In this document: piece after piece, positions 1-64,000 of the stretch
How the letters are laid out: the number at the start of each line of letters is the position of its first letter
Position numbering within the stretch: the first letter of the stretch is position 1
NCBI RefSeq assembly: GCF_002072105.2
Contig: NZ_MTBC01000002.1
Coordinates: 310,001 to 374,000 of the forward strand
DNA from: Croceivirga radicis
GTDB taxonomy: Bacteria > Bacteroidota > Bacteroidia > Flavobacteriales > Flavobacteriaceae
Direction: 5' to 3'
Length of the DNA: 64,000 nt
Notes under the pieces: generated by a model
Seen by the model: only the letters and a program-made list of their open reading frames with translations
Databases searched by the model: none
Told to the model about the DNA's origin: nothing
Made by a program: the position numbers and the translations under genes

Positions 1-1259
1 GCATTTTTAAGTTATTAGATACCCTTAAAACAGTACCTAAATTCAAAACCTATTATAACATTGCCAGTGTATTGGGTTCTGGTTACATAGAAATTGATAA
101 ATGGAATGTGGATATAGGTGATTTGTACAGCACTTTTGGTATAAACGATGCAGAAGGTATTAGAGTTAGGGGCGGTGCACGTACATATTTTGGTCAAAAT
201 GATCCTTGGCGGTTAGAAGCTTATACCGCATATGGGTTTGATGACAAAAAATTTAAGTACGGAATCTCTGGTAAAGTATTGTTAGATCGTAAAAATAGAA
301 TTATCCTTTCTGGAGGCAATAGAAGGGATATAGAACAATTGGGTTTAAGCTTAACCAGTACAACAGATGTGCTAGGTAGGAGTATTGCATCTTCTTCCTT
401 GGTCTCCGTAGGCAATAATGATAGGTTAACCAACATCAACCTTTCGGTTTTAAATTTAGAGGCAGAGCCGGTAAAGAATTTAAGATTTAGGGTAGGAGCG
501 TCTTTTAGAACACTAAGTTCTGCACTTCCCAATAGCTTTAGTTTGGATTATCTAGACGACAGTTCGCATACTGGAATTTCATCTGAAATTAAACAGTTCG
601 ATATCAACACCACATTAATTTATACACCAGGTAGACGGGTTATTGGTTACGGGGTAGAGCGTTATGATGTTGATGATGATATTAGTACGTTAGTATTGAA
701 TTATACCAAAGGCGCCAAGGGTTTTCTAGAAAGCGATTTTGATTATGAGCGCCTTCAGTTTTCCTATACCCAACCATGGCAATTGGGAGGTTTTGGACGA
801 CTGTTAAGTACCGTAGAGCTTGGAAAGACCTTTGGCGAGGTACCTTTAGGATTACTTAGCGTGGTTCCCGGTAACCAAACCATATTCTCTTTGTATAATA
901 CTTTTCCAAACTTAGATTTCTATGAGTTTGTTACAGATACGTATGCAACGCTACATTTAGAACACAATTTCAATGGCCGTTTGTTCTCAAGGGTTCCTTG
1001 GTTACGAGATTTAAACCTTAGGGAAATAGTTGGCATAAGGGCTGCATGGGGCAGTATTTCAGAGGAAAATGTTAGGTTGAGTTCTCCCACGAACATTCCG
1101 TTATTGGCCCCAGAAAACAAACCGTACTATGAGTATTCTTTTGGCGTGGGTAACATTTTTAAAATCTTGAGAATCGATTTTAATTTTAGAGGAAATTATT
1201 TAGATGCCCCAAATGCACGTCCATTTGGCGTAACAGGTACGTTTGGGTTCAATTTTTAA
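1..1259 (+). CDS. DUF5686-family outer-membrane protein, C-terminal part
   Basis: The frame is open from base 3 and runs to a TAA at 1257-1259; the 5' end lies outside the window, so this is a C-terminal fragment of about 419 residues. The sequence is rich in alternating aromatic/polar strands and ends in Phe-Asn-Phe, as outer-membrane beta-barrels of this phylum do. Segments such as PGNQTIFSLYNTFPNLDFYEF and the end FGVTGTFGFNF resemble the barrel part of DUF5686 proteins, which usually carry an N-terminal carboxypeptidase-like regulatory domain (not visible here). The substrate or role is unknown. A TTG at 72 is internal and not a start. Confidence 0.75.
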   Translation, partial: IFKLLDTLKTVPKFKTYYNIASVLGSGYIEIDKWNVDIGDLYSTFGINDAEGIRVRGGARTYFGQNDPWRLEAYTAYGFDDKKFKYGISGKVLLDRKNRIILSGGNRRDIEQLGLSLTSTTDVLGRSIASSSLVSVGNNDRLTNINLSVLNLEAEPVKNLRFRVGASFRTLSSALPNSFSLDYLDDSSHTGISSEIKQFDINTTLIYTPGRRVIGYGVERYDVDDDISTLVLNYTKGAKGFLESDFDYERLQFSYTQPWQLGGFGRLLSTVELGKTFGEVPLGLLSVVPGNQTIFSLYNTFPNLDFYEFVTDTYATLHLEHNFNGRLFSRVPWLRDLNLREIVGIRAAWGSISEENVRLSSPTNIPLLAPENKPYYEYSFGVGNIFKILRIDFNFRGNYLDAPNARPFGVTGTFGFNF

Positions 1260-1303
1260 GCAATAATTGAACTACAATTAACATAGAAATCCATTGTTTA
1301 CGT

Positions 1304-1311
1304 TACTTTTG
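1304..1311 (+). promoter_or_regulatory. Promoter -7 box for ppa
   Basis: TACTTTTG matches the Bacteroidota -7 consensus TAnnTTTG, 18 bases before the ppa start codon. I see no convincing -33 TTTG at the usual distance. Confidence 0.5.
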
Positions 1312-1329
1312 CAACCTAAAATTTAAAAT

Positions 1330-1878
1330 ATGGCTAAGCAAGCAGGAGAAAATAAAGGAAAAAACACAGTCACATTTGATGTTCTTATCGAAATCCCAAA
1401 AGGTAGTAGAAACAAATATGAGTATGATTTTGCCTTGAATAAAATCCGTTTTGATAGAACATTATTTTCTTCCATGATGTATCCTGGGGATTACGGTTTT
1501 GTACCAGAAACCCTGGCTTTAGATAAAGATCCGTTAGATGTATTGGTATTAGGTACGGAACCTACCTTTCCAATGGTAGTTATGGAAGTACGTCCTATAG
1601 GCGTGTTTCATATGACAGATGAAAAAGGACCGGATGAAAAAATTATCTGTGTACCGGTGAACGACCCTGTATGGAATAGAAAAAAGGACATCAGTGAAAT
1701 AAACCCGCACAGAATGAAGGAAATAGAGCATTTCTTTGCGGTTTATAAAGATTTAGAAGAGAAAAAAGTAGATACTGGTGGTTGGGGAGATGCCCAAGAA
1801 GCAATTAAGATTTACCAAGAATGTGTAGAGCGTTATGAGAATAGCGAACATAAAGCCAATAGAACATTTATGATATAA
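1330..1878 (+). CDS. ppa: Soluble inorganic pyrophosphatase (family I)
   Basis: This 182-residue cytoplasmic enzyme hydrolyses pyrophosphate to two phosphates and so pulls biosynthetic reactions forward. The family I metal-binding signature is present as DKDPLDVLVL (residues about 64-73), preceded by YPGDYGFVPET. Other expected pieces are the N-terminal EIPKGSRNKYEYD substrate-binding stretch and the later PDEKIICVPVNDP motif with active-site acids. Length is typical of the family. It has its own -7 box and is followed by a terminator, so it is probably monocistronic. The next gene downstream is the membrane pyrophosphatase, so both pyrophosphate-consuming enzymes sit together. Confidence 0.95.
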   Translation: MAKQAGENKGKNTVTFDVLIEIPKGSRNKYEYDFALNKIRFDRTLFSSMMYPGDYGFVPETLALDKDPLDVLVLGTEPTFPMVVMEVRPIGVFHMTDEKGPDEKIICVPVNDPVWNRKKDISEINPHRMKEIEHFFAVYKDLEEKKVDTGGWGDAQEAIKIYQECVERYENSEHKANRTFMI

Positions 1879-1898
1879 GTTCTTACACACTAAAACAA

Positions 1899-1935
1899 AA
1901 AAGCCATCTTTTCTTTAAAAAGATGGCTTTTTTTA
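1899..1935 (+). terminator. Rho-independent terminator after ppa
   Basis: The inverted repeat AAGCCATCTT / AAGATGGCTT with a short loop is followed by a run of T, between ppa and hppA. Confidence 0.85.
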
Positions 1936-2016
1936 TTCCTATACAATTGCTTACATTTAGAAGATGTTTAAAAAATTAACAGAATAATAATTAACTGACT
2001 AAACTGATTTAAAACT

Positions 2017-4437
2017 ATGGAGCAACTTGTGAATTTTTTGCCGGCATTTGGTGTGTTGGCACTGTTGTATGTTTTTATTAGATCCGGATGGGTCTCTAAA
2101 CAAGATGTGGGCGATGAGAAAATGGCACGTATTGCCAAGAATATTGCAGATGGGGCCATGTCTTTCTTAAAAGCAGAATATAAAATACTAAGTGTTTTTG
2201 TATTGGCCGTTGCCATTTTATTATTTTTCAAAGGGAGCAATGAAGCAGGCTCCAATGGTATGGTCGCCGTTTCCTTTATTGTGGGTGCTATCTGTTCGGC
2301 ATTGGCTGGTTTTATTGGAATGAAAGTGGCAACAAAGGCAAATGTGCGTACAACGCAAGCAGCAAGAACTTCTTTGGGTAAAGCTTTAGAGGTGGCTTTT
2401 GCAGGCGGTGCCGTTATGGGGCTTGGTGTTGTAGGTCTTGGGGTTTTAGGATTAAGTGGCCTTTTCATGGTATATAGCGGTCAGGGCTGGGCTTTGGGCG
2501 AAGTGCTAAATGTTTTATCCGGATTTTCTTTAGGAGCCTCTTCTATTGCGCTTTTTGCGCGTGTTGGGGGTGGTATTTATACCAAAGCGGCAGATGTTGG
2601 AGCAGACTTGGTTGGAAAGGTAGAAGCGGGTATTCCTGAGGATCACCCGTTAAACCCTGCAACCATTGCCGATAACGTTGGCGATAATGTTGGGGATGTT
2701 GCCGGTATGGGTGCAGACCTATTTGAATCGTACGTAGGTTCTATTATTGGTACAATGGTATTGGGTGCTGCATTTACGCAAATACCAGCATTCCAATCTT
2801 CGTTTGATGGTTTGGGAGCGGTATATCTTCCTCTGGTACTTGCTGCCGTAGGTATTTTAATGTCTATTGTTGGAACCTTTTTTGTAAAGGTTAAAGATGG
2901 GGGCAATCCACAGACAGCCTTGAATATTGGTGAATTTGGTTCTGCTGGTTTAATGCTGGTAGCTTGTTACTTTATTATTAATATGATGCTGCCAGAAAGT
3001 TGGTCTTTCAACGGTGTAGAATACGGTTCTTTAGGAGTATTTATAGCCGTTTTGGCTGGTTTAATTGCTGGTTTGGCCGTTGGTAAGGTAACCGAGTATT
3101 ATACTGGTACCGGTACTAAGCCGGTAAATAGTATTGTGCGCCAATCCGAGACTGGGGCAGCTACCAATATTATTTCTGGTTTGGGCGTAGGTATGATGTC
3201 TACTATGTTTCCAATTATATTAATTGCTGCGGCCATTTTGGTATCCCATCATTTTGCGGGTCTATATGGTATTGCCATAGCGGCCGTTGGTATGTTGGCC
3301 AATACGGGTATACAATTAGCGGTAGACGCATATGGGCCCATTTCTGATAATGCTGGTGGTATTGCAGAAATGGCAGAATTACCGGGAGAAGTACGTGAAC
3401 GTACAGATAAGTTAGATGCTGTAGGTAATACTACGGCGGCCATAGGTAAGGGATTTGCCATTGCTTCTGCTGCCTTAACCGCTCTTGCTTTGTTTGCAGC
3501 GTTTATGCAAACAGCTGGCGTAACCGGAATAGATGTGTCTAAACCTACGGTAATGGCCGGTTTGTTAATTGGTGGCATGCTACCTTTTGTATTCTCTGCT
3601 CTTTCCATGAATGCAGTAGGTAGGGCGGCAATGGCCATGATAGAAGAGGTTAGAAGGCAATTTAGAGACATACCACAGTTAAAAGCAGCTCTTGAAGTTA
3701 TGCGTGCGGTAGATACAGATATGTCCAAAGCTACTCCAGAACAGCGTGCTATTTTTGATGCAGCTGATGGTGTGGCGGAATATGATAAATGTGTGGCCAT
3801 CTCTACACAAGCTTCTATTAAGGAAATGGTATTACCGGGCTTACTGGCTATCGCCGTACCTGTCGCAATTGGTTTTATTGGCGGTGCAGAAATGCTAGGT
3901 GGGCTATTGGCAGGTGTTACTACCTGCGGGGTTTTAATGGCAATATTTCAATCTAATGCTGGTGGTGCTTGGGACAACGCCAAAAAAACTATAGAAAGTG
4001 ATGGCCGTAAGGGTACAGATGCACATAAGGCGGCAGTTGTTGGGGATACCGTTGGTGACCCATTTAAAGATACATCTGGACCTTCTTTAAATATACTCTT
4101 AAAGTTGATGAGTGTGGTTGCTTTGGTAATTGCACCAAGTATAGCAGTAAGCGCTGATAGTTCAGAAATGGCCGTGAATATTGAAAAAAGAGTTTGGATT
4201 GATGAAGATGGAAATCGCCATGAATTAAATGCGGGTGAAGAAATCCATTTTTCGGATGCGCAAACAAAACAGAAAGAAGTAAAAGTAGAAATGCTTAAGA
4301 ACGAGGATGGTACGGTTACTGCTACTGTTACCTCTAGTGTAGATGGAGAGGCAACAGAAAAAGTATTCACAGGAACTGAGGAAGAGGTAAAAGCTAAACT
4401 TAAAAGTTTAGAACAGGTAGAACTAAAAATAGAATAG
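2017..4437 (+). CDS. hppA: Membrane ion-translocating pyrophosphatase
   Basis: This 806-residue inner-membrane pump couples pyrophosphate hydrolysis to H+ and/or Na+ export. Core motifs are intact: [11 protein letters not shown], the [21 protein letters not shown] acidic cluster, GGAWDNAKK and [15 protein letters not shown] near the end of the core. The [13 protein letters not shown] segment has Ala where K+-independent enzymes carry Lys, so I infer the K+-dependent subfamily; whether the ion is Na+, H+ or both cannot be read from this. After the last membrane helix (near residue 711) there is an unusual hydrophilic, acidic tail of about 95 residues (712-806), where the family normally ends soon after the helix. 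Terminators stand on both sides. Confidence 0.93.
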
Positions 4438-4476
4438 TATATTTATGTACTACAAAGTAACTTCCCCAAGTTATTT

Positions 4477-4510
4477 AAGAAGCCACCTCTTAAAAGGTGG
4501 CTTCTTTTAT
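4477..4510. terminator. Bidirectional terminator between hppA and the TonB-like gene
   Basis: AAGAAGCCACCT and AGGTGGCTTCTT form a 12-bp perfect stem with T-rich flanks on the plus strand and AAATAA/T-rich sequence on the other. It separates two convergent genes and probably serves both. Confidence 0.8.
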
Positions 4511-5212
4511 TTACTGCAGTTTAAAGGTAATTGGTATGGAAAACGGAACTTTAACGGGTCTTCCGCCTTGTTTTCCTGGTTTAATGGGCGGTAATTTCGC
4601 CATAATTCGGCTTGCTTCTTGCTCTAAAATTTTATGAGGTCCACGTAGTTGTAAATTGGTGATTGTCCCCTTTTTATCAATAGTAAATAAAACATGGACC
4701 TTACCTTGCAAATTCATGGCTATGGCTTGCTCAGGATATTTAAACGTGTTTTTTACATGTAGTAGCATCATTTCTTGAAAACAGGCCTTTTTGTCGGTCG
4801 CATTTTCACATCCAGGAAAAATAGGAGCCTCCTCAACTACGTTTATGGGAATTATTTCATCCTCTGGTTCTTCAATTACCGTAATCTGATTAACAGCCAA
4901 AATGTTGTTGGTTGTTGTGCTGGGTATTTCAATTAAGTCTTCAATTATACCTCCGTCGTCCGCTTCAATTTTTATAATTGTAGGAGCCGTATAGCTTTTT
5001 TTAGGTGGTTCTGGTAATGTATGATAGGTAATAGGTGGAGTCTCGTCTAGACGAGTAAGTTGGGTGCTAATTTGTTTATATCGGGGTAAGGGCTTGTATG
5101 TTTTCCACTCAAGAGCTAGATAGCTTAAACAGAGAATTAACGCTAAACCACTAACAAAAAACAAATTTCTAAGCGGTTCTAGTTGAATTTTTGGATGTTT
5201 TTTTACATTCAT
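4511..5212 (-). CDS. TonB-like energy transducer, C-terminal TonB domain
   Basis: This protein of about 233 residues has a short cytoplasmic N-terminus, one membrane segment (roughly residues 18-36), a Pro-rich periplasmic linker and a C-terminal TonB domain containing YPEQAIAMNLQGKVHVLF and ending PFSIPITFKLQ. By family knowledge it would pass proton-motive energy from an ExbB/ExbD complex to outer-membrane receptors. An in-frame start exists at 5293, but that start lies inside a long hairpin, while the ATG at 5212 gives the MNVKKHP N-terminus expected for flavobacterial TonB proteins; I chose 5212. No exbB/exbD is nearby. Confidence 0.85.
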   Translation of the reverse strand: MNVKKHPKIQLEPLRNLFFVSGLALILCLSYLALEWKTYKPLPRYKQISTQLTRLDETPPITYHTLPEPPKKSYTAPTIIKIEADDGGIIEDLIEIPSTTTNNILAVNQITVIEEPEDEIIPINVVEEAPIFPGCENATDKKACFQEMMLLHVKNTFKYPEQAIAMNLQGKVHVLFTIDKKGTITNLQLRGPHKILEQEASRIMAKLPPIKPGKQGGRPVKVPFSIPITFKLQ

Positions 5213-5281
5213 GACACTTAATTTTAGAATTAGTGTCTTTAATGTAGTAGGCATTTGTTTTGGATAAAACCAATAATGAGT

Positions 5282-5324
5282 AAACCCTGCCAATAACTGA
5301 GTAAAGTAGTTGTTGACAGGGTTT
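5282..5324. repeat. Long imperfect inverted repeat upstream of the TonB-like gene
   Basis: Arms 5282-5298 (AAACCCTGCCAATAACT) and 5308-5324 (AGTTGTTGACAGGGTTT) pair over 17 positions with one mismatch and one wobble around a 9-base loop. On the plus strand it is followed by TTTTATATTTA, but both neighbouring genes are on the minus strand, where no good T-run follows it. It may be a leader hairpin of the TonB-like gene or a terminator remnant. Confidence 0.6.
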
Positions 5325-5346
5325 TATATTTAGTTAGTTTGGTTTC

Positions 5347-5790
5347 TTAAACTGCTGAGCGTAACGCCTTTTTTGCTTGGTAAAGACTTTCTGCCCATTC
5401 AATAGCTTCGTGCAAATCCATAAATGTTTGCATTTGATTGCGAACGAACATTTTTTCCAAAAGACTATTATACCATGCTTTTCCTTTTTTGGATGTTACT
5501 ACGGCATATCCCTTTAGATTGTATTGATATTTGAAAAAATGTACCCAATCTGTTGGTACAACGGAGTAGTTGTTCACCCGGTTAGAAATATAAACTAGGT
5601 CTTTACCGTTGTTTTCATATAAGTCTGAAATTTCTGCCACTACATGTTTGGCATGTTCATTCCAGTTAAAGATTATATCTTCCTTAATTTCTGCAATAAT
5701 AAAATGCTCAAACAAATAATAATCGCCATGCGCATAATTAAGTTCTTGAAAAGCACGGTGATAATAGGGGGATTGTTTTATACTTAACAT
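5347..5790 (-). CDS. STAS/SEC14-like conserved protein, function unknown
   Basis: This is a 147-residue cytoplasmic protein without signal peptide or membrane segment. The order of hydrophobic strands and helices (FEHFIIAEI, KDLVYISNRVNNYSV, HEAIEWAESLY at the end) resembles small flavobacterial proteins annotated as STAS/SEC14 or SpoIIAA-like, but I rely on memory of that family and assign no function. It is codirectional with the deoxynucleoside kinase gene (174-base gap) and the TonB-like gene. A minus-strand -7 box lies 29 bases upstream. Confidence 0.7.
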   Translation of the reverse strand: MLSIKQSPYYHRAFQELNYAHGDYYLFEHFIIAEIKEDIIFNWNEHAKHVVAEISDLYENNGKDLVYISNRVNNYSVVPTDWVHFFKYQYNLKGYAVVTSKKGKAWYNSLLEKMFVRNQMQTFMDLHEAIEWAESLYQAKKALRSAV

Positions 5791-5818
5791 CTATTCCTTC
5801 TGTCATTAATTTCTGTAA

Positions 5819-5826
5819 CAAAATTA
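5819..5826 (-). promoter_or_regulatory. Promoter -7 box for the STAS-like gene
   Basis: CAAAATTA on the plus strand reads TAATTTTG on the minus strand, a match to TAnnTTTG, 28 bases before the ATG at 5790. Confidence 0.45.
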
Positions 5827-5964
5827 GGTCTAGAAGAAAAAATTATAAGCGTAACTCGTTTAAATGCAGCTATTTTAGTTGATTAAACTAAAAAAATCTT
5901 TTGACGATAAAAAGAGCAAAACATCGAAGACAAACAATTTAAAAACAACTGAAAATTGTTGCCG

Positions 5965-6582
5965 TTACTCGAATAGTCCGTGAATTTCCGCATCTATCCT
6001 GTTAATTATATTTCCAAGGTCCTCTGGGTTGGACACAAAATCAACATCATCTACATCAATAATCAATAATTTTCCTTTCTCGTAGGTATTGGCCCATGCC
6101 TCGTACCGTTCGTTTAATCGGCTTAGGTAATCTATGCTAATACTGCTTTCGTAGTCTCTGCCCCTTTTGTGTATTTGTTTTACCAAGTTTGGGATAGAGC
6201 TTCTTAGGTAAATTAATAAGTCTGGCGGTTGCACCAAGCTTTCCATTAACTCAAACAAACTCTTATAGTTGTCAAAATCCCTATTGGTCATCAAACCCAT
6301 GGCATGCAGGTTTGGTGCAAATATGTGTGCATCCTCATAAATGGTACGGTCCTGTATTACCTTTTTACCGGCTTCTCTAATATTTAAAATTTGCCTATAC
6401 CTACTATTCAAGAAATAGATTTGTAGGTTAAAACTCCAGCGTTCCATTTGCGTATAAAAATCGTCCAAATAAGGATTGTCCACAACATCTTCAAAATGTG
6501 CTTCCCAATTGTAATGTTTGGCTAACAAAGTAGTTAAAGTGGTTTTACCAGCTCCAATATTTCCTGCAATGGCAACGTGCAT
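5965..6582 (-). CDS. Deoxynucleoside kinase
   Basis: This 205-residue cytoplasmic enzyme transfers phosphate from ATP to deoxynucleosides in the salvage pathway. The P-loop GNIGAGKT is at residues 7-14, the substrate/catalytic DRTIYEDA follows near residue 78, and the LID-type arginines KRGRDYE lie near residue 139. Length and motif order fit the dCK/dGK family; the base specificity (dA/dG versus dC) cannot be decided from the motifs I can see. No terminator is evident towards the STAS-like gene. Confidence 0.88.
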   Translation of the reverse strand: MHVAIAGNIGAGKTTLTTLLAKHYNWEAHFEDVVDNPYLDDFYTQMERWSFNLQIYFLNSRYRQILNIREAGKKVIQDRTIYEDAHIFAPNLHAMGLMTNRDFDNYKSLFELMESLVQPPDLLIYLRSSIPNLVKQIHKRGRDYESSISIDYLSRLNERYEAWANTYEKGKLLIIDVDDVDFVSNPEDLGNIINRIDAEIHGLFE

Positions 6583-6760
6583 GTTTGTTTATTTTAAACA
6601 GTGTTCTTAAATGAATAGGGGGCTGCAATATACAAGTAATCCTAGGTCCTAAAAAATCTTTTTAGGTAGGTAAATAAGAAAAATAAAATTCAAATTTTTT
6701 TACTGTTGGTTAAACCTTTTTTTCATCCAAAGGTCTAAAGTTCATAAAACGACCATATAC

Positions 6761-7666
6761 ATGAAATTGAACCACATTTTAATTGTTTGCACCTTACTAT
6801 GTTTAAGGTTTGCCTGCGCTCAAGATTTTCAAGGCATAGCAACGTATCAAAGCAAGACTACTTTGGATATTAATTTAGAAGGTAGGCGCATACCGGAAGA
6901 CAGAAAGGCCCAGATAATGGAGCGTATGAAAAAGGGCATGGAGCGTACGTATGACTTAAATTTTGATAGAACGGCAAGTTTATACACAGAACAGCAAGCT
7001 TTGGAAACACCAAATACGGATAGTAGGGGTGGCCGTTTTAGAATGATGATGGGTGGCTCTACCGGTATTTATTACAAAGACATACAAACCAAAACATTTA
7101 AAAATCAACAAGAACTTTTTGGAAAGGTTTTCTTAGTAGTAGATAGTTTGGAGCCATGGCAATGGAAATTGGGTTCTGAAACCAAGAAAATTGGAAACTA
7201 CACGGCCTACAAAGCAACGGCTATTAAAAAAATAGATACGAGTAGTACAAATCAGTTTAGACGATTTGGACCGCCACCTCCACCGAGAGATGAGGAGAAA
7301 AAGGCGCAAGAAAAGGATAGTACTGGTGCAAAAACGGAAAACACTCTTTTTAACCGAATGGAACAACCTACGGAAAAAGAAATTGTAGCGTGGTATACTC
7401 CAGAAATTCCTGTAAGTACAGGACCAGGAAACTATTGGGGTTTACCGGGGCTAATCCTAGAAGTACATGACGATAAAACCGTAATCCTTTGTTCTAAATT
7501 AGTGCTAAACCCAACGGAGAAATCTAAAATTGAGGCACCTAAAAAAGGCAAGGAAATTACCCAGGCTGAATATGATGAAATTGTTGCGGATAAGATGAAA
7601 GAAATGTCTGAACGATTTAGAGGGGGTAACAGAGGTAGGCAAGGCGGATTTAGACCAAGAGGGTAA
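6761..7666 (+). CDS. GLPGLI family exported protein
   Basis: This 301-residue protein has an N-terminal signal peptide (about residues 1-20, ending CAQDF) and carries the family hallmark WGLPGLILEVHD near residues 222-233. GLPGLI proteins are known only from Bacteroidota and have no established function. A Pro-rich patch (RRFGPPPPPRDEEKK) and an Arg/Gly-rich C-terminus (GGNRGRQGGFRPRG) are low-complexity. The TAA stop overlaps the ATG of the next gene by one base, so the two are probably translationally coupled, and a shared role at the outer membrane is likely. Confidence 0.88.
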   Translation: MKLNHILIVCTLLCLRFACAQDFQGIATYQSKTTLDINLEGRRIPEDRKAQIMERMKKGMERTYDLNFDRTASLYTEQQALETPNTDSRGGRFRMMMGGSTGIYYKDIQTKTFKNQQELFGKVFLVVDSLEPWQWKLGSETKKIGNYTAYKATAIKKIDTSSTNQFRRFGPPPPPRDEEKKAQEKDSTGAKTENTLFNRMEQPTEKEIVAWYTPEIPVSTGPGNYWGLPGLILEVHDDKTVILCSKLVLNPTEKSKIEAPKKGKEITQAEYDEIVADKMKEMSERFRGGNRGRQGGFRPRG

Positions 7667-10356
7667 TGAAGGGTACATATAAAATTGCGGTATGGGTAGG
7701 GAGTTTGCTTTTTACCGTAGGAGCGCTAGCTCAAAATATTACCCTAAAAGGTATGGTTAAAGATAGTCTGCAAAACCCTTTAGATATGGCTAATGTTATG
7801 GCTGTAAACCAAGATGGGCAGGCCTTAGATGGTTTTGGCATTACTAGCCCTGAAGGTAAATTTCAATTTAATGTAAAGGCAAACGCTACATACGTAATTA
7901 GGGTTAGTTTTTTAGGATTTACCACCAAAGAAATTCCCTTGACCACAACAACGCAAGATGTTGATCTAGATGTAGTTCTATATGAATCGGCAGAAAGTTT
8001 AGATGAGGTAGAGGTAGTCTATGAGATTCCAGTTTCTATAAAAGGTGACACCATTATTTACAATACGGATTCTTTTGTAACGGGTACGGAAAAAAAATTA
8101 GAAGATGTTTTAAGCCGCTTACCTGGGGTAGAAGTAAATGATGACGGCGAGATAGAAGTAGAGGGTAAAACAGTGACCAAGGTAATGGTAGAGGGTGAAG
8201 ATTTTTTTGATGGCGATTCTAAGCTTGCCGCTAAAAATATTCCTGCAAATGCTTTAGATAAGATAGAAGTGCTACGTAATTATAGTGAAGTTTCACAATT
8301 AAAAGGGGTTACAAATAACCAAGATAATGTTGCTATTAATTTAAAACTAAAAGCAGGTAAAAAGAAGTTTTGGTTTGGAGAGATTACCGGTGGTGCAGGT
8401 CCAGACGGTAGGTATACCGCCAACCCCAAGTTGTTTTACTATAGCCCGGATTTTAGCTTAAACCTACTAACCAACCTTAACAATGTGGGCGAAGTAGCTT
8501 TTTCTAGAAGAGATTATTGGAATTTTACAGGAGGCTTTCAAGGCGCTACCCGTAGCAATGTTGGTACAAGCTTTACTACCGGTTCTAGCGGTTTAGGAAT
8601 TAGTACGGCACAAAACGATAGGGCTAAAGAAATAGATACCAAATTTGGTGCTTTAAACTTTACCTTAAAACCAACGGATGTATGGACGTTAAATGGTTTT
8701 GGCATTTATTCCTATACCAATACGCTTATGGAAACAGAAGCAAGCAGGGTTTTTATTGCAAGTAACCAAACGGAACAAACCACGGCTAGTACAGACCAAG
8801 TTTCTAAACTGGGGCTTATAAAGTTGGGGTCTAACTACAAGCCTAACGATACTTTTCAATGGAATTATGATGTTTTGGTAAGGCTATCAGACGAGGAAGA
8901 AGTAACAAATACCTTGTCCTTAACAACAACCGCAGATACCATTAACGAGCAAAATAGCCAAAGGCCGACAACTATTACCCAAAATAGTAATGTGTATTAT
9001 ACGGCTAATGAAAGTAACATTTTTGCTTTGGAAGCAAGTTATGAGTATGCAGATGAAAACCCATTTTACAATGCTATTAGGGAGCAGCAACCGTTTTTAG
9101 GCACTATTCCTTTTAATGAAGAGCAATCTGTATATAATGTAAATCAGGATCAATACACACAAACCCACCGGTTAGATGCTAAACTGGATTATTTTTGGGT
9201 AACCTCCCCCAAAAGTCATGTAAACTTTACCCTGGGCACTACGGTAAGTGAGCAACGTTTTAATTCTAAAATATTTCAAATTTTAGATAACGGCACATCG
9301 GAAGATTTTAATGAGAGTGTGTTAAACAATGATGTTGACTTTTCTTTTTCTGATGCTTTCTTGGGTATGCACTACAAACTAGTTGCGGGTAAGTTTACGT
9401 TAAATCCTGGTTTTCATGTGCATGCGTATAAAGCCACGAACACTCAATTAGGAACTTCTGTAAGTGATGATTTAGTGAACATAGTGCCAGATATGTTTAT
9501 TCAATATCAATTTAAAGATTCGGAGAGCTTACGCTTTAATTATAACATTACGCGGAGTTTTTCAGATATTAACAGCTTTGCTTCGGGTTACATCTTTAAC
9601 AATTACAACTCGCTCTATCAGGGTAATCGGGATTTAGAAAGTGCATTGTATCATAATGTTAGCTTAAACTTTTTCAGTTTTAAAATGTTTAATCAGCAAA
9701 ATATTTTTGCAAATGCCTCTTACAGCAAACGCATAGACGCATTTAAGACCAATACCAGTATTACGGGTATAAATCAGGTAAACTCACCTATAAATTCCAA
9801 TTTGGAAGATGAGACCCTGTCTGCCAATGGCAATTACCAAAGAACTTTTGGAAAGTTAAAAGTTAGTGCCCAAACCGGACTTTCTTATGGTAATACCAAT
9901 AACATTGTTAACGGTGAAGCTCAAAATTCGCAATCGTTCACCCAAAATTATACGGCTTCTGTGGGTAGTAGTTTTGTAAAGGCTCCTAATTTAGAGCTGG
10001 GTTACCGCTACACGGTAAACGATTACAATACTGGTGCCACCAACGCTACGTTTTATACAGAAAGGCCATTTGCTAAGTTTGATGCCGCTTTCTTAAACGG
10101 CTTTGTGTTCTTGGCAGATTATGATTACTACTTTTATAGGGATAAGGCAGAAACGGTAGAAAATAAATATGGTTTCTTAAATGCCAGTTTATCCTATCAA
10201 AAACCTAAAAGTAAGTGGGAATATAGTATTGAGGCTACCAATTTGACTAATAATGAGGTGCTGAATAGGGATACGTATAACGACAATTTTATAAGTACTT
10301 CTGCCTATTTTGTGCAGCCAAGGTATCTGATATTTAAAATTAAGTACGATTTATAA
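7666..10356 (+). CDS. Outer-membrane beta-barrel protein with carboxypeptidase-like regulatory domain
   Basis: This 896-residue protein starts with a signal peptide (about 22 residues, cleavage after ALAQ), then a carboxypeptidase-like regulatory beta-sandwich (about residues 24-110), a plug-like domain (about 125-235, with VTKVMVEGEDFFDGD) and a large aromatic-rich barrel to the C-terminus, which ends YLIFKIKYDL. It belongs to the OMP_b-brl_3/TonB-receptor-like group and lacks an obvious TonB box or SusC signature, so a transport substrate cannot be named. It is coupled to the GLPGLI gene through a 1-base overlap. Confidence 0.85.
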   Translation: MKGTYKIAVWVGSLLFTVGALAQNITLKGMVKDSLQNPLDMANVMAVNQDGQALDGFGITSPEGKFQFNVKANATYVIRVSFLGFTTKEIPLTTTTQDVDLDVVLYESAESLDEVEVVYEIPVSIKGDTIIYNTDSFVTGTEKKLEDVLSRLPGVEVNDDGEIEVEGKTVTKVMVEGEDFFDGDSKLAAKNIPANALDKIEVLRNYSEVSQLKGVTNNQDNVAINLKLKAGKKKFWFGEITGGAGPDGRYTANPKLFYYSPDFSLNLLTNLNNVGEVAFSRRDYWNFTGGFQGATRSNVGTSFTTGSSGLGISTAQNDRAKEIDTKFGALNFTLKPTDVWTLNGFGIYSYTNTLMETEASRVFIASNQTEQTTASTDQVSKLGLIKLGSNYKPNDTFQWNYDVLVRLSDEEEVTNTLSLTTTADTINEQNSQRPTTITQNSNVYYTANESNIFALEASYEYADENPFYNAIREQQPFLGTIPFNEEQSVYNVNQDQYTQTHRLDAKLDYFWVTSPKSHVNFTLGTTVSEQRFNSKIFQILDNGTSEDFNESVLNNDVDFSFSDAFLGMHYKLVAGKFTLNPGFHVHAYKATNTQLGTSVSDDLVNIVPDMFIQYQFKDSESLRFNYNITRSFSDINSFASGYIFNNYNSLYQGNRDLESALYHNVSLNFFSFKMFNQQNIFANASYSKRIDAFKTNTSITGINQVNSPINSNLEDETLSANGNYQRTFGKLKVSAQTGLSYGNTNNIVNGEAQNSQSFTQNYTASVGSSFVKAPNLELGYRYTVNDYNTGATNATFYTERPFAKFDAAFLNGFVFLADYDYYFYRDKAETVENKYGFLNASLSYQKPKSKWEYSIEATNLTNNEVLNRDTYNDNFISTSAYFVQPRYLIFKIKYDL

Positions 10357-10363
10357 TTTTCAA

Positions 10364-10395
10364 TTTTGTCAAAAGCATTTGGCTTCCTACTTTTG
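10364..10395 (+). promoter_or_regulatory. metK promoter
   Basis: TTTTG at 10364-10368 and TACTTTTG at 10388-10395 are separated by 19 bases, a good match to the Bacteroidota -33/-7 pair. Transcription would begin near 10402, just before the SAM-II-like element. Confidence 0.7.
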
Positions 10396-10406
10396 TCCTC
10401 CATTAA

Positions 10407-10483
10407 TGAGGAAGGATTTGACTGATTGCAACCTCAGAAGTTGAAACTGGTTTTCGGCGGAAATAAAAAAATGCTAAAAAGTG
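10407..10483 (+). promoter_or_regulatory. SAM-II-like riboswitch upstream of metK
   Basis: P1 can form between TGAGG (10407-10411) and CCTCA (10432-10436). The enclosed loop AAGGATTTGACTGATTGCAA and the downstream strand ATGCTAAAAAGTGG (10471-10484) match the SAM-II core I know (GATTT...ATTGCA...GCTAAAAAGG). Pseudoknot pairs ACT/AGT and GCA/TGC are possible. The stretch between P1 and the 3' strand is long (about 34 bases), as in described long-loop SAM-II variants. It lies between the promoter and the metK start, which is the expected place for SAM feedback. The covariation score was not computed. Confidence 0.72.
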
Positions 10484-10535
10484 GTGTTAACTTCTTTGGG
10501 GTGTTTCGTCAAATCTATCCATAAAATTGAAATGA

Positions 10536-11789
10536 ATGCCCTATTTATTTACTTCGGAGTCCGTTAGCGAAGGACATCCAGATAAAATAGCAGACCAGAT
10601 TAGCGATGCCTTGTTAGACAACTTTTTGGCGTTTGACCCAGAAAGTAAGGTTGCATGTGAGACCTTGGTAACTACGGGCCAAGTGGTATTGGCCGGTGAA
10701 GTAAAGAGCGATACCTACTTAGATGTGCAAACCATAGCTAGAGAGGTAATTAACAAAATAGGTTACACCAAAGGAGAATACCAGTTTAGTGGCGATTCTT
10801 GTGGCGTAATTTCTTTAATACATGAGCAAAGCCAAGATATTAACCAAGGTGTAGACCGTGCTACTAAAGAAGAACAGGGTGCAGGAGACCAAGGGATGAT
10901 GTTTGGTTACGCTACTAAGGAGACCGAAAATTACATGCCTTTGGCTTTGGATATTTCTCATAAAATTTTGCAGGTATTGGCAGATTTAAGGAGAGAAGGC
11001 AAAGAAATATCCTATCTACGTCCAGATGCAAAGGCACAGGTTACCATAGAGTATTCTGATGAAAACGTACCGCAGCGTATAGATACAATTGTGGTTTCTA
11101 CCCAGCACGATGCTTTTGACGAGGACGATGCTATGTTGGCTAAAATCAAAAAGGACATTATTGAAATCTTGATTCCGCGTGTAAAGGAACAATTGCCAGC
11201 CTATGTGCAAGCATTGTTTAATGATAGTATAACGTATCATATAAACCCTACTGGCAAGTTTGTAATAGGAGGTCCGCACGGAGATGCTGGTCTTACAGGT
11301 CGTAAAATTATAGTAGATACCTATGGTGGCAAAGGAGCGCATGGTGGTGGTGCCTTTAGTGGTAAAGACCCGAGTAAGGTAGACCGTAGTGCCGCATACG
11401 CGGCAAGACATGCTGCCAAAAATTTAGTGGCCGCAGGGGTTGCAGATGAGATTTTGGTGCAGGTGAGTTACGCTATTGGTGTAGTAGAGCCTACCTCTAT
11501 TTTTGTAGATACTTATGGTACCGCAAAAGTTGATTTATCTGATGGTGCAATAGCTAAAAAAGTGGCAGAATTGTTTGATATGCGTCCGTTTGCTATTGAA
11601 GAACGCCTTAAACTACGTAACCCTATCTATTTAGAGACCGCCGCTTACGGGCATATGGGTAAAACCCCGCAAACCGTAACCAAGGTTTATGAATCTCCTT
11701 ATAACGGTAGAATAGAAAAAGAGGTAGAGTTGTTTACTTGGGAAAAATTAGATCAAATAGATGCGGTAAAAGCTGCTTTTGGCATCTAA
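10536..11789 (+). CDS. metK: S-adenosylmethionine synthetase
   Basis: This 417-residue cytoplasmic enzyme makes SAM from methionine and ATP. It shows the expected N-terminal [19 protein letters not shown], the methionine/ATP loop motif [12 protein letters not shown] and the [15 protein letters not shown] signature, in the usual order and at the usual length. An ATG at 10532 is out of frame; 10536 gives [17 protein letters not shown], the family N-terminus. A promoter and a SAM-II-like leader stand upstream and a terminator follows, so it is probably monocistronic and under feedback from its own product. Confidence 0.97.
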
Positions 11790-11820
11790 AAGAATAATTC
11801 TATATCCCTTTAGAATAGAA

Positions 11821-11848
11821 AAAACCGCTAAGCAATTAGCGGTTTTTT
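11821..11848 (+). terminator. Rho-independent terminator after metK
   Basis: ACCGCTAA / TTAGCGGT stem with a 4-base loop and a TTTTTT tail. Confidence 0.88.
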
Positions 11849-11903
11849 AGTTTAATTAAAATTAAAAACTTCGTAGTTTTAAATGCTAACAAACAGACCA
11901 TCT

Positions 11904-13841
11904 ATGAAGTTTATCTTTAAGTACACCGTATTAGTTGTATTCCTAATTGCTGCCCAAGCATGTAAAAAGACCGGCAAAGCAGATACAAATGCAGAATTAT
12001 CAGATAATTACGTTGCCGATAATTACACCAAACAAGAAGTAGATATACCCATGCGAGACGGGGTAAATTTGCATACCACCATATATACTCCAAAAGATAC
12101 ATCGCAAGAATATCCAATAATTATGCAGCGAACACCCTATAGTTCCGCGCCCTATGGAGATGGTAAGTATAAAAGTAAAATAGCGCCTAACGTTAATATG
12201 ATGAAGGAAGGCTACATTGTAGTTTACCAAGATGTAAGGGGAAGATGGATGAGTGAGGGACATTATGAGAATATGCGCGCTTACATCCCAAACAAAACAA
12301 GTAATGAACAAGTAGATGAAAGTACGGATACGTATGATACCATTGATTGGTTGGTGAAAAATGTAAAAAACAACAACGGCAGAGTTGGGGTATGGGGAAT
12401 TTCATATCCTGGAATGTATGCTACCTACGCTACCATAGATGCGCATCCTGCATTAAAAGCCGCTTCGCCACAGGCATGTATTGGAGATTTTTTCTTCGAC
12501 GATTTTCACCACAATGGTGCTTATATGTTAAGTTATTTTAGGGCCACCTCTCTTTTTGGTACACCTAGGCCAAATGGAGACAGCCCAATAGATACGGCAT
12601 GGTACACCTTGCCAAACATAGGAACAGAAGACCAATATCAGTTTTTCTTGGACCAAGGACCGTTAGAGAATTTAGACCGATTTTTTGAGTATGAGACAGC
12701 GGATACCCCAAAAATGCGACCAGAAGGTAAAACAGACGATTATTTCTGGAACGAGTTAAAAGAACATCCAAATTATGATGAGTTGTGGCAGAGCCGTGGT
12801 TTAATTCAACATTTAGATAAAACCAAGAGCCATGTTGCAACAATGGTAGTAGGTGGTTGGTTTGATGCAGAAGATTTATATGGTCCTTTAGAGACCTATA
12901 AGAATATAGAAAAGCACAACAAAGGGGCATATAATACAATGGTATTTGGGCCTTGGGATCATGGTAGATGGGCACGTAGAAGCGAAAGAAATTTAGTAGG
13001 CAATTATTATTTTGGTGATTCTATCTCTGTTTTTTATCAAGATCAGATAGAAACCAAATTTTTTCATCACTTTTTAAAAGGGGATGGTGACCAGAATTCT
13101 GGACTACCAGAAGCCTATGTATTTGATTCTGGTAAAAAAGATTGGTCTCAATTTGATGCGTGGCCACCAAAGAACACCTCTAAAAAAGCCTTTTATCTAA
13201 GTGAGGATGAAAGGTTAACAACAGATCAACAAACTACTTCTGGTATTCAATTTGTTAGTAATGTAAAGAAGCCAGTGCCGTACTCGGAAGATATTAAATC
13301 TGTTTTTACACCTAGAAAGTATATGACAGATGATCAACGCTTTGCAGCTCGTAGGGCAGACGTATTGGTTTTTGAAACCGAGGTGTTGGACGAAGATTTG
13401 ACCTTGGCAGGTTCTATCTTGGCCAACCTACAGGTGGCTACTACTGGTACTGCCGCAGACTGGGTAGTTAAGGTAATAGATGTACATCCAGAAGATGTAG
13501 AAACCAATGAAGAAATGCAGGACCATCTTAAAATGAGCAACTATCATTTAATGGTAAGAAGTGAGGTTTTAAGGGGTAGGTTTAGAAATAGCTTTTTACA
13601 GCCAGAACCCTTTACTCCTAATGAAAAGACTGCCGTTACCATAAAACTACAAGATGTTTTCCACACCTTTAAAAAAGGGCATAAACTACAAGTGCAGGTC
13701 CAAAGTACTTGGTTTCCACTTATAGATTTAAATCCGCAAACTTATGTAGATAATATTTTCAAGGCTAAAGCGTCTGATTTTAAAACACAGACTCATACTG
13801 TATTTACAGATTCCAATATTGAATTTACTGTGCTACAGTGA
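11904..13841 (+). CDS. CocE/NonD-family hydrolase (X-Pro dipeptidyl-peptidase type), probably lipid-anchored
   Basis: The protein is about 645 residues. The hydrophobic N-terminus ends AAQAC, a loose lipobox, so it may be a lipoprotein; otherwise it is exported. The alpha/beta-hydrolase nucleophile elbow is WGISYPG, after the PMRDGVNLHTTIY strand that opens this family, and the C-terminal third is the PepX_C jelly-roll (from about residue 480). Relatives are cocaine esterase, glutaryl-acylases and X-Pro peptidases; the substrate is not predictable. A start at 11883 is also possible; 11904 gives a normal signal sequence. The TGA overlaps the next gene by four bases. Confidence 0.85.
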   Translation: MKFIFKYTVLVVFLIAAQACKKTGKADTNAELSDNYVADNYTKQEVDIPMRDGVNLHTTIYTPKDTSQEYPIIMQRTPYSSAPYGDGKYKSKIAPNVNMMKEGYIVVYQDVRGRWMSEGHYENMRAYIPNKTSNEQVDESTDTYDTIDWLVKNVKNNNGRVGVWGISYPGMYATYATIDAHPALKAASPQACIGDFFFDDFHHNGAYMLSYFRATSLFGTPRPNGDSPIDTAWYTLPNIGTEDQYQFFLDQGPLENLDRFFEYETADTPKMRPEGKTDDYFWNELKEHPNYDELWQSRGLIQHLDKTKSHVATMVVGGWFDAEDLYGPLETYKNIEKHNKGAYNTMVFGPWDHGRWARRSERNLVGNYYFGDSISVFYQDQIETKFFHHFLKGDGDQNSGLPEAYVFDSGKKDWSQFDAWPPKNTSKKAFYLSEDERLTTDQQTTSGIQFVSNVKKPVPYSEDIKSVFTPRKYMTDDQRFAARRADVLVFETEVLDEDLTLAGSILANLQVATTGTAADWVVKVIDVHPEDVETNEEMQDHLKMSNYHLMVRSEVLRGRFRNSFLQPEPFTPNEKTAVTIKLQDVFHTFKKGHKLQVQVQSTWFPLIDLNPQTYVDNIFKAKASDFKTQTHTVFTDSNIEFTVLQ

Positions 13842-14515
13842 AATCAAACGCCATAAAAAATAGTTCAAAAAAGCGTCCTTGGCCCACCAAGGACGCCATG
13901 CAACAAATCTACGAACTAGGTTTTTGGGGCTCAGGAAGCAATCCTTATTATTCTGGTCATGGTTCTCACCATCCAAAATATGTAACACCCTATATTTCTG
14001 CTGTATCTCAGTTTTTAAGCAGTTTTACAAACCCAATCAAGGTATGCGATCTTGGCTGTGGAGATTTCAATATAGGCAAGCAGCTGATTCCCTTTGTTTC
14101 AGAATATATTGGGGTAGATATTGTACCGGCACTCATTCAATTCAATCAAGAAAAGTATGGCACGGATAACGTGTATTTTAAGTGTTTAAATTTGGCAGAA
14201 GAGGAACTGCCAAAGGCAGATTGTGCTATTGTTAGGCAGGTGCTGCAACATTTATCCAATACAGAGATTGAAAGTATAGTACCCAAGTTGTATCAGTATA
14301 ACTACCTAATACTAACAGAACACCTTCCAGAAGGTAAATTTCAGCCTAATTTAGATATCATTTCGGGAAGAAACATTCGCTTAAGAAAAAATAGCGGTGT
14401 AATTCTAGAAGCAGCACCGTTTAACTTTAAGCCAATAGCAAAAAAGCAGTTGCTGGCCATCCCAGATGCTACAAATGGAGGTGTTATAATCACTACCTTA
14501 TATCAATGTAATTAA
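13838..14515 (+). CDS. Class I SAM-dependent methyltransferase, substrate unknown
   Basis: The protein has 225 residues with the SAM-binding glycine motif VCDLGCGDFNIGKQL (about residues 68-82) and the acidic strand-2 end EYIGVDIVP. The rest of the fold (VRQVLQHLSN, YLILTEHLP) fits a Rossmann methyltransferase. The GTG start overlaps the upstream TGA (GTGA), which suggests translational coupling to the hydrolase; the first ATG at 13898 would remove the RPWPTKDAM segment that appears conserved in relatives. The target molecule cannot be inferred. Confidence 0.8.
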   Translation: MKSNAIKNSSKKRPWPTKDAMQQIYELGFWGSGSNPYYSGHGSHHPKYVTPYISAVSQFLSSFTNPIKVCDLGCGDFNIGKQLIPFVSEYIGVDIVPALIQFNQEKYGTDNVYFKCLNLAEEELPKADCAIVRQVLQHLSNTEIESIVPKLYQYNYLILTEHLPEGKFQPNLDIISGRNIRLRKNSGVILEAAPFNFKPIAKKQLLAIPDATNGGVIITTLYQCN

Positions 14516-14596
14516 AATAACCAAATTGAGATTTACATGCTTCCAAGAATTCTGTTTAGGGCTATAATTGTTTATGTTTAAGGGAAATATGAGGAT

Positions 14597-15136
14597 ATGA
14601 AAACTCCGTACTACGTGTTTGTATTTTTTGTGTTATTAATTTTAAATCCAGTTAACGCACAGGAATCTGTGTTTGTATCTGACTTTATAGAACGGTTAGA
14701 GAATTCACAAAAATACGTGGAGCAAGTGGCAGAGCTCATGCCAGCGGAAAAGTACCAGTATAGGGCTTCAGAAGAATCCTTGAGTTTTGCACAAAATTTA
14801 ATGCATATCGGCTTTGCTTTAAACTGGCATTCTAAAACCTTACTTGGTGAAATAAAAACCCCAACTTGGCAAGAAGATACAGTGTACAAAACTAAGGGAA
14901 AGTCAAAAAAAGAAATGATAGCAATTGTGAATGCCACGTTTAAGGAAGCTATTTCAGTGTTAAAGCAATTAGATTCTAATGAACTTGAAAATCTATTAGA
15001 TTATTTTGGTTTAGATAGGACCAAAAGGCAAATCTGTTTGCTTTTGGCAGACCATATTACGCATCACCGAGCTCAAATGATAGTCTATTTAAGATTAAAC
15101 GGAATTACACCGCCACGGTATGTGCTGTATCAATAA
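14597..15136 (+). CDS. Exported DinB-like metalloprotein
   Basis: The 179 residues begin with a signal peptide (about residues 1-22, ending VNAQE). The rest is a four-helix-bundle DinB/YfiT-type domain with histidines in the usual metal positions: LMHIGFALNW in the second helix and LLADHITHHRAQM in the last. DinB-family proteins include thiol-dependent transferases such as bacillithiol S-transferases; those are cytosolic, so the export signal is notable. Function is unknown. It has its own intergenic region on both sides. Confidence 0.78.
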   Translation: MKTPYYVFVFFVLLILNPVNAQESVFVSDFIERLENSQKYVEQVAELMPAEKYQYRASEESLSFAQNLMHIGFALNWHSKTLLGEIKTPTWQEDTVYKTKGKSKKEMIAIVNATFKEAISVLKQLDSNELENLLDYFGLDRTKRQICLLLADHITHHRAQMIVYLRLNGITPPRYVLYQ

Positions 15137-15250
15137 TCCATAGAAAGACGGGTGGTTAGCGTTTATTAAAACAACTGTTACAAATTAAATAGAAAAGGAG
15201 TAATCCTTTAAAAAAAGGTAAAACATTAGGAATTCTAATATTTCTGCCTT

Positions 15251-15258
15251 TATATTTG
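15251..15258 (+). promoter_or_regulatory. Promoter -7 box for the metY operon leader
   Basis: TATATTTG matches TAnnTTTG, about 30 bases before the riboswitch P1 stem. A near-palindrome ATTAGGAATTCTAAT (15225-15239) lies just upstream, in the spacer where a regulator could sit. Confidence 0.5.
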
Positions 15259-15287
15259 CCCTATAAAGTTCACACACGTATTGAATA

Positions 15288-15404
15288 GTTATCAAGAAAG
15301 GTGGAGGGAATAGACCCTTTGAAGCCTTAGCAACCCTTGAGCGTTACCAACGACTGTTGGTACTCCAAGAAGGTGCTACATTCTACCCTTGTGGGAAGGA
15401 TAAC
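15288..15404 (+). promoter_or_regulatory. SAM-I (S-box) riboswitch before metY
   Basis: The core is clear: GTTATC opens P1, followed by AAGAAAGGTGGAGGG, the TGAAGCCTTAGCAACC junction, GAAGGTGCTACATTCTACC, and GATAAC closes P1 at 15399-15404. These are the invariant blocks of SAM-I aptamers. Downstream the leader continues for 109 bases with a palindrome GAGAATTTCTC (15410-15420) and a hairpin ACGACA/TGTCGT (15454-15469) but no classical terminator, so the mode of control is not decided. The whole 15137-15513 intergenic stretch is taken up by promoter, riboswitch and leader. Confidence 0.92.
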
Positions 15405-15513
15405 ACACAGAGAATTTCTCATCTATCTTCTTATAACTTTTTTATACCTGTTTACGACAAACATGTCGTTGGCTTTTAGTATTCAATTTTTAATAGTCGA
15501 TAAAAACAGAAAC

Positions 15514-16791
15514 ATGAGTAATTCACAATTTGCAACCAACGTTTTACACGCAGGCCATGATACCACACAAACGGGCGGTACCAGAGCTGTTCCCATTTAC
15601 CAATCTACCTCTTATGTATTTAACAATACGGACCACGCGGCCAATTTATTTTCTTTGGCAGAACTTGGTTTTATCTATACCCGATTAAATAACCCTACCA
15701 ATCAAATTTTACAGGAGCGTTTAGCTGCTATTGAAGGGGGTGTAGGTGCTGTAGTTTTTGCATCGGGTACTGCTGCCATTTCTACCGGTTTGCTAACTTT
15801 ATTAAAAGCAGGAGACCATATTGTGGCTTCTAGTAGTCTATATGGAGGCACCTATAATTTGCTAAATGTAACCTTACCAAGATTAGGTATTACCACTACG
15901 TTTGTAGATGCCGCAGACCCAGAGAATTTTGGCAAAGCAGTACAAGAAAATACCCGTGCGTTTTTTGTAGAATCCTTAGGAAATCCAAAATTGGATGTGT
16001 TGGATTTAAAAGGGATTTCTAAACAGGCAAAAGCAGCGCAGGTTCCTTTTATTGTAGATAATACGGTAGCAACACCGGGCTTACTAAATCCTATTGAACA
16101 TGGTGCCAATTTGGTAATACACTCGTTGACCAAATATATTGGTGGTCAAGGTAATTCTCTAGGTGGTGCTATAATAGATGCAGGAACGTTTGATTGGAGC
16201 AATGGTAAATTCCCAGAATTTACAGAGCCTTCTGCAGGTTACCATGGTTTGGTATACCATGAGGCCTTGGGCGCCGCAGCATTTACTTTTAAACTGATTT
16301 TAGAAGGACTTCGTGATTTTGGTGGGGCATTGAGTCCTTTTAACGCCTTCCAGATTATCCAAGGATTAGAAACCTTGCCGGTACGTATAAAACAACATAG
16401 TGAAAACGCCTTGGCATTGGCAGAATGGTTAGAAGGTAGAGAAGAAGTAGCTTGGGTAAATTATCCAGGTTTAAAGAGTAGTAAGTACAATAGCCTTGCA
16501 CAAGAATATTTGCCTAAAGGGCAAAGTGGTATTGTTACTTTTGGGGTCAAAGGTGGTTTTGAAGCAGCAAAACAATTAACAGACGCAACCAAGGTCTTCT
16601 CTTTATTGGCTAATATTGGTGATACCAAATCTTTAATTATACACCCAGCGAGTACCACACACCAGCAATTGAGTGTGGAGCAGCAAGCAAGTGCCGGGGT
16701 TACACAAGATTTGATTCGCTTGTCTGTTGGTTTAGAAGATATAGCGGATTTAAAGTCCGATTTACAACAGGCATTCGCGGCCGTAAAATAA
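15514..16791 (+). CDS. metY: O-acetylhomoserine sulfhydrylase
   Basis: This 425-residue PLP enzyme joins O-acetylhomoserine and sulfide to give homocysteine. The PLP lysine sits in HSLTKYIGGQGNSLGG; QSTSYVFNNTDHAANLF and YTRLNNPTNQ are typical of the Cys/Met-metabolism PLP family, and the long 425-430 residue form is the MetY type. The frame is open up to 15337, but those codons are inside the riboswitch; the ATG at 15514 (MSNSQFATNVLHAG) is the family start. It is first in an operon with the homoserine fusion protein (42 bases downstream) and metZ, and is under the SAM-I riboswitch. Confidence 0.93.
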   Translation: MSNSQFATNVLHAGHDTTQTGGTRAVPIYQSTSYVFNNTDHAANLFSLAELGFIYTRLNNPTNQILQERLAAIEGGVGAVVFASGTAAISTGLLTLLKAGDHIVASSSLYGGTYNLLNVTLPRLGITTTFVDAADPENFGKAVQENTRAFFVESLGNPKLDVLDLKGISKQAKAAQVPFIVDNTVATPGLLNPIEHGANLVIHSLTKYIGGQGNSLGGAIIDAGTFDWSNGKFPEFTEPSAGYHGLVYHEALGAAAFTFKLILEGLRDFGGALSPFNAFQIIQGLETLPVRIKQHSENALALAEWLEGREEVAWVNYPGLKSSKYNSLAQEYLPKGQSGIVTFGVKGGFEAAKQLTDATKVFSLLANIGDTKSLIIHPASTTHQQLSVEQQASAGVTQDLIRLSVGLEDIADLKSDLQQAFAAVK

Positions 16792-16833
16792 TACAGTTAA
16801 AGAGGGTTTACCCTAAGTAATTTAATCCCATAC

Positions 16834-19800
16834 ATGTTACATCAATTTAAGATAGAAAATTTCAATACCCTGAGTGGTGCTACGCAAGACATTCAATTGT
16901 CTTATCAGCTTTTTGGTAAAGAATTGCACACGGCCCCAATTGTGATGGTGAATCATGCGTTGACGGGTAACTCAAATGTTACCGGAGACGAGGGCTGGTG
17001 GTCAGAAATTATTGGAGAAGGAAAATGTATAGATACCCAAATTTATACCGTGCTGGCATTTAACATTCCGGGTAATGGGTTTGATGGCTTTGTCATAGAA
17101 AATTATAAAGATTTTGTGGCTGGCGATATGGCACGTATTTTTCTAAAAGGATTAGAATTACTTAAGGTAACCCACTTACATGCTTTGGTAGGTGGTTCTT
17201 TGGGTGGCGGCATTGCTTGGGAAATGATTGCGTTAAAACCTGATATTGCCGATAATTTAATACCCGTGGCATCCGATTGGAAATCTACGGATTGGTTAAT
17301 TGCCAACTGCCAAATTCAAGAACAGTTTTTGGTCAATTCCAAGAATCCAGTGCATGATGCTCGTATGCATGCCATGCTGTGTTACCGTACACCAGAGTCT
17401 TTTAAAGAACGCTTTAAAAGAAGTACCAATGAGGAGCTCAATGTGTTCAATGTAGAAAGTTGGTTAATGCACCACGGTAAAAAGTTGCAAGAACGCTTTC
17501 AACTATCAGCATATAAGTTGATGAACCAACTACTCAAGACTATTGATATAACTCGCAATGGTGAAGCCATTTTTACCAAGATTGAAGAAAGCAACATACG
17601 CATACACATCATTGGGGTAAATTCTGATTTGTTTTTTACCGCAGAAGAAAACAAGGAAACGTACAAAAGATTGGCTCAAAGTAGTAGCAATGTTACCTAC
17701 GGTGAGGTACAATCGTTGCATGGGCATGATGCATTTTTAATAGAATTTAAACAATTAGAAAATTTAATACGCCCAGTATTTGAGCAGCAACGCGTTCAAT
17801 CTGGATTAAAGGTTTTAAAATTTGGGGGTCGTTCTTTGGCCAACGGTAAAGGTTTAAATGCGGTTTTGGACATACTAACCCAAAGGGTTGCGGCTGGCGA
17901 ACGTTTGGCGGTTGTACTTTCTGCTAGAGAAAAAGCTACGGACACCTTGGAGCGTATGTTAGAAAAAGCCGCTTCTGGAGGGGATTATAGCGTAGATCTA
18001 CAAAGCTTTGCCCTTTACCAACTGGCAGGTTTGGCCCAAGTAGATATGAGTCAAGAACTTTCGGTATTGGAAAGCAAATTAAATGGTGTTGCCCTTTTGG
18101 GCGATTATAGTGCCAAAACCAAAGATGAGGTGTTGTCTTTTGGCGAGCTTATTTCAGGGCAATTGGTGAGCCGATTGTTAAAGGAAAAGGGTATTAACGC
18201 GGTATTTATAGATTCGCGCCAGCTCATAAAAACAGATAATGCTTTTGGCGAAGCAAAGGTAGACGAAGGTTTGTCCAAGATCAAGGTGGTTGAAAAATTT
18301 GCCCAATTAGCACCAGATGCAGTGCCAATTATTACGGGCTTTATTGCCTCTAATGAAAAAGGTGAAACTACTACTTTAGGTAGAAATGGTAGTAACTACA
18401 CCGCATCTCTATTTGCCAATTTTTTAGATGCAGAGGAATTACTGAATTATACACATGTAGACGGAATTTTTACCGCAAACCCAGATGTGGTCACAGATGC
18501 CAAAATCATAGATTCACTTTCATTTGCAGAGGCAAATGAGCTAGCCAATTTTGGGGCTAATATTCTTCATGCAAAAACTATAATCCCGCTTTTAGAAAAG
18601 AATATTCCCTTACGTATTTTAAATACGTTCAATCCAGAATCTAACGGTACATTGATCAGTGCCGATGGTGGCAAACAAGGTATTACCTCTTTGAGTGTAA
18701 TGGAAAATATGGCGTTGATTAACCTAGAAGGTCGTGGTTTGCTAGGTAAAGCGGGTGTAGATGCGCGTATTTTTAATGCCTTGGGCCGCAGAAATATAAG
18801 TGTAGGTATCATATCTCAAGGTTCCTCAGAAAGGGGTATTGGTTTGGTGGTAAATGCCAAGCGCGCTTTGGATGCCAAAAAAGCGCTTGAAGATGAATTT
18901 GCAAATGATTTTGGTTCTAAAGACGTTAACAGTATTTCGGTAAATAAAGAGGTAGTGGTAATTTCTGTGGTGGGGCAAGATTTGAGCTCTTTTCACGAAC
19001 CGTTTAATGCGCTGATCAAGAATAAGGTTGTGCCTATTTTATTCAACAATACGGTGTCTGGTAAAAACATCAGTTTGGTGTTCCATAAACAAGATTTACA
19101 CAAAGCCGCCAACGTTATGCATGGGCAAATTTTTGGTATCGCAAAGCGAATTAACCTTGCTATTTTTGGAGTAGGTACGGTAGGTGGCACACTTATAGAC
19201 CAAATTTTGGCTTCTAAAGAAAGCATTGTAGATAGAAAAGGGATAGAGGTAAATATTTTCGCTATCGCTAATTCTAAAAAAGTGTTGTTAAATAGAAAAG
19301 GTGTTGGTGCCCAATGGAAGCAGAACCTCTTAGGGCAAGGAGAAAGCTATAATTTAGACACGCTTATAAAGTTTGCACAAGAAAATCACTTAGAAAACTT
19401 AATCGCAGTGGATAACACAGCGAATGCGGAATTTGTGAAACACTACACTAAACTTATTAAGAGCGGGTTCGACTTGGTATCGTCTAATAAAATAGCCAAT
19501 ACGCTTGATTATCAGTTTTATAAGGATGTTAGAAAGGAGTTGAATGCCAACCGCAAACAGTATTTGTACGAGACAAACGTGGGGGCAGGCTTACCTTTGA
19601 TAGACACCATTAAATTGTTGCATTTATCAGGAGAGAATATTACCCGCATAAAAGGGGTGTTCTCAGGTTCTTTAAGTTACATATTTAATACCTTTTCTGT
19701 AGCCGATGTGCCTTTTTCTAAAGTAGTATTAGAAGCAAAAGAGAAGGGATATACGGAGCCAGACCCTAGGGAAGATTTATCTGGGAACGATGTAGGTAGA

Positions 19801-20220
19801 AAGTTGTTGATATTGGCTCGTGAGCTAGAGTTAGAGAATGAGTTTTCTGATATAAAAATCAAGAATTTGATTCCAGAGCAATTGAGGAATGTAGACCAGG
19901 ATACCTTTTTGGAACGTGTTTCTGAACTGGATGCCGAATTTAAAGCGGTAAAAGAAAATCAAGATGCGGACCATGTTTTACGTTATGTGGGCGATTTGCA
20001 TGGCGATTTGCAACAAGATAAAGGAGTGTTAGAAGTAAAATTAATTTCTGTGCCAAAGTCAAGTGCTTTAGGACAAATAAGTGGTTCGGATTCCATTATT
20101 GAAATTTATACGGAATCATATGGTGAGAACCCAATTACCATACAAGGTGCCGGCGCGGGTGCTGCGGTAACCGCACGTGGCGTATTTGGAGATATTTTGC
20201 GCATAGCAGAGAAAGGCTAG
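16834..20220 (+). CDS. thrA: Fusion: homoserine O-acyltransferase (MetX-like) + aspartate kinase + homoserine dehydrogenase
   Basis: This 1128-residue protein combines three enzymes of one pathway. Residues 1-320 are a MetX-like alpha/beta-hydrolase with NHALTGNS, nucleophile Ser122 in GGSLGGG, Asp265 in GVNSDLFF and His298 in HGHDAFL. Residues 326-610 are aspartate kinase (KFGGRSLANG, with Arg in place of the usual Thr of KFGGTS; LGRNGSNYTAS; VDGIFTANP). An ACT region follows to about 770, then homoserine dehydrogenase (IFGVGTVGG, YETNVGAGLP, GYTEPDPREDLSG DVGRK). It would catalyse steps 1, 3 and 4 from aspartate to O-acyl-homoserine; aspartate-semialdehyde dehydrogenase is absent from the window. 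One frame, no break. It lies between metY and metZ. Confidence 0.93.
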   Translation: MLHQFKIENFNTLSGATQDIQLSYQLFGKELHTAPIVMVNHALTGNSNVTGDEGWWSEIIGEGKCIDTQIYTVLAFNIPGNGFDGFVIENYKDFVAGDMARIFLKGLELLKVTHLHALVGGSLGGGIAWEMIALKPDIADNLIPVASDWKSTDWLIANCQIQEQFLVNSKNPVHDARMHAMLCYRTPESFKERFKRSTNEELNVFNVESWLMHHGKKLQERFQLSAYKLMNQLLKTIDITRNGEAIFTKIEESNIRIHIIGVNSDLFFTAEENKETYKRLAQSSSNVTYGEVQSLHGHDAFLIEFKQLENLIRPVFEQQRVQSGLKVLKFGGRSLANGKGLNAVLDILTQRVAAGERLAVVLSAREKATDTLERMLEKAASGGDYSVDLQSFALYQLAGLAQVDMSQELSVLESKLNGVALLGDYSAKTKDEVLSFGELISGQLVSRLLKEKGINAVFIDSRQLIKTDNAFGEAKVDEGLSKIKVVEKFAQLAPDAVPIITGFIASNEKGETTTLGRNGSNYTASLFANFLDAEELLNYTHVDGIFTANPDVVTDAKIIDSLSFAEANELANFGANILHAKTIIPLLEKNIPLRILNTFNPESNGTLISADGGKQGITSLSVMENMALINLEGRGLLGKAGVDARIFNALGRRNISVGIISQGSSERGIGLVVNAKRALDAKKALEDEFANDFGSKDVNSISVNKEVVVISVVGQDLSSFHEPFNALIKNKVVPILFNNTVSGKNISLVFHKQDLHKAANVMHGQIFGIAKRINLAIFGVGTVGGTLIDQILASKESIVDRKGIEVNIFAIANSKKVLLNRKGVGAQWKQNLLGQGESYNLDTLIKFAQENHLENLIAVDNTANAEFVKHYTKLIKSGFDLVSSNKIANTLDYQFYKDVRKELNANRKQYLYETNVGAGLPLIDTIKLLHLSGENITRIKGVFSGSLSYIFNTFSVADVPFSKVVLEAKEKGYTEPDPREDLSGNDVGRKLLILARELELENEFSDIKIKNLIPEQLRNVDQDTFLERVSELDAEFKAVKENQDADHVLRYVGDLHGDLQQDKGVLEVKLISVPKSSALGQISGSDSIIEIYTESYGENPITIQGAGAGAAVTARGVFGDILRIAEKG

Positions 20221-20241
20221 TTTTTTTAAAAGAAAAGGAGA

Positions 20242-21405
20242 ATGGAGAATAAGTTTGAAACCAATGCAATAAGAAATCAACTGGAACGGTCGCAATACCT
20301 AGAGCATTCCGTACCGATGTATGTTACCTCTAGTTTTGTTTTTGATGATGCTGAAGATATGCGTGCTTCTTTTGCCGAAGAAAAGGATAGAAACATTTAT
20401 TCGCGCTACAGCAATCCCAATAACAATGAATTTGTGGCAAAGATTTGTGAGATGGAAGGTGCTGAGGCTGGTTTTGCATTTGCCTCTGGTATGGCTGCGG
20501 TTTTTTCCACGTTTGCGGCTTTGTTAGAAAGCGGAGACCACATTGTTGCCTCCAAAAGTATTTTTGGTTCAACACTTAATTTATTCAATTCTTTCTTACC
20601 TAAATGGAACATAGAAACCAGTTATTTTGGTGTTCATGAGGTAGACCAAATTGAAAGCCTTATAACAGAAAAAACCAAAATATTATATGCCGAATCACCT
20701 ACCAATCCTGGGGTGGATATTGTGGATTTGGAAGTGCTTGGAACAATAGCTAAAAAGCACAACCTAATATTGATTATAGACAACTGTTTTGCTTCGCCCT
20801 ATTTACAGCAGCCCATGAAATTTGGGGCCGATTTGGTCATTCATTCGGCTACTAAATTAATAGATGGTCAAGGAAGGGTTTTGGGCGGAATTACCGTAGG
20901 TAAGGCAGATTTAGTGGATAAGGTGTATCGTTTTTCTAGAATTACGGGGCCGGCACTTTCGCCCTTTAATGCTTGGGTGCTTTCCAAAAGTTTAGAAACC
21001 TTGGCGGTACGTGTAGATAGGCATTGTGAGAATGCCCTAAAGCTTGCAGAATATTTAGAAGCACACCCCAAGATTAATTGGGTTAAATATCCTTTTTTAA
21101 AGTCGCACCCAAAGTATGAAGTAGCCCTTAAGCAAATGAAAGCTGGTGGTTGTGTAGTAGCTTTTGAAGTTAAGGGCGGATTGGAAGCAGGCAGAAAATT
21201 CTTTGATTCCATTAAATTATTATCGTTATCTGCCAATTTAGGAGATGCCCGTAGTATTGTTACACATCCGGCTTCTACAACGCATAGTAAATTAACGCCA
21301 GAGCAGCGGTTAGAAGCAGGTATAACAGAAGGTGCTGTAAGGGTGTCTGTAGGTTTGGAACATATAGATGATATTATTGCTGATATAAGCCAAGCATTGG
21401 GATAA
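20242..21405 (+). CDS. metZ: O-succinylhomoserine sulfhydrylase-like PLP enzyme
   Basis: This 387-residue cytosolic PLP enzyme belongs to the Cys/Met-metabolism family. The lysine motif HSATKLIDGQGRVLGG is the form seen in MetZ, and YSRYSNPNNNEFVAKICEMEGAE and HPASTTHSKLTPEQR fit too. It would use an acylated homoserine and sulfide (or cysteine) to make homocysteine or cystathionine. Together with metY the operon has two PLP enzymes for the same chemical step, so their substrates or conditions probably differ. It starts 21 bases after the fusion gene and ends 22 bases before the Rrf2 regulator. Confidence 0.88.
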   Translation: MENKFETNAIRNQLERSQYLEHSVPMYVTSSFVFDDAEDMRASFAEEKDRNIYSRYSNPNNNEFVAKICEMEGAEAGFAFASGMAAVFSTFAALLESGDHIVASKSIFGSTLNLFNSFLPKWNIETSYFGVHEVDQIESLITEKTKILYAESPTNPGVDIVDLEVLGTIAKKHNLILIIDNCFASPYLQQPMKFGADLVIHSATKLIDGQGRVLGGITVGKADLVDKVYRFSRITGPALSPFNAWVLSKSLETLAVRVDRHCENALKLAEYLEAHPKINWVKYPFLKSHPKYEVALKQMKAGGCVVAFEVKGGLEAGRKFFDSIKLLSLSANLGDARSIVTHPASTTHSKLTPEQRLEAGITEGAVRVSVGLEHIDDIIADISQALG

Positions 21406-21427
21406 GCATTTTCACTATATTCGTGTT

Positions 21428-21835
21428 ATGCTGTCCAAGAAAACCAAATACGGATTAAAGGCGTTGGCCTATCTGGCACAACAAGAGGGTAAAACCCCGG
21501 TGCAAATTGCAGAAATTGCTAAAGAAGAGAATATTTCCCAAAAGTTTTTAGAAAGTATTCTATTGTCTTTAAGGCGTAATGGATTTTTGGGTTCTAAAAA
21601 AGGAAAAGGCGGGGGCTATTATCTCATAAAAGAGCCCAAAGACATACCTATGACCACCGTTATGCGGGTCTTGGAAGGACCTATTGCCATGGTACCCTGT
21701 GTAAGCTTAAATTTTTATGAATCTTGTGATGATTGCCCAGATGAAGCTACTTGTTCCGTACATAAATTAATGCTTCAGGTTAGGGATAGTGCTTTGGATG
21801 TTTACAGAAATAACACCTTGGCAGACTTGTTATAA
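21428..21835 (+). CDS. Rrf2-family transcriptional regulator, probable sulfur-assimilation regulator
   Basis: The 135-residue protein has the N-terminal winged helix of the family (MLSKKTKYGLKALAYLA, NISQKFLESILLSLRRNG, KGKGGGYYL) and a C-terminal region with four cysteines, C91, C100, C103 and C109. Rrf2 proteins include IscR (Fe-S), NsrR (NO) and CymR (cysteine). The position between the metY-metZ operon and the sulfate assimilation genes, and a palindrome downstream, make a CymR-like role the best guess; the cysteines could instead hold a cluster or sense thiol state. It is probably cotranscribed with metZ. Confidence 0.88.
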   Translation: MLSKKTKYGLKALAYLAQQEGKTPVQIAEIAKEENISQKFLESILLSLRRNGFLGSKKGKGGGYYLIKEPKDIPMTTVMRVLEGPIAMVPCVSLNFYESCDDCPDEATCSVHKLMLQVRDSALDVYRNNTLADLL

Positions 21836-21886
21836 GGTAGATTTCGCCTTAAATTTTCTTAAAAATAGCACCAAAATTTTAATAAT

Positions 21887-21901
21887 CTACTAAAATAGTA
21901 G
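21887..21901. promoter_or_regulatory. Candidate Rrf2 operator upstream of the cys operon
   Basis: CTACTAAAATAGTAG is a perfect 15-base palindrome (CTACTA-AAA-TAGTAG) between the Rrf2 gene and DUF2061-cysH. A looser CTA...TAG repeat, CTAGTAAATAGATAG (21967-21981), overlaps the expected transcription start. Binding is inferred from position and symmetry only. Confidence 0.55.
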
Positions 21902-21931
21902 GGTAAACGTGAAATTTAACCCTATTCTGCA

Positions 21932-21960
21932 TTTTGGTTTAAAAAATTACCCTATGTTTG
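21932..21960 (+). promoter_or_regulatory. Promoter of the sulfate assimilation operon
   Basis: TATGTTTG (21953-21960) matches the TAnnTTTG -7 box; TTTTG at 21932-21936 could be the -33 element with a short 16-base spacer. Confidence 0.5.
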
Positions 21961-21993
21961 TATTCTCTAGTAAATAGATAGGATAATAAGATT

Positions 21994-22260
21994 ATGATTG
22001 CAGATCAACTTGTTGTGGATTCCAAAAAAGAGAAAAGCACCTATGCTAAGGACAAAAATGCGGAGAGTCCAAAGCGCAGTATCGCTAAAAGTATAAGCTG
22101 GCGTATTGTAGGTACCATAGATACGGTAATTATTTCTTGGATAGTTACCGGTACGTTAACCTTAGCCTTTTCTATTGGTTTAATAGAGTTGGTAACCAAA
22201 ATGGTACTATACTTTTTTCACGAACGTATTTGGAACAGCATAAGTTGGGGTAAAAAATAG
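21994..22260 (+). CDS. DUF2061 small membrane protein
   Basis: The 88 residues comprise a charged N-terminus and a DUF2061 domain (SIAKSISWRIVGTIDTVIIS onwards) with two predicted membrane segments (about residues 42-60 and 62-80), ending ERIWNSISWGKK. The biochemical role is unknown. DUF2061 genes recur next to sulfate-activation genes, and here it is the first gene of that operon, six bases before cysH, so a link to sulfate uptake or activation is plausible but unproven. Confidence 0.82.
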   Translation: MIADQLVVDSKKEKSTYAKDKNAESPKRSIAKSISWRIVGTIDTVIISWIVTGTLTLAFSIGLIELVTKMVLYFFHERIWNSISWGKK

Positions 22261-22266
22261 TAAGCT

Positions 22267-22884
22267 ATGTCAGAAGATCAATTACCAAAATGGAATGCGC
22301 AATTAAAAGGTATTCCGCCACAAGAAATCATAGCGTGGGCATTGCAGCACGGAGACAAACCTGTATTAACCACCAATTTTAGACCATATGAGGTAGCCAT
22401 ATTACATGCTGTAACAGACGTGGCTCCTAATATTCCTGTAATTTGGTGCGACACAGGTTATAACACACCTAACACATACAAGCACGCAGAAGAATTAATT
22501 GAGCGTTTAAAGTTGAACGTAAAATTATATGTGCCTAAACAAACCGTGGCACATAGAGATGCCGTTATGGGTATTCCGCAAATAGATGACCCAAGACATA
22601 AATTATTTACGGAGCAAGTAAAACTAGAACCTTTTCAAAGGGCGATGGCAGAGCATAAACCAGATGTGTGGTTTACCAACTTAAGAAAGGGTCAAACCGC
22701 ACTTAGGGATTCTTTAGATATTTTAAGTTTAAGCAAAGATGGGGTTTTAAAAGTGAGTCCTTTTTATAACTATAGCGATGCTCAATTAGATGCTTATTTA
22801 AAACAACACAATTTACCGAACGAACATAAGTATTTTGATCCTACAAAGGTGTTAGAAAACCGTGAGTGTGGGTTGCATACCTAA
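22267..22884 (+). CDS. cysH: Phosphoadenylyl-sulfate (or adenylyl-sulfate) reductase
   Basis: This 205-residue cytosolic enzyme reduces activated sulfate to sulfite with thioredoxin electrons. It has the PP-loop-like TNFRPYEVAILH region, WCDTGYNTPNTY and the catalytic Cys201 in the terminal ECGLHT. The CC...CXXC cysteines that bind the [4Fe-4S] cluster of plant-type APS reductases are absent; by that rule it should use PAPS. However, no APS kinase is encoded in this operon, which leaves the true substrate open. It is the second gene of the operon, 44 bases before cysD. Confidence 0.88.
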   Translation: MSEDQLPKWNAQLKGIPPQEIIAWALQHGDKPVLTTNFRPYEVAILHAVTDVAPNIPVIWCDTGYNTPNTYKHAEELIERLKLNVKLYVPKQTVAHRDAVMGIPQIDDPRHKLFTEQVKLEPFQRAMAEHKPDVWFTNLRKGQTALRDSLDILSLSKDGVLKVSPFYNYSDAQLDAYLKQHNLPNEHKYFDPTKVLENRECGLHT

Positions 22885-22928
22885 TAAATGAATAGAAAGA
22901 ACACCAACTATGTTGGTTAAATAAAAAT

Positions 22929-23885
22929 ATGACCTTGGACACAGTAACAAAAGAAATTTCGGCAACGGATTCGCAAGTATTGGGCGCAACAGGAGATGTG
23001 GCGAATGCATTGGAAAACGAAGCTATCTATATTATAAGGGAAGTGGCAGCACAGTTTGAGAAACCAGTGCTGTTATTTTCTGGAGGTAAAGACTCTATAA
23101 CTCTAGTACGCTTGGCGCAAAAAGCGTTTTGGCCAGCAAAAATTCCGTTCCCATTAATGCACATAGATACGGGGCATAACTTTCCAGAAACGATTGAATT
23201 TAGAGATAGGTTGGTAGAAGAATTGGGCTTGGAATTGATAGTGCGTAACGTACAAGATTCCATAGACCAAGGAAAGGTAAAGGAAGAAACGGGTAAGTAT
23301 GCAAGTAGAAACATGCTGCAGACCACTACTTTATTAGATGCTATTGAAGAGTTTAAATTTGATGCGTGTATTGGTGGTGCTCGTAGAGACGAAGAAAAAG
23401 CACGAGCTAAAGAGCGTATTTTTTCTGTGCGAGATGATTTTGGGCAATGGGATGAAAAGAACCAACGTCCAGAATTGTTCGATATGTTGAATGGCCAAAT
23501 AGAATTGGGGCAGAACGTACGTGTGTTTCCAATAAGTAACTGGACAGAGCTAGATGTTTGGAGCTATATAGAAAGAGAGCAAATAGAAATACCTTCTATC
23601 TATTTTGCACACCAACGTAAAATTTTCTTGAGAGATGGACTCATCTGGTCCGCAGAAGATGATGTTGTGTTTAGGGCAGAAGATGAGGTGGTAGAAGAAC
23701 GTACCGTACGCTTTAGAACGGTAGGAGATATGTCTTGTACCGCCGCCGTGGAATCCAATGCAGATACTATAGCAAAAGTAGTGGCAGAAATTAGAGAATC
23801 CTCTATTTCTGAGCGTGGTGCCCGTATAGATGATAAGCGTTCTGAGGCCGCCATGGAGAAACGTAAACAACAAGGATATTTTTAA
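22929..23885 (+). CDS. cysD: Sulfate adenylyltransferase subunit 2
   Basis: This 318-residue ATP-pyrophosphatase-type subunit makes APS from ATP and sulfate as a complex with CysN. The PP-loop SGGKDS is at residues 51-56, followed by HIDTGHNFPETIEFRD and GARRDEEKARAKER, both hallmarks of CysD; the C-terminus RKQQGYF is also typical. Its length is slightly over the usual 300 because of an extended N-terminus. It lies between cysH and cysN. Confidence 0.95.
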   Translation: MTLDTVTKEISATDSQVLGATGDVANALENEAIYIIREVAAQFEKPVLLFSGGKDSITLVRLAQKAFWPAKIPFPLMHIDTGHNFPETIEFRDRLVEELGLELIVRNVQDSIDQGKVKEETGKYASRNMLQTTTLLDAIEEFKFDACIGGARRDEEKARAKERIFSVRDDFGQWDEKNQRPELFDMLNGQIELGQNVRVFPISNWTELDVWSYIEREQIEIPSIYFAHQRKIFLRDGLIWSAEDDVVFRAEDEVVEERTVRFRTVGDMSCTAAVESNADTIAKVVAEIRESSISERGARIDDKRSEAAMEKRKQQGYF

Positions 23886-23967
23886 TCTAGTTGATGGCCG
23901 TTGGTTGTTCGTTGCTACATTTTTACGAATACCACCAACAACTATGAACTAACAACGATAAACGAAA

Positions 23968-25215
23968 TTGAAAGTTTTAAAATTAGCAACAGCAGGGAGT
24001 GTAGACGATGGTAAAAGTACCTTGATAGGACGTTTGCTATATGACACTAAATCTTTGACTACGGATAAATTAGAAGCCATAGAAAAAACCAGCAAGCAAC
24101 GTGGTTATGACTATTTGGATTTTTCTTTGGCAACGGACGGTTTGGTGGCAGAGCGTGAGCAAGGTATAACTATAGATGTTGCCCATATTTATTTTTCTAC
24201 ACCAACCAAGAGTTACATTATAGCAGATACTCCAGGGCACGTAGAATATACTCGGAACATGGTTACCGGTGCTTCTACCTCGCAGGCGGCAATTATTTTG
24301 ATTGATGCACGTAAAGGGGTTATTGAGCAAACCTACAGACACTTTTTCATCAATAATATGCTTCGTATTAAGGATGTCATCGTAGCTATCAATAAAATGG
24401 ACTTGGTAGATTATGCAGAGGATACCTTTAACGCAATCAAAGCAGATTTTGAGGAATTAATGGCGAAGCGCGATTACCAAGACCAGAACATCACTTTTAT
24501 TCCAGTAAGTGCATTAAAAGGAGATAACGTGGTTAACAAATCTGATGCCATGCCTTGGTACCAAGGGCAAACATTGCTTCAGCATTTAGAAGAATTAGAT
24601 TTAAAAGATATCTACAATACAGGTACGCCTCGTTTTCCAGTGCAATATGTAATTCGTCCTAAAACAGACGATTATCATGATTTTCGTGGTTTTGCCGGTA
24701 AAGTGTACGGTGGCGAATTAAGTGTAGGGGACGAGGTGGTTGCCTTACCTTCACAAACGCGTTCTAAAATCAAGGAAATTTATTTTCACGATAAAAAGTT
24801 CCAAACGGCATCTAGGAGGTCTTCGGTAACCATTACGCTAGAAGATGAGATTAATGTGAGTAGAGGAGATATGTTGGTTAAGGCAGATGATTTGCCTCAG
24901 ATAGAAAAGCAATTTACCGCAACGGTATCTTGGATGGATTCTGATCAACTTACTCCAGGTAAAAAATATGTGGTACAGCATGGGGTTAATAAGGTGTTGG
25001 CTAAAGTAGATGCCATTCATCATAAAATTAAACCAGACTATACGGGCATAGATGAGGAAGCGACTAGTTTGGGTATGAATGATATTGCAAAAGTGAGCTT
25101 TAAATTGAACAAGCCTATCTTTTACGATGCATTTAAAGACCATAGAACCAACGGTTCTTTTATATTGATAGATGCACAGTCTAACGCCACAGCTGGTGTT
25201 GGCTTTATAGAATAA
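23968..25215 (+). CDS. cysN: Sulfate adenylyltransferase subunit 1 (GTPase)
   Basis: This 415-residue elongation-factor-like GTPase drives APS synthesis by CysD. G1 is GSVDDGKST (residues 10-18), G3 is DTPGH and G4 NKMD; beta-barrel domains follow. The start is TTG: an in-frame TAA lies three codons upstream (23959-23961), and TTG gives MKVLKLATAGSVDDGKST, the family N-terminus. There is no CysC (APS kinase) domain at the C-terminus, unlike the CysNC fusions. The 82-base gap after cysD shows no terminator. Confidence 0.95.
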   Translation: MKVLKLATAGSVDDGKSTLIGRLLYDTKSLTTDKLEAIEKTSKQRGYDYLDFSLATDGLVAEREQGITIDVAHIYFSTPTKSYIIADTPGHVEYTRNMVTGASTSQAAIILIDARKGVIEQTYRHFFINNMLRIKDVIVAINKMDLVDYAEDTFNAIKADFEELMAKRDYQDQNITFIPVSALKGDNVVNKSDAMPWYQGQTLLQHLEELDLKDIYNTGTPRFPVQYVIRPKTDDYHDFRGFAGKVYGGELSVGDEVVALPSQTRSKIKEIYFHDKKFQTASRRSSVTITLEDEINVSRGDMLVKADDLPQIEKQFTATVSWMDSDQLTPGKKYVVQHGVNKVLAKVDAIHHKIKPDYTGIDEEATSLGMNDIAKVSFKLNKPIFYDAFKDHRTNGSFILIDAQSNATAGVGFIE

Positions 25216-25261
25216 AATGAAGTTCTGGAGCGTAAGGTTCCAGAATTTTTTAGACCAATAA

Positions 25262-25278
25262 CCTATAAAATCTATAGG
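25262..25278. promoter_or_regulatory. Palindrome between cysN and sulfite reductase
   Basis: CCTATAAAATCTATAGG is a perfect inverted repeat CCTATA/TATAGG around AAATC. Its CTA...TAG half-sites resemble the candidate Rrf2 site upstream of the operon. The rest of the 199-base gap holds a second hairpin (CTTCCC/GGGGAG, near 25386-25400) just before the start codon. Function is unproven. Confidence 0.4.
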
Positions 25279-25414
25279 AAATATAAATTATTTAAAATAC
25301 CACTTCCTCAAGTGAGTTTTCCGCTCTTTAGAGAGAGGTTTAAAGAGGATAGTAAAAGTTTAATTTAAATTACCGTAAAGTGCTCCTTCCCTTGGGGGAG
25401 GTCGGGGTGTGGCA

Positions 25415-27505
25415 ATGCAAAGTTTTAGAACCGAAATAGAAAATCCAGTAGTAGAAAAGGATATCATTGAATTGGAGAAGAAGATTCGCCAATTTAAAGA
25501 AGGTAAGGTAGACGAGGAGCGCTTCCGTAGTCTTAGATTGGCCCGTGGGGTATATGGTCAAAGACAGCCGGGCGTGCAGATGATTCGTATAAAACTACCT
25601 TACGGCAAGGTTACTGCTAACCAATTGCTACGTATCTGTGATGTTTCGGACGAATTTTCTACCGGCCGTTTGCATATCACCACAAGACAAGACATTCAAA
25701 TTCATTATGTGGATTTAGAGCGTACCCCAGAATTGTGGGCGCAGCTAGAAAAAGACGATGTTACCCTTAGAGAAGCTTGTGGTAATACGGTACGTAACGT
25801 AACCGCTAGCGAAACTGCTGGGATAGATTTAGCAGAACCTTTTGATGTTTCGCCATATGCACATGCTGTTTTTCAGTATTTTCTTAGAAACCCTATTGGG
25901 CAAGAAATGGGGCGTAAGTTCAAAGTTTCTTTTTCCGCTTCGGATGCAGATACGGGCTTGTCTTACATGCATGATTTAGGTTTCATAGCCAAAATTGAGA
26001 ATGGTGTTAAAGGTTTCAAGGTGATGTTGGCCGGCGGTTTGGGTTCCCAACCAAGGCATGCAGACGAATTGTATAGCTTTTTGCCATCAGACCAAATAAT
26101 TCCTTTAATGGAACAGGTTATTCGCGTTTTTGATAGATACGGGGAGCGTAAAAGTAGGGCCAAGGCAAGAATGAAGTTTTTGCTGAAAGACATCGGTTTA
26201 GATGCCTTTAAAGAATTACTAGAGCAAGAAAAAACAGCGGTACCACACCAAACCTACCCCATTGATGCTGAGTCATACCCAAAGGTAAACATCGCGCAGC
26301 CAAAAATTCCGACGGTAAAAATTAAAGAAACTTTAGCCTACGAGTTGTGGAAAAGCACTAACGTAATTCCACAAAAGCAAGAAGGCTATGTTGCTATTGG
26401 TATTAAAGTTTTATTGGGCGATTTCTATACGGACAAAGCAAGACAATTAGCGCATCTCGTAAAAGAATATGCAGCGGGTGAGTTACGCTTATCGCTACGT
26501 CAAAATATCTTAATTCCTTATGTTAAGGAGGAGCTGGTTCCTTACTTCTATCAAGAGTTAGAAAAACTTGGTTTTGTAGAAGCAGGATATAACAAAGCTT
26601 TGGACATTACGGCTTGCCCAGGTACGGATACGTGTAATTTGGGTATTGCCAGTAGTACCGGGATTGCAGCAGAACTAGAACGTGTAATTAAAGCAGAATA
26701 CCCATCGTACATCAATAATCCAGATGTGGTAATTAAAATTAGTGGATGTATGAATGCCTGTGGGCAACACAATATGGCACACATCGGCTTTCAGGGGATG
26801 AGTGTACGTACCAAGGATAAATTAGTGGCACCGGCATTACAGGTATTGCTAGGTGGTGGCAACCACGGTAATGGTAACGGAACGTTTGCAGATAAAGTGG
26901 TTAAAGTGCCGTCTAAAAGAGGGCCGCAGGCATTGCGCTTAATCTTAGATGATTATGAAGCTAACGGACAAGGTAAATCTTTTGATGCGTATTATGCGGA
27001 AAAAGGTCAGCTGTACTTCTACGACTTTCTTAAAGAGTTAACAGATGTAGATAACCTTACCGCAGAAGATTTTATAGACTGGGGAAATACAGAAAAATAT
27101 AAAAAAGAGATTGGTGTAGGGGAATGTGCAGGGGTTATCGTGGATTTGGTAGCTACGCTATTCTTTGAAAGCCAAGAAAAAATTGATAATGCTGCAGAAG
27201 CACTAGAGCAAGGTAAATGGGCGGCAAGTATTTACTATAGCTATCAGTCTATGGTTAATTCTGCAAAAGCCTTATTGACATCAGAAAAGACCAAGGTGAA
27301 TACCCACAACAGTATCATTAAAGATTTTGATGCCTTGTTTGTTGCAACTAATAGAATAGATTTTGAAGGTGGTTTTAGTGATTTGGTTTTACAATTAAAC
27401 CAAAACGAGCCAAACGAAACATTTGCTAAAAGTTATTTAGAAGATGCCAAGCAGGTATTGGCCAAATTAGAAGCATTTAGAAATCTAGAATTACAAGAAG
27501 CCTAA
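25415..27505 (+). CDS. Sulfite reductase (siroheme/4Fe-4S) with C-terminal HEPN domain
   Basis: The protein has about 696 residues. Residues 1-560 carry the two-fold nitrite/sulfite reductase repeat (ferredoxin-like half RIKLPYGKVTANQLLRI, then STGRLHITTRQDIQIHY) with siroheme/4Fe-4S cysteines in ACPGTDTCNLG and SGCMNACGQH. From about residue 567 a helical HEPN-type domain is fused (GKWAASIYYSYQSMVNSAKALL, then KVNTHNSI). Location after cysN and before siroheme synthesis genes argues for sulfite rather than nitrite as substrate. A GTG at 25409 is in frame two codons upstream; ATG 25415 gives MQSFRTEIENPVVEKD, which I prefer. Confidence 0.9.
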   Translation: MQSFRTEIENPVVEKDIIELEKKIRQFKEGKVDEERFRSLRLARGVYGQRQPGVQMIRIKLPYGKVTANQLLRICDVSDEFSTGRLHITTRQDIQIHYVDLERTPELWAQLEKDDVTLREACGNTVRNVTASETAGIDLAEPFDVSPYAHAVFQYFLRNPIGQEMGRKFKVSFSASDADTGLSYMHDLGFIAKIENGVKGFKVMLAGGLGSQPRHADELYSFLPSDQIIPLMEQVIRVFDRYGERKSRAKARMKFLLKDIGLDAFKELLEQEKTAVPHQTYPIDAESYPKVNIAQPKIPTVKIKETLAYELWKSTNVIPQKQEGYVAIGIKVLLGDFYTDKARQLAHLVKEYAAGELRLSLRQNILIPYVKEELVPYFYQELEKLGFVEAGYNKALDITACPGTDTCNLGIASSTGIAAELERVIKAEYPSYINNPDVVIKISGCMNACGQHNMAHIGFQGMSVRTKDKLVAPALQVLLGGGNHGNGNGTFADKVVKVPSKRGPQALRLILDDYEANGQGKSFDAYYAEKGQLYFYDFLKELTDVDNLTAEDFIDWGNTEKYKKEIGVGECAGVIVDLVATLFFESQEKIDNAAEALEQGKWAASIYYSYQSMVNSAKALLTSEKTKVNTHNSIIKDFDALFVATNRIDFEGGFSDLVLQLNQNEPNETFAKSYLEDAKQVLAKLEAFRNLELQEA

Positions 27506-27508
27506 AAA

Positions 27509-28318
27509 ATGAACCATAGTAACAATCATACAGCAAACACTACTCCATTTTCAGGGCCATTTGGGACCGCTGGTAGGCTTACTGTGGTAGGGGCCGGACC
27601 AGGAGACGCAGACCTCTTTACACTTAAAGGTATAAAAGCCTTAAAAAGTGCGGACGTAGTTCTGTTTGATGCCCTAGTGAACCCTGATTTATTGGAGTAC
27701 GCCCCGCAAGCAGAACAAATTTTTGTAGGGAAACGCAAAGGTTGTTACAGCTATCAGCAAGAACAAATAAATGAGCTAATCGTACAACGTGGCCAAGAAG
27801 GAAAGCATGTAGTACGTCTTAAAGGTGGCGACCCATTTGTATTTGGTCGTGGAGCCGAAGAGATGGAATATGCGGCTGGCTTTGGTTTAGAGGTGGCTAT
27901 GGTACCTGGGATTTCTTCCTCGGTATCCGTTCCTGCCTATCAAAATATTCCAGTAACTAAAAGAGGCGCGGCAGAAAGTTTTTGGGTAATTACGGGTACA
28001 ACCAAGGAGCATAAATTGTCTAAAGATGTAGCACTAGCGGCAAAATCATCTGCAACAGTGGTAATTTTAATGGGCATGAGCAAATTGGGCGAAATCATGG
28101 CTTTATTTCAACAAGAAGGTAAATCAGAAACTCCAGTTGCCATTATACAAAATGGTACCAGAAAAGATGAAAAAATAGGTATTGGCACTGTTGCTTCTAT
28201 AGAGTCCAAGGCAAAGGAGCAGCAGCTGTCCAATCCTGCAATTATTATTATAGGAGATGTGGTGGCGCATAGAGCGCGTATCTTAGCAGTACAACAAGAA
28301 CAAAACGTACAAGCCTAA
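27509..28318 (+). CDS. cobA: Uroporphyrinogen-III C-methyltransferase
   Basis: This 269-residue SAM-dependent enzyme makes precorrin-2, the first step to siroheme. Motifs VVGAGPGDADLFTLKG near the N-terminus, the VRLKGGDPFVFGRGAEE signature and PGISSSVSVPAYQNIPVTKRG are diagnostic of SUMT. Only three bases separate it from the sulfite reductase gene, whose siroheme it would help supply, and its TAA overlaps the ATG of the next gene by one base. It also draws on the SAM pool made by metK. Confidence 0.95.
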   Translation: MNHSNNHTANTTPFSGPFGTAGRLTVVGAGPGDADLFTLKGIKALKSADVVLFDALVNPDLLEYAPQAEQIFVGKRKGCYSYQQEQINELIVQRGQEGKHVVRLKGGDPFVFGRGAEEMEYAAGFGLEVAMVPGISSSVSVPAYQNIPVTKRGAAESFWVITGTTKEHKLSKDVALAAKSSATVVILMGMSKLGEIMALFQQEGKSETPVAIIQNGTRKDEKIGIGTVASIESKAKEQQLSNPAIIIIGDVVAHRARILAVQQEQNVQA

Positions 28319-28896
28319 TGGAACGCAATAACCTTTATCCCATTTTTCTAAAAACTTCGCAGTTAGAAGTGCTTATCATTGGTGGTGGATTTGTAGCCGA
28401 AGAAAAGTTACATTTTTTAACCAAGTCTAGTCCAGATGCAAAAGTAATCATGGTGTCTCCAATGTTTAGAGAAGCCACTACTGAATTGGCCAATGCATTT
28501 AATGTGACCATGATAACCGATGTTTATCATCCTAAATATTTGGAAGGTAAACATATGGTGGTGGCAACTACAGATGTACCTGAAGTGAATATACAGGTGT
28601 ATAACGATTGCAGGGCTCAAAGTAAATTGGTGAATGTAGCGGACAACCCACCATTGTGCGATTTCTACATGGGCGGTATTGTTACCAAAGGGAACGTAAA
28701 AGTTGCTATTTCTACCAATGGAAAGTCGCCTACCACCGCAAAACGCTTACGTCAGTTTTTTGAGGAGGTAATTCCAGAAGACATAGACCAAATGGTAAAG
28801 AACCTAAATGAGTATAGAAAAACCATTAAGGGTGATTTTGAAGAGAAAGTAGACCAGATGAATCAGATTACGGAGAAGCTGGTCAACAAAAAATAA
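28318..28896 (+). CDS. Precorrin-2 dehydrogenase / sirohydrochlorin ferrochelatase
   Basis: The 192 residues match the N-terminal half of CysG (Met8p/SirC type): a Rossmann VLIIGGGFVAEEKLHFL, then ATTDVPEVNIQVYNDCR and CDFYMGGIVTKGNVKVAISTNGKSP. It would oxidise precorrin-2 with NAD+ and insert iron to give siroheme, completing the cofactor pathway started by the upstream methyltransferase. Whether it has chelatase activity as well as dehydrogenase activity cannot be told from sequence alone. Start overlaps the cobA stop, suggesting coupled translation. Confidence 0.9.
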   Translation: MERNNLYPIFLKTSQLEVLIIGGGFVAEEKLHFLTKSSPDAKVIMVSPMFREATTELANAFNVTMITDVYHPKYLEGKHMVVATTDVPEVNIQVYNDCRAQSKLVNVADNPPLCDFYMGGIVTKGNVKVAISTNGKSPTTAKRLRQFFEEVIPEDIDQMVKNLNEYRKTIKGDFEEKVDQMNQITEKLVNKK

Positions 28897-28995
28897 AAGG
28901 GCCGTACGTAATGGCGGTAAAAGAAAAAGAATTAGAAAAAGAAAATTAAAATAGATTGAAATTCCCGCGCTAGCGGAACCACAAAAGTAGATAAC

Positions 28996-30057
28996 ATGAT
29001 AAAGACGGATATACTTATTATTGGTGCAGGACCAACAGGATTGTTCACTGTTTTTGAAGCAGGATTGTTAAAACTCAAATGCCATATTATAGATGCATTG
29101 CCACAACCGGGTGGGCAATGTTCGGAGATTTATCCTAAAAAACCTATTTATGATATTCCTGCTTATCCAGAAATTTTAGCGGGTGATTTGGTAGATCGCT
29201 TAATGGAGCAAATAAAACCTTTTGAGCCAGGATTTACCTTAGGGGAACGTGCAGAGACTTTAGACAAGCAAGAAGACGGTTCTTTTATTGTTACTACTAA
29301 CTTAGGAACGCAACACCATGCGCCAGTGGTGGTAATTGCTGGTGGTTTGGGTTCTTTTGAGCCAAGAAAGCCGCAAATTCCAAATTTGGATATCTATGAA
29401 ACCAAAGGTGTGGAATACATGATAAAAGACCCAGAAGTGTATCGCGATAAAAAAGTGGTAATTGCTGGAGGTGGAGATTCTGCCCTAGATTGGTCTATTT
29501 TCTTGGCAGATGTAGCCTCAGAGGTACATTTGGTACACCGTAGAAACGAATTCCGTGGCGCTTTAGACTCCGTTGAGAAAGCGAGAGAATTAGCGCAGGT
29601 TGGTAAAATTAAGTTACACACCAAGGCAGAGGTGAAAGAACTGCATGGTGCGGATACTTTAGAAGCGGTAGTTGTTAAATCTACAGAAGAAGGTGTGGAG
29701 CCCAAGTATGTAGAAACCGATTATTTTATTCCGTTGTTTGGTCTGTCTCCTAAATTAGGACCTATAGGTAGTTGGGGCTTAGAGATAGAAAAGAACGCTA
29801 TTAAAGTGAACAATGCCAAAGATTACCAGACCAATATACCGGGTGTGTTTGCCATTGGTGATGTAAATACGTACGAAGGTAAACTTAAACTAATCTTATC
29901 GGGCTTTCATGAAGCAGCGGTAATGTGTCAATATGCCTATCAAATTATAAATCCGGATAAACGATTTGTAATGAAGTATACCACGGTTGGCGGGGTAGAA
30001 GGATTTGATGGATCCAAGAAAGAAGCCAAAAAAGAGGTGGTGCAAAGTATCGTCTAA
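28996..30057 (+). CDS. Ferredoxin-NADP+ reductase (thioredoxin-reductase-like type)
   Basis: This 353-residue flavoprotein has the FAD motif IIGAGPTGLFTVFEAG at the N-terminus, PGGQCSEIYPKKPIYDIPA, and the NADPH motif IAGGGDSALDW near residue 156. The CXXC redox pair of thioredoxin reductases is absent, as expected for TrxR-like ferredoxin reductases. In this position, directly after the siroheme genes, it most likely supplies electrons through ferredoxin to the sulfite reductase. It is the last gene before a strong terminator. Confidence 0.88.
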   Translation: MIKTDILIIGAGPTGLFTVFEAGLLKLKCHIIDALPQPGGQCSEIYPKKPIYDIPAYPEILAGDLVDRLMEQIKPFEPGFTLGERAETLDKQEDGSFIVTTNLGTQHHAPVVVIAGGLGSFEPRKPQIPNLDIYETKGVEYMIKDPEVYRDKKVVIAGGGDSALDWSIFLADVASEVHLVHRRNEFRGALDSVEKARELAQVGKIKLHTKAEVKELHGADTLEAVVVKSTEEGVEPKYVETDYFIPLFGLSPKLGPIGSWGLEIEKNAIKVNNAKDYQTNIPGVFAIGDVNTYEGKLKLILSGFHEAAVMCQYAYQIINPDKRFVMKYTTVGGVEGFDGSKKEAKKEVVQSIV

Positions 30058-30082
30058 AATCTTAGATGAGTTTGAGTTAGCG

Positions 30083-30109
30083 AGCCTCCTTACCAAGGGA
30101 GGCTTTTTT
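30083..30109 (+). terminator. Rho-independent terminator of the sulfate assimilation operon
   Basis: AGCCTCC / GGAGGCT stem followed by TTTTTT, 26 bases after the reductase stop codon. Confidence 0.85.
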
Positions 30110-30187
30110 GTGATAAAAGAAACGGTTTTTTTGTATTTAATCCGTAAGGGCCTTTTCTTTGCACGCAGTTCATTAAAAATAATGTAG

Positions 30188-30339
30188 GTTATCAAGAAAG
30201 GTGGAGGGAATAGACCCGTTGAAACCTTAGCAACCCTTGCTTTAACTAGTATAAGCAATGAAGGTGCTACATTCTACTTCATATTTAGATAGATTCAACT
30301 CTGTTGAAAATCGTTAAAGCCTTTATGAAGAAGGATAAC
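30188..30339 (+). promoter_or_regulatory. SAM-I (S-box) riboswitch before metH
   Basis: GTTATC (30188-30193) and GATAAC (30334-30339) close P1. Between them are AAGAAAGGTGGAGGG, GTTGAAACCTTAGCAACCC, and GAAGGTGCTACATTCTAC, essentially the same core as the copy before metY, but with a longer variable P4-side arm (about 35 extra bases). A likely promoter (TTTTTTTG ... TTCTTTG near 30126-30160) precedes it. The 30058-30423 gap is filled by terminator, riboswitch and the second promoter described separately. Confidence 0.92.
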
Positions 30340-30367
30340 AAAAACAACAGTCTTTTGTGTACCCTTG

Positions 30368-30395
30368 TAACTTTGCTAACCTACTAAAATAATAC
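30368..30395 (+). promoter_or_regulatory. Second promoter and Rrf2-like box between riboswitch and metH
   Basis: TAACTTTG (30368-30375) matches the -7 consensus, and CTACTAAAATAATAC (30381-30395) follows where transcription would start; it matches 13 of 15 bases of the palindrome upstream of the cys operon. If active, this promoter would make transcripts lacking the riboswitch. Confidence 0.45.
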
Positions 30396-30423
30396 GTCGC
30401 CAATATTGGTGACCTTTGTAGTT

Positions 30424-31425
30424 ATGAAGATTGAAGAAGTTTTAAAGGAGCGCATATTAGTTTTGGATGGTGCTATGGGTACCATGTTACAACGCTATAA
30501 GTTTACCGAAGAGGATTTTAGGGGAGAACGTTTTAAAGACTGGCCAAGTCCTTTACAAGGAAATAACGATTTATTATCCATAACCCAGCCCGAAGCTATT
30601 GCCACAGTACATGCCAAGTATTTCGCCGCTGGTGCGGATATTGTAGAAACCAATACTTTTTCTGGCACTACCATTGCTATGGAAGATTACGGCATGCAAG
30701 ATTTGGTGTACGAACTTAATTATGAATCGGCCAAAATAGCCAAGCGTGTTGCGGAAGAATTTACTGCCAAAGAGCCACAAAAGCCAAGGTTTGTGGCTGG
30801 TAGTATTGGTCCAACCAACAAAACGGCCAGTATGAGCCCAGATGTTAACGACCCTGGATTTAGAGCTATTTCTTTTGATGAGTTGCGCGTGGCATACAAA
30901 CAACAAGTAGAGGCATTGTTAGATGGTGGTGCGGATTTACTTTTGGTAGAAACCATATTTGATACCCTAAATGCCAAAGCAGCGCTTTTTGCCATAGAAG
31001 AGGTAAAAGAAGAGCGCAACATAGAAGTACCCATCATGGTCAGCGGTACTATTACAGATGCTTCTGGTAGAACCTTATCTGGACAAACCGCGGAAGCATT
31101 TTTGATTTCAATTTCGCATTTACCCATACTAAGTGTAGGTTTTAATTGTGCTTTGGGTGCTAAGCAATTAACGCCCCATTTAGAGGTAATTTCCGCAAAG
31201 TCAGAATTTTTCACCTCTGCACACCCTAATGCTGGTCTACCAAATGCTTTTGGTGAGTATGATGAAACGCCAGAAGAAATGGCCGCACAAATAAAAGAAT
31301 ATTTAGATAAAAACTTAGTGAATATTGTGGGTGGATGCTGTGGAACAACACCGGAGCATATAAAGGCTATTGCTGATTTAGTGAAAAATTATAAACCTCG
31401 ACCAATTGCTTTTGCTAGCATTTAA
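30424..31425 (+). CDS. metH: Methionine synthase, homocysteine-binding (HCY) part
   Basis: The 333-residue protein is the N-terminal homocysteine S-methyltransferase module of cobalamin-dependent MetH, encoded as a separate gene. It has [12 protein letters not shown] at the N-terminus and the zinc cysteines in GFNCALG and [11 protein letters not shown]. The remaining modules are in the next gene, 33 bases downstream, so the two polypeptides must work together. The start at 30424 ([19 protein letters not shown]) is preferred over an in-frame ATG at 30406, which adds only MVTFVV and overlaps promoter sequence. Confidence 0.93.
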
Positions 31426-31458
31426 TCCAAGAACAAGTTCGAAAAGGAACAACGAAGA

Positions 31459-34137
31459 ATGAGTAAGAATCGACGTGTACTACGATTATCAGGCCTAGAA
31501 CCCTTGGTCATAACCCCAGAAAGTAACTTTATAAATGTAGGGGAGCGTACCAATGTGGCGGGTTCTAAGCGTTTTTTGCGTTTAATAAAAGAAGAAAAGT
31601 TCGAAGAAGCTTTGGATGTTGCCAGGCATCAGGTAGAAGGAGGCGCACAGATAATAGATATTAACATGGATGACGGTCTTATTGATGGTAAGGCTGCCAT
31701 GGTAAAGTACCTGAATTTAATAATCGCCGAGCCAGATATTGCCCGTGTGCCTATAATGATAGATAGTTCTAAATGGGAAATTATAGAGGCCGGTTTGCAA
31801 GTGGTGCAAGGTAAATGTGTCGTTAATTCCATTAGCTTAAAAGAAGGGGAGGCAGAGTTCATACACCACGCCAAATTGATTAAGAGATACGGTGCGGCCG
31901 TGATTGTCATGGCATTTGATGAGGTTGGGCAGGCAGATACGTATCAAAGACGAATAGAAATAGCAGAACGTTCGTACCGAATTTTGGTAGATAAAGTAAA
32001 ATTTGCTCCAGAAGACATCATTTTCGATTTAAACATTTTTCCTGTAGCCACGGGAATGGAAGAACACCGAAAAAACGCAATCGATTTTATCGAGGCTACC
32101 CGTTGGGTGCGCCAAAACTTGCCGTATTGTAGTGTAAGCGGTGGGGTAAGTAACGTTTCCTTCTCGTTTAGGGGTAATAATCCCGTTAGGGAAGCCATGC
32201 ATTCTGTGTTTTTGTACCATGCTATCAAGGCAGGGATGAATATAGGTATTGTAAACCCAACTATGTTAGAGGTTTATGATGATATCCCTAAAGACCTTTT
32301 AGAACACGTTGAGGATGTGATTTTAGATAGAAGGGATGATGCTACAGAGCGGTTATTGGAGTTTGCTGAAACCTTTCAAGGAAAAACCAAAGAAAGCACG
32401 GTAGATTTATCGTGGCGAGAAGAGCCATTGCAAGACCGTATTACCAGAGCCTTGGTAAAAGGTATTGACCAATATATAATTGAAGATGTAGAAGAGGCCA
32501 GACAACAGGCAGCAAAACCATTGCACGTTATTGAAGGCAATTTAATGACCGGTATGAATGTGGTGGGCGACTTGTTCGGAAGCGGTAAAATGTTTTTGCC
32601 ACAGGTGGTAAAATCTGCTCGTGTAATGAAAAAAGCGGTTGCCTACCTTACACCTTACATTGAAGCGTCTAAAGACAAATCTACGGGGGCAAACGGAAAG
32701 GTGCTTATGGCCACGGTAAAAGGCGATGTGCACGATATTGGTAAAAATATCGTATCAGTGGTATTGGCTTGTAACAATTATGAGATTGTAGATTTAGGAG
32801 TGATGGTACCGCCAGAGGTAATTATAAACCGTGCTATAGAAGAACAGGTAGATGTTATTGGTCTTAGCGGATTAATTACGCCTTCTTTGGATGAGATGGT
32901 TTTCTTGGCCAAAGAAATGGAGCGTCAAAACTTTAATGTGCCCTTATTGATAGGTGGGGCAACCACCAGTAAAGCACATACCGCGGTTAAAATAGACCCG
33001 GTGTATAAACATGCCGTTGTGCATGTAAATGATGCATCTAGAGCGGTAACCGTGGTGGGCGATTTACTTCAAAAAGAATCTTCAGATACTTATAAAAAGT
33101 CGGTAAAGCTAGATTACGAGAGCTTTAGGGAAAAGTTTTTAAATCGTTCCAAGCATAAAGAATATCTGACTTTGGAACAGGCTAGAGCTAATAAACTAAA
33201 AATCGATTTTAAGCCAGAAGACATTGTAGAGCCAAAGGTTTTAGGAACTACGGTTTTAGAGGATTTTGATTTGCGAGAGCTGGTAGACTTTATAGACTGG
33301 ACACCGTTTTTTAGAAGCTGGGATTTACATGGTAAATATCCAGACATTTTAGAAGATAAAGTGGTTGGTGCACAAGCAACAGAATTGTTTTCAGATGCGC
33401 AGAAAATGCTCGTAGAAATATTAGAACAAGAATTGCTCAAGGGAAAAGCCACTTTTGGATTGTTTCCTGCCAATCAGATAAACGATGATGACATTGAATT
33501 GGGCGTACCAGGTAATGAAACCACTGTTTTTAGAACACTAAGGCAGCAAACCAAAAAACGAGATGGAGTGCCAAATATCGCGTTAGCAGATTTTATTGCA
33601 CCCAAGGAAAGTGGATTACAAGATTATATTGGCTGTTTCTGTGTTTCGGCAGGGTTTGGAACCAAAGAATTAGCAGAAAAGTATGAGGCTGCACATGACG
33701 ACTATTCGAGTATAATGGTCAAGGCATTAGCAGACCGTTTGGCAGAGGCATTTGCAGAATATTTGCACAAAGAGGTGCGTACCAAGTATTGGGGTTACGC
33801 CAAAGCCGAGAATTTAGACAATACGGAACTAATCAAAGAAAGTTATCGTGGTATACGCCCTGCACCGGGTTACCCTGCCTGTCCAGATCATTTAGAGAAG
33901 CTAACCATATGGGAATTGATGCAGGTAAAAGAAACTATTGGTGTAGAATTAACAGATAGTTTGGCCATGTGGCCTGCAGCCAGTGTAAGTGGCTATTATT
34001 TTGCGCATCCAGAGGCAAAATACTTTGGGTTAGGAAAGATAAAAGAAGATCAAGTGTACGATTTTGCCAATCGAAAAGGTATAGAAAAGGAAGTTGCAGA
34101 AAGATGGTTGGCACCTAATATTGCAGAAGCTCCTTAA
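31459..34137 (+). CDS. metH: Methionine synthase, folate/cobalamin/activation part
   Basis: The 892-residue protein contains the pterin-binding barrel (from about residue 20; [14 protein letters not shown]), the cap and cobalamin-binding domain with [11 protein letters not shown] (the His ligand) and [12 protein letters not shown], and the C-terminal SAM-binding reactivation domain with [12 protein letters not shown]. It lacks the N-terminal homocysteine module, which is the upstream gene. Together they transfer a methyl group from methyltetrahydrofolate to homocysteine. The SAM-domain shows that reductive reactivation is retained. It is in an operon with metF. Confidence 0.95.
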
Positions 34138-34245
34138 CCCGCCAAGGGTAATATTGATTATAGCGATTAAAGTTTGAAAACTAACAACTAAATATGGTCC
34201 CCATAAAAGCCCTATTTCGTTCTGAAAGGGCAAGGGGAGAGGCTT

Positions 34246-35199
34246 ATGAAGGTAACCGAACACATAGCAAACGCCAAAGGAGAAACGTTATTCAGTTTTG
34301 AAATTGTACCTCCGGTAAAAGGGAAAAACATACAAGATTTGTATGATAATATAGACCCGTTAATGGAGTTTAAACCTCCATTTATAGACGTTACTACCTC
34401 AAGGGAAGAGTACGTTTACATAGAAAAAAATGGCCTCTTGGAGAAAAAGGTTACACGTATGCGTCCAGGTACCGTTGGTATCTGTGCGTCTTTACAATAC
34501 AAATACAATGTAGATACCGTGCCCCATGTATTATGTGGCGGTTTTACCAAAGAGGAGACGGAATATATGTTGGTAGATTGCCAATATTTGGGGATAGACA
34601 ATGTTATGGCGCTACGTGGGGATGCCATGAAAGGAGAGCAATATTTTAGTCCTTGTGAAGGTGGGCATAGCTATGCCAAAGGTTTGGTAGAACAAATTGC
34701 AGCTCTAAACCAAGGTAAGTATTTAATTGACGAATTAAAGATGGAGCATACACCAAATTTCTGTATTGGTGTGGCGGGTTATCCAGAAAAACATTTGGAG
34801 GCGCCAAGTCTTCAAAATGATTTAAAACGATTAAAAGAAAAGGTAGATGCAGGGGCAGACTATGTGGTAACCCAAATGTTTTTTGATAATAAAAAGTATT
34901 TTGAATTTGTAGATGCCGCAAGGGCTATGGGTATTACCATTCCCATAATACCAGGTATAAAGCCATTGGCCGTTCAAAAGCATTTGCGTTTGTTGCCACA
35001 AGTGTTCTGGGTAAATTTACCAGAAGATTTAATAGATGCGGTAGAGGCTTGCCCAGATAACAAAGCGGTAAGGCAAGTGGGTATAGAATGGGCCATACAG
35101 CAATCTAAAGAATTAAAAGATGCTGGCGTTCCTGTATTGCATTATTACTCTATGGGTAAATCTAGCAATATTAAGGCTATTGCGGCCGCCTTGTTTTAA
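34246..35199 (+). CDS. metF: 5,10-methylenetetrahydrofolate reductase
   Basis: This 317-residue flavoenzyme makes the 5-methyl-THF used by MetH. It has the N-terminal FSFEIVPPVKGKN (catalytic Glu), the DVTTSREEY stretch, MALRGDAMKGE and DYVVTQMFFDNKKYFEF, all characteristic of MetF. It lies 108 bases after metH with no terminator between, so it probably shares the SAM-I riboswitch control of that operon. Confidence 0.95.
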   Translation: MKVTEHIANAKGETLFSFEIVPPVKGKNIQDLYDNIDPLMEFKPPFIDVTTSREEYVYIEKNGLLEKKVTRMRPGTVGICASLQYKYNVDTVPHVLCGGFTKEETEYMLVDCQYLGIDNVMALRGDAMKGEQYFSPCEGGHSYAKGLVEQIAALNQGKYLIDELKMEHTPNFCIGVAGYPEKHLEAPSLQNDLKRLKEKVDAGADYVVTQMFFDNKKYFEFVDAARAMGITIPIIPGIKPLAVQKHLRLLPQVFWVNLPEDLIDAVEACPDNKAVRQVGIEWAIQQSKELKDAGVPVLHYYSMGKSSNIKAIAAALF

Positions 35200-35218
35200 T
35201 TAACATAACCCTTGTGCA

Positions 35219-35255
35219 TATCTTTGGTAGATTGCCCTAGTATTAAATACCTTTG
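35219..35255 (+). promoter_or_regulatory. Two candidate -7 boxes before the PagL-like gene
   Basis: TATCTTTG (35219-35226) and TACCTTTG (35248-35255) both match TAnnTTTG; the second ends only seven bases before the ATG at 35263. Confidence 0.4.
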
Positions 35256-35262
35256 GGGGCTT

Positions 35263-36363
35263 ATGAAAAAAGCTTGGATACTTTTTTTCTTGGTTTTGCC
35301 ATTATGCGCAATGGCACAGCAAAAACAAGATGCTCCACATTTTGTACTAGAGGCCAATCAGTTTTATGGTTCTGTACTATTACACAACACAGATATTTCG
35401 CACTTAATTACCAACCATCCGGGCGGTGTTATTTTAGGATTTAATAGAAAACGCTTTGGCAAACAAAAGTGGGAAGCAGATTTTGGTTATCCAGATACGG
35501 GTTTCACCTTTGTGTATCAAGATATGAACAGTGCTACTCTAGGAGAGCATTTTGGGCTCTATGCGCATTACAATTTCTATTTCCTTAAACGAAATTTACA
35601 GTTTAGAGTAGCACAAGGCATTAGCTACAATACCAATCCGTACGATAAAGCCAATAACTTTAGGAACAATGCATACGGTTCTCATTTATTGAGTTCTACA
35701 ATGGTAATGCTTAATTACAACAAGGAGCGACTTATTGACCGTTTTGGTGTTAAGGCGGGTTTGTCTTTAATCCATTATTCCAATGCTAATTTTAAGGCAC
35801 CCAACACCTCTACCAATACTTTTGCGTTCAATTTGGGTGTTACGTACGATTTAAATGCGGAAGATAGACCAGATTTCATCACGTATGATAAGGAACCAAA
35901 ATATACGGAGCCAATTAAGTTGAATTTGGTTTTGCGTGGCGGCGTTAATGAGAGCGATGTGGTAAATAGTGGCCAGTATGGTTTTATAATTGCATCTGCA
36001 TATGCAGACAAACGTCTGGGAAGAAAAAGCGCTATTCAATTTGGGGCAGATGCTTTCTTTTCTAATTTTTTAAAGGAACTTATTGCGTTTCAAGCAACTT
36101 CTTTTCCAGAAATGGATGTTCAGGTAGATGATGATTACAAACGTGTAGGATTATTTCTGGGGCATGAGCTGTTTGTAAACAAACTAAGTGTGGTTACCCA
36201 ATTAGGCTATTATGTGTACTATCCTTTTGATTTTGAAGGTAAAGTCTACAATAGAGTAGGTTTAAAACGTTACTTTGGCAATAAGGTTTTTGGTGCAGTT
36301 ACCTTAAAATCTCATGGTGCGGCCGCAGAGGCGTTGGAATTTGGTATTGGAGTACGATTATAA
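35263..36363 (+). CDS. Acyloxyacyl hydrolase / PagL-like outer-membrane protein
   Basis: The 366-residue protein has a signal peptide (residues 1-19, ending AMAQQ) and a beta-barrel-like remainder. The segment LIHYSNANFKAPNTSTN resembles the catalytic HXSN...PN motif of PagL lipid A deacylases, and relatives in flavobacteria are annotated acyloxyacyl hydrolase. If active it would trim acyl chains from lipid A. The extra C-terminal half is longer than in PagL itself. The start at 35263 was chosen because it begins the signal peptide; a start at 35212 would add 17 residues across the promoter region. Confidence 0.75.
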   Translation: MKKAWILFFLVLPLCAMAQQKQDAPHFVLEANQFYGSVLLHNTDISHLITNHPGGVILGFNRKRFGKQKWEADFGYPDTGFTFVYQDMNSATLGEHFGLYAHYNFYFLKRNLQFRVAQGISYNTNPYDKANNFRNNAYGSHLLSSTMVMLNYNKERLIDRFGVKAGLSLIHYSNANFKAPNTSTNTFAFNLGVTYDLNAEDRPDFITYDKEPKYTEPIKLNLVLRGGVNESDVVNSGQYGFIIASAYADKRLGRKSAIQFGADAFFSNFLKELIAFQATSFPEMDVQVDDDYKRVGLFLGHELFVNKLSVVTQLGYYVYYPFDFEGKVYNRVGLKRYFGNKVFGAVTLKSHGAAAEALEFGIGVRL

Positions 36364-36369
36364 TTTAGG

Positions 36370-37140
36370 ATGATGCAGAGAAGAAAATTAATAGTAGTTT
36401 TTTATAGTGCGATGGCGCTTTTCTTTCTAGGTTGTAATTCAGAAGATGCTTCGGATTGTTTTCAAAATGCAGGCGATTTGCAACAGGTTGAAGTTGCTTT
36501 GCCCAACTTTACCAAGATAACTGTATTTGAGCAACTGAACTTAGTACTTAAACAAGGGCCAGAACAGAAGGTTGTCATAGAATCAGGGGAATATCTTTTA
36601 AATGAAATTTCTGCGGAAGTTGAAGAGGGGCGTTTAATTGTACAGAATGAAAATGGCTGTAACCTGCTTCGGGATTATGCGTTGTCTACGGTATATGTTA
36701 CAGCGCCCAATATAGAGGAAATACGAAGCAGCACCGGGCTTACCATTTCTAGTGATGGCGTATTAAGTTATCCTACGCTTCGCTTGGTCTCGGAAAGTTT
36801 TATTAATCCAGATACGGAAACCACAGATGGTTCTTTTGAACTCGATTTAAATACCACAACCGTGTCTATAGTGGTAAACGGAATAGCATACTTCAATCTT
36901 AAAGGCAATTCTACCAACCTTGATATAACTATTGCCGCTGGAGATACGCGTATTGAAGCGCAAGAACTTATAACTACCAATGTAAATCTAAACCATAGGG
37001 GTTCCAATGACATTTTGGTAAATCCGCAAGAACGCCTAATAGGGGTTATTAGAGGCTATGGAGATGTACTAAGTTTTAATAGGCCAGAAACGGTTAGGGT
37101 AACAGAAGAATTTAGGGGAAAACTTATTTTTAAAGACTAG
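36370..37140 (+). CDS. Head-GIN domain lipoprotein (DUF2807)
   Basis: The 256-residue protein has a lipoprotein signal with lipobox FFLGC (Cys near residue 22), followed by a right-handed beta-helix-like DUF2807/head-GIN domain (FTKITVFEQLNLVLKQGPEQ, then repeated short strands). Such domains are annotated as putative adhesin heads but their role is unknown. It begins six bases after the PagL-like gene and ends one base before the serine hydrolase, so the three look like one transcription unit. A second head-GIN protein is at 45786-46460. Confidence 0.8.
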   Translation: MMQRRKLIVVFYSAMALFFLGCNSEDASDCFQNAGDLQQVEVALPNFTKITVFEQLNLVLKQGPEQKVVIESGEYLLNEISAEVEEGRLIVQNENGCNLLRDYALSTVYVTAPNIEEIRSSTGLTISSDGVLSYPTLRLVSESFINPDTETTDGSFELDLNTTTVSIVVNGIAYFNLKGNSTNLDITIAAGDTRIEAQELITTNVNLNHRGSNDILVNPQERLIGVIRGYGDVLSFNRPETVRVTEEFRGKLIFKD

Positions 37141-37141
37141 T

Positions 37142-38185
37142 ATGGCTTGGTGGAATACCCTTTTTGGCATTTTTAACCGTAAAAAACCAGTGTCACTGGC
37201 CAACTTGGAAGGGAAATCCTATGTAAATTCCGCTTTAGGCAATTTGGTTTTAGAAAATAAAGTGCCGAGTATTTCTGTTACCATACTCAAAGAAGGAAAA
37301 GTTTATTTACAGAAAGGCTATGCCAATAACAGCCTGCAGCAAGAAGCCATTGAGCCCGAGCATTCGATGTTTAGAATTGCTAGTATTTCTAAATGTATAA
37401 CGGGATTGGCATTTGGTAAAATGGTAGAGCAAGGCTTGGTTTCTTGGGACGATTCTTTTTACAAGCATGTGCCTGATTATCCTAAAAAAAAATATGACTT
37501 TACGCTCAGACAATTAGCAAGTCACACCGCGGGAATACGTAGTTACAAGGGTAAGGAATATGCTTGGAACAAGCCATGGGAGATAGCAGAGAGTATTACT
37601 TTTTTTAAAGACGACCCCTTAGTCTTTGAACCTGGGAAGGGGTATTTGTACAACAGTTTAGATTTTGTTTTACTCGCTATAGCGCTACAAAATGCTGCAA
37701 AAATGCCTTTTGAAGATTATGTAAGTAAAGAAATTCTAACTCCGTTAGAAATGCATCAAACTAAATCTCCAAGAAGGGTGGTAGATACTGTGCCGTTTTT
37801 TACACGATGCGGATTGAGTTTCAGAGCGGCAAGTGAGGTGGATAATTATTATAAACTGGCTGGAGGTGGTTATTTGTCTACGAGTGCGGATATTGCCAAA
37901 TTGGGACAGGAGCTGCTGCAGCAAATCTTATTGAAGCCAGAAACGTATAAAGAGTTGCTGACCGCCCAAGAGGTAAATGGTAAAAGCACGTATTACGGAT
38001 TAGGTTTTCAGGTAAGTCAAGATATTTTAGGTAGAAAATATGTTGGCCATATTGGCAACAGTGTTGGCGCTTATTCCAATTTATTCGTTTACCCAGAACA
38101 GCAACTGGTCGCGGTTTTACTTACCAATTGTACAGACCCCAAGGTGCAACCGTTTTGGGATGATATTTTGACCAAAATAGCCTAA
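37142..38185 (+). CDS. Serine hydrolase of the beta-lactamase/class C family
   Basis: The 347-residue protein has the SXXK motif as SISK (Ser81-Lys84) and a C-terminal HIGNS stretch in place of the KTG box, as in esterases and D-alanyl peptidase relatives of class C beta-lactamases. The middle motif reads YNS (in GYLYNSLDF) rather than the usual YSN. No signal peptide is clear; a short hydrophobic N-terminus (MAWWNTLFGIF) is present. Antibiotic resistance should not be assumed; many family members are esterases. Confidence 0.82.
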   Translation: MAWWNTLFGIFNRKKPVSLANLEGKSYVNSALGNLVLENKVPSISVTILKEGKVYLQKGYANNSLQQEAIEPEHSMFRIASISKCITGLAFGKMVEQGLVSWDDSFYKHVPDYPKKKYDFTLRQLASHTAGIRSYKGKEYAWNKPWEIAESITFFKDDPLVFEPGKGYLYNSLDFVLLAIALQNAAKMPFEDYVSKEILTPLEMHQTKSPRRVVDTVPFFTRCGLSFRAASEVDNYYKLAGGGYLSTSADIAKLGQELLQQILLKPETYKELLTAQEVNGKSTYYGLGFQVSQDILGRKYVGHIGNSVGAYSNLFVYPEQQLVAVLLTNCTDPKVQPFWDDILTKIA

Positions 38186-38186
38186 T

Positions 38187-39620
38187 TTATTTATCGGCTT
38201 CTGCCGCAAAAGCTTCGCAAAGCTCTAGCGTCTCTTGTACGTCTGCTAGGGTGGTACGGGGATTAATTAAACACATACGCAACACAATTTGATTGTTTAA
38301 AATGGTGGTTACCAATAATGCCTTTTGTGAGCTAACTACCTTCTCAGATATATACTGGTTAAGCTTGTCTAACTTTTTAGCAGAATAATTCTTGCCGATG
38401 GGGTTGTACCTAAAGTTGATAATAGCTAAGGTTGCTGGGTGTACTATTTCCCACAGACTACTTTTTCTCATCTGTTCTTCTAGCTGTTCTGCCAAGTCCA
38501 TATTGTACGCAATAGCATCACGAAACGATTGCAAACCGTAGGTTTTGATAGACATATAGAATTTTAACGCACGGAAACGTCTGGTAAGCTGTATACCTAA
38601 ATCATAAAAATTAATTTCAGAGGTATTTCCCTCTACATCTCGCAGGTATTCTGGTTTTTCTGTGAAGGTGTGGCTTAAATGTTTGTGATTTCTAACCAAT
38701 AAACATCCCATTTCATAAGGTTGGTACAACCACTTATGTGGGTCAATGGTAACAGAATCTGCTTTTTCTATGCCTTTTAGTGCCGTTTTACCTTTAGGCG
38801 CTAAAATAGCCGCACCACCATAGGCACCATCAATATGAAACCAAATATCTTCTTTCTTGCAAATGGCAGCCAATTCCGTAAGTGGGTCTACTGTACCTGT
38901 ATTGGTAGTGCCTGCGGTACCAATTAGGCAAAATGGTTGTAAACCTGCTAAACGGTCTTTGGCAATGGCATTTTTTAGTTTGTTAATTGGGAAGTTAAAT
39001 TCACTATCCGTAGGTATAATCCGTACTTGTTCTTCTCTAAAACCAATTACGCGAATGGCCTTTATATTAGAACTGTGCGCCTGGTCTGATAAATAAATTA
39101 CGGCTTTAGAAAAGTCTTTTCCGCATTTTATATTACGGGCGGTGGTTAAAGCGGTTAAATTGGCCATGGAACCACCAGAAGTAAATATTCCGCCGCCTTT
39201 CTTTTTAGGAAAGCCGAAAATCTTTAACAGCCATTGTATGGTAATAATCTCTAGCTCTGCAGCGGCTGGGGATGCAGACCATCCGCCAGAGAAAACATTA
39301 AAACCGGTTGCCAATGCATCTGCCATAACGCTCACATAATTACTTGGGCCAGGTACAAAAGAATAGGCTTTAGGGTGAGAAAGCAAGGTGCTATTGGCCA
39401 TAACATTCTTTAAAACAAATTCTAACACTTTTTGTGCGTCCATTCCTTTTTCTGGGGCTTCTTCCAAAAAAATAGAATCCATTTCTGCACGTGTACCTAC
39501 AGCTACCGGTAGCTTTTTATCTTGGGTAAGATGATGGTCCACAATGGCATCTACAATTTTGTACCCCAAAGATTTCATCTCTTCTTTAGACAGTTCTAAA
39601 CGTGGATTAGACTTGCTCAT
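38187..39620 (-). CDS. PLP-dependent group II amino acid decarboxylase
   Basis: The 477-residue enzyme has the group II decarboxylase layout: SHPKAYSFVPGPSNYVSVMADAL, GIFTSGGSMANLTAL, WFHIDGAYGGAAI and the PLP lysine in DPHKWLYQP. Relatives decarboxylate aromatic amino acids, aspartate or cysteine-derived acids; the substrate is not determined. The ATG at 39620 (MSKSNPRLELSKEE) is preferred over 39653. It converges on the serine hydrolase with one base between stop codons. A minus-strand -7 box is at 39641-39648. Confidence 0.88.
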   Translation of the reverse strand: MSKSNPRLELSKEEMKSLGYKIVDAIVDHHLTQDKKLPVAVGTRAEMDSIFLEEAPEKGMDAQKVLEFVLKNVMANSTLLSHPKAYSFVPGPSNYVSVMADALATGFNVFSGGWSASPAAAELEIITIQWLLKIFGFPKKKGGGIFTSGGSMANLTALTTARNIKCGKDFSKAVIYLSDQAHSSNIKAIRVIGFREEQVRIIPTDSEFNFPINKLKNAIAKDRLAGLQPFCLIGTAGTTNTGTVDPLTELAAICKKEDIWFHIDGAYGGAAILAPKGKTALKGIEKADSVTIDPHKWLYQPYEMGCLLVRNHKHLSHTFTEKPEYLRDVEGNTSEINFYDLGIQLTRRFRALKFYMSIKTYGLQSFRDAIAYNMDLAEQLEEQMRKSSLWEIVHPATLAIINFRYNPIGKNYSAKKLDKLNQYISEKVVSSQKALLVTTILNNQIVLRMCLINPRTTLADVQETLELCEAFAAEADK

Positions 39621-39640
39621 GCAATAGAATTTATTTTTTG

Positions 39641-39648
39641 CAAAGATA
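39641..39648 (-). promoter_or_regulatory. Promoter -7 box for the decarboxylase
   Basis: CAAAGATA reads TATCTTTG on the minus strand, 20 bases before the ATG at 39620. Confidence 0.45.
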
Positions 39649-39785
39649 CCCATCGCCCTAGGCTAATAAAACTTTACTGCAGTATTCTTTTAAAAGAACC
39701 CAGAAAGATGAGGTTAACTGATATATATCATATTTAACCTAAGCAAACCCAGATACTTTTACACTATAATTAAAAATAATTAGGT

Positions 39786-40067
39786 ATGACAACGTATAAT
39801 GAACTATTGGGCGAGTATAGAAAAAACGAAACGGGATATGCCAGCATATTTGTTATGATACAAAGTTGCTTTGGAGCTGTAGCTGCTATGGCAGTCTTAA
39901 TGCAAGGAATAGGCATTTTTCAAATGATACAATTGTTTTTGGTAGTAATGGGGTGTATGTCTTTTAATGCGGCAGTCTTGGCACAACTACCTTCTAAGAT
40001 TACATTTAATATATTTATTTTGAGCCTTTTGGTAAGTGGCCTAGTTTTAGGGGCTAATTTAATGTAA
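39786..40067 (+). CDS. Small membrane protein, function unknown
   Basis: This 93-residue protein has a polar N-terminus of about 17 residues and three hydrophobic segments (about 18-41, 45-65 and 72-91). I do not recognise a family. Its stop is one base from the GTG of the truncated haemoglobin gene, so the two are almost certainly cotranscribed and perhaps coupled. Confidence 0.75.
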   Translation: MTTYNELLGEYRKNETGYASIFVMIQSCFGAVAAMAVLMQGIGIFQMIQLFLVVMGCMSFNAAVLAQLPSKITFNIFILSLLVSGLVLGANLM

Positions 40068-40068
40068 G

Positions 40069-40464
40069 GTGAAAACAGACATAGCATCAAGAGAAGATGT
40101 TGCTCTTCTAGTGCATCGGTTTTATGATAGGGTGCGCAAGGATAAAGAGATAGGTCATTTTTTTAATGAGACCATAAAAGATTGGCCTGCTCATTTAAAT
40201 AAGCTTACAGACTTTTGGGAGAGCAACCTCTTTTACCAACAAAAATATATGGGAAACCCACTGTTGGTGCACGCAGAAGTAGATGCAAAGTTTAAAGGGG
40301 CCATAGGCAATTATCATTTTGGAATTTGGCTACGCCATTGGATTGCTACCTTAGATAGTCATTTTGAAGGCACAGTAACAGAAAAAGCCAAACAACGCGC
40401 AAGAAATATGAGTGTGCGTATGTTTTTTACGATATATGAACACCGTAAACCTAGGCAGATGTAA
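40069..40464 (+). CDS. Group III truncated haemoglobin
   Basis: The 131-residue haem protein matches group III truncated globins: REDVALLVHRFYDRVRKD (with the B-helix Tyr), the IGHFFNETIKDWPAHLNKLTDFWESNLF core and the proximal histidine region NYHFGIWLRHW. Group III globins bind O2/NO; a physiological role is inferred only. The start is GTG at 40069 (MKTDIASRED), one base after the upstream stop. The last 14 bases overlap the convergent gldA gene. Confidence 0.9.
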   Translation: MKTDIASREDVALLVHRFYDRVRKDKEIGHFFNETIKDWPAHLNKLTDFWESNLFYQQKYMGNPLLVHAEVDAKFKGAIGNYHFGIWLRHWIATLDSHFEGTVTEKAKQRARNMSVRMFFTIYEHRKPRQM

Positions 40465-41347
40465 GCTCGGTAAATAGGCTTTCTAAATTTTTGTTTTTAC
40501 GACTTAATTGTAAAGTTTTAAGCTGATTGTCATGCGCAAAATCGAATACAGCAGGGCGCATGTCTTTTTGAGTGTCAAAAGTTATTTCGTAGACAAAACC
40601 ACCGGTATTTTTAACATGCACGGCATTCGGAAGCTTTTGTAATAGCACATCTTCCACACGGTAATCAAACTCTACCTCAATAATTTGTTGTTCGGTTTGT
40701 CTTAAATCTTCTAAGGATTTATCTGCCACTAATTTTCCTTTGTTTATTATAATAACTCGGTCGCACACGGCTTCTACCTCTTTCATTATATGGGTAGAAA
40801 GCATCACGGTTTTATTTTTACCAATTTCTTGTATTAGTTTTCTTATTTCAATAAGCTGATTAGGGTCTAGGCCAGTGGTGGGTTCATCTAAAATCAATAC
40901 CTCAGGGTCGTGCAACAAAGCAGCGGCAAGACCAACGCGTTGGCGATACCCTTTAGAAAGTTGGCCAATTTTTTTGTGGGCCTCTGGTGTTAATCCCGTT
41001 TGTGTTATAACTTCTGCAATACGCTCCTTTTTTACCTTATGTATCTGAGCATTAAACATAAGGTATTCTTTAACGTACATGTCTAGGTATAAAGGATTAT
41101 GCTCCGGTAAAAAGCCAATACTAGCTTGTACGTCCTTGGCGTGGGTAGTAACATCAAAACCATTAACAGTAGCGCTACCTATATCTGCAGCGTGAAAAGT
41201 GGTTAATACACGCATCATAGTAGACTTGCCAGCACCATTTGGACCTAGAAAGCCAACAATTTCTCCTTTATCAATAGAAAAGGAGACTTGGTCTAGGGCT
41301 ATTTGTTCGCCGTAAGTTTTTACAATATCTTTTACAACTATGGACAT
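40451..41347 (-). CDS. gldA: ABC transporter ATP-binding protein, GldA type
   Basis: The 298-residue ATPase has Walker A GPNGAGKST (residues 35-43), signature LSKGYRQRVGLA, Walker B VLILDEPTTGLDP and the switch His in STHIMKEVE. The C-terminal part (RPAVFDFAHDNQLKTLQLSRKNKNLESLF) matches GldA, which with GldF/GldG forms an ABC complex required for gliding in some Flavobacteria; gldF and gldG are not in this window, so a general ABC-2 exporter ATPase remains possible. It overlaps the haemoglobin gene by 14 bases tail-to-tail. Confidence 0.82.
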   Translation of the reverse strand: MSIVVKDIVKTYGEQIALDQVSFSIDKGEIVGFLGPNGAGKSTMMRVLTTFHAADIGSATVNGFDVTTHAKDVQASIGFLPEHNPLYLDMYVKEYLMFNAQIHKVKKERIAEVITQTGLTPEAHKKIGQLSKGYRQRVGLAAALLHDPEVLILDEPTTGLDPNQLIEIRKLIQEIGKNKTVMLSTHIMKEVEAVCDRVIIINKGKLVADKSLEDLRQTEQQIIEVEFDYRVEDVLLQKLPNAVHVKNTGGFVYEITFDTQKDMRPAVFDFAHDNQLKTLQLSRKNKNLESLFTELTSA

Positions 41348-41364
41348 ATACAGGTATTTACTGT

Positions 41365-41372
41365 CAAAAGTA
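41365..41372 (-). promoter_or_regulatory. Promoter -7 box for gldA
   Basis: CAAAAGTA reads TACTTTTG on the minus strand, 17 bases before the gldA ATG. Confidence 0.5.
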
Positions 41373-41550
41373 CGTTTTACTTATTTTTTTAAGAAGTGAA
41401 ATTTAGGATAATTGAAAAAGGGTGGTTTTGTAAGATATCCTTTTGGGAAAGTGTCTGTTGCTATGCGATTTTAATAATAAATCGGCTTTTTTATGTAATA
41501 AAAATCAGCAATAATATGGTTTTTGTTAAAAATTCTAAAAATTAAAAAAT

Positions 41551-41558
41551 TAACTTTG
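41551..41558 (+). promoter_or_regulatory. Promoter -7 box for the aromatic operon leader
   Basis: TAACTTTG matches TAnnTTTG, 45 bases before the leader peptide ATG. TTTTG at 41521-41525 is a possible but distant (25-base) -33 element. Confidence 0.5.
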
Positions 41559-41603
41559 TCATTCATAAAGAAAGGGTAATCTTAGCCGAACATTTATAAC
41601 AAG

Positions 41604-41675
41604 ATGAGCAAATTATATTTCTGGAACCGTTTTTATTTTTACTTCTTTTTCCAAAGAGGTACGGGACTGTTCTAG
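41604..41675 (+). CDS. Phe/Tyr-rich leader peptide of the aromatic amino acid operon
   Basis: A 24-codon reading frame (ATG to TAG) encodes 23 residues with seven Phe, three Tyr and one Trp; codons 10-16 are Phe-Tyr-Phe-Tyr-Phe-Phe-Phe. It lies between a -7 box and an intrinsic terminator, 61 bases before prephenate dehydratase. The last codons (ACG GGA CTG) contain CGGGAC, which can pair with the 5' arm of the terminator. This is the arrangement of a ribosome-stalling attenuator sensing charged tRNA-Phe (and perhaps tRNA-Tyr). It is too short to be found as an ordinary gene. Confidence 0.85.
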   Translation: MSKLYFWNRFYFYFFFQRGTGLF

Positions 41676-41701
41676 CTATATGTAACTAAATAAAACAATA
41701 A

Positions 41702-41733
41702 GGTCCCGATGTTAAATTCGGGACTTTTTTTTT
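41702..41733 (+). terminator. Attenuator terminator before pheA
   Basis: GTCCCGA (41703-41709) pairs with TCGGGAC (41718-41724), followed by nine T; the run ends three bases before the pheA ATG. The 5' arm can instead pair with CGGGAC at 41662-41667 inside the leader peptide frame, giving an antiterminator. The 41348-41736 gap holds this attenuator, the leader peptide and the promoters. Confidence 0.88.
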
Positions 41734-41736
41734 GCA

Positions 41737-42567
41737 ATGGATTTAAAAATAGCCATACAGGGAATAAAAGGAAGTAACCACCACAAGGTAGCCAATGACT
41801 ACTTTGGAGATGCCATAAACTTGGTAGAGTGCATGTCTTTTGATAAGTTGGTGGCCAGCGTTCTAGATGGTACTGCAGACAAAGCGGTAATGGCCATAGA
41901 AAACTCTATTGCGGGGAGCATAATTCCCAATTACAATTTAGTTTACCATAATAATTTGCACATTATAGGGGAGCAATATCTAAACATTAACCATAATTTA
42001 ATGGTGTTAAAAGGGCAAGATATTTCCAAAATTACAGAAGTACGCTCCCACCCTATGGCTTTGTTACAGTGCATGGATTTTTTAAAGCAGTACGACCATA
42101 TTAAATTGGTAGAAGATGTGGATACGGCAGAAACAGCAAAACAAATCCAAGAAAATCAATTAGCGCATGTAGCCGCAATTGCCCCAGATGTAGCTGCCGA
42201 GTTGTATAATTTAGAAATTATAGCGCCGGCCATACAAACCATAAAAAATAACGCTACGCGTTTTATTATCCTAAAAAAAGAGAACAAAGAATGGCCTAAG
42301 GAAGCTATTAACAAAGCATCTCTTAGGTTTATTACCGACCATAAAAGAGGTAGTTTGGCAGCCGTACTTAATGTGATGAGCGATTGCCATTTAAACCTAA
42401 CTAAAATACAATCCCTACCTGTAATTGAAACCCCTTGGAAGTACGCTTTTTTTGTAGATGTAACTTTTGATGCGTATCAAAATTTTGCTAAAGCGAAAAG
42501 TTTACTAGAAATAATGGCAGAAGATTTTAGGGTATTGGGAGAATATAAAAATGCATTGATAAAATGA
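41737..42567 (+). CDS. pheA: Prephenate dehydratase
   Basis: This 276-residue enzyme converts prephenate to phenylpyruvate for phenylalanine. It has the N-terminal IAIQGIKGSNHHKVANDYFG, AVMAIENSIAGSI and NNATRFIIL in the catalytic part, and a C-terminal ACT domain from about residue 195 (KRGSLAAVLNVMSDCHLNLTKIQSLP), which normally gives feedback inhibition by Phe. It is not fused to chorismate mutase; that activity is in the DAHP synthase fusion of this operon. Its stop overlaps the next ATG by four bases. It is controlled by the upstream attenuator. Confidence 0.94.
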   Translation: MDLKIAIQGIKGSNHHKVANDYFGDAINLVECMSFDKLVASVLDGTADKAVMAIENSIAGSIIPNYNLVYHNNLHIIGEQYLNINHNLMVLKGQDISKITEVRSHPMALLQCMDFLKQYDHIKLVEDVDTAETAKQIQENQLAHVAAIAPDVAAELYNLEIIAPAIQTIKNNATRFIILKKENKEWPKEAINKASLRFITDHKRGSLAAVLNVMSDCHLNLTKIQSLPVIETPWKYAFFVDVTFDAYQNFAKAKSLLEIMAEDFRVLGEYKNALIK

Positions 42568-43706
42568 CAACGGCAGACAGATTAAACTCGGTACAAGAGT
42601 ACTACTTCTCTAGAAAATTAAGAGAGGTACGTGGTCTTATGGCAGATGGGAAGCCCATAATCAATATGGGCATAGGTAGTCCAGATTTGGCACCTTCGCC
42701 AAAGGTGTTACAAACACTAAGTGCAGCTATTTTAGATGCAGGGGCACACCAGTATCAGAGTTATCAGGGCTTACCAGAATTACGATCGGCAATTGCCAAA
42801 TTTTATCAAGATAAATTTAATGTAGCGGTAGATGCCAACACAGAAGTATTGCCATTAATGGGTTCTAAAGAAGGGATTATGCATATTAGCATGGCCTTTT
42901 TAAATGTGGGAGATGAGGTGCTTTTGCCCAACCCAGGATACCCCACCTATGGATCGGTTACCAAATTGGTAGAAGCAGTACCAAAAACGTACGATTTAAC
43001 TGCGGAGAATGGATGGTTTCCAGATTTGGAAGTGCTAGAGAAAGAAGATTTAAGCAAGGTAAAATTAATGTGGGTGAGCTATCCGCATATGCCAACAGGA
43101 GCAACCGCAACCACCGAGCAAATGCAAGAACTATTGGCATTTGCCAAGCGCAATTCTATTTTATTGGTGAATGACAATCCGTATAGTTTTGTTTTGGCCA
43201 ATAACCCAACCAGTATGTTATCCTTGCCAGGAGCAAAAGAAGTGGCCTTGGAATTAAATTCATTGAGCAAAACCTTTAATATGGCTGGTTGGCGTGTAGG
43301 AATGCTATTGGGGAATGCTGATTACATTAATGCAGTACTTAAGGTAAAGAGCAATATGGATTCTGGAATGTTCTATGGTATTCAAAAAGGAGCTGTAGCT
43401 GCTTTAGAAAGCGGTAAGGAATGGTTTGAAGCTTTAGATGAGGTCTACCAAAAAAGAAGAGCTTTAATCTATCAATTAGCAGATAAATTGGGGTGTACCT
43501 ATGACACCAATGCTGTTGGTATGTTTGTTTGGTGTAAACTGCCAGAAGGAGCCAAAGACGCAGGAAGTTTTATTGATGAGGTGTTGTACGATAAGCATAT
43601 TTTTATTGCGCCAGGTACCATTTTTGGAACAAACGGTGAGGGATACATTCGTTTTTCGCTTTGCGTAAAAGAAGAGAAAATACAAGAAGCCATAGAAAGA
43701 TTCTAA
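42564..43706 (+). CDS. Class I/II PLP aminotransferase, probably aromatic
   Basis: The 380-residue enzyme has the fold-type I motifs HQYQSYQGLPELRSAIAKFY, NPGYPTYGSV and the PLP lysine in LNSLSKTFNMAGWRVG. By its place between prephenate dehydratase and prephenate dehydrogenase it most likely transaminates phenylpyruvate and 4-hydroxyphenylpyruvate (or prephenate). The sequence alone does not exclude other amino acid substrates. It overlaps pheA by ATGA. Confidence 0.88.
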   Translation: MTTADRLNSVQEYYFSRKLREVRGLMADGKPIINMGIGSPDLAPSPKVLQTLSAAILDAGAHQYQSYQGLPELRSAIAKFYQDKFNVAVDANTEVLPLMGSKEGIMHISMAFLNVGDEVLLPNPGYPTYGSVTKLVEAVPKTYDLTAENGWFPDLEVLEKEDLSKVKLMWVSYPHMPTGATATTEQMQELLAFAKRNSILLVNDNPYSFVLANNPTSMLSLPGAKEVALELNSLSKTFNMAGWRVGMLLGNADYINAVLKVKSNMDSGMFYGIQKGAVAALESGKEWFEALDEVYQKRRALIYQLADKLGCTYDTNAVGMFVWCKLPEGAKDAGSFIDEVLYDKHIFIAPGTIFGTNGEGYIRFSLCVKEEKIQEAIERF

Positions 43707-43708
43707 GC

Positions 43709-44569
43709 ATGAAAGTAGTTGTAGTTGGTATAGGGTTAATTGGAGGCTCTTTTGCAAAAGACATACGGGAAACGCATCCAAAGGTTTGTATAGAGGGTAT
43801 AGACGCAAATACTTCGCATATAGAAGAAGCTATTGATTTGGGTTTAATAGATGCGGCTACCACCTATAAGGGTTTAGCAGATGCAGATGTGGTAATTGTA
43901 GCTATTCCAGTAACGGTTTTGGCCAAAGAGTTACCCATCATACTAGACTATGTTGGGGAAGAAACAGTGGTGATTGATGCTGGTTCTACCAAAGCACAAA
44001 TTTGTAAGGTTGTAGCGGAACATCCAAAACGTAGAAATTATTTGGCATGCCACCCTATAGCAGGTACTGAGTATTCTGGGCCGTCTGCAGCAATTAGTGG
44101 ATTGTACAATGGCAAAACCAACATAATCTGTGAGGTAGAGCAAACCGCATTTAAATTACAAGAGAAAGCCTTGGCCTTATTTGAAAAATTAGGCATGAGA
44201 ATCCGGTATATGAATCCCGATAATCATGATAAACATATAGCTTACGTATCGCATCTGTCACACATTAGTTCCTTTATGTTAGGAAAGACGGTTATTGAGA
44301 AAGAAAAAAATGAGCGTGATATTTTTGACATGGCTGGTAGTGGATTTGAGAGTACGGTGCGGTTGGCAAAAAGTTCCCCTGCAATGTGGGCACCAATTTT
44401 TGAGCAAAACAAAGCAAATGTATTAGAAACATTAACAGAGTACATTAACAATTTGGAATCCTTTAAAAAAATGATGGAGGATGATGATTTTGATGGACTT
44501 TATGAAGAAATGAACAATACCAATAGAATAAAACAAATATTAAACGGAATACCACTTACTAAAAAATAG
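43709..44569 (+). CDS. tyrA: Prephenate dehydrogenase
   Basis: This 286-residue NAD(P)-dependent enzyme makes 4-hydroxyphenylpyruvate for tyrosine. The Rossmann motif GIGLIGGS is at residues 7-14; STKAQI, HPIAGTEYSGPSAA and HIAYVSHLSHISS (catalytic His) are the TyrA signature blocks. The open frame extends upstream into the aminotransferase gene, but the ATG at 43709 (MKVVVVGIGLIGG) is the natural start, two bases after that gene's stop. Confidence 0.95.
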   Translation: MKVVVVGIGLIGGSFAKDIRETHPKVCIEGIDANTSHIEEAIDLGLIDAATTYKGLADADVVIVAIPVTVLAKELPIILDYVGEETVVIDAGSTKAQICKVVAEHPKRRNYLACHPIAGTEYSGPSAAISGLYNGKTNIICEVEQTAFKLQEKALALFEKLGMRIRYMNPDNHDKHIAYVSHLSHISSFMLGKTVIEKEKNERDIFDMAGSGFESTVRLAKSSPAMWAPIFEQNKANVLETLTEYINNLESFKKMMEDDDFDGLYEEMNNTNRIKQILNGIPLTKK

Positions 44570-44580
44570 AGATTAGGATT

Positions 44581-45663
44581 ATGGAAAATTCAAAAGAGAT
44601 GAGGAAATGGTTGGATGATATGGCGTTGCCACATCCATTAGTAGTTGCAGGACCATGTAGCGCAGAAACCGAAGAGCAGGTGCTTAAAATTGCACACCAG
44701 CTTAAAGACACGGATGTAAATTATTACCGTGCCGGTATATGGAAACCAAGAACAAGACCAGGAAATTTTGAGGGAGTAGGCGCCATAGGACTAAAGTGGT
44801 TGCAAAAAGTAAAAGAAGAGACAGGTTTAAAAACGGCCACTGAGGTTGCCAATAAAGCACACGTAGATTTAGCTTTAGAGCACGATGTGGATTTATTATG
44901 GATAGGAGCACGTTCTACCGTGAGCCCATTTATTATGCAAGAATTGGCAGATGCGCTGGAAGGTACAGACAAAATTGTCTTGGTAAAGAATCCTGTAAAT
45001 CCAGATTTAGCCTTGTGGTTAGGTGGTATTGAGCGTTTGCATACTGCAGGAATTAAGAAGTTAGGTGCCATCCATAGAGGGTTTTCTACCTATGAGAAGA
45101 CCAAGTATAGAAATATACCAGAATGGCAAATGGCGATTGAGTTTCAGAACAGGTTTCCAGATTTACCTTTAATCAATGATCCATCTCATATAACAGGAAA
45201 GAGAGATATGATATTTGATGTTTCTCAGACGGCTTTAGATTTAAATTTTGACGGTTTGATGATTGAAACACACCATGATCCAGATAACGCATGGAGTGAT
45301 GCCGCGCAGCAAGTTACTCCAGATAAATTGGTTCAGATTATGCGAGATCTAAAAATAAGAAAAGAAAGTGATCCAGAAGCAGAATACAATGCGCATTTAA
45401 GTAACCTAAGAGCGCAGATTGATGTTATTGATAACCAATTGATCGAGACTTTAGGTAAAAGGATGAAAGTTTCTGACGGTATTGGTGAGTTGAAAAAACA
45501 AAAGAATGTTGCCGTTTTACAAACCAATAGATGGAATACTATTTTGGGTAAAATGATTTTAGAGGGTGAGCAGCATGGATTAAGTGAAGAATTTGTTTTA
45601 AAAATGTTTAAAGCAATTCACCAAGAATCTATTAACCATCAAGAAAAGATAATCAACTCTTAG
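44581..45663 (+). CDS. Bifunctional DAHP synthase / chorismate mutase
   Basis: The 360-residue protein has a type I-beta DAHP synthase domain (about residues 1-265; VAGPCSAETEEQV, RAGIWKPRTRPGNFEG, INDPSHITGKRD) followed by an AroQ chorismate mutase domain (about 275-360; LRAQIDVIDNQLIETLGKRM). It thus covers the first shikimate-pathway step and the step feeding prephenate to the two upstream enzymes. Fused mutase domains often mediate feedback by prephenate or chorismate. It is the last gene of the attenuated operon and is followed by a terminator. Confidence 0.95.
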   Translation: MENSKEMRKWLDDMALPHPLVVAGPCSAETEEQVLKIAHQLKDTDVNYYRAGIWKPRTRPGNFEGVGAIGLKWLQKVKEETGLKTATEVANKAHVDLALEHDVDLLWIGARSTVSPFIMQELADALEGTDKIVLVKNPVNPDLALWLGGIERLHTAGIKKLGAIHRGFSTYEKTKYRNIPEWQMAIEFQNRFPDLPLINDPSHITGKRDMIFDVSQTALDLNFDGLMIETHHDPDNAWSDAAQQVTPDKLVQIMRDLKIRKESDPEAEYNAHLSNLRAQIDVIDNQLIETLGKRMKVSDGIGELKKQKNVAVLQTNRWNTILGKMILEGEQHGLSEEFVLKMFKAIHQESINHQEKIINS

Positions 45664-45687
45664 GAGTTATAACCTTAGTGTCAAGGC

Positions 45688-45726
45688 AAAAGGGTCATTT
45701 CTATATAGAAATGGCCTTTTTATTTT
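45688..45726 (+). terminator. Terminator of the aromatic operon
   Basis: AAGGGTCATTTC / GAAATGGCCTT stem (with one wobble) and a T-rich tail. Confidence 0.8.
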
Positions 45727-45785
45727 TACAAGTGTAACAAATCAAAAAAGGTGTCATCTTTAAGGCAAACAAAAAACAAACAGTC

Positions 45786-46460
45786 ATGAAAAAAATAGTT
45801 ACCCTTTTAATATTGGCCATTTCATCTTCAGTTTTTTCTCAAAGGATGATAGAAAATAATGTAGGGGATTTCCATAAAATCAAAGTCTTTGATTTGATAG
45901 AGGTCAATCTAATCCAATCAGATGAGGATAAAATCATCATTAAAGGCCTTAATGTAGATGATATTAAATGGACCAATAACGATGGCGTTTTAAAGCTTAG
46001 AATGCAGTTGGACAAAAAGTTTACCGGAGAAGATACATTCATAGAGGTGTATTATAAAGATATTGATGTTATAGATGGTAATGAAGGTGCAAAAATTGTT
46101 TGTAATGAACTTATAGAACAGAATAGAATAGAGTTAAGAACACAAGAAGGCGCTAGAATTATTGCCGGTTTAGATGTAGAGTATGCAGAAATGAGAGCTG
46201 TTACGGGTGGTATTTTAGAAGTTTCCGGTCTAGCGGAGAACCAAACGGTAACATTAAATACCGGAGGTATTTTTGAAGGTAGGGAATTAAGAACGATGGC
46301 ATCTGAAGTAAAAATATCTGCAGGAGGAGAAGCAGAAGTCTATGCTTCTGAAAGTATAGACGTTAACGTAAAAGCTGGTGGAGATGTGGATATTTTTGGA
46401 AACCCAAAGAAAGTAAGAAAGAAAACCTTGGTAGGCGGTAGTATACGGGTAAGAAATTAA
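45786..46460 (+). CDS. Head-GIN domain exported protein (DUF2807)
   Basis: The 224-residue protein has a signal peptide (residues 1-19, ending SVFSQR) and a DUF2807/head-GIN beta-helix domain, with DFHKIKVFDLIEVNLIQSDEDK at the start and repeated short strands. It resembles the lipoprotein at 36370 in layout but lacks a lipobox and is more acidic. The C-terminal KKVRKKTLVGGSIRVRN is strongly basic. The role is unknown. It stands alone between two terminators. Confidence 0.8.
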   Translation: MKKIVTLLILAISSSVFSQRMIENNVGDFHKIKVFDLIEVNLIQSDEDKIIIKGLNVDDIKWTNNDGVLKLRMQLDKKFTGEDTFIEVYYKDIDVIDGNEGAKIVCNELIEQNRIELRTQEGARIIAGLDVEYAEMRAVTGGILEVSGLAENQTVTLNTGGIFEGRELRTMASEVKISAGGEAEVYASESIDVNVKAGGDVDIFGNPKKVRKKTLVGGSIRVRN

Positions 46461-46474
46461 ATTACCCACAAAAC

Positions 46475-46511
46475 AAAAAAGCCCTAACTAAAAGTTGGGG
46501 CTTTTTTTTTG
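46475..46511. terminator. Terminator after the head-GIN gene
   Basis: AAAAAAGCCCTAAC / GTTGGGGCTTTTTTTTT stem-loop between convergent genes; it could serve both directions (A-run on one side, T-run on the other). Confidence 0.8.
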
Positions 46512-46528
46512 TTACTGTTAATAGGGTT

Positions 46529-46969
46529 CTATTTTTTAAAGATATAACGCGTAATAAAAATTCCTTGGCCGTCTCCTTTACCACCTTCACTTTCTACGGC
46601 ACTAATTACATGTTCTAATTGCCATCCTTGAGAAACCATGTCGTTTATCATAGAAGTAATCAAAGCATCGTTAGCAGCAATGTTTTGAAAACGAATACCA
46701 CCAATATTGTAAAAGTTCAATAGCTTGGTTTCTTCAAAATTCTTAACACGTATTTCGTCTCGTTTAGACTTGTTTCTAGTGTTATCTTCTTCGGTTTGCA
46801 CAGAAGTAAATTCTCTGTAATCTTTCTCTTCTAGGGCATTAATTATCCTAGATCTACCTAAACCATTTGGAACAATAGATTCAACACTGGTAATAACCTT
46901 ATATTGTTGTGCTTGTACGTTTACGGTTGCCACCAATGCAAATAAGGCAAATACTACTAGTTTTTTCAT
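46529..46969 (-). CDS. Exported protein, function unknown
   Basis: The 146-residue protein has a signal peptide (residues 1-20, ending VNVQAQ). The mature part has a hydrophilic central helix (KDYREFTSVQTEEDNTRNKS) and a C-terminal segment SQGWQLEHVISAVES similar to the GWEL motifs of small DUF4177-like proteins; I do not assign a family. An in-frame GTG at 47011 would add 14 residues before the signal peptide, so the ATG at 46969 is preferred. It is divergent from rsgA. Confidence 0.72.
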   Translation of the reverse strand: MKKLVVFALFALVATVNVQAQQYKVITSVESIVPNGLGRSRIINALEEKDYREFTSVQTEEDNTRNKSKRDEIRVKNFEETKLLNFYNIGGIRFQNIAANDALITSMINDMVSQGWQLEHVISAVESEGGKGDGQGIFITRYIFKK

Positions 46970-47074
46970 GTTTTTGTTTTTAATGTTGATTTTAAATTTG
47001 ATGTTATACACAACGGACGAATTAGGTATAAAATTGTTTCTTTGTTAAAACAACTATTTTACAAAGAACAGTCT

Positions 47075-48028
47075 ATGATAGGTACCGTTTATAAATCTAC
47101 CGGCAGTTGGTATACCGTAAAGGCAAGGGACGGTAAGTTTTATGAATGTAGAATTAAGGGTAAATTCCGTATTAAAGGGATTAAAAGTACCAATCCAATA
47201 GCGGTTGGGGATAAAGTACATTTTAAGCTAGAAACTAAAGGAGATGAAACGGTTGGTGTAATTCATAAAATTGAAGAAAGACAAAACTATATCATTCGTA
47301 AATCTGTTAACCTGTCTAAACAGGTACATATTATCGCGGCCAATTTAGACCAAGTGTTTTTAATGGTTACCTTAAACAATCCTACTACGTTTACCAGTTT
47401 TATAGACCGATTTTTGGTTACGGCAGAGGCATATGATATTCCGGCAATACTACTTTTTAATAAGATAGATGCTTACGCCATAGAAGAACGGGCAGAGGTA
47501 GCATACCTAATGGATCTATATAAAAATATTGGGTATACCGTTTTAGAAATTTCTGCCAAAGAAGGTAAAAACACACATTTGGTTAAGGAATTGATGCTGA
47601 ATAAGGTTAGTATGTTCTCTGGGCATTCTGGTGTTGGCAAATCTACTCTAGTAAATGCCTTAGAGCCAGGATTAAAACTAAAAACCGCAGAAATATCCGA
47701 ACAGCATGCGCAAGGCCAACATACAACTACCTTTGCAGAGATGTACGATTTAAGCTTTAATGCTCAAATAATTGATACTCCAGGTATTCGTGGCTTTGGG
47801 ATCGTAGAGATGGAAAAAGATGAGATAGGAGATTATTTTCCAGAGTTTTTTGAGTTAAAGTCAGAATGTAAATTCAATAATTGCCTACACTTAGACGAGC
47901 CTAAGTGTGCAGTTAAGGAAGCATTGGACAACGATGAGGTTTCTTGGAGCCGATACCGTAGTTATGTGCAAATGTTAACAGAAGACGTAGACGCAAATTA
48001 CAGACAAGATATTTATAAGGAAAAATAA
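47075..48028 (+). CDS. rsgA: Ribosome small-subunit-dependent GTPase A
   Basis: This 317-residue GTPase assists late 30S maturation. The circularly permuted order is visible: G4 LLFNKIDAY, then G1 GHSGVGKST and G3 DTPGIRGFG, preceded by an OB-fold and followed by a zinc motif CKFNNCLHLDEPKC. The ATG at 47075 (MIGTVYKSTGSWYTV) is the family start; an in-frame TTG at 47042 would add 11 residues. The TAA overlaps the dtd start by one base. Confidence 0.95.
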   Translation: MIGTVYKSTGSWYTVKARDGKFYECRIKGKFRIKGIKSTNPIAVGDKVHFKLETKGDETVGVIHKIEERQNYIIRKSVNLSKQVHIIAANLDQVFLMVTLNNPTTFTSFIDRFLVTAEAYDIPAILLFNKIDAYAIEERAEVAYLMDLYKNIGYTVLEISAKEGKNTHLVKELMLNKVSMFSGHSGVGKSTLVNALEPGLKLKTAEISEQHAQGQHTTTFAEMYDLSFNAQIIDTPGIRGFGIVEMEKDEIGDYFPEFFELKSECKFNNCLHLDEPKCAVKEALDNDEVSWSRYRSYVQMLTEDVDANYRQDIYKEK

Positions 48029-48480
48029 TGAAGGTTGTTGTACAGCGTGTTACTTATGCTTCGGTCTCGGTAAAAGGGGTGGTCTTATCCAAAATAGGCA
48101 AAGGTTTATTGGTCTTGGTAGGTATAGAAGATGCAGATACTAAAGAAGATATAGATTGGTTGTGCCGTAAGGTGGTGAACCTTCGTATTTTTAATGATGG
48201 TGATGGTGTAATGAACCTATCATTAAAAGACTGTGAAGGTGATGCTATAGTCGTGAGTCAATTTACCTTACATGCTAGTACCAAAAAAGGGAATAGGCCA
48301 TCTTATTTAAAGGCATCGAAGCCTGTAACAGCCATACCTATATACGAGGCGTTTGTACATCAGTTTCAAAAAGAACTAGGTAAGGAAATAGGAACTGGTG
48401 AATTTGGAGCAGATATGAAGGTAGAGCTTTTAAATGATGGACCGGTAACAATTATAATCGATACGAAGAATAAGGAATAA
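48028..48480 (+). CDS. dtd: D-aminoacyl-tRNA deacylase
   Basis: This 150-residue cytoplasmic enzyme removes D-amino acids mistakenly attached to tRNA. The N-terminal MKVVVQRVTYASVSV, the SQFTLHA motif and the NDGPVTI cross-subunit motif are all present, as is the usual length. Its ATG overlaps the rsgA stop, so the two are probably translated together. Confidence 0.95.
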   Translation: MKVVVQRVTYASVSVKGVVLSKIGKGLLVLVGIEDADTKEDIDWLCRKVVNLRIFNDGDGVMNLSLKDCEGDAIVVSQFTLHASTKKGNRPSYLKASKPVTAIPIYEAFVHQFQKELGKEIGTGEFGADMKVELLNDGPVTIIIDTKNKE

Positions 48481-48571
48481 AGCATTTTACAAGCAGTTTA
48501 TCAAATAATTTTGGTTTTTAGATAAGTTTTCATTTGATTTATCGTTGTTAGTTTACCAGACCAACCAATTC

Positions 48572-50464
48572 ATGAGAAAATTTACTATTATTTTCTTGTT
48601 GGCATTAATTCAAGTTAATGCGCAAGACTTTCCTATTGTTCAAATACCTGAACAATTGACCAAAAATGCTGACGCCACTATAATTTCTAAAGATGTAAAA
48701 GTCACCATTGAAGATTACGACAAATATTATTATAACGAAAAGTTGGTAATTAAAGTGTACAATCAAAATGGTGATAAACACGCTAGAGCCTTTGCTTTCT
48801 ATGACAACGAGCAAAGAATCGAGGATTTGGAAGTTAAGGTGTTCAATAGCAATGGTAAACAGTTAGATAGGTTCAAAAAAAAGGATTTCAAAGATCAAAG
48901 TGCTGTGGGTAATGGCACATTGTATTCTGAAAGTAGAGTTAAATTTCTTAGGTATGTTCCTGTAACTTATCCATATACGTTAGTTTTTGAATCGAGCTAC
49001 TCAACTTCGGATACTGCTTTTTTGCCAGATTGTAATTTTGTAGAAGATTATGGTATAGGAATATTAAAAAGTACGTTCCAGATTAGCTATCAAGAGAATC
49101 AAACTCTTAGAATCAAAGAAAGTAATTTTGATGGGTTTAACGTTGATAAAATAAAGGAAGGGCATAAACTAAAATACAGTATTGCTAACCTAGTGGCACA
49201 GGAAAAAGAACCATATTCTTCTGGTTTAAAAAATAATACCCCCAATGTTAAGTTTGCTCTAAATAAATTTCATCTTAAAGGGGTAGACGGTGAAGCGGAT
49301 AGTTGGAAAGATTATGGAAAATGGATACACGATGAGTTTTTAGTTGGTCAAGAACAACTACCCGAAGCTACAATAACGTCAATCAAGAAACTGGTTGAAA
49401 AGGCCTCGTCACTAGAAGAAAAAATACGTTTGGTGTATAAATATGTACAAGATAATACCCGCTATATAAGTGTTCAATTAGGTATAGGTGGATGGAAACC
49501 TATTTCGGCAACTGAAGTGGATAGGAATAAATATGGGGACTGCAAAGGGTTGACCAATTACACTAAAGCACTCTTGGAGGCGGTGGGTGTCCCTTCTTAT
49601 TATACAGTAGTTTACGCCGGTAGAGATAAACAAAATCTAGACGAGGAATTTCCTAAAATGTCTGGAAACCATGTAATTCTAAATGTTCCACTTCATGACA
49701 AAGAAATTTATTTAGAATGTACAAGCCAAAAGGCACCGGTAAATTTTTTAGGAACGTTTACAGATGACCGAAATGTTCTTAAGGTAACTCCTAATGGAGG
49801 CATATTTGATAAGACAAAAAAATATGAAGATGAAGTAAGTAAACAGAAAAGTGTTGCAAGTGTTTCTATAAATCAGGATGGAAGTTTAAAAGCTAACGTA
49901 ACCATTGAGTCTACGGGAATTCAATATCATAATAAGTATGGCATATTGGATTTTAAGAAAGAAGATCAAATGGAACATTATAAAGAATACTGGAGCTATC
50001 TCAATAAATTGGAACTGGATGCAGTTTCCTTTTCAAATGATAAAAATGAAGCGCGCTTAACAGAGGATGTCAATTTGTGGGTAGGTTCCTATTTATCTAA
50101 AGCGGGCAACCAATTTCTTATGGTGCCTAATATATTTAATCGAAATACTTTTATTCCAAAACGTGTAAGGAATAGGAAAACGGACGTGGTGGTGAAAAGA
50201 GGGTACTTTGATGAGGATGTTTATAATATAACACTTCCAAAGGGTTATAAAATTGAGTCACTTTTAAGCCCTGTAAAAATAATAACGCCATTTGGAGAAT
50301 ATAGCGTTGTAATGAAAAAAAATGATGACGGCACGTATTCTTACAGTAGAAAATTGGTAATAAAATCCGGGGTGTTTCCTAAAGAACAATATGCAGATTT
50401 TAGAGCATTTAGAAAAAAGATTGCCCAATTTGATAATTCCAAAATTATTATTACTACAAATTAA
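48572..50464 (+). CDS. DUF3857/transglutaminase-like exported protein
   Basis: The 630-residue protein has a signal peptide (residues 1-18, ending NAQDF), an N-terminal DUF3857 domain and a central transglutaminase-like domain. The catalytic Cys is in YGDCKGLTNY (Cys324), with a later histidine in SGNHVILNV and an Asp further on, so the triad may be active. A C-terminal beta-rich DUF3858-type region follows. Function is unknown. It is followed 38 bases downstream by a paralogue lacking the cysteine. The start at 48572 was chosen over 48545 for the signal peptide. Confidence 0.85.
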   Translation: MRKFTIIFLLALIQVNAQDFPIVQIPEQLTKNADATIISKDVKVTIEDYDKYYYNEKLVIKVYNQNGDKHARAFAFYDNEQRIEDLEVKVFNSNGKQLDRFKKKDFKDQSAVGNGTLYSESRVKFLRYVPVTYPYTLVFESSYSTSDTAFLPDCNFVEDYGIGILKSTFQISYQENQTLRIKESNFDGFNVDKIKEGHKLKYSIANLVAQEKEPYSSGLKNNTPNVKFALNKFHLKGVDGEADSWKDYGKWIHDEFLVGQEQLPEATITSIKKLVEKASSLEEKIRLVYKYVQDNTRYISVQLGIGGWKPISATEVDRNKYGDCKGLTNYTKALLEAVGVPSYYTVVYAGRDKQNLDEEFPKMSGNHVILNVPLHDKEIYLECTSQKAPVNFLGTFTDDRNVLKVTPNGGIFDKTKKYEDEVSKQKSVASVSINQDGSLKANVTIESTGIQYHNKYGILDFKKEDQMEHYKEYWSYLNKLELDAVSFSNDKNEARLTEDVNLWVGSYLSKAGNQFLMVPNIFNRNTFIPKRVRNRKTDVVVKRGYFDEDVYNITLPKGYKIESLLSPVKIITPFGEYSVVMKKNDDGTYSYSRKLVIKSGVFPKEQYADFRAFRKKIAQFDNSKIIITTN

Positions 50465-50502
50465 CTATTGCCAAATTAATAACGATAACCAAAACCAAGT
50501 AT

Positions 50503-52515
50503 ATGAAACTTAAACTATCTATTAGCTTTATCCTATTTGTTATTGTTGCAACTGCTCAAGAAATAAACTATAAACTAGGTAAGGTAAGTGAAGCAGAAAT
50601 ATTGCAAGAAGAGCATCCTATTGAAAAGGAGGCAGAAGCGGCCATATTATATAAAAAGGAACGGGTAGAATATGAGTTTACTCCTAATAAAGGTTTTAAA
50701 AGTGTGAGGTACTGTCATTATAGAATTAAAATCTACAATAAAGATGGATTGGATTGGGGAACAATTGAGGTTCCATTATACAAATCTAACAACGAGGAAG
50801 AGACCGTTTACGAGGTAAAAGGTTATTCCTATAATCTAATGGACGGTAAAATAGAAGAAACAAAGTTAAAGAAAGACGGAATTTTAAAAGAAAATGTAAA
50901 TAAGTATCGCAATAAGGTTTCCATTGTAATGCCCGCAGTTAAAGAGGGTACTGTAATAGATGTGGAATATAAAGTTGGGTCTGAGTTTATAGGTAATTTA
51001 GATACATTCGTTATGCAATATGGTATTCCTTTAGATAAAGTTGAAATTAAAGTTGAAATACCTGAATATTTTGTTTTTAAACGCCATGGTAAAGGGTACC
51101 ACCCAATAAATGTTAGGCAGACCAAAGAGAATAGAAAAATACCGTATAGTTATAAATCAGGAAATGATGTAGGTTTTTCTGCAAGAAATCAAAGGTCTAC
51201 TGGTTATTTGGAGTTTTTTGAGAATAAATATGTTATCGAGACCTCTAATATACCATCTTTAAGAAATACCGATTACACAGATAATATTGATAACTATAGA
51301 AGTGCAATTAAATTTGAATTAGCTTCCGTACAATTTCCAGATAGCCCTTATAAAAATTATAGTCTTTCTTGGGCAGACGTTGCCAAAACTATTTATAAAT
51401 CAAGTGATTTTGGAGGCGAATTGTCTAAGAAACGGTTGTTCGAAGAAGTTCTTTTAAATCTAAAGGGGGAGGGGAAGGATGATAACCAATTGATGCTGGA
51501 AATTTTTGATTACGTTAAAAATGAAATTACTTGGAATGGTTATTATGGCTACTATTGCGAAAATGGATTAAAAAATACACTTAAGGAAAAAACCGGAAAT
51601 GTAGCCGATATTAATTTATTACTAGTCGGTTTGTTAAAAGAGGCTGGTTTTAAGGTTGATCCCGTTCTAGTAAGTACAAAATCTAACGGATTACCCCTTT
51701 ATCCTACAAATGATGGTTTTAATTACGTTATAGCAGGTTTAAGTCTTGATGGTAAACTTATATATTTAGATGCTACTGAAAAACTGAATGGTTTTGGACT
51801 ATTGCCTTCTAGGGCAATGAATTGGTATGGTAGGTTGGTAAAGGAAGACCTAACATCTAAAGAAGTAAGTTTGGTTCCTAAAAAACTCGCTAAAGAAGTA
51901 ACGTTTTTACAAGCTAAGCTTTCCGTAAATGGATTGTTAGAGGGGAAAATTAGAAATCAATATTTTGATAATACGGCCTTATATTATAGAAAAAAGTATA
52001 AGGATAGTGATGTAGTGGAAGTCATGGAAGAAATGGAGGAAAATAATACTGATTTTTCTGTGGACAATTTAAAATTCAATAATAAAAATAAGTACAATAA
52101 GGCATTGGTAAAGTCTTTTGAGTTTAGTAAGGAAAATCAATTAGAAACAATTGGTGATAAGTTATTTTTTAAACCTTTTTTTTTCATGGGTCTTACTCAA
52201 AACCCGTTTATTGAAGAATCAAGGGAGTATCCGGTAGATTTTGTTTATCCAAATTCCAAGAAGATTACTGTGTTGTTAGATATTCCAGAAGGTTATACGG
52301 TAGAATCAGTTCCCGAGAATGTAGCTTTGGCCTTGCCGGACCAAATGGGATTATTCTCTTACACAACTGAATTTGCCAATGGAAAGTTAAAGTGCCAGAT
52401 CCAACAAAATATTAACGTTCATATGGTTCCCGCTCAACTGTACCCTAGTTTAAAAGAATTTTATGGAACAATGGTTCAAAAACAATTAGAGCAGGTTGTT
52501 CTAGTTAAGGCTTAA
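50503..52515 (+). CDS. DUF3857 protein with degenerate transglutaminase-like domain
   Basis: The 670-residue protein has a signal peptide (about residues 1-18) and the same domain order as the preceding gene. Where the paralogue has GDCKG, this one has GNVADINLLL, with Val367 at the cysteine position, so it is probably catalytically inactive as a transglutaminase or protease. The pair looks like a tandem duplication followed by divergence. No terminator is obvious between the two, so both are probably expressed together. Confidence 0.83.
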   Translation: MKLKLSISFILFVIVATAQEINYKLGKVSEAEILQEEHPIEKEAEAAILYKKERVEYEFTPNKGFKSVRYCHYRIKIYNKDGLDWGTIEVPLYKSNNEEETVYEVKGYSYNLMDGKIEETKLKKDGILKENVNKYRNKVSIVMPAVKEGTVIDVEYKVGSEFIGNLDTFVMQYGIPLDKVEIKVEIPEYFVFKRHGKGYHPINVRQTKENRKIPYSYKSGNDVGFSARNQRSTGYLEFFENKYVIETSNIPSLRNTDYTDNIDNYRSAIKFELASVQFPDSPYKNYSLSWADVAKTIYKSSDFGGELSKKRLFEEVLLNLKGEGKDDNQLMLEIFDYVKNEITWNGYYGYYCENGLKNTLKEKTGNVADINLLLVGLLKEAGFKVDPVLVSTKSNGLPLYPTNDGFNYVIAGLSLDGKLIYLDATEKLNGFGLLPSRAMNWYGRLVKEDLTSKEVSLVPKKLAKEVTFLQAKLSVNGLLEGKIRNQYFDNTALYYRKKYKDSDVVEVMEEMEENNTDFSVDNLKFNNKNKYNKALVKSFEFSKENQLETIGDKLFFKPFFFMGLTQNPFIEESREYPVDFVYPNSKKITVLLDIPEGYTVESVPENVALALPDQMGLFSYTTEFANGKLKCQIQQNINVHMVPAQLYPSLKEFYGTMVQKQLEQVVLVKA

Positions 52516-52661
52516 TTTTAAATAATATGGTCAAGATACATTTGTATCCGTAGTGTGTTTTTTTGTAAATTATACCATAACATTAAAGAACTCTTTGCAA
52601 AAGCGTTAACAGCTCAAATACAAACCTATATTGTTTTAGAAAAGGTCTCACCTTGTTAGAT

Positions 52662-52669
52662 TACCTTTG
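52662..52669 (+). promoter_or_regulatory. Promoter -7 box for the MazG-like gene
   Basis: TACCTTTG matches TAnnTTTG and ends 15 bases before the ATG at 52685. Confidence 0.45.
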
Positions 52670-52684
52670 TAAAAAATTTTGGTA

Positions 52685-53011
52685 ATGAACATACAAAACG
52701 CACAGCAAGCCGTAGACGAGTGGATCAAAAATCATGGTGTTCGCTACTTTAACGAATTAACCAACATGGCCCAATTAACAGAAGAAGTGGGAGAAGTAGC
52801 TCGTATCATTGCGCGCAGATATGGCGAACAGAGTGAAAAAGAATCGGATAAAAACAAGGATTTAGGAGAAGAATTAGCAGATGTGGTCTTTGTAGTTTTA
52901 TGTTTGGCCAACCAAACAGGGGTTAATTTGCAACAAGCATTTGAAAAAAAGTTGGATTTGAAAACCAAGCGGGATCATGACCGCCATCACAACAATCAAA
53001 AACTTAAATAA
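52685..53011 (+). CDS. MazG-like nucleotide pyrophosphohydrolase
   Basis: The 108-residue all-helical protein has the metal-binding acids of the MazG superfamily: LTEEVGEVARIIARRYGE and, further on, LGEELADVVFVVLCLAN (EExxE...ExxD pattern). It would hydrolyse (d)NTPs or house-clean non-canonical nucleotides; the exact substrate is unknown. An in-frame TTG at 52679 adds two residues; the ATG gives MNIQNAQQAVDEWI. A new promoter for aroA lies at its stop codon. Confidence 0.85.
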   Translation: MNIQNAQQAVDEWIKNHGVRYFNELTNMAQLTEEVGEVARIIARRYGEQSEKESDKNKDLGEELADVVFVVLCLANQTGVNLQQAFEKKLDLKTKRDHDRHHNNQKLK

Positions 53012-53014
53012 GCC

Positions 53015-53022
53015 TATCTTTG
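53015..53022 (+). promoter_or_regulatory. Promoter -7 box for aroA
   Basis: TATCTTTG matches TAnnTTTG, four bases after the MazG-like stop codon and 33 bases before the aroA TTG. Confidence 0.45.
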
Positions 53023-53055
53023 TGCCTTACTAATCGGTATTAAATTTCTAATAAA

Positions 53056-54285
53056 TTGAAATTAGCTTTAAGCGCTCCAGCAAATTCCTTACTGGATAAC
53101 GAAATTCAAATTACAGGGTCAAAGAGCGAAACGAATAGATTGCTGCTATTGCAGGCACTTTTTCCTAATCTAAAGATAGATAACGTATCCAATTCTGATG
53201 ATGCGGAAGTTATGCAAAAAGGATTGGCAATAGCCAACGGTACGGTAGATATTCATCATGCCGGTACTGCCATGCGTTTTTTAACTTCTTATTTTGCCAC
53301 GCAAGAAGGTAAAACAATTGTACTTACGGGTTCTAAACGTATGAAAGAACGTCCTATTAAAATTTTGGTAGAGGCGCTCAGGTCTCTTGGTGCAGCAATA
53401 GAATATGTAGAAGAAGAGGGCTATCCTCCATTAAAAATTACTGGAAAAAAACTAAAGCACAACAAAGTTAGTTTGCCGGCCAATATTAGTAGTCAATACA
53501 TTTCGTCCTTAATTCTGGTAGCGCCAAGTTTGCCAGACGGATTAGAAATTGAATTGGTTGGTAAAATCACCTCTGTGCCCTATATAAAAATGACCTTAGG
53601 GTTGTTAGATGAAATTGGTATCGTTGCTACTTTTAAGGATAATACCATAGAGGTAATGCCAAAAGATGAGGTTACCTCTAAAACCATGACGGTGGAATCT
53701 GATTGGAGTGCGGCAAGCTATTTTTATAGCATTGTGGCACTTGCGGAAATAGGTAGTAAAATTAAGTTGTCTAGTTATAAAGAACATTCCTTACAGGGCG
53801 ATAGCGTTCTAGCGTCCATTTACCAGCAATTTGGAGTAAGTACAACGTATTCCGAAAATTCAATATGGTTAGAAAAAAATGGAGAGCAGCTGGCGGATAG
53901 CGTTGAATTGGATTTATCCAATGCACCAGATATTGCCCAAACCATTGCGGTAACTTGTTACGGATTAGGAATGGGTTGTCATTTAACCGGCCTACACACT
54001 TTACCAATCAAAGAAACAGATCGTTTGGCTGCAATGAAAACCGAATTGGAAAAATTTGGTGCCACGGTATCTATTACAGAAGAAAGTTTAACGTTGGAAA
54101 GTAATAATCTAATTGGAAGCGGTGCGGCCGTAGATACCTACAATGATCACAGAATGGCAATGGCTTTTGCTCCTTTGGCCATGAAAACCAATTTCTTTGT
54201 TAACGATGCAGGTGTTGTATCCAAATCTTATCCGGATTTTTGGAAAGATATGGAGCTCGTTGGCTTTAAAGTAGCAACAGTTTAA
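53056..54285 (+). CDS. aroA: 5-enolpyruvylshikimate-3-phosphate synthase
   Basis: This 409-residue shikimate-pathway enzyme transfers enolpyruvate to shikimate-3-phosphate. Motifs GSKSETNRLLLLQALFPN, HAGTAMRFLTSYFA, SGSKRMKERPIKIL-type block and KETDRLAAMKTELEKFG, DTYNDHRMAMAFAPL are all present. The start is TTG (MKLALSAPANS); no in-frame ATG lies near. It is about 8 kb from the aromatic operon and has its own promoter, so it is not under the Phe attenuator. Confidence 0.94.
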   Translation: MKLALSAPANSLLDNEIQITGSKSETNRLLLLQALFPNLKIDNVSNSDDAEVMQKGLAIANGTVDIHHAGTAMRFLTSYFATQEGKTIVLTGSKRMKERPIKILVEALRSLGAAIEYVEEEGYPPLKITGKKLKHNKVSLPANISSQYISSLILVAPSLPDGLEIELVGKITSVPYIKMTLGLLDEIGIVATFKDNTIEVMPKDEVTSKTMTVESDWSAASYFYSIVALAEIGSKIKLSSYKEHSLQGDSVLASIYQQFGVSTTYSENSIWLEKNGEQLADSVELDLSNAPDIAQTIAVTCYGLGMGCHLTGLHTLPIKETDRLAAMKTELEKFGATVSITEESLTLESNNLIGSGAAVDTYNDHRMAMAFAPLAMKTNFFVNDAGVVSKSYPDFWKDMELVGFKVATV

Positions 54286-54362
54286 GGAATAATCCATAAT
54301 TTACTTGACAACCCCTTGTTGCAGATTGTATATTTGCCATCCTAAAAATTCAAAACGCCCAG

Positions 54363-55412
54363 ATGAAATTATCTAACTTCAATTTTGATCTTCCAAAAGA
54401 ATTATTGGCCGAGTACCCTGCAGAAAACAGGGACGAATCCAAATTAATGGTAATCCATAGAGATACCGGTAAAATAGAACACCGCATGTTCAAAGATATG
54501 ATTGAGTACTTTGATGAGGGCGATGTGATGGTATTGAACAATACCAAAGTTTTTCCGGCCAGATTATTTGGTAATAAAGAGAAAACAGGAGCAAGAATAG
54601 AGGTGTTTTTGTTAAGAGAACTTAACGAGGAGCAGCGTCTTTGGGATGTACTGGTTGATCCAGCAAGAAAAATACGTATAGGTAACAAATTGTATTTTGG
54701 AGACGATGAAAGTCTAGTTGCAGAAGTAATAGATAATACAACTTCTAGAGGTAGAACCCTTCGTTTTTTATATGACGGATCCTATACGGATTTTAGGAGA
54801 AAACTTAGAGAACTGGGAGAAACACCACTTCCTAAATATATTAAAAGAGAGGTTACTCCAGAAGATGAGGACCGTTACCAAACTATTTATGCCAAGCACG
54901 AAGGTGCAGTTGCGGCGCCAACTGCCGGTCTGCATTTTAGCAAGCACTTGTTAAAGCGTTTAGAAATTAAAGGTGTAGATTTTGCAGAGGTAACCTTACA
55001 CGTTGGTTTGGGTACGTTTAACCCTGTGGAGGTAGAAGACCTATCTAAGCATAAAATGGATAGTGAAGAATTGGTAATAGATGAAAAGGCTACTGAAATT
55101 GTAAATAATGCCAAGGCCAATAAAAAGAAGGTTTGTGCGGTTGGTACTACGGTTATGCGTGGTTTGGAGAGTGCGGTTTCTTCTGAAAGAACATTAAATA
55201 CGTTTGAAGGTTGGACCAATAAATTCATCTTTCCTCCTTATGATTTTAGCATTGCGGATTGTATGATTACTAATTTCCACTTGCCAAAATCTACTTTATT
55301 AATGATGATATCTGCCTTTATGGGGCACGATTTAATGAAGAAATCTTACAAGCAGGCCATTTTAGAAAACTACCGTTTCTATTCTTATGGCGATGCAATG
55401 TTGATTATCTAA
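54363..55412 (+). CDS. queA: tRNA preQ1(34) S-adenosylmethionine ribosyltransferase-isomerase
   Basis: This 349-residue enzyme adds the epoxyqueuosine cyclopentane from SAM to preQ1 in tRNA. The start [20 protein letters not shown], the block [17 protein letters not shown] and [30 protein letters not shown] and [17 protein letters not shown] are diagnostic. It stands 77 bases after aroA. It is another consumer of SAM in this region. Confidence 0.96.
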
Positions 55413-55482
55413 CTCAGAAACATTCATTTAATAATATATAATTCCTGTCTGGATGCATGTCTGGGCGGGAATTTTACTTTCT

Positions 55483-55490
55483 TACCTTTG
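55483..55490 (+). promoter_or_regulatory. Promoter -7 box for rlmN
   Basis: TACCTTTG matches TAnnTTTG and ends only five bases before the rlmN ATG, so the transcript may be leaderless or nearly so. Confidence 0.5.
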
Positions 55491-55495
55491 CACCA

Positions 55496-56533
55496 ATGGC
55501 AGATAAAAAGGACATAAGGGCATTAACAAAAGAGCAATTGCGTAATTTTTTTGTAGCCCAAGGCGATAAAGCTTTTAGAGGCAACCAGGTGTATGAGTGG
55601 CTCTGGAAAAAATCTGCACATTCTTTTGAAGGTATGACCAATATCTCTAAAGAAACTAGAGATATGCTCGAAGCCAATTTTACTATTAACAATATCCGTG
55701 TAGACCAAATGCAAAGGAGTACGGATGGTACCATTAAAAATGCAGTAAAGTTGCATGACGATTTGGTGGTGGAGTCCGTTTTAATCCCTACGGAAACCAG
55801 AACAACAGCTTGTGTTTCTAGTCAGGTTGGGTGCAGTTTAGACTGTCGGTTTTGTGCCACGGCACGGCTTAAACGTATGCGCAACTTAAATCCAGATGAG
55901 ATTTATGATCAAGTAGTGGCTATAGATAACCAAAGTAGGTTGTTCCATGATAGGCCTTTAAGCAATATAGTATTTATGGGGATGGGAGAACCCTTAATGA
56001 ACTATAATAATGTACTCAAGGCTATTGATATGATTACCTCAGAGGAAGGTTTGGGTATGTCTCCAAAGCGTATTACCGTTTCAACCTCCGGAGTGCCCAA
56101 GATGATTAAAAAAATGGCAGATGAAGAAGTGCGTTTTAAACTTGCGGTTTCCCTGCACTCCGCAATAGATGAGGTTAGAACCGCTATTATGCCATTTAAC
56201 AGCACCTTTCCACTAAAAGATTTACGAGAAGCGTTGGAGTATTGGTATGCCAAAACCAAGAATAGAATAACCTATGAGTACGTTGTGTGGCGGGGCATTA
56301 ACGATACTCAGAAAGACGTAGATGCCTTAGTTAAGTTCTGCAAATTTGCACCTTCCAAAGTAAATTTAATAGAATACAACCCCATAGATGATGGTGAATT
56401 TCAACAAGCTTCTGATGATGCTTTAAATAGATATATTACCACTTTAGAGAAAAACGGCATCACGGTTACAGTTAGGCGTTCTCGCGGAAAAGATATTGAT
56501 GCAGCATGTGGGCAGTTGGCAAATAAAAGTTAA
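55496..56533 (+). CDS. rlmN: Dual-specificity rRNA/tRNA adenine-C2 methyltransferase
   Basis: This 345-residue radical-SAM enzyme methylates C2 of A2503 in 23S rRNA and A37 in tRNA. The cluster cysteines are C113, C117 and C120 in CSLDCRFC, and the C-terminal catalytic Cys338 is in DAACGQLA. The rest (FMGMGEPLMNYNNVLKA, ISTSG-type block, LAVSLHSA) fits. The ATG at 55496 gives MADKKDIRALTKEQL; the upstream in-frame TTG at 55457 would put the promoter inside the gene. Confidence 0.95.
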   Translation: MADKKDIRALTKEQLRNFFVAQGDKAFRGNQVYEWLWKKSAHSFEGMTNISKETRDMLEANFTINNIRVDQMQRSTDGTIKNAVKLHDDLVVESVLIPTETRTTACVSSQVGCSLDCRFCATARLKRMRNLNPDEIYDQVVAIDNQSRLFHDRPLSNIVFMGMGEPLMNYNNVLKAIDMITSEEGLGMSPKRITVSTSGVPKMIKKMADEEVRFKLAVSLHSAIDEVRTAIMPFNSTFPLKDLREALEYWYAKTKNRITYEYVVWRGINDTQKDVDALVKFCKFAPSKVNLIEYNPIDDGEFQQASDDALNRYITTLEKNGITVTVRRSRGKDIDAACGQLANKS

Positions 56534-56655
56534 TTCTTAACGTTCATCTAAAGAAATGCAACAGCGGTCTTAATTCTAGCAAATGAGTGTGTTTGCCTTA
56601 GGCATTTTCCCTACATTTGACACCCAGAATAAAACGGAAAATTTTTTCAATTTAA

Positions 56656-57633
56656 TTGAAGGTAGCAGCGCAAATACGTGAACCCATAGAACAAGAAATG
56701 GCACTTTTTGAAAAAAAGTTCCATGAATCCATGTCTTCTAAAGTAGCGCTACTCAATAGAATTACCTACTACATTGTAAATAGAAAGGGCAAGCAAATGC
56801 GGCCTATGTTCGTGTTTTTAACCGCAAAGATGCTAAACAAAGGCGAGGTGGTAGAACGCACGTATACAGGTGCCTCTATCATTGAACTGATACACACGGC
56901 CAGTTTGGTACATGACGATGTGGTAGACGATAGCAACAAACGCCGTGGCTTCTTTTCTATAAACGCCTTATGGAAAAATAAGATTGCTGTTTTAGTGGGC
57001 GATTATCTATTTTCTAAAGGATTATTGGTTTCTTTGGAACGTGGCGATTATGATTTACTACAGATAATTTCAGAATCTGTACGTTCTATGAGTGAGGGTG
57101 AGTTGCTGCAGATAGAAAAGGCCCGTAAATTGGATATTACCGAGGAGGTTTATTACGAGATTATTCGTCAAAAAACAGCAACATTAATTGCTGCCTGTTG
57201 TAGTATGGGTGCGGCTTCGGTAAGGCCAGAATCTAAAGAGGTTGCTATATTTAAGCGGTTTGGTGAGTTGTGCGGTATGGCGTTTCAAATAAAAGACGAT
57301 TTGTTTGATTACGGTGAGGAACGCATCGGTAAACCAACAGGTATCGATATTAAAGAGCAAAAAATGACCTTGCCATTAATTTATGCGCTCAACCAAAGTT
57401 CAAAAGAAAAAAAACGCTGGTTAATCAATTCCATCAAAAATCATAATAAAAACAAGAAGCGCGTAAAAGAAGTCATTGCCTACGTAAAAGAGGCCGGCGG
57501 TCTGGAATATGCTATTACCAAGATGATGGAATTTAAAGATGAAGCGCTTGGCCTACTAAAAGAGTACCCGGATTCTCCCTATAAAGAGGCACTAACGCTA
57601 ATGGTTAATTACGTAGTGGAGCGAAAAAAATAA
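56656..57633 (+). CDS. Polyprenyl diphosphate synthase
   Basis: This 325-residue prenyltransferase lengthens isoprenoid chains for quinones or undecaprenyl-type lipids. The first Asp-rich motif is LVHDDVVDDS and the second FQIKDDLFDYGEE; GKQMRPMFVFLTAKM is the N-terminal binding block. Chain length cannot be fixed, but a long-chain quinone side chain is likely. The start is TTG (MKVAAQIREPIEQEMALFEKK); ATG 56698 would cut off residues that look conserved. Confidence 0.92.
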   Translation: MKVAAQIREPIEQEMALFEKKFHESMSSKVALLNRITYYIVNRKGKQMRPMFVFLTAKMLNKGEVVERTYTGASIIELIHTASLVHDDVVDDSNKRRGFFSINALWKNKIAVLVGDYLFSKGLLVSLERGDYDLLQIISESVRSMSEGELLQIEKARKLDITEEVYYEIIRQKTATLIAACCSMGAASVRPESKEVAIFKRFGELCGMAFQIKDDLFDYGEERIGKPTGIDIKEQKMTLPLIYALNQSSKEKKRWLINSIKNHNKNKKRVKEVIAYVKEAGGLEYAITKMMEFKDEALGLLKEYPDSPYKEALTLMVNYVVERKK

Positions 57634-57748
57634 CTACTTACCACTTTCTTTTTCAGATAGTTGCTAAAAATAGTTTTCTAGAATATAATTTTAGGCAACC
57701 CTTTTAAATGTTTCTACGTCTATAGTTATAGAAGACAATCTAAACACA

Positions 57749-58315
57749 TTGAAGATTATACCTTTTTATACTAACGAAAAGTTGCTCATAAAAAAGGCAC
57801 AAAAAGGAAATAGAGATGCCCAGCAGGCCATCTATGACCAATTTGCGCCTAAAATGTTGAGTGTGTGCAGACAATACATTAAAGATGCGCATTTTGCAGA
57901 AGATGTTATGGTAACTGCGTTTGTAAAGGTTTTTAAAGGATTGCAATCTTTTGAGTTTAAAGGAAGTTTTGAGGGCTGGGTTCGTAGAATTATGGTTAGG
58001 GAGAGCATAACCTATTTACGCAAAAAACAATTTGTAGTGTATGACGATGAGGTTTTTGAAAAACAACAACCTTCTTACCATTCCAGCACGGAACTAGATG
58101 TGGAATATGTACAACAATTGATTGATGCTTTGCCAGAGGGGTACAAGATGGTTTTTGTTTTGTATGCGGTAGAGGGGTACAAACATCAGGAGATTGCAGA
58201 ATTACTAGATATTACTGTTGGTACTTCTAAATCGCAATTATCTAAAGCTCGTAAACAATTACAAGAAAATCTTAAGCTGCAAAAAGAATTTGATAACAGA
58301 ACCATGCAGCAGTAA
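57749..58315 (+). CDS. ECF-type RNA polymerase sigma factor
   Basis: The 188-residue protein has sigma region 2 (QAIYDQFAPKMLSVCRQYIKDAHFAEDVMVTAFVKVFKGL, with the -10-binding helix) and region 4 (LPEGYKMVFVLYAVEGYKHQEIAELLDI, TSKSQLSKARKQL) of extracytoplasmic-function sigma factors. The start is TTG (MKIIPFYTNEKLL). It is followed 11 bases later by a single-pass membrane protein that is the best anti-sigma candidate, then by an outer-membrane protein, which is probably part of its regulon. Confidence 0.92.
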   Translation: MKIIPFYTNEKLLIKKAQKGNRDAQQAIYDQFAPKMLSVCRQYIKDAHFAEDVMVTAFVKVFKGLQSFEFKGSFEGWVRRIMVRESITYLRKKQFVVYDDEVFEKQQPSYHSSTELDVEYVQQLIDALPEGYKMVFVLYAVEGYKHQEIAELLDITVGTSKSQLSKARKQLQENLKLQKEFDNRTMQQ

Positions 58316-58326
58316 AAGAATTAGAA

Positions 58327-59061
58327 ATGAATAAGTTAGAAAAACATATCAAAAATACCTTGGAGCAACGAAAGCTGCAGCCCGCAGCTACCAGTTGGGA
58401 TAAAATCGCATCGCAATTAGATGCTCCCGCCAAGAAAAAACCACTGGCAATTTGGTGGGCTGTAGCAGCAACTGTTATGGTGGCGTTGGGCCTCTTTACG
58501 TATTTTAAGGTATCAAATGTGGAATTTGATAGTCCTACCCAACTTGTGGAAGTGGAGAAAAATTCCAACACGAATCAAAAAGGAGAGAAACAAGTTAAAA
58601 TTTCAACTACTAAAACCGATGGAGAGAGTACTGTTGTTGCACAAGAAACTAAAATACAAGCCAAGGGAGAAAAAGAAATAGTGATAAAGAAACAACAGTC
58701 TAATGTTGAACAAGTTATGCCGCCTAAAAAAGAAGAGTTGGCACAAGCAATACCGGTAAAAGACCAGCAGCTAGATAGTTTGGTTAACGGTAAGTTGGCA
58801 CAAGTATTGGCAAAGGTAACGGCTTTGGAAGCATCTCAGAACGCTAGTTTATTGGATTCTGAAATAGACTCATTACTGTTAAATGCCCAAAAAGAAATCT
58901 TACAAGAAAAAATACTGCGTCCAAATGGTAAGGTAGATGCCGTTGCTTTGTTGGCAGAAGTAGAAACGGAGCTGGACCAAAGCTTTAGGGATAAAGTTTT
59001 TGATAAATTAAAAGACGGCTTTTTTAAGGTACGTACGGCCGTTGCAGAACGCAATCAGTAA
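58327..59061 (+). CDS. Single-pass membrane protein, putative anti-sigma factor
   Basis: The 244 residues comprise a cytoplasmic N-terminal helix region of about 38 residues (KLEKHIKNTLEQRKLQPAATSWDKIASQL), one membrane segment (about 40-60) and a long hydrophilic, probably periplasmic C-terminus rich in Lys/Glu/Gln. I see no HExx zinc motif of ZAS anti-sigma factors. The assignment rests on gene order and topology, not on a recognised family. Confidence 0.65.
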   Translation: MNKLEKHIKNTLEQRKLQPAATSWDKIASQLDAPAKKKPLAIWWAVAATVMVALGLFTYFKVSNVEFDSPTQLVEVEKNSNTNQKGEKQVKISTTKTDGESTVVAQETKIQAKGEKEIVIKKQQSNVEQVMPPKKEELAQAIPVKDQQLDSLVNGKLAQVLAKVTALEASQNASLLDSEIDSLLLNAQKEILQEKILRPNGKVDAVALLAEVETELDQSFRDKVFDKLKDGFFKVRTAVAERNQ

Positions 59062-59144
59062 TTATTCATCAATCAATCATTGGTATTAGCTGCCCTCTTT
59101 AATTGAGAGGGTGGCCAAATACTGGTCTAAATCAACAAAAAATC

Positions 59145-60224
59145 ATGAAAAACAAAGTTGTTATTAGCATGTTTTTAGTTCTACTAGGAACATTGTTCAT
59201 CCATGCGCAAGAGGAACAAATACAAAAGGAAATTGAGAGATTAAAAACCTTAAAGACAGAAATAACCCAACAAGAAAAGCAGGCACTAAAGGAAGAGGTA
59301 GAAGCTATAAATGCTAAACTGGAAGCGAAGCTTATTACCAAAAAAGAAGCAGACGAGCTTAAAGCCGAAGCGGCTAAAAAAAGAGCGCTGAATATTGAAA
59401 ATAGAATTGCGATTATAGAAAATAAAATAGCGTTAATTGAGCGTAATAAAGGTAAAGTTTTAGAAGTAGACACACTTAATTACCTGAGGGCCATAGAAAT
59501 TGGTTTTGGTAATGAAGATGGCGACAATGGTAATTTATTTGGTATTAGAATCAATAATAATCCGCTCAGGTCAGAAACAAAATACGATCGCCGAACCTAT
59601 TCAGATTTTGTGATGGCCATTGGGTTTAATAATGCCATCATAGAAGGAGAGTCTTTTGTAGATACGCCTTATAAGATTGCGGGAAGTCGTTTTTTTGAAA
59701 TGGGTTGGCAATGGCGAACCAGGGTGTTTAAGCATAGTAATTGGTTGCGTTTTAATTACGGATTCTCTTTTCAGTTTAACGGCTTAAAACCAGAAAACAA
59801 TCAATATTTTGTAATGAACGAAAACCAGACCGAGTTACAAGAATTTGATGTTGAGCTAGATAAATCAAAATTAAGAATGGATAATTTGGTTTTTCCAATC
59901 CATTTTGAGGTGGGGCCTTCTAAAACCTATAAAACTGAGGAAAAAATTAGATACAGCCTACAAGATCAATTTAGGTTAGGATTTGGTGGCTATGGAGGTT
60001 TTAATATTGGTACGCGCCAAAAGTTAAAATATCAAATGGACGGTGATAAAATAAAGGATAAGCTAAAGCGAGATTACAATACAAGCAATTTAATATATGG
60101 TTTAAGTGCTTATGCGGGCGTAGATGGTATGTTGTTGTATGTTAAGTACGATTTAAATCCTATTTTTAAAGATGCCATTATTACGCAAAGAAATATATCC
60201 GTTGGCCTTCGGTTCGATTTGTAG
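59145..60224 (+). CDS. Outer-membrane beta-barrel protein with N-terminal coiled coil
   Basis: The 359-residue protein has a signal peptide (residues 1-21, ending FIHAQEE), a strongly charged coiled-coil (about 22-105, repeated Leu/Ile/Ala heptads with Lys/Glu), and a C-terminal aromatic-rich region with typical outer-membrane strands ending ISVGLRFDL. The coiled coil would lie in the periplasm. An upstream inverted repeat CCCTCT/AGAGGG (59094-59112) precedes the start. Probably a target or partner of the sigma/anti-sigma pair upstream; specific function unknown. Confidence 0.75.
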   Translation: MKNKVVISMFLVLLGTLFIHAQEEQIQKEIERLKTLKTEITQQEKQALKEEVEAINAKLEAKLITKKEADELKAEAAKKRALNIENRIAIIENKIALIERNKGKVLEVDTLNYLRAIEIGFGNEDGDNGNLFGIRINNNPLRSETKYDRRTYSDFVMAIGFNNAIIEGESFVDTPYKIAGSRFFEMGWQWRTRVFKHSNWLRFNYGFSFQFNGLKPENNQYFVMNENQTELQEFDVELDKSKLRMDNLVFPIHFEVGPSKTYKTEEKIRYSLQDQFRLGFGGYGGFNIGTRQKLKYQMDGDKIKDKLKRDYNTSNLIYGLSAYAGVDGMLLYVKYDLNPIFKDAIITQRNISVGLRFDL

Positions 60225-60226
60225 TG

Positions 60227-60472
60227 CTATTTCTGATTTATGACTTTAAGCATATCCGCAGAAAAGTCGTTCTTATAGTACACTCGTTTGCAATGGGAAC
60301 ATTCCGCATAGTGGTTTGTTCCTATTTTTGTTATGGGCAACCAAAATACATGTGCTAAGGTTTCTTGAGAATAAAGCGTTACCGTACCTTTTTGCGCACA
60401 ATGCCCACAAACCACGTTGGGCATTTTGTTGCTATTTTCTTTTCCTTTTTTGGTGCCGAAGAATAGAATCAT
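60227..60472 (-). CDS. Small zinc-ribbon-like protein
   Basis: The 81-residue cytosolic protein has two CXXC knuckles, VVCGHCAQKG (residues about 21-28) and AECSHCKRVYY (about 57-64), separated by 32 residues, as in treble-clef or zinc-ribbon proteins. A function cannot be assigned. It converges on the outer-membrane protein gene and is divergent from dnaG, with interlocked -7 boxes in between. Confidence 0.78.
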   Translation of the reverse strand: MILFFGTKKGKENSNKMPNVVCGHCAQKGTVTLYSQETLAHVFWLPITKIGTNHYAECSHCKRVYYKNDFSADMLKVINQK

Positions 60473-60483
60473 TACCGATTAAT

Positions 60484-60491
60484 TATCTTTG
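60484..60491 (+). promoter_or_regulatory. Promoter -7 box for dnaG
   Basis: TATCTTTG matches TAnnTTTG, 50 bases before the dnaG ATG. Confidence 0.45.
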
Positions 60492-60501
60492 AATACTGCT
60501 A

Positions 60502-60509
60502 CAAAGGTA
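60502..60509 (-). promoter_or_regulatory. Promoter -7 box for the zinc-ribbon gene
   Basis: CAAAGGTA reads TACCTTTG on the minus strand, 29 bases before the ATG at 60472. It is 10 bases from the oppositely oriented dnaG -7 box. Confidence 0.45.
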
Positions 60510-60541
60510 GTAATCTAACGCGCTAAATTTTTTCCTTTTAA

Positions 60542-62515
60542 ATGATATCAAAATCTACCATAGACCAAGTATATGAAACCGCAAGGGTAGAAGAGGTAAT
60601 AGGCGATTTTGTTCAGCTTAAAAAATCGGGTACAAACTACAAGGGGCTTAGTCCATTTACAGATGAGCGAACCCCTAGCTTTATGGTAAGTCCGGTAAAA
60701 CAGATATGGAAAGATTTTAGTAGCGGCAAAGGGGGTAACGTGGTGGCTTTTATTATGGAGCACGAACATTTTAGTTATCCTGAGGCTATTAAGTACTTGG
60801 CCAAAAAGTACAACATAGAAATAGAAGAAACAGAGCAGACCAATGAGCAAAAAGAACAGGCCAATGAACGGGAAAGTATGTTTTTGGTTTCAGAATATGC
60901 CCAAAAGTTCTACGAAAAAACCTTATGGAACACAGAACCGGGTAAGGCTATTGGTTTAAGTTATTTTAAAGAGCGTGGTTTTACCGATCAAACTATTAAG
61001 AAGTTTGGGTTGGGTTATAATCCAGACCAATGGGAAGCGTTTACCAAAGCGGCTTTAGGAGAAGGTTATAAGCTAGACTATTTAGAGAAAACCGGGTTAA
61101 CCATTGTTAAAGAGCAACAAGGCCAAGAACGCAAAACCTTTGATCGTTTTAAGGGTAGGGTAATGTTTCCAATTCATTCTATGAGTGGTAGGGTTTTGGG
61201 TTTTGGTGGTCGAATTTTGACCAATGATAAGAAAGCAGCCAAATACCTAAATTCTCCGGAGAGCGAAATATACCATAAAAGTAAGGTGCTATATGGAATT
61301 TACCATGCTAAGCAAGCAATAGCAAAAGAAGACAATTGTTTTTTGGTAGAAGGGTATACAGATGTGATTCAAATGCATCAGTCTGGAATAGCTAATGTGG
61401 TTGCATCAAGTGGCACGGCACTAACACCAGAACAAATACGACTAATACATAGGTTAACTAAAAATATTACCGTTTTATTTGATGGTGATGCAGCTGGTTT
61501 ACGTGCCTCTTTACGTGGGGTAGACCTTATTCTAGAGCAAGGTATGAATGTTAAGATCTGTACCTTTCCAGAGGGTGAAGATCCAGATAGTTTTGTAAAG
61601 AATAATACAGAGGAGGATATTGCTCATTACCTAAAAGAAAATGCACAAGATTTTATTCAGTTCAAAACTTCGTTATTGGCTAAAGAGGCGGCCAACGACC
61701 CGTTAAAAAGAGCAGATACCGTAAGGGATATTGTAAATAGTATTTCTAAAATACCGGATCAAATTAAGCGAGAAATATACGTACAGGAATGCGCTAAATT
61801 GATGAATGTTTCCGAGGCTGTTCTATACAACACCTTGGCGCAAATCAATAAAAAATTGGTTACGGATGCAGCTAAAAAACAAAAGACAGACCAAAAAGCT
61901 TTTGATGTGGTGCGGCCAGATACCAAACCTGAAAAAGTTGATGTGCAATTTATACTCGAGCATAAAATTATTGAGTTGTTATTGATTTATGGTAGTAAGT
62001 TAGAAACTTTTGAAGATTTAGTGCTTAAGGAAAACGAGAAGGGAGATTTGGTGTTGCAGCCAGAAGCACTAGAGGCTAGAGTATATGAGAAGATTTTTTT
62101 GGATTTGCAGGAAGATGAGGTAGAATTGTCTAACGAGAGCTTCAGGGCTATATATACTCAACTAATTGAGCATTTGAATGCAACGGCTGAGTTTGATATA
62201 AAAAAGTTTTTACCAACTTTAGGGCAAGAAGAGATGCAGCAAGTAAGCTCCATTTTAATGGATGATGAAAAGTATGTGCTGCACAATTGGGAGCGAAAAG
62301 ATATTTATCCAAAAGACAAAGAGGTTGGCGTTGCCCAATTGGTAAGCGAAACTATATTGTCCTTACGCTGTAATTTGATTAAAAACAGAATAAATCAACT
62401 TCAAAAGGAGACCGAAAACTCAATGGACGTTAACACCGAAGTGTTAGAGGAAATCATGAATTATATACAGCTTAGTAAATTATTGAATTCTAAGTTGAAC
62501 CGAGTATTGGGGTAA
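60542..62515 (+). CDS. dnaG: DNA primase, zinc-ligand-less N-terminal domain
   Basis: This 657-residue primase makes RNA primers at the replication fork. The Toprim core is intact (EGYTDVIQMHQSG with the catalytic Glu, and VLFDGDAAG). The N-terminal zinc-binding domain is present as a fold but all four ligands of the classical CHCC site are replaced: Ser37, Thr40, Asp58 and Ser61 in YKGLSPFTDE and WKDFSSGKGG. The C-terminal DnaB-interacting region is present (residues about 480-657). Length is normal. It has its own promoter and terminator. Confidence 0.95.
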   Translation: MISKSTIDQVYETARVEEVIGDFVQLKKSGTNYKGLSPFTDERTPSFMVSPVKQIWKDFSSGKGGNVVAFIMEHEHFSYPEAIKYLAKKYNIEIEETEQTNEQKEQANERESMFLVSEYAQKFYEKTLWNTEPGKAIGLSYFKERGFTDQTIKKFGLGYNPDQWEAFTKAALGEGYKLDYLEKTGLTIVKEQQGQERKTFDRFKGRVMFPIHSMSGRVLGFGGRILTNDKKAAKYLNSPESEIYHKSKVLYGIYHAKQAIAKEDNCFLVEGYTDVIQMHQSGIANVVASSGTALTPEQIRLIHRLTKNITVLFDGDAAGLRASLRGVDLILEQGMNVKICTFPEGEDPDSFVKNNTEEDIAHYLKENAQDFIQFKTSLLAKEAANDPLKRADTVRDIVNSISKIPDQIKREIYVQECAKLMNVSEAVLYNTLAQINKKLVTDAAKKQKTDQKAFDVVRPDTKPEKVDVQFILEHKIIELLLIYGSKLETFEDLVLKENEKGDLVLQPEALEARVYEKIFLDLQEDEVELSNESFRAIYTQLIEHLNATAEFDIKKFLPTLGQEEMQQVSSILMDDEKYVLHNWERKDIYPKDKEVGVAQLVSETILSLRCNLIKNRINQLQKETENSMDVNTEVLEEIMNYIQLSKLLNSKLNRVLG

Positions 62516-62516
62516 A

Positions 62517-62548
62517 GAAAAACCCTAGAAAAACTAGGGTTTTTTTTA
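62517..62548 (+). terminator. Terminator after dnaG
   Basis: AACCCTAG / CTAGGGTT stem with A-rich loop and a T-run. Confidence 0.85.
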
Positions 62549-62573
62549 TTTATGGATAATATGTGCGTATATC

Positions 62574-63203
62574 TTAGTACAGTTCTAAAGCTTTTGCCTG
62601 CTGTAATAAGTCTACAAGATTATCTACGTTTAACTTACGCATTAAACGAGCTTTGTAGGTGCTTACTGTTTTTTCGTTCAGGTTAAGGCCTTCTGCAACT
62701 TCTTTATTTCGCTTACCACTTGCCAATAGTTTTAAAACTTCTATTTCTCTAGTAGATAATTTTCTAAAGAATCTTCTTGGTTTCTGGGTACCTTCATCAA
62801 ACGCTAATCGCTGTGCCAGCTCGTTGGTAATAAACATGTTACCCTCTGCCACTTTTTTAACGGCAGATATTATGTAATTAACATCCGCAGTTTTAGATAG
62901 ATAGCCAAATGCTCCTGCTCTAATGGTGCTCAAAGCGTAGACATCTTCAGATTGGCCACTATACATTAGCACCTTTGTTTTTGGGAAATCTTGTTTTAGT
63001 TTTCTCAGGGTGGCAATACCGTTAATTTCAGGTATATCCATTTCTAGCATAACTACGTCAGGAGAAACATCCTTAAGTGTTTCAAACAATTCGCTAGTAG
63101 AAGCTACATCTGCAATAACTTCAAATCCAGTCTCGGAGTTTAAAACTTCCTTTATACCTAAACGAACAATTGGGTGGCTGTCCGCTATAAGAACTTTGAT
63201 CAT
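62574..63203 (-). CDS. NarL/FixJ-type response regulator with altered phospho-acceptor
   Basis: The 209-residue protein has a receiver domain (residues 1-120) and a LuxR-type DNA-binding helix-turn-helix (about 145-209; LSTREIEVLKLLASGKRNKEVAEGL, KTVSTYKARLMRKL). At the position of the phosphorylated Asp, in PDVVMLEMDIP, it has Glu54; the acidic pair near the N-terminus is Asp8-Ser9; the switch Ser and conserved Lys (GYLSK) are kept. Glu may mimic the phosphorylated state, so it may act without a kinase. No kinase gene is adjacent. Confidence 0.9.
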   Translation of the reverse strand: MIKVLIADSHPIVRLGIKEVLNSETGFEVIADVASTSELFETLKDVSPDVVMLEMDIPEINGIATLRKLKQDFPKTKVLMYSGQSEDVYALSTIRAGAFGYLSKTADVNYIISAVKKVAEGNMFITNELAQRLAFDEGTQKPRRFFRKLSTREIEVLKLLASGKRNKEVAEGLNLNEKTVSTYKARLMRKLNVDNLVDLLQQAKALELY

Positions 63204-63368
63204 TGTGGTAGTAAATCTTTAAAATTAAGGCCTGTTGGTAGTATTTAATAAATAAAAGATTACAAATACTGACAGGCAAGTTAACCAATAAACACGACAA
63301 ATTTGGGTTTTTTCATAAAAAACACAGAATTTCTAGGGTTTTATTCGTTTTAAGTCGGTATAAAATGG

Positions 63369-64000
63369 TTAATCTGCTGATTTTAACGCTTTAGGGATTT
63401 CGCAAACCGGTATGGGTACCATTTTATGTTTATTAGCGGTATTAAAACGCTTGTAAATGGCAAAGACCTCTTTTTTACGCCCTTCAAAATCATTTGCGGT
63501 TTTACCAGCATCTGCCATTTCCATAGCCCATTCCAATTCTGGATAAGAGGCTCCAATCTGGTCTTCATCAGTTCTATCGTCTCCCCAAAGTCCGTCTGTT
63601 GGAGCGGCTTCCAAAATATCTTGGTTTACGCCTAAAAAACGTCCTATTTGGTACACTTCTGTTTTTACTAAATCTGCAATGGGGCTTAAGTCTACACCGC
63701 CATCACCATATTTGGTGTAAAACCCCACACCAAAATCTTCAACTTTATTGCCAGTACCGGCTACCAAATACCCGTGTAAGGCCGCAAAATAATATAAGGT
63801 GGTCATTCTAAGTCTTGCTCTGGTATTTGCTAATGACATAAAACGTTCCTCTTCGTTTTCTACCTTTGGGAGCGCAGCAACCAAACTATCAAAAACGGGA
63901 GTAAGGTTTACTGGTTGTCTGCTTACATTAGGGTAGTTCTGCATAAGCCAATCTATATGGCGGTCTGCACGGGTTACTTGGCTTTCTGCTTGGTGAATTG
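63369..64000 (-). CDS. nadE: NAD+ synthetase (ammonia-dependent), C-terminal part
   Basis: The frame reads through the right edge of the window, so the 5' part, including the SGGxDS ATP-binding loop, is missing. The visible part begins IHQAESQVTRADRHIDWLMQ and contains NTRARLRMTTLYYFAAL, GTGNKVEDFGVGFYTKYGDGGVDLSPIADLVKTEVY and APTDGLWGDDRTDEDQIG, which are NadE hallmarks. The enzyme amidates deamido-NAD. The first complete ATG at 63944 is internal. The gap to the response regulator (165 bases) shows no recognised element. Confidence 0.92.
   Translation of the reverse strand, partial: IHQAESQVTRADRHIDWLMQNYPNVSRQPVNLTPVFDSLVAALPKVENEEERFMSLANTRARLRMTTLYYFAALHGYLVAGTGNKVEDFGVGFYTKYGDGGVDLSPIADLVKTEVYQIGRFLGVNQDILEAAPTDGLWGDDRTDEDQIGASYPELEWAMEMADAGKTANDFEGRKKEVFAIYKRFNTANKHKMVPIPVCEIPKALKSAD

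Follow-up and report, generated by a model that had tools for sequence, protein, structure and literature searches.

Ribosome-mediated transcription attenuation is a textbook mechanism, and among its best described examples is the enterobacterial pheA attenuator (pheL; Rfam RF01859, Phe_leader), in which an aromatic leader peptide is followed by 1:2, 2:3 and 3:4 hairpins and a U-tailed terminator. The E. coli pheA leader peptide uses Phe only. Attenuators of the ilv type are multivalent, in that a single leader carries codons for several amino acids made by the same pathway. In Bacteroidetes, the Bacteroid-trp RNA motif (Rfam RF01692), named for trp, is a candidate cis-regulatory RNA, and the abstract of a 2004 comparative-genomics paper on attenuation is said to mention Bacteroidetes/Chlorobi. 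Closest to the present case is a transcriptome paper on Flavobacterium psychrophilum (PMC9723704, 2021), which lists a structured element in the 5′ region ahead of pheA, conserved in other Flavobacteriaceae genera and lacking an Rfam match, and which sees hints that amino-acid operons of that species are attenuated through leader peptides. That element precedes the same gene in the same bacterial family as the locus described here, but the main-text section devoted to it contains no peptide or pairing scheme, nor does it report spacing or a survey of the class. The mechanism is thus well known and its presence in flavobacteria had, from what that text offers, already been inferred, although it is little documented in the phylum; what is new here is the pairing scheme, its co-variation, a fixed spacing, the Phe plus Tyr composition of the leader and the class-wide range. 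The original prediction had called this logic best known in Proteobacteria, which makes the element sound newer to the phylum than the F. psychrophilum report allows.

The locus lies in a 64,000-nt stretch of the genome of Croceivirga radicis, a marine flavobacterium (hereafter the window), where four genes on the forward strand form an aromatic amino acid operon. The first is pheA, a prephenate dehydratase with an ACT domain (41737..42567; PF00800, E = 8e-57), followed by a class I/II aminotransferase that overlaps it by 4 nt (42564..43706; PF00155, E = 3e-60), the prephenate dehydrogenase tyrA (43709..44569; PF02153, PF20463) and, as the last gene, a DAHP synthase-chorismate mutase fusion (44581..45663; PF00793, PF01817), past which there is a terminator-like site at 45688-45721. 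The pheA gene shares 99% identity with its counterpart in 'Flavobacterium sp. ASW18X', and the nearest named relatives include Croceivirga, Flagellimonas, Maribacter and Arenibacter. Taking anatomy and comparative sequence evidence together, it is very probable that this operon is controlled by a classical ribosome-mediated transcription attenuator.

Upstream of pheA lies a short forward-strand frame (41604..41675) encoding MSKLYFWNRFYFYFFFQRGTGLF, with its ATG at 41604 and a TAG at 41673-41675. Its 23 residues comprise 7 Phe, 3 Tyr and 1 Trp, and codons 10-16 (41631..41651), the putative regulatory codons, read Phe Tyr Phe Tyr Phe Phe Phe, exactly as first proposed. No NCBIfam or Pfam model matches the peptide. 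Two candidate sigma-A −7 elements precede it, TAACTTTG at 41551-41558, which fits TAnnTTTG, and TAATCTTAG at 41577-41585, some 27 nt ahead of the leader's ATG and at a position that is conserved in relatives; the −7 consensus follows the account in PMC9723704. Within the 70 nt that precede the leader's ATG, the motif TA-N2-3-TTWG occurs in 97/138 relatives (28/138 after shuffling), mostly at −27 to −24 relative to that ATG. Shine-Dalgarno-like words are rare at the same leaders (8/138), with none before the C. radicis leader.

The leader RNA is far more stably folded than shuffled versions of it (z = −4.7, 0/200). The terminator stem pairs segment 3 (GGTCCCGA, 41702..41709) with segment 4 (TCGGGACT, 41718-41725) in a hairpin of −14.8 kcal/mol, and the U tract (41725-41733), which completes a 3′ side spanning 41718..41733, is followed by GCA and the pheA ATG at 41737, so that the nine T and the 3-nt gap before pheA are as originally read. 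Segment 2 (CGGGACT, 41662..41668), the putative 5′ arm of the antiterminator, starts 10 nt past the last aromatic codon and pairs over its full length with GGTCCCG in segment 3 at −11.1 kcal/mol, which bears out the proposal that the CGGGAC at 41662-41667, within codons 20-22, could pair with the 5′ arm of the terminator. These two competing hairpins, the only ones originally proposed, are joined by a third element: segment 1 (41621..41633) pairs with 41663-41675 in a 1:2 protector hairpin, within which the Phe-run TTCTTT (41643-41648) pairs with AAGAGG (41653-41658) to form a nested hairpin (41643..41658). RNAalifold on the near-clade alignment of 38 relatives recovers the 1:2 hairpin (columns 18-30 with 60-72), the nested hairpin and the terminator, and the single-sequence fold contains the nested hairpin and one similar to 1:2. 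The protector is conserved inside the near clade; on the cross-clade alignment the 1:2 hairpin was not resolved. Directly after segment 2, TATGTA is retained in five leaders (L029, L039, L044, L054 and L001) even outside the reading frame and thus looks like an RNA element, possibly pairing with a TACATA towards the leader's 5′ end.

This arrangement suggests how control would operate. As RNA polymerase transcribes the leader, a ribosome behind it would read the 23-codon frame. A shortage of charged Phe-tRNA or Tyr-tRNA would make the ribosome stall at codons 10-16 and break the 1:2 hairpin. Segment 2 would then be free to pair with segment 3 (41702-41708) while segment 4 has yet to be made, and the operon would be transcribed. 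With both tRNAs charged, the ribosome would reach the stop codon and cover segment 2, such that 3:4 would form and transcription end at the U tract before pheA. Without translation the 1:2 hairpin would sequester segment 2, making termination the default. Ribosome-masked folding agrees with this scheme. With the A site at codons 6-14, nascent RNA ending before segment 4 forms 2:3 at −11 kcal/mol, beside another hairpin in the case of codon 6; at codon 16 the antiterminator falls to −5 kcal/mol, and from codon 18 onward only the terminator forms.

Conservation was surveyed at 70 pheA loci from the nearest whole genomes, at those of 80 named genomes and at 46 from other families of the class Bacteroidia. 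A scripted search detected a Phe/Tyr-rich frame starting with ATG ahead of pheA at 60/70 Flavobacteriales loci from whole genomes. Two more were added by hand, one cut by a contig end (L022) and one lying ~520-650 nt upstream of pheA behind tandem repeats (L025). All 79 named genomes that have upstream DNA carry a leader, as do about 28 of the 46 loci from other families, there together with a terminator and a complementary segment 2. Some pheA loci are thus without the element. The peptides range from MTKQYFWNGFYFYFFFKRGTGLL in Maribacter and MSNNRFYFSNSFYFFFSRSEDCAMVI in Flavobacterium to MKLFNTYYFGYFYYFSKSRG and MNLNKTYYFFFYFFAALLGHRRGSLM in other families. Every leader scored is followed by a terminator, and all of them have a segment complementary to the terminator 5′ arm close to where the aromatic run ends, except L148, where the script chose the wrong frame and both the true leader and its complementary segment were read by eye. 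A covariance model built on near relatives detects distant leaders, and across 60 genomes its top matches fall before pheA. The order pheA-aminotransferase-tyrA-DAHP synthase holds in 79/80 named loci, the remaining one being cut by a contig end. L233 (G023:C21:148900-149850) has several near-identical ~125-bp tandem repeats (GTTAGTGAAACGTTCATTTTAT...) between terminator and pheA. L149 (CALPLL020000010.1) is on a contig with the title Rhizobium sp. Q54, yet its pheA operon and leader resemble those of Flavobacterium, so that the contig is probably a misassigned bin.

The Phe/Tyr run alone is not rare, a similar pattern having 3 exact matches across the 3.6-Mb genome. With up to two mismatches it is about as common (85+110) as its reversed control (80+93), such that a genome-wide search for such runs alone proved uninformative. 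What goes beyond chance, on comparative grounds, is that relatives conserve the leader, the antiterminator segment and the terminator together. The paired words vary by clade (GGGAC, GAGAC, AGGATTGT, AGCGGGA, GAGGCTTTT, AAGGCT, GAGCGGTC and CCGGG), and segments 2, 3 and 4 change in concert between clades. Because segment 2 was itself located through its complementarity, weight is placed only on the permutation, shuffle and alignment controls. The mean 2:3 score is 17.5 with a leader's own partner, 13.4 with swapped and 10.5 with shuffled partners, and 0/10,000 permutations reach the observed value. In a MAFFT alignment of near relatives 2:3 pairs form in 93.2% of cells, compared with 18.9-60.5% when slid, and four pairs are altered on both sides (0/500 shuffles). 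Between clades segment 2 is offset by one base, with the result that a cross-clade MAFFT alignment recovered only the terminator; cross-clade pairing was therefore tested per sequence with permutations. Within the GTCNCG family the middle pair is G-C in 59 sequences, A-U in 25 and mixed in none. The terminator core type shows at least 22 changes on the pheA tree. Related sequences are not independent, however, and with just two well-supported independent switches of the middle pair to count, a tree-based sign test is impossible. Peptide, competing pairs and terminator are thus all retained in relatives, with the pairs co-varying, and the original prediction survives the check it had set itself, which it would have failed had relatives kept neither the peptide nor the competing pairs.

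Spacing points in the same direction. Segment 2 starts 5-14 nt past the last aromatic codon in 120/120 distinct leaders (median 10, sd 1.3), a range that takes in 28% of segment 2 starts when the region is shuffled. Its distance to the end of the frame, by contrast, lies anywhere between −12 and +20 nt (sd 6.9), the stop codon falling before or after it; that is, the stop wanders over ~30 nt while the distance from aromatic run to segment 2 holds, a pattern that fits a stalled ribosome deciding the fold. A ribosome covers ~10-12 nt downstream of its A site. For a ribosome at a stop codon, coverage reaching as far as 12 nt downstream has been described (PMC4833913). By masked folding and spacing together, the antiterminator arm is placed such that a stalled ribosome would leave it exposed and one that reads on to the stop would cover it, although in a few long-tailed leaders, where segment 2 ends 19-20 nt before the frame does, coverage at the stop would be only partial. 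Conservation, co-variation and spacing thus lend joint support to the original reading of competing hairpins as an attenuator.

It might be argued that the hairpins are real but that their sensor is a protein or a ligand, as in a T-box or riboswitch, with the frame incidental. The region is indeed structured. Moreover, variation at third codon positions of the leaders (0.23) is only moderately higher than at first (0.05) and second (0.14) positions, and codons 14-15 are nearly invariant, third positions included, so that RNA pairing accounts for them equally well as translation does. However, the aromatic frame is kept class-wide while the surrounding RNA sequence changes, and segment 2 keeps its distance from the last aromatic codon. 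The locus matches none of the SAM, T-box or other curated riboswitch covariance models, and the leader has no Rfam match at threshold; the best below it is Phe_leader itself, over the whole model (RF01859, E = 5e-4, 33 bits against a gathering score of 55). A sensor of this sort is accordingly very unlikely. Equally improbable is translational attenuation, in which the structures would gate access to the pheA start and not transcription termination. This would suit the position of the C. radicis terminator, whose U tract ends 3 nt from pheA, and the lack of Shine-Dalgarno-like sites before leaders, but almost all relatives retain a GC-rich hairpin with its U run, even those in which it lies about 50-100 nt ahead of pheA, as a terminator would require and a mask over the start codon would not. 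Finally, intergenic intrinsic terminators are common and Phe/Tyr runs arise by chance in AT-rich DNA, yet the idea that the terminator is constitutive, merely lowering operon expression or ending upstream transcription beside a coincidental leader and antiterminator, is hardly credible given that the gene upstream of the leader is divergent and so cannot be served by it, that own-partner pairing exceeds that of swapped and shuffled partners, and that nearly all close relatives have the leader.

If the locus is a ribosome-mediated attenuator, the question arises of which amino acids it senses. The original prediction tied the operon to charging of Phe-tRNA, but Phe alone is too narrow. Tyr stands beside Phe in all 141 distinct leaders counted, and the operon's enzymes make both, with DAHP synthase also feeding the route to Trp, so that 'Phe' is to be widened to Phe plus Tyr. 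Residues are 25% Phe, 13% Tyr and 2.4% Trp in the Flavobacteriales set and 21%, 17% and 1.3%, respectively, elsewhere in the class. Among distinct near-clade leaders, Phe occupies codons 10, 14 and 15 in 41/41 and Tyr codon 13 in 39/41. Ribosomes are likely to stall on the Tyr codons. The codon-13 UAC does, however, border an RNA hairpin, and an attempt to contrast Tyr codons with tyrA linkage yielded no contrast, 79/80 named loci sharing the same gene order; for these two reasons multivalence is a matter of inference. That stalling at either Phe or Tyr codons, and perhaps at the Trp codon, releases the operon is an even bet. A leader of this kind would read the end products of its own operon's enzymes. 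It would resemble ilv-type attenuators in carrying codons for several end products, though aromatic and not branched-chain, and with its multivalence inferred. Relative to enterobacterial pheA the general anatomy and the target gene are shared, but Tyr is mixed with Phe, the RF01859 score lies under gathering, the operon adds tyrA and DAHP synthase, and there is no Shine-Dalgarno-like site.

The locus provides a clearly anatomised leader-peptide attenuator in Bacteroidota, in which the distance from aromatic codons to antiterminator is fixed while the rest drifts, and adds an unannotated regulatory RNA. The universality of transcription-translation coupling is disputed (PMC7858274). If the present reading is true across many Bacteroidia families, transcription would be tightly coupled to translation in a phylum whose ribosomes initiate without Shine-Dalgarno sequences. 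Since attenuation needs a ribosome close behind RNA polymerase, the conserved geometry is a natural and testable reporter of coupling there.

From sequence, leader-peptide attenuation looks routine in the C. radicis genome. A Trp-rich leader, MKMFTKNNWWWSILRITS, and a terminator precede trpE (L230; G000:C4:72100-72900, − strand), and a His-rich leader, MKRNHVHHHTFTIAQAR, followed by a terminator (GACCCGTTTGAGCATTCAAACGGG plus T7), precedes hisG (L209; G000:C15:73300-74300, − strand). A search before ilvD in the same genome gave no convincing leader, and Bacteroid-trp (RF01692) has no match in the 64-kb window. The window does hold two classes of SAM riboswitch above threshold, one SAM-II and two SAM-I (S box), at 10402-10487, 15286-15406 and 30186-30295, all on the forward strand and sharing one 64-kb neighbourhood. 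Between the two SAM-I riboswitches, a homoserine dehydrogenase domain (19594-20199, + strand) sits in an open frame of 1139 aa, unusually long for that enzyme.
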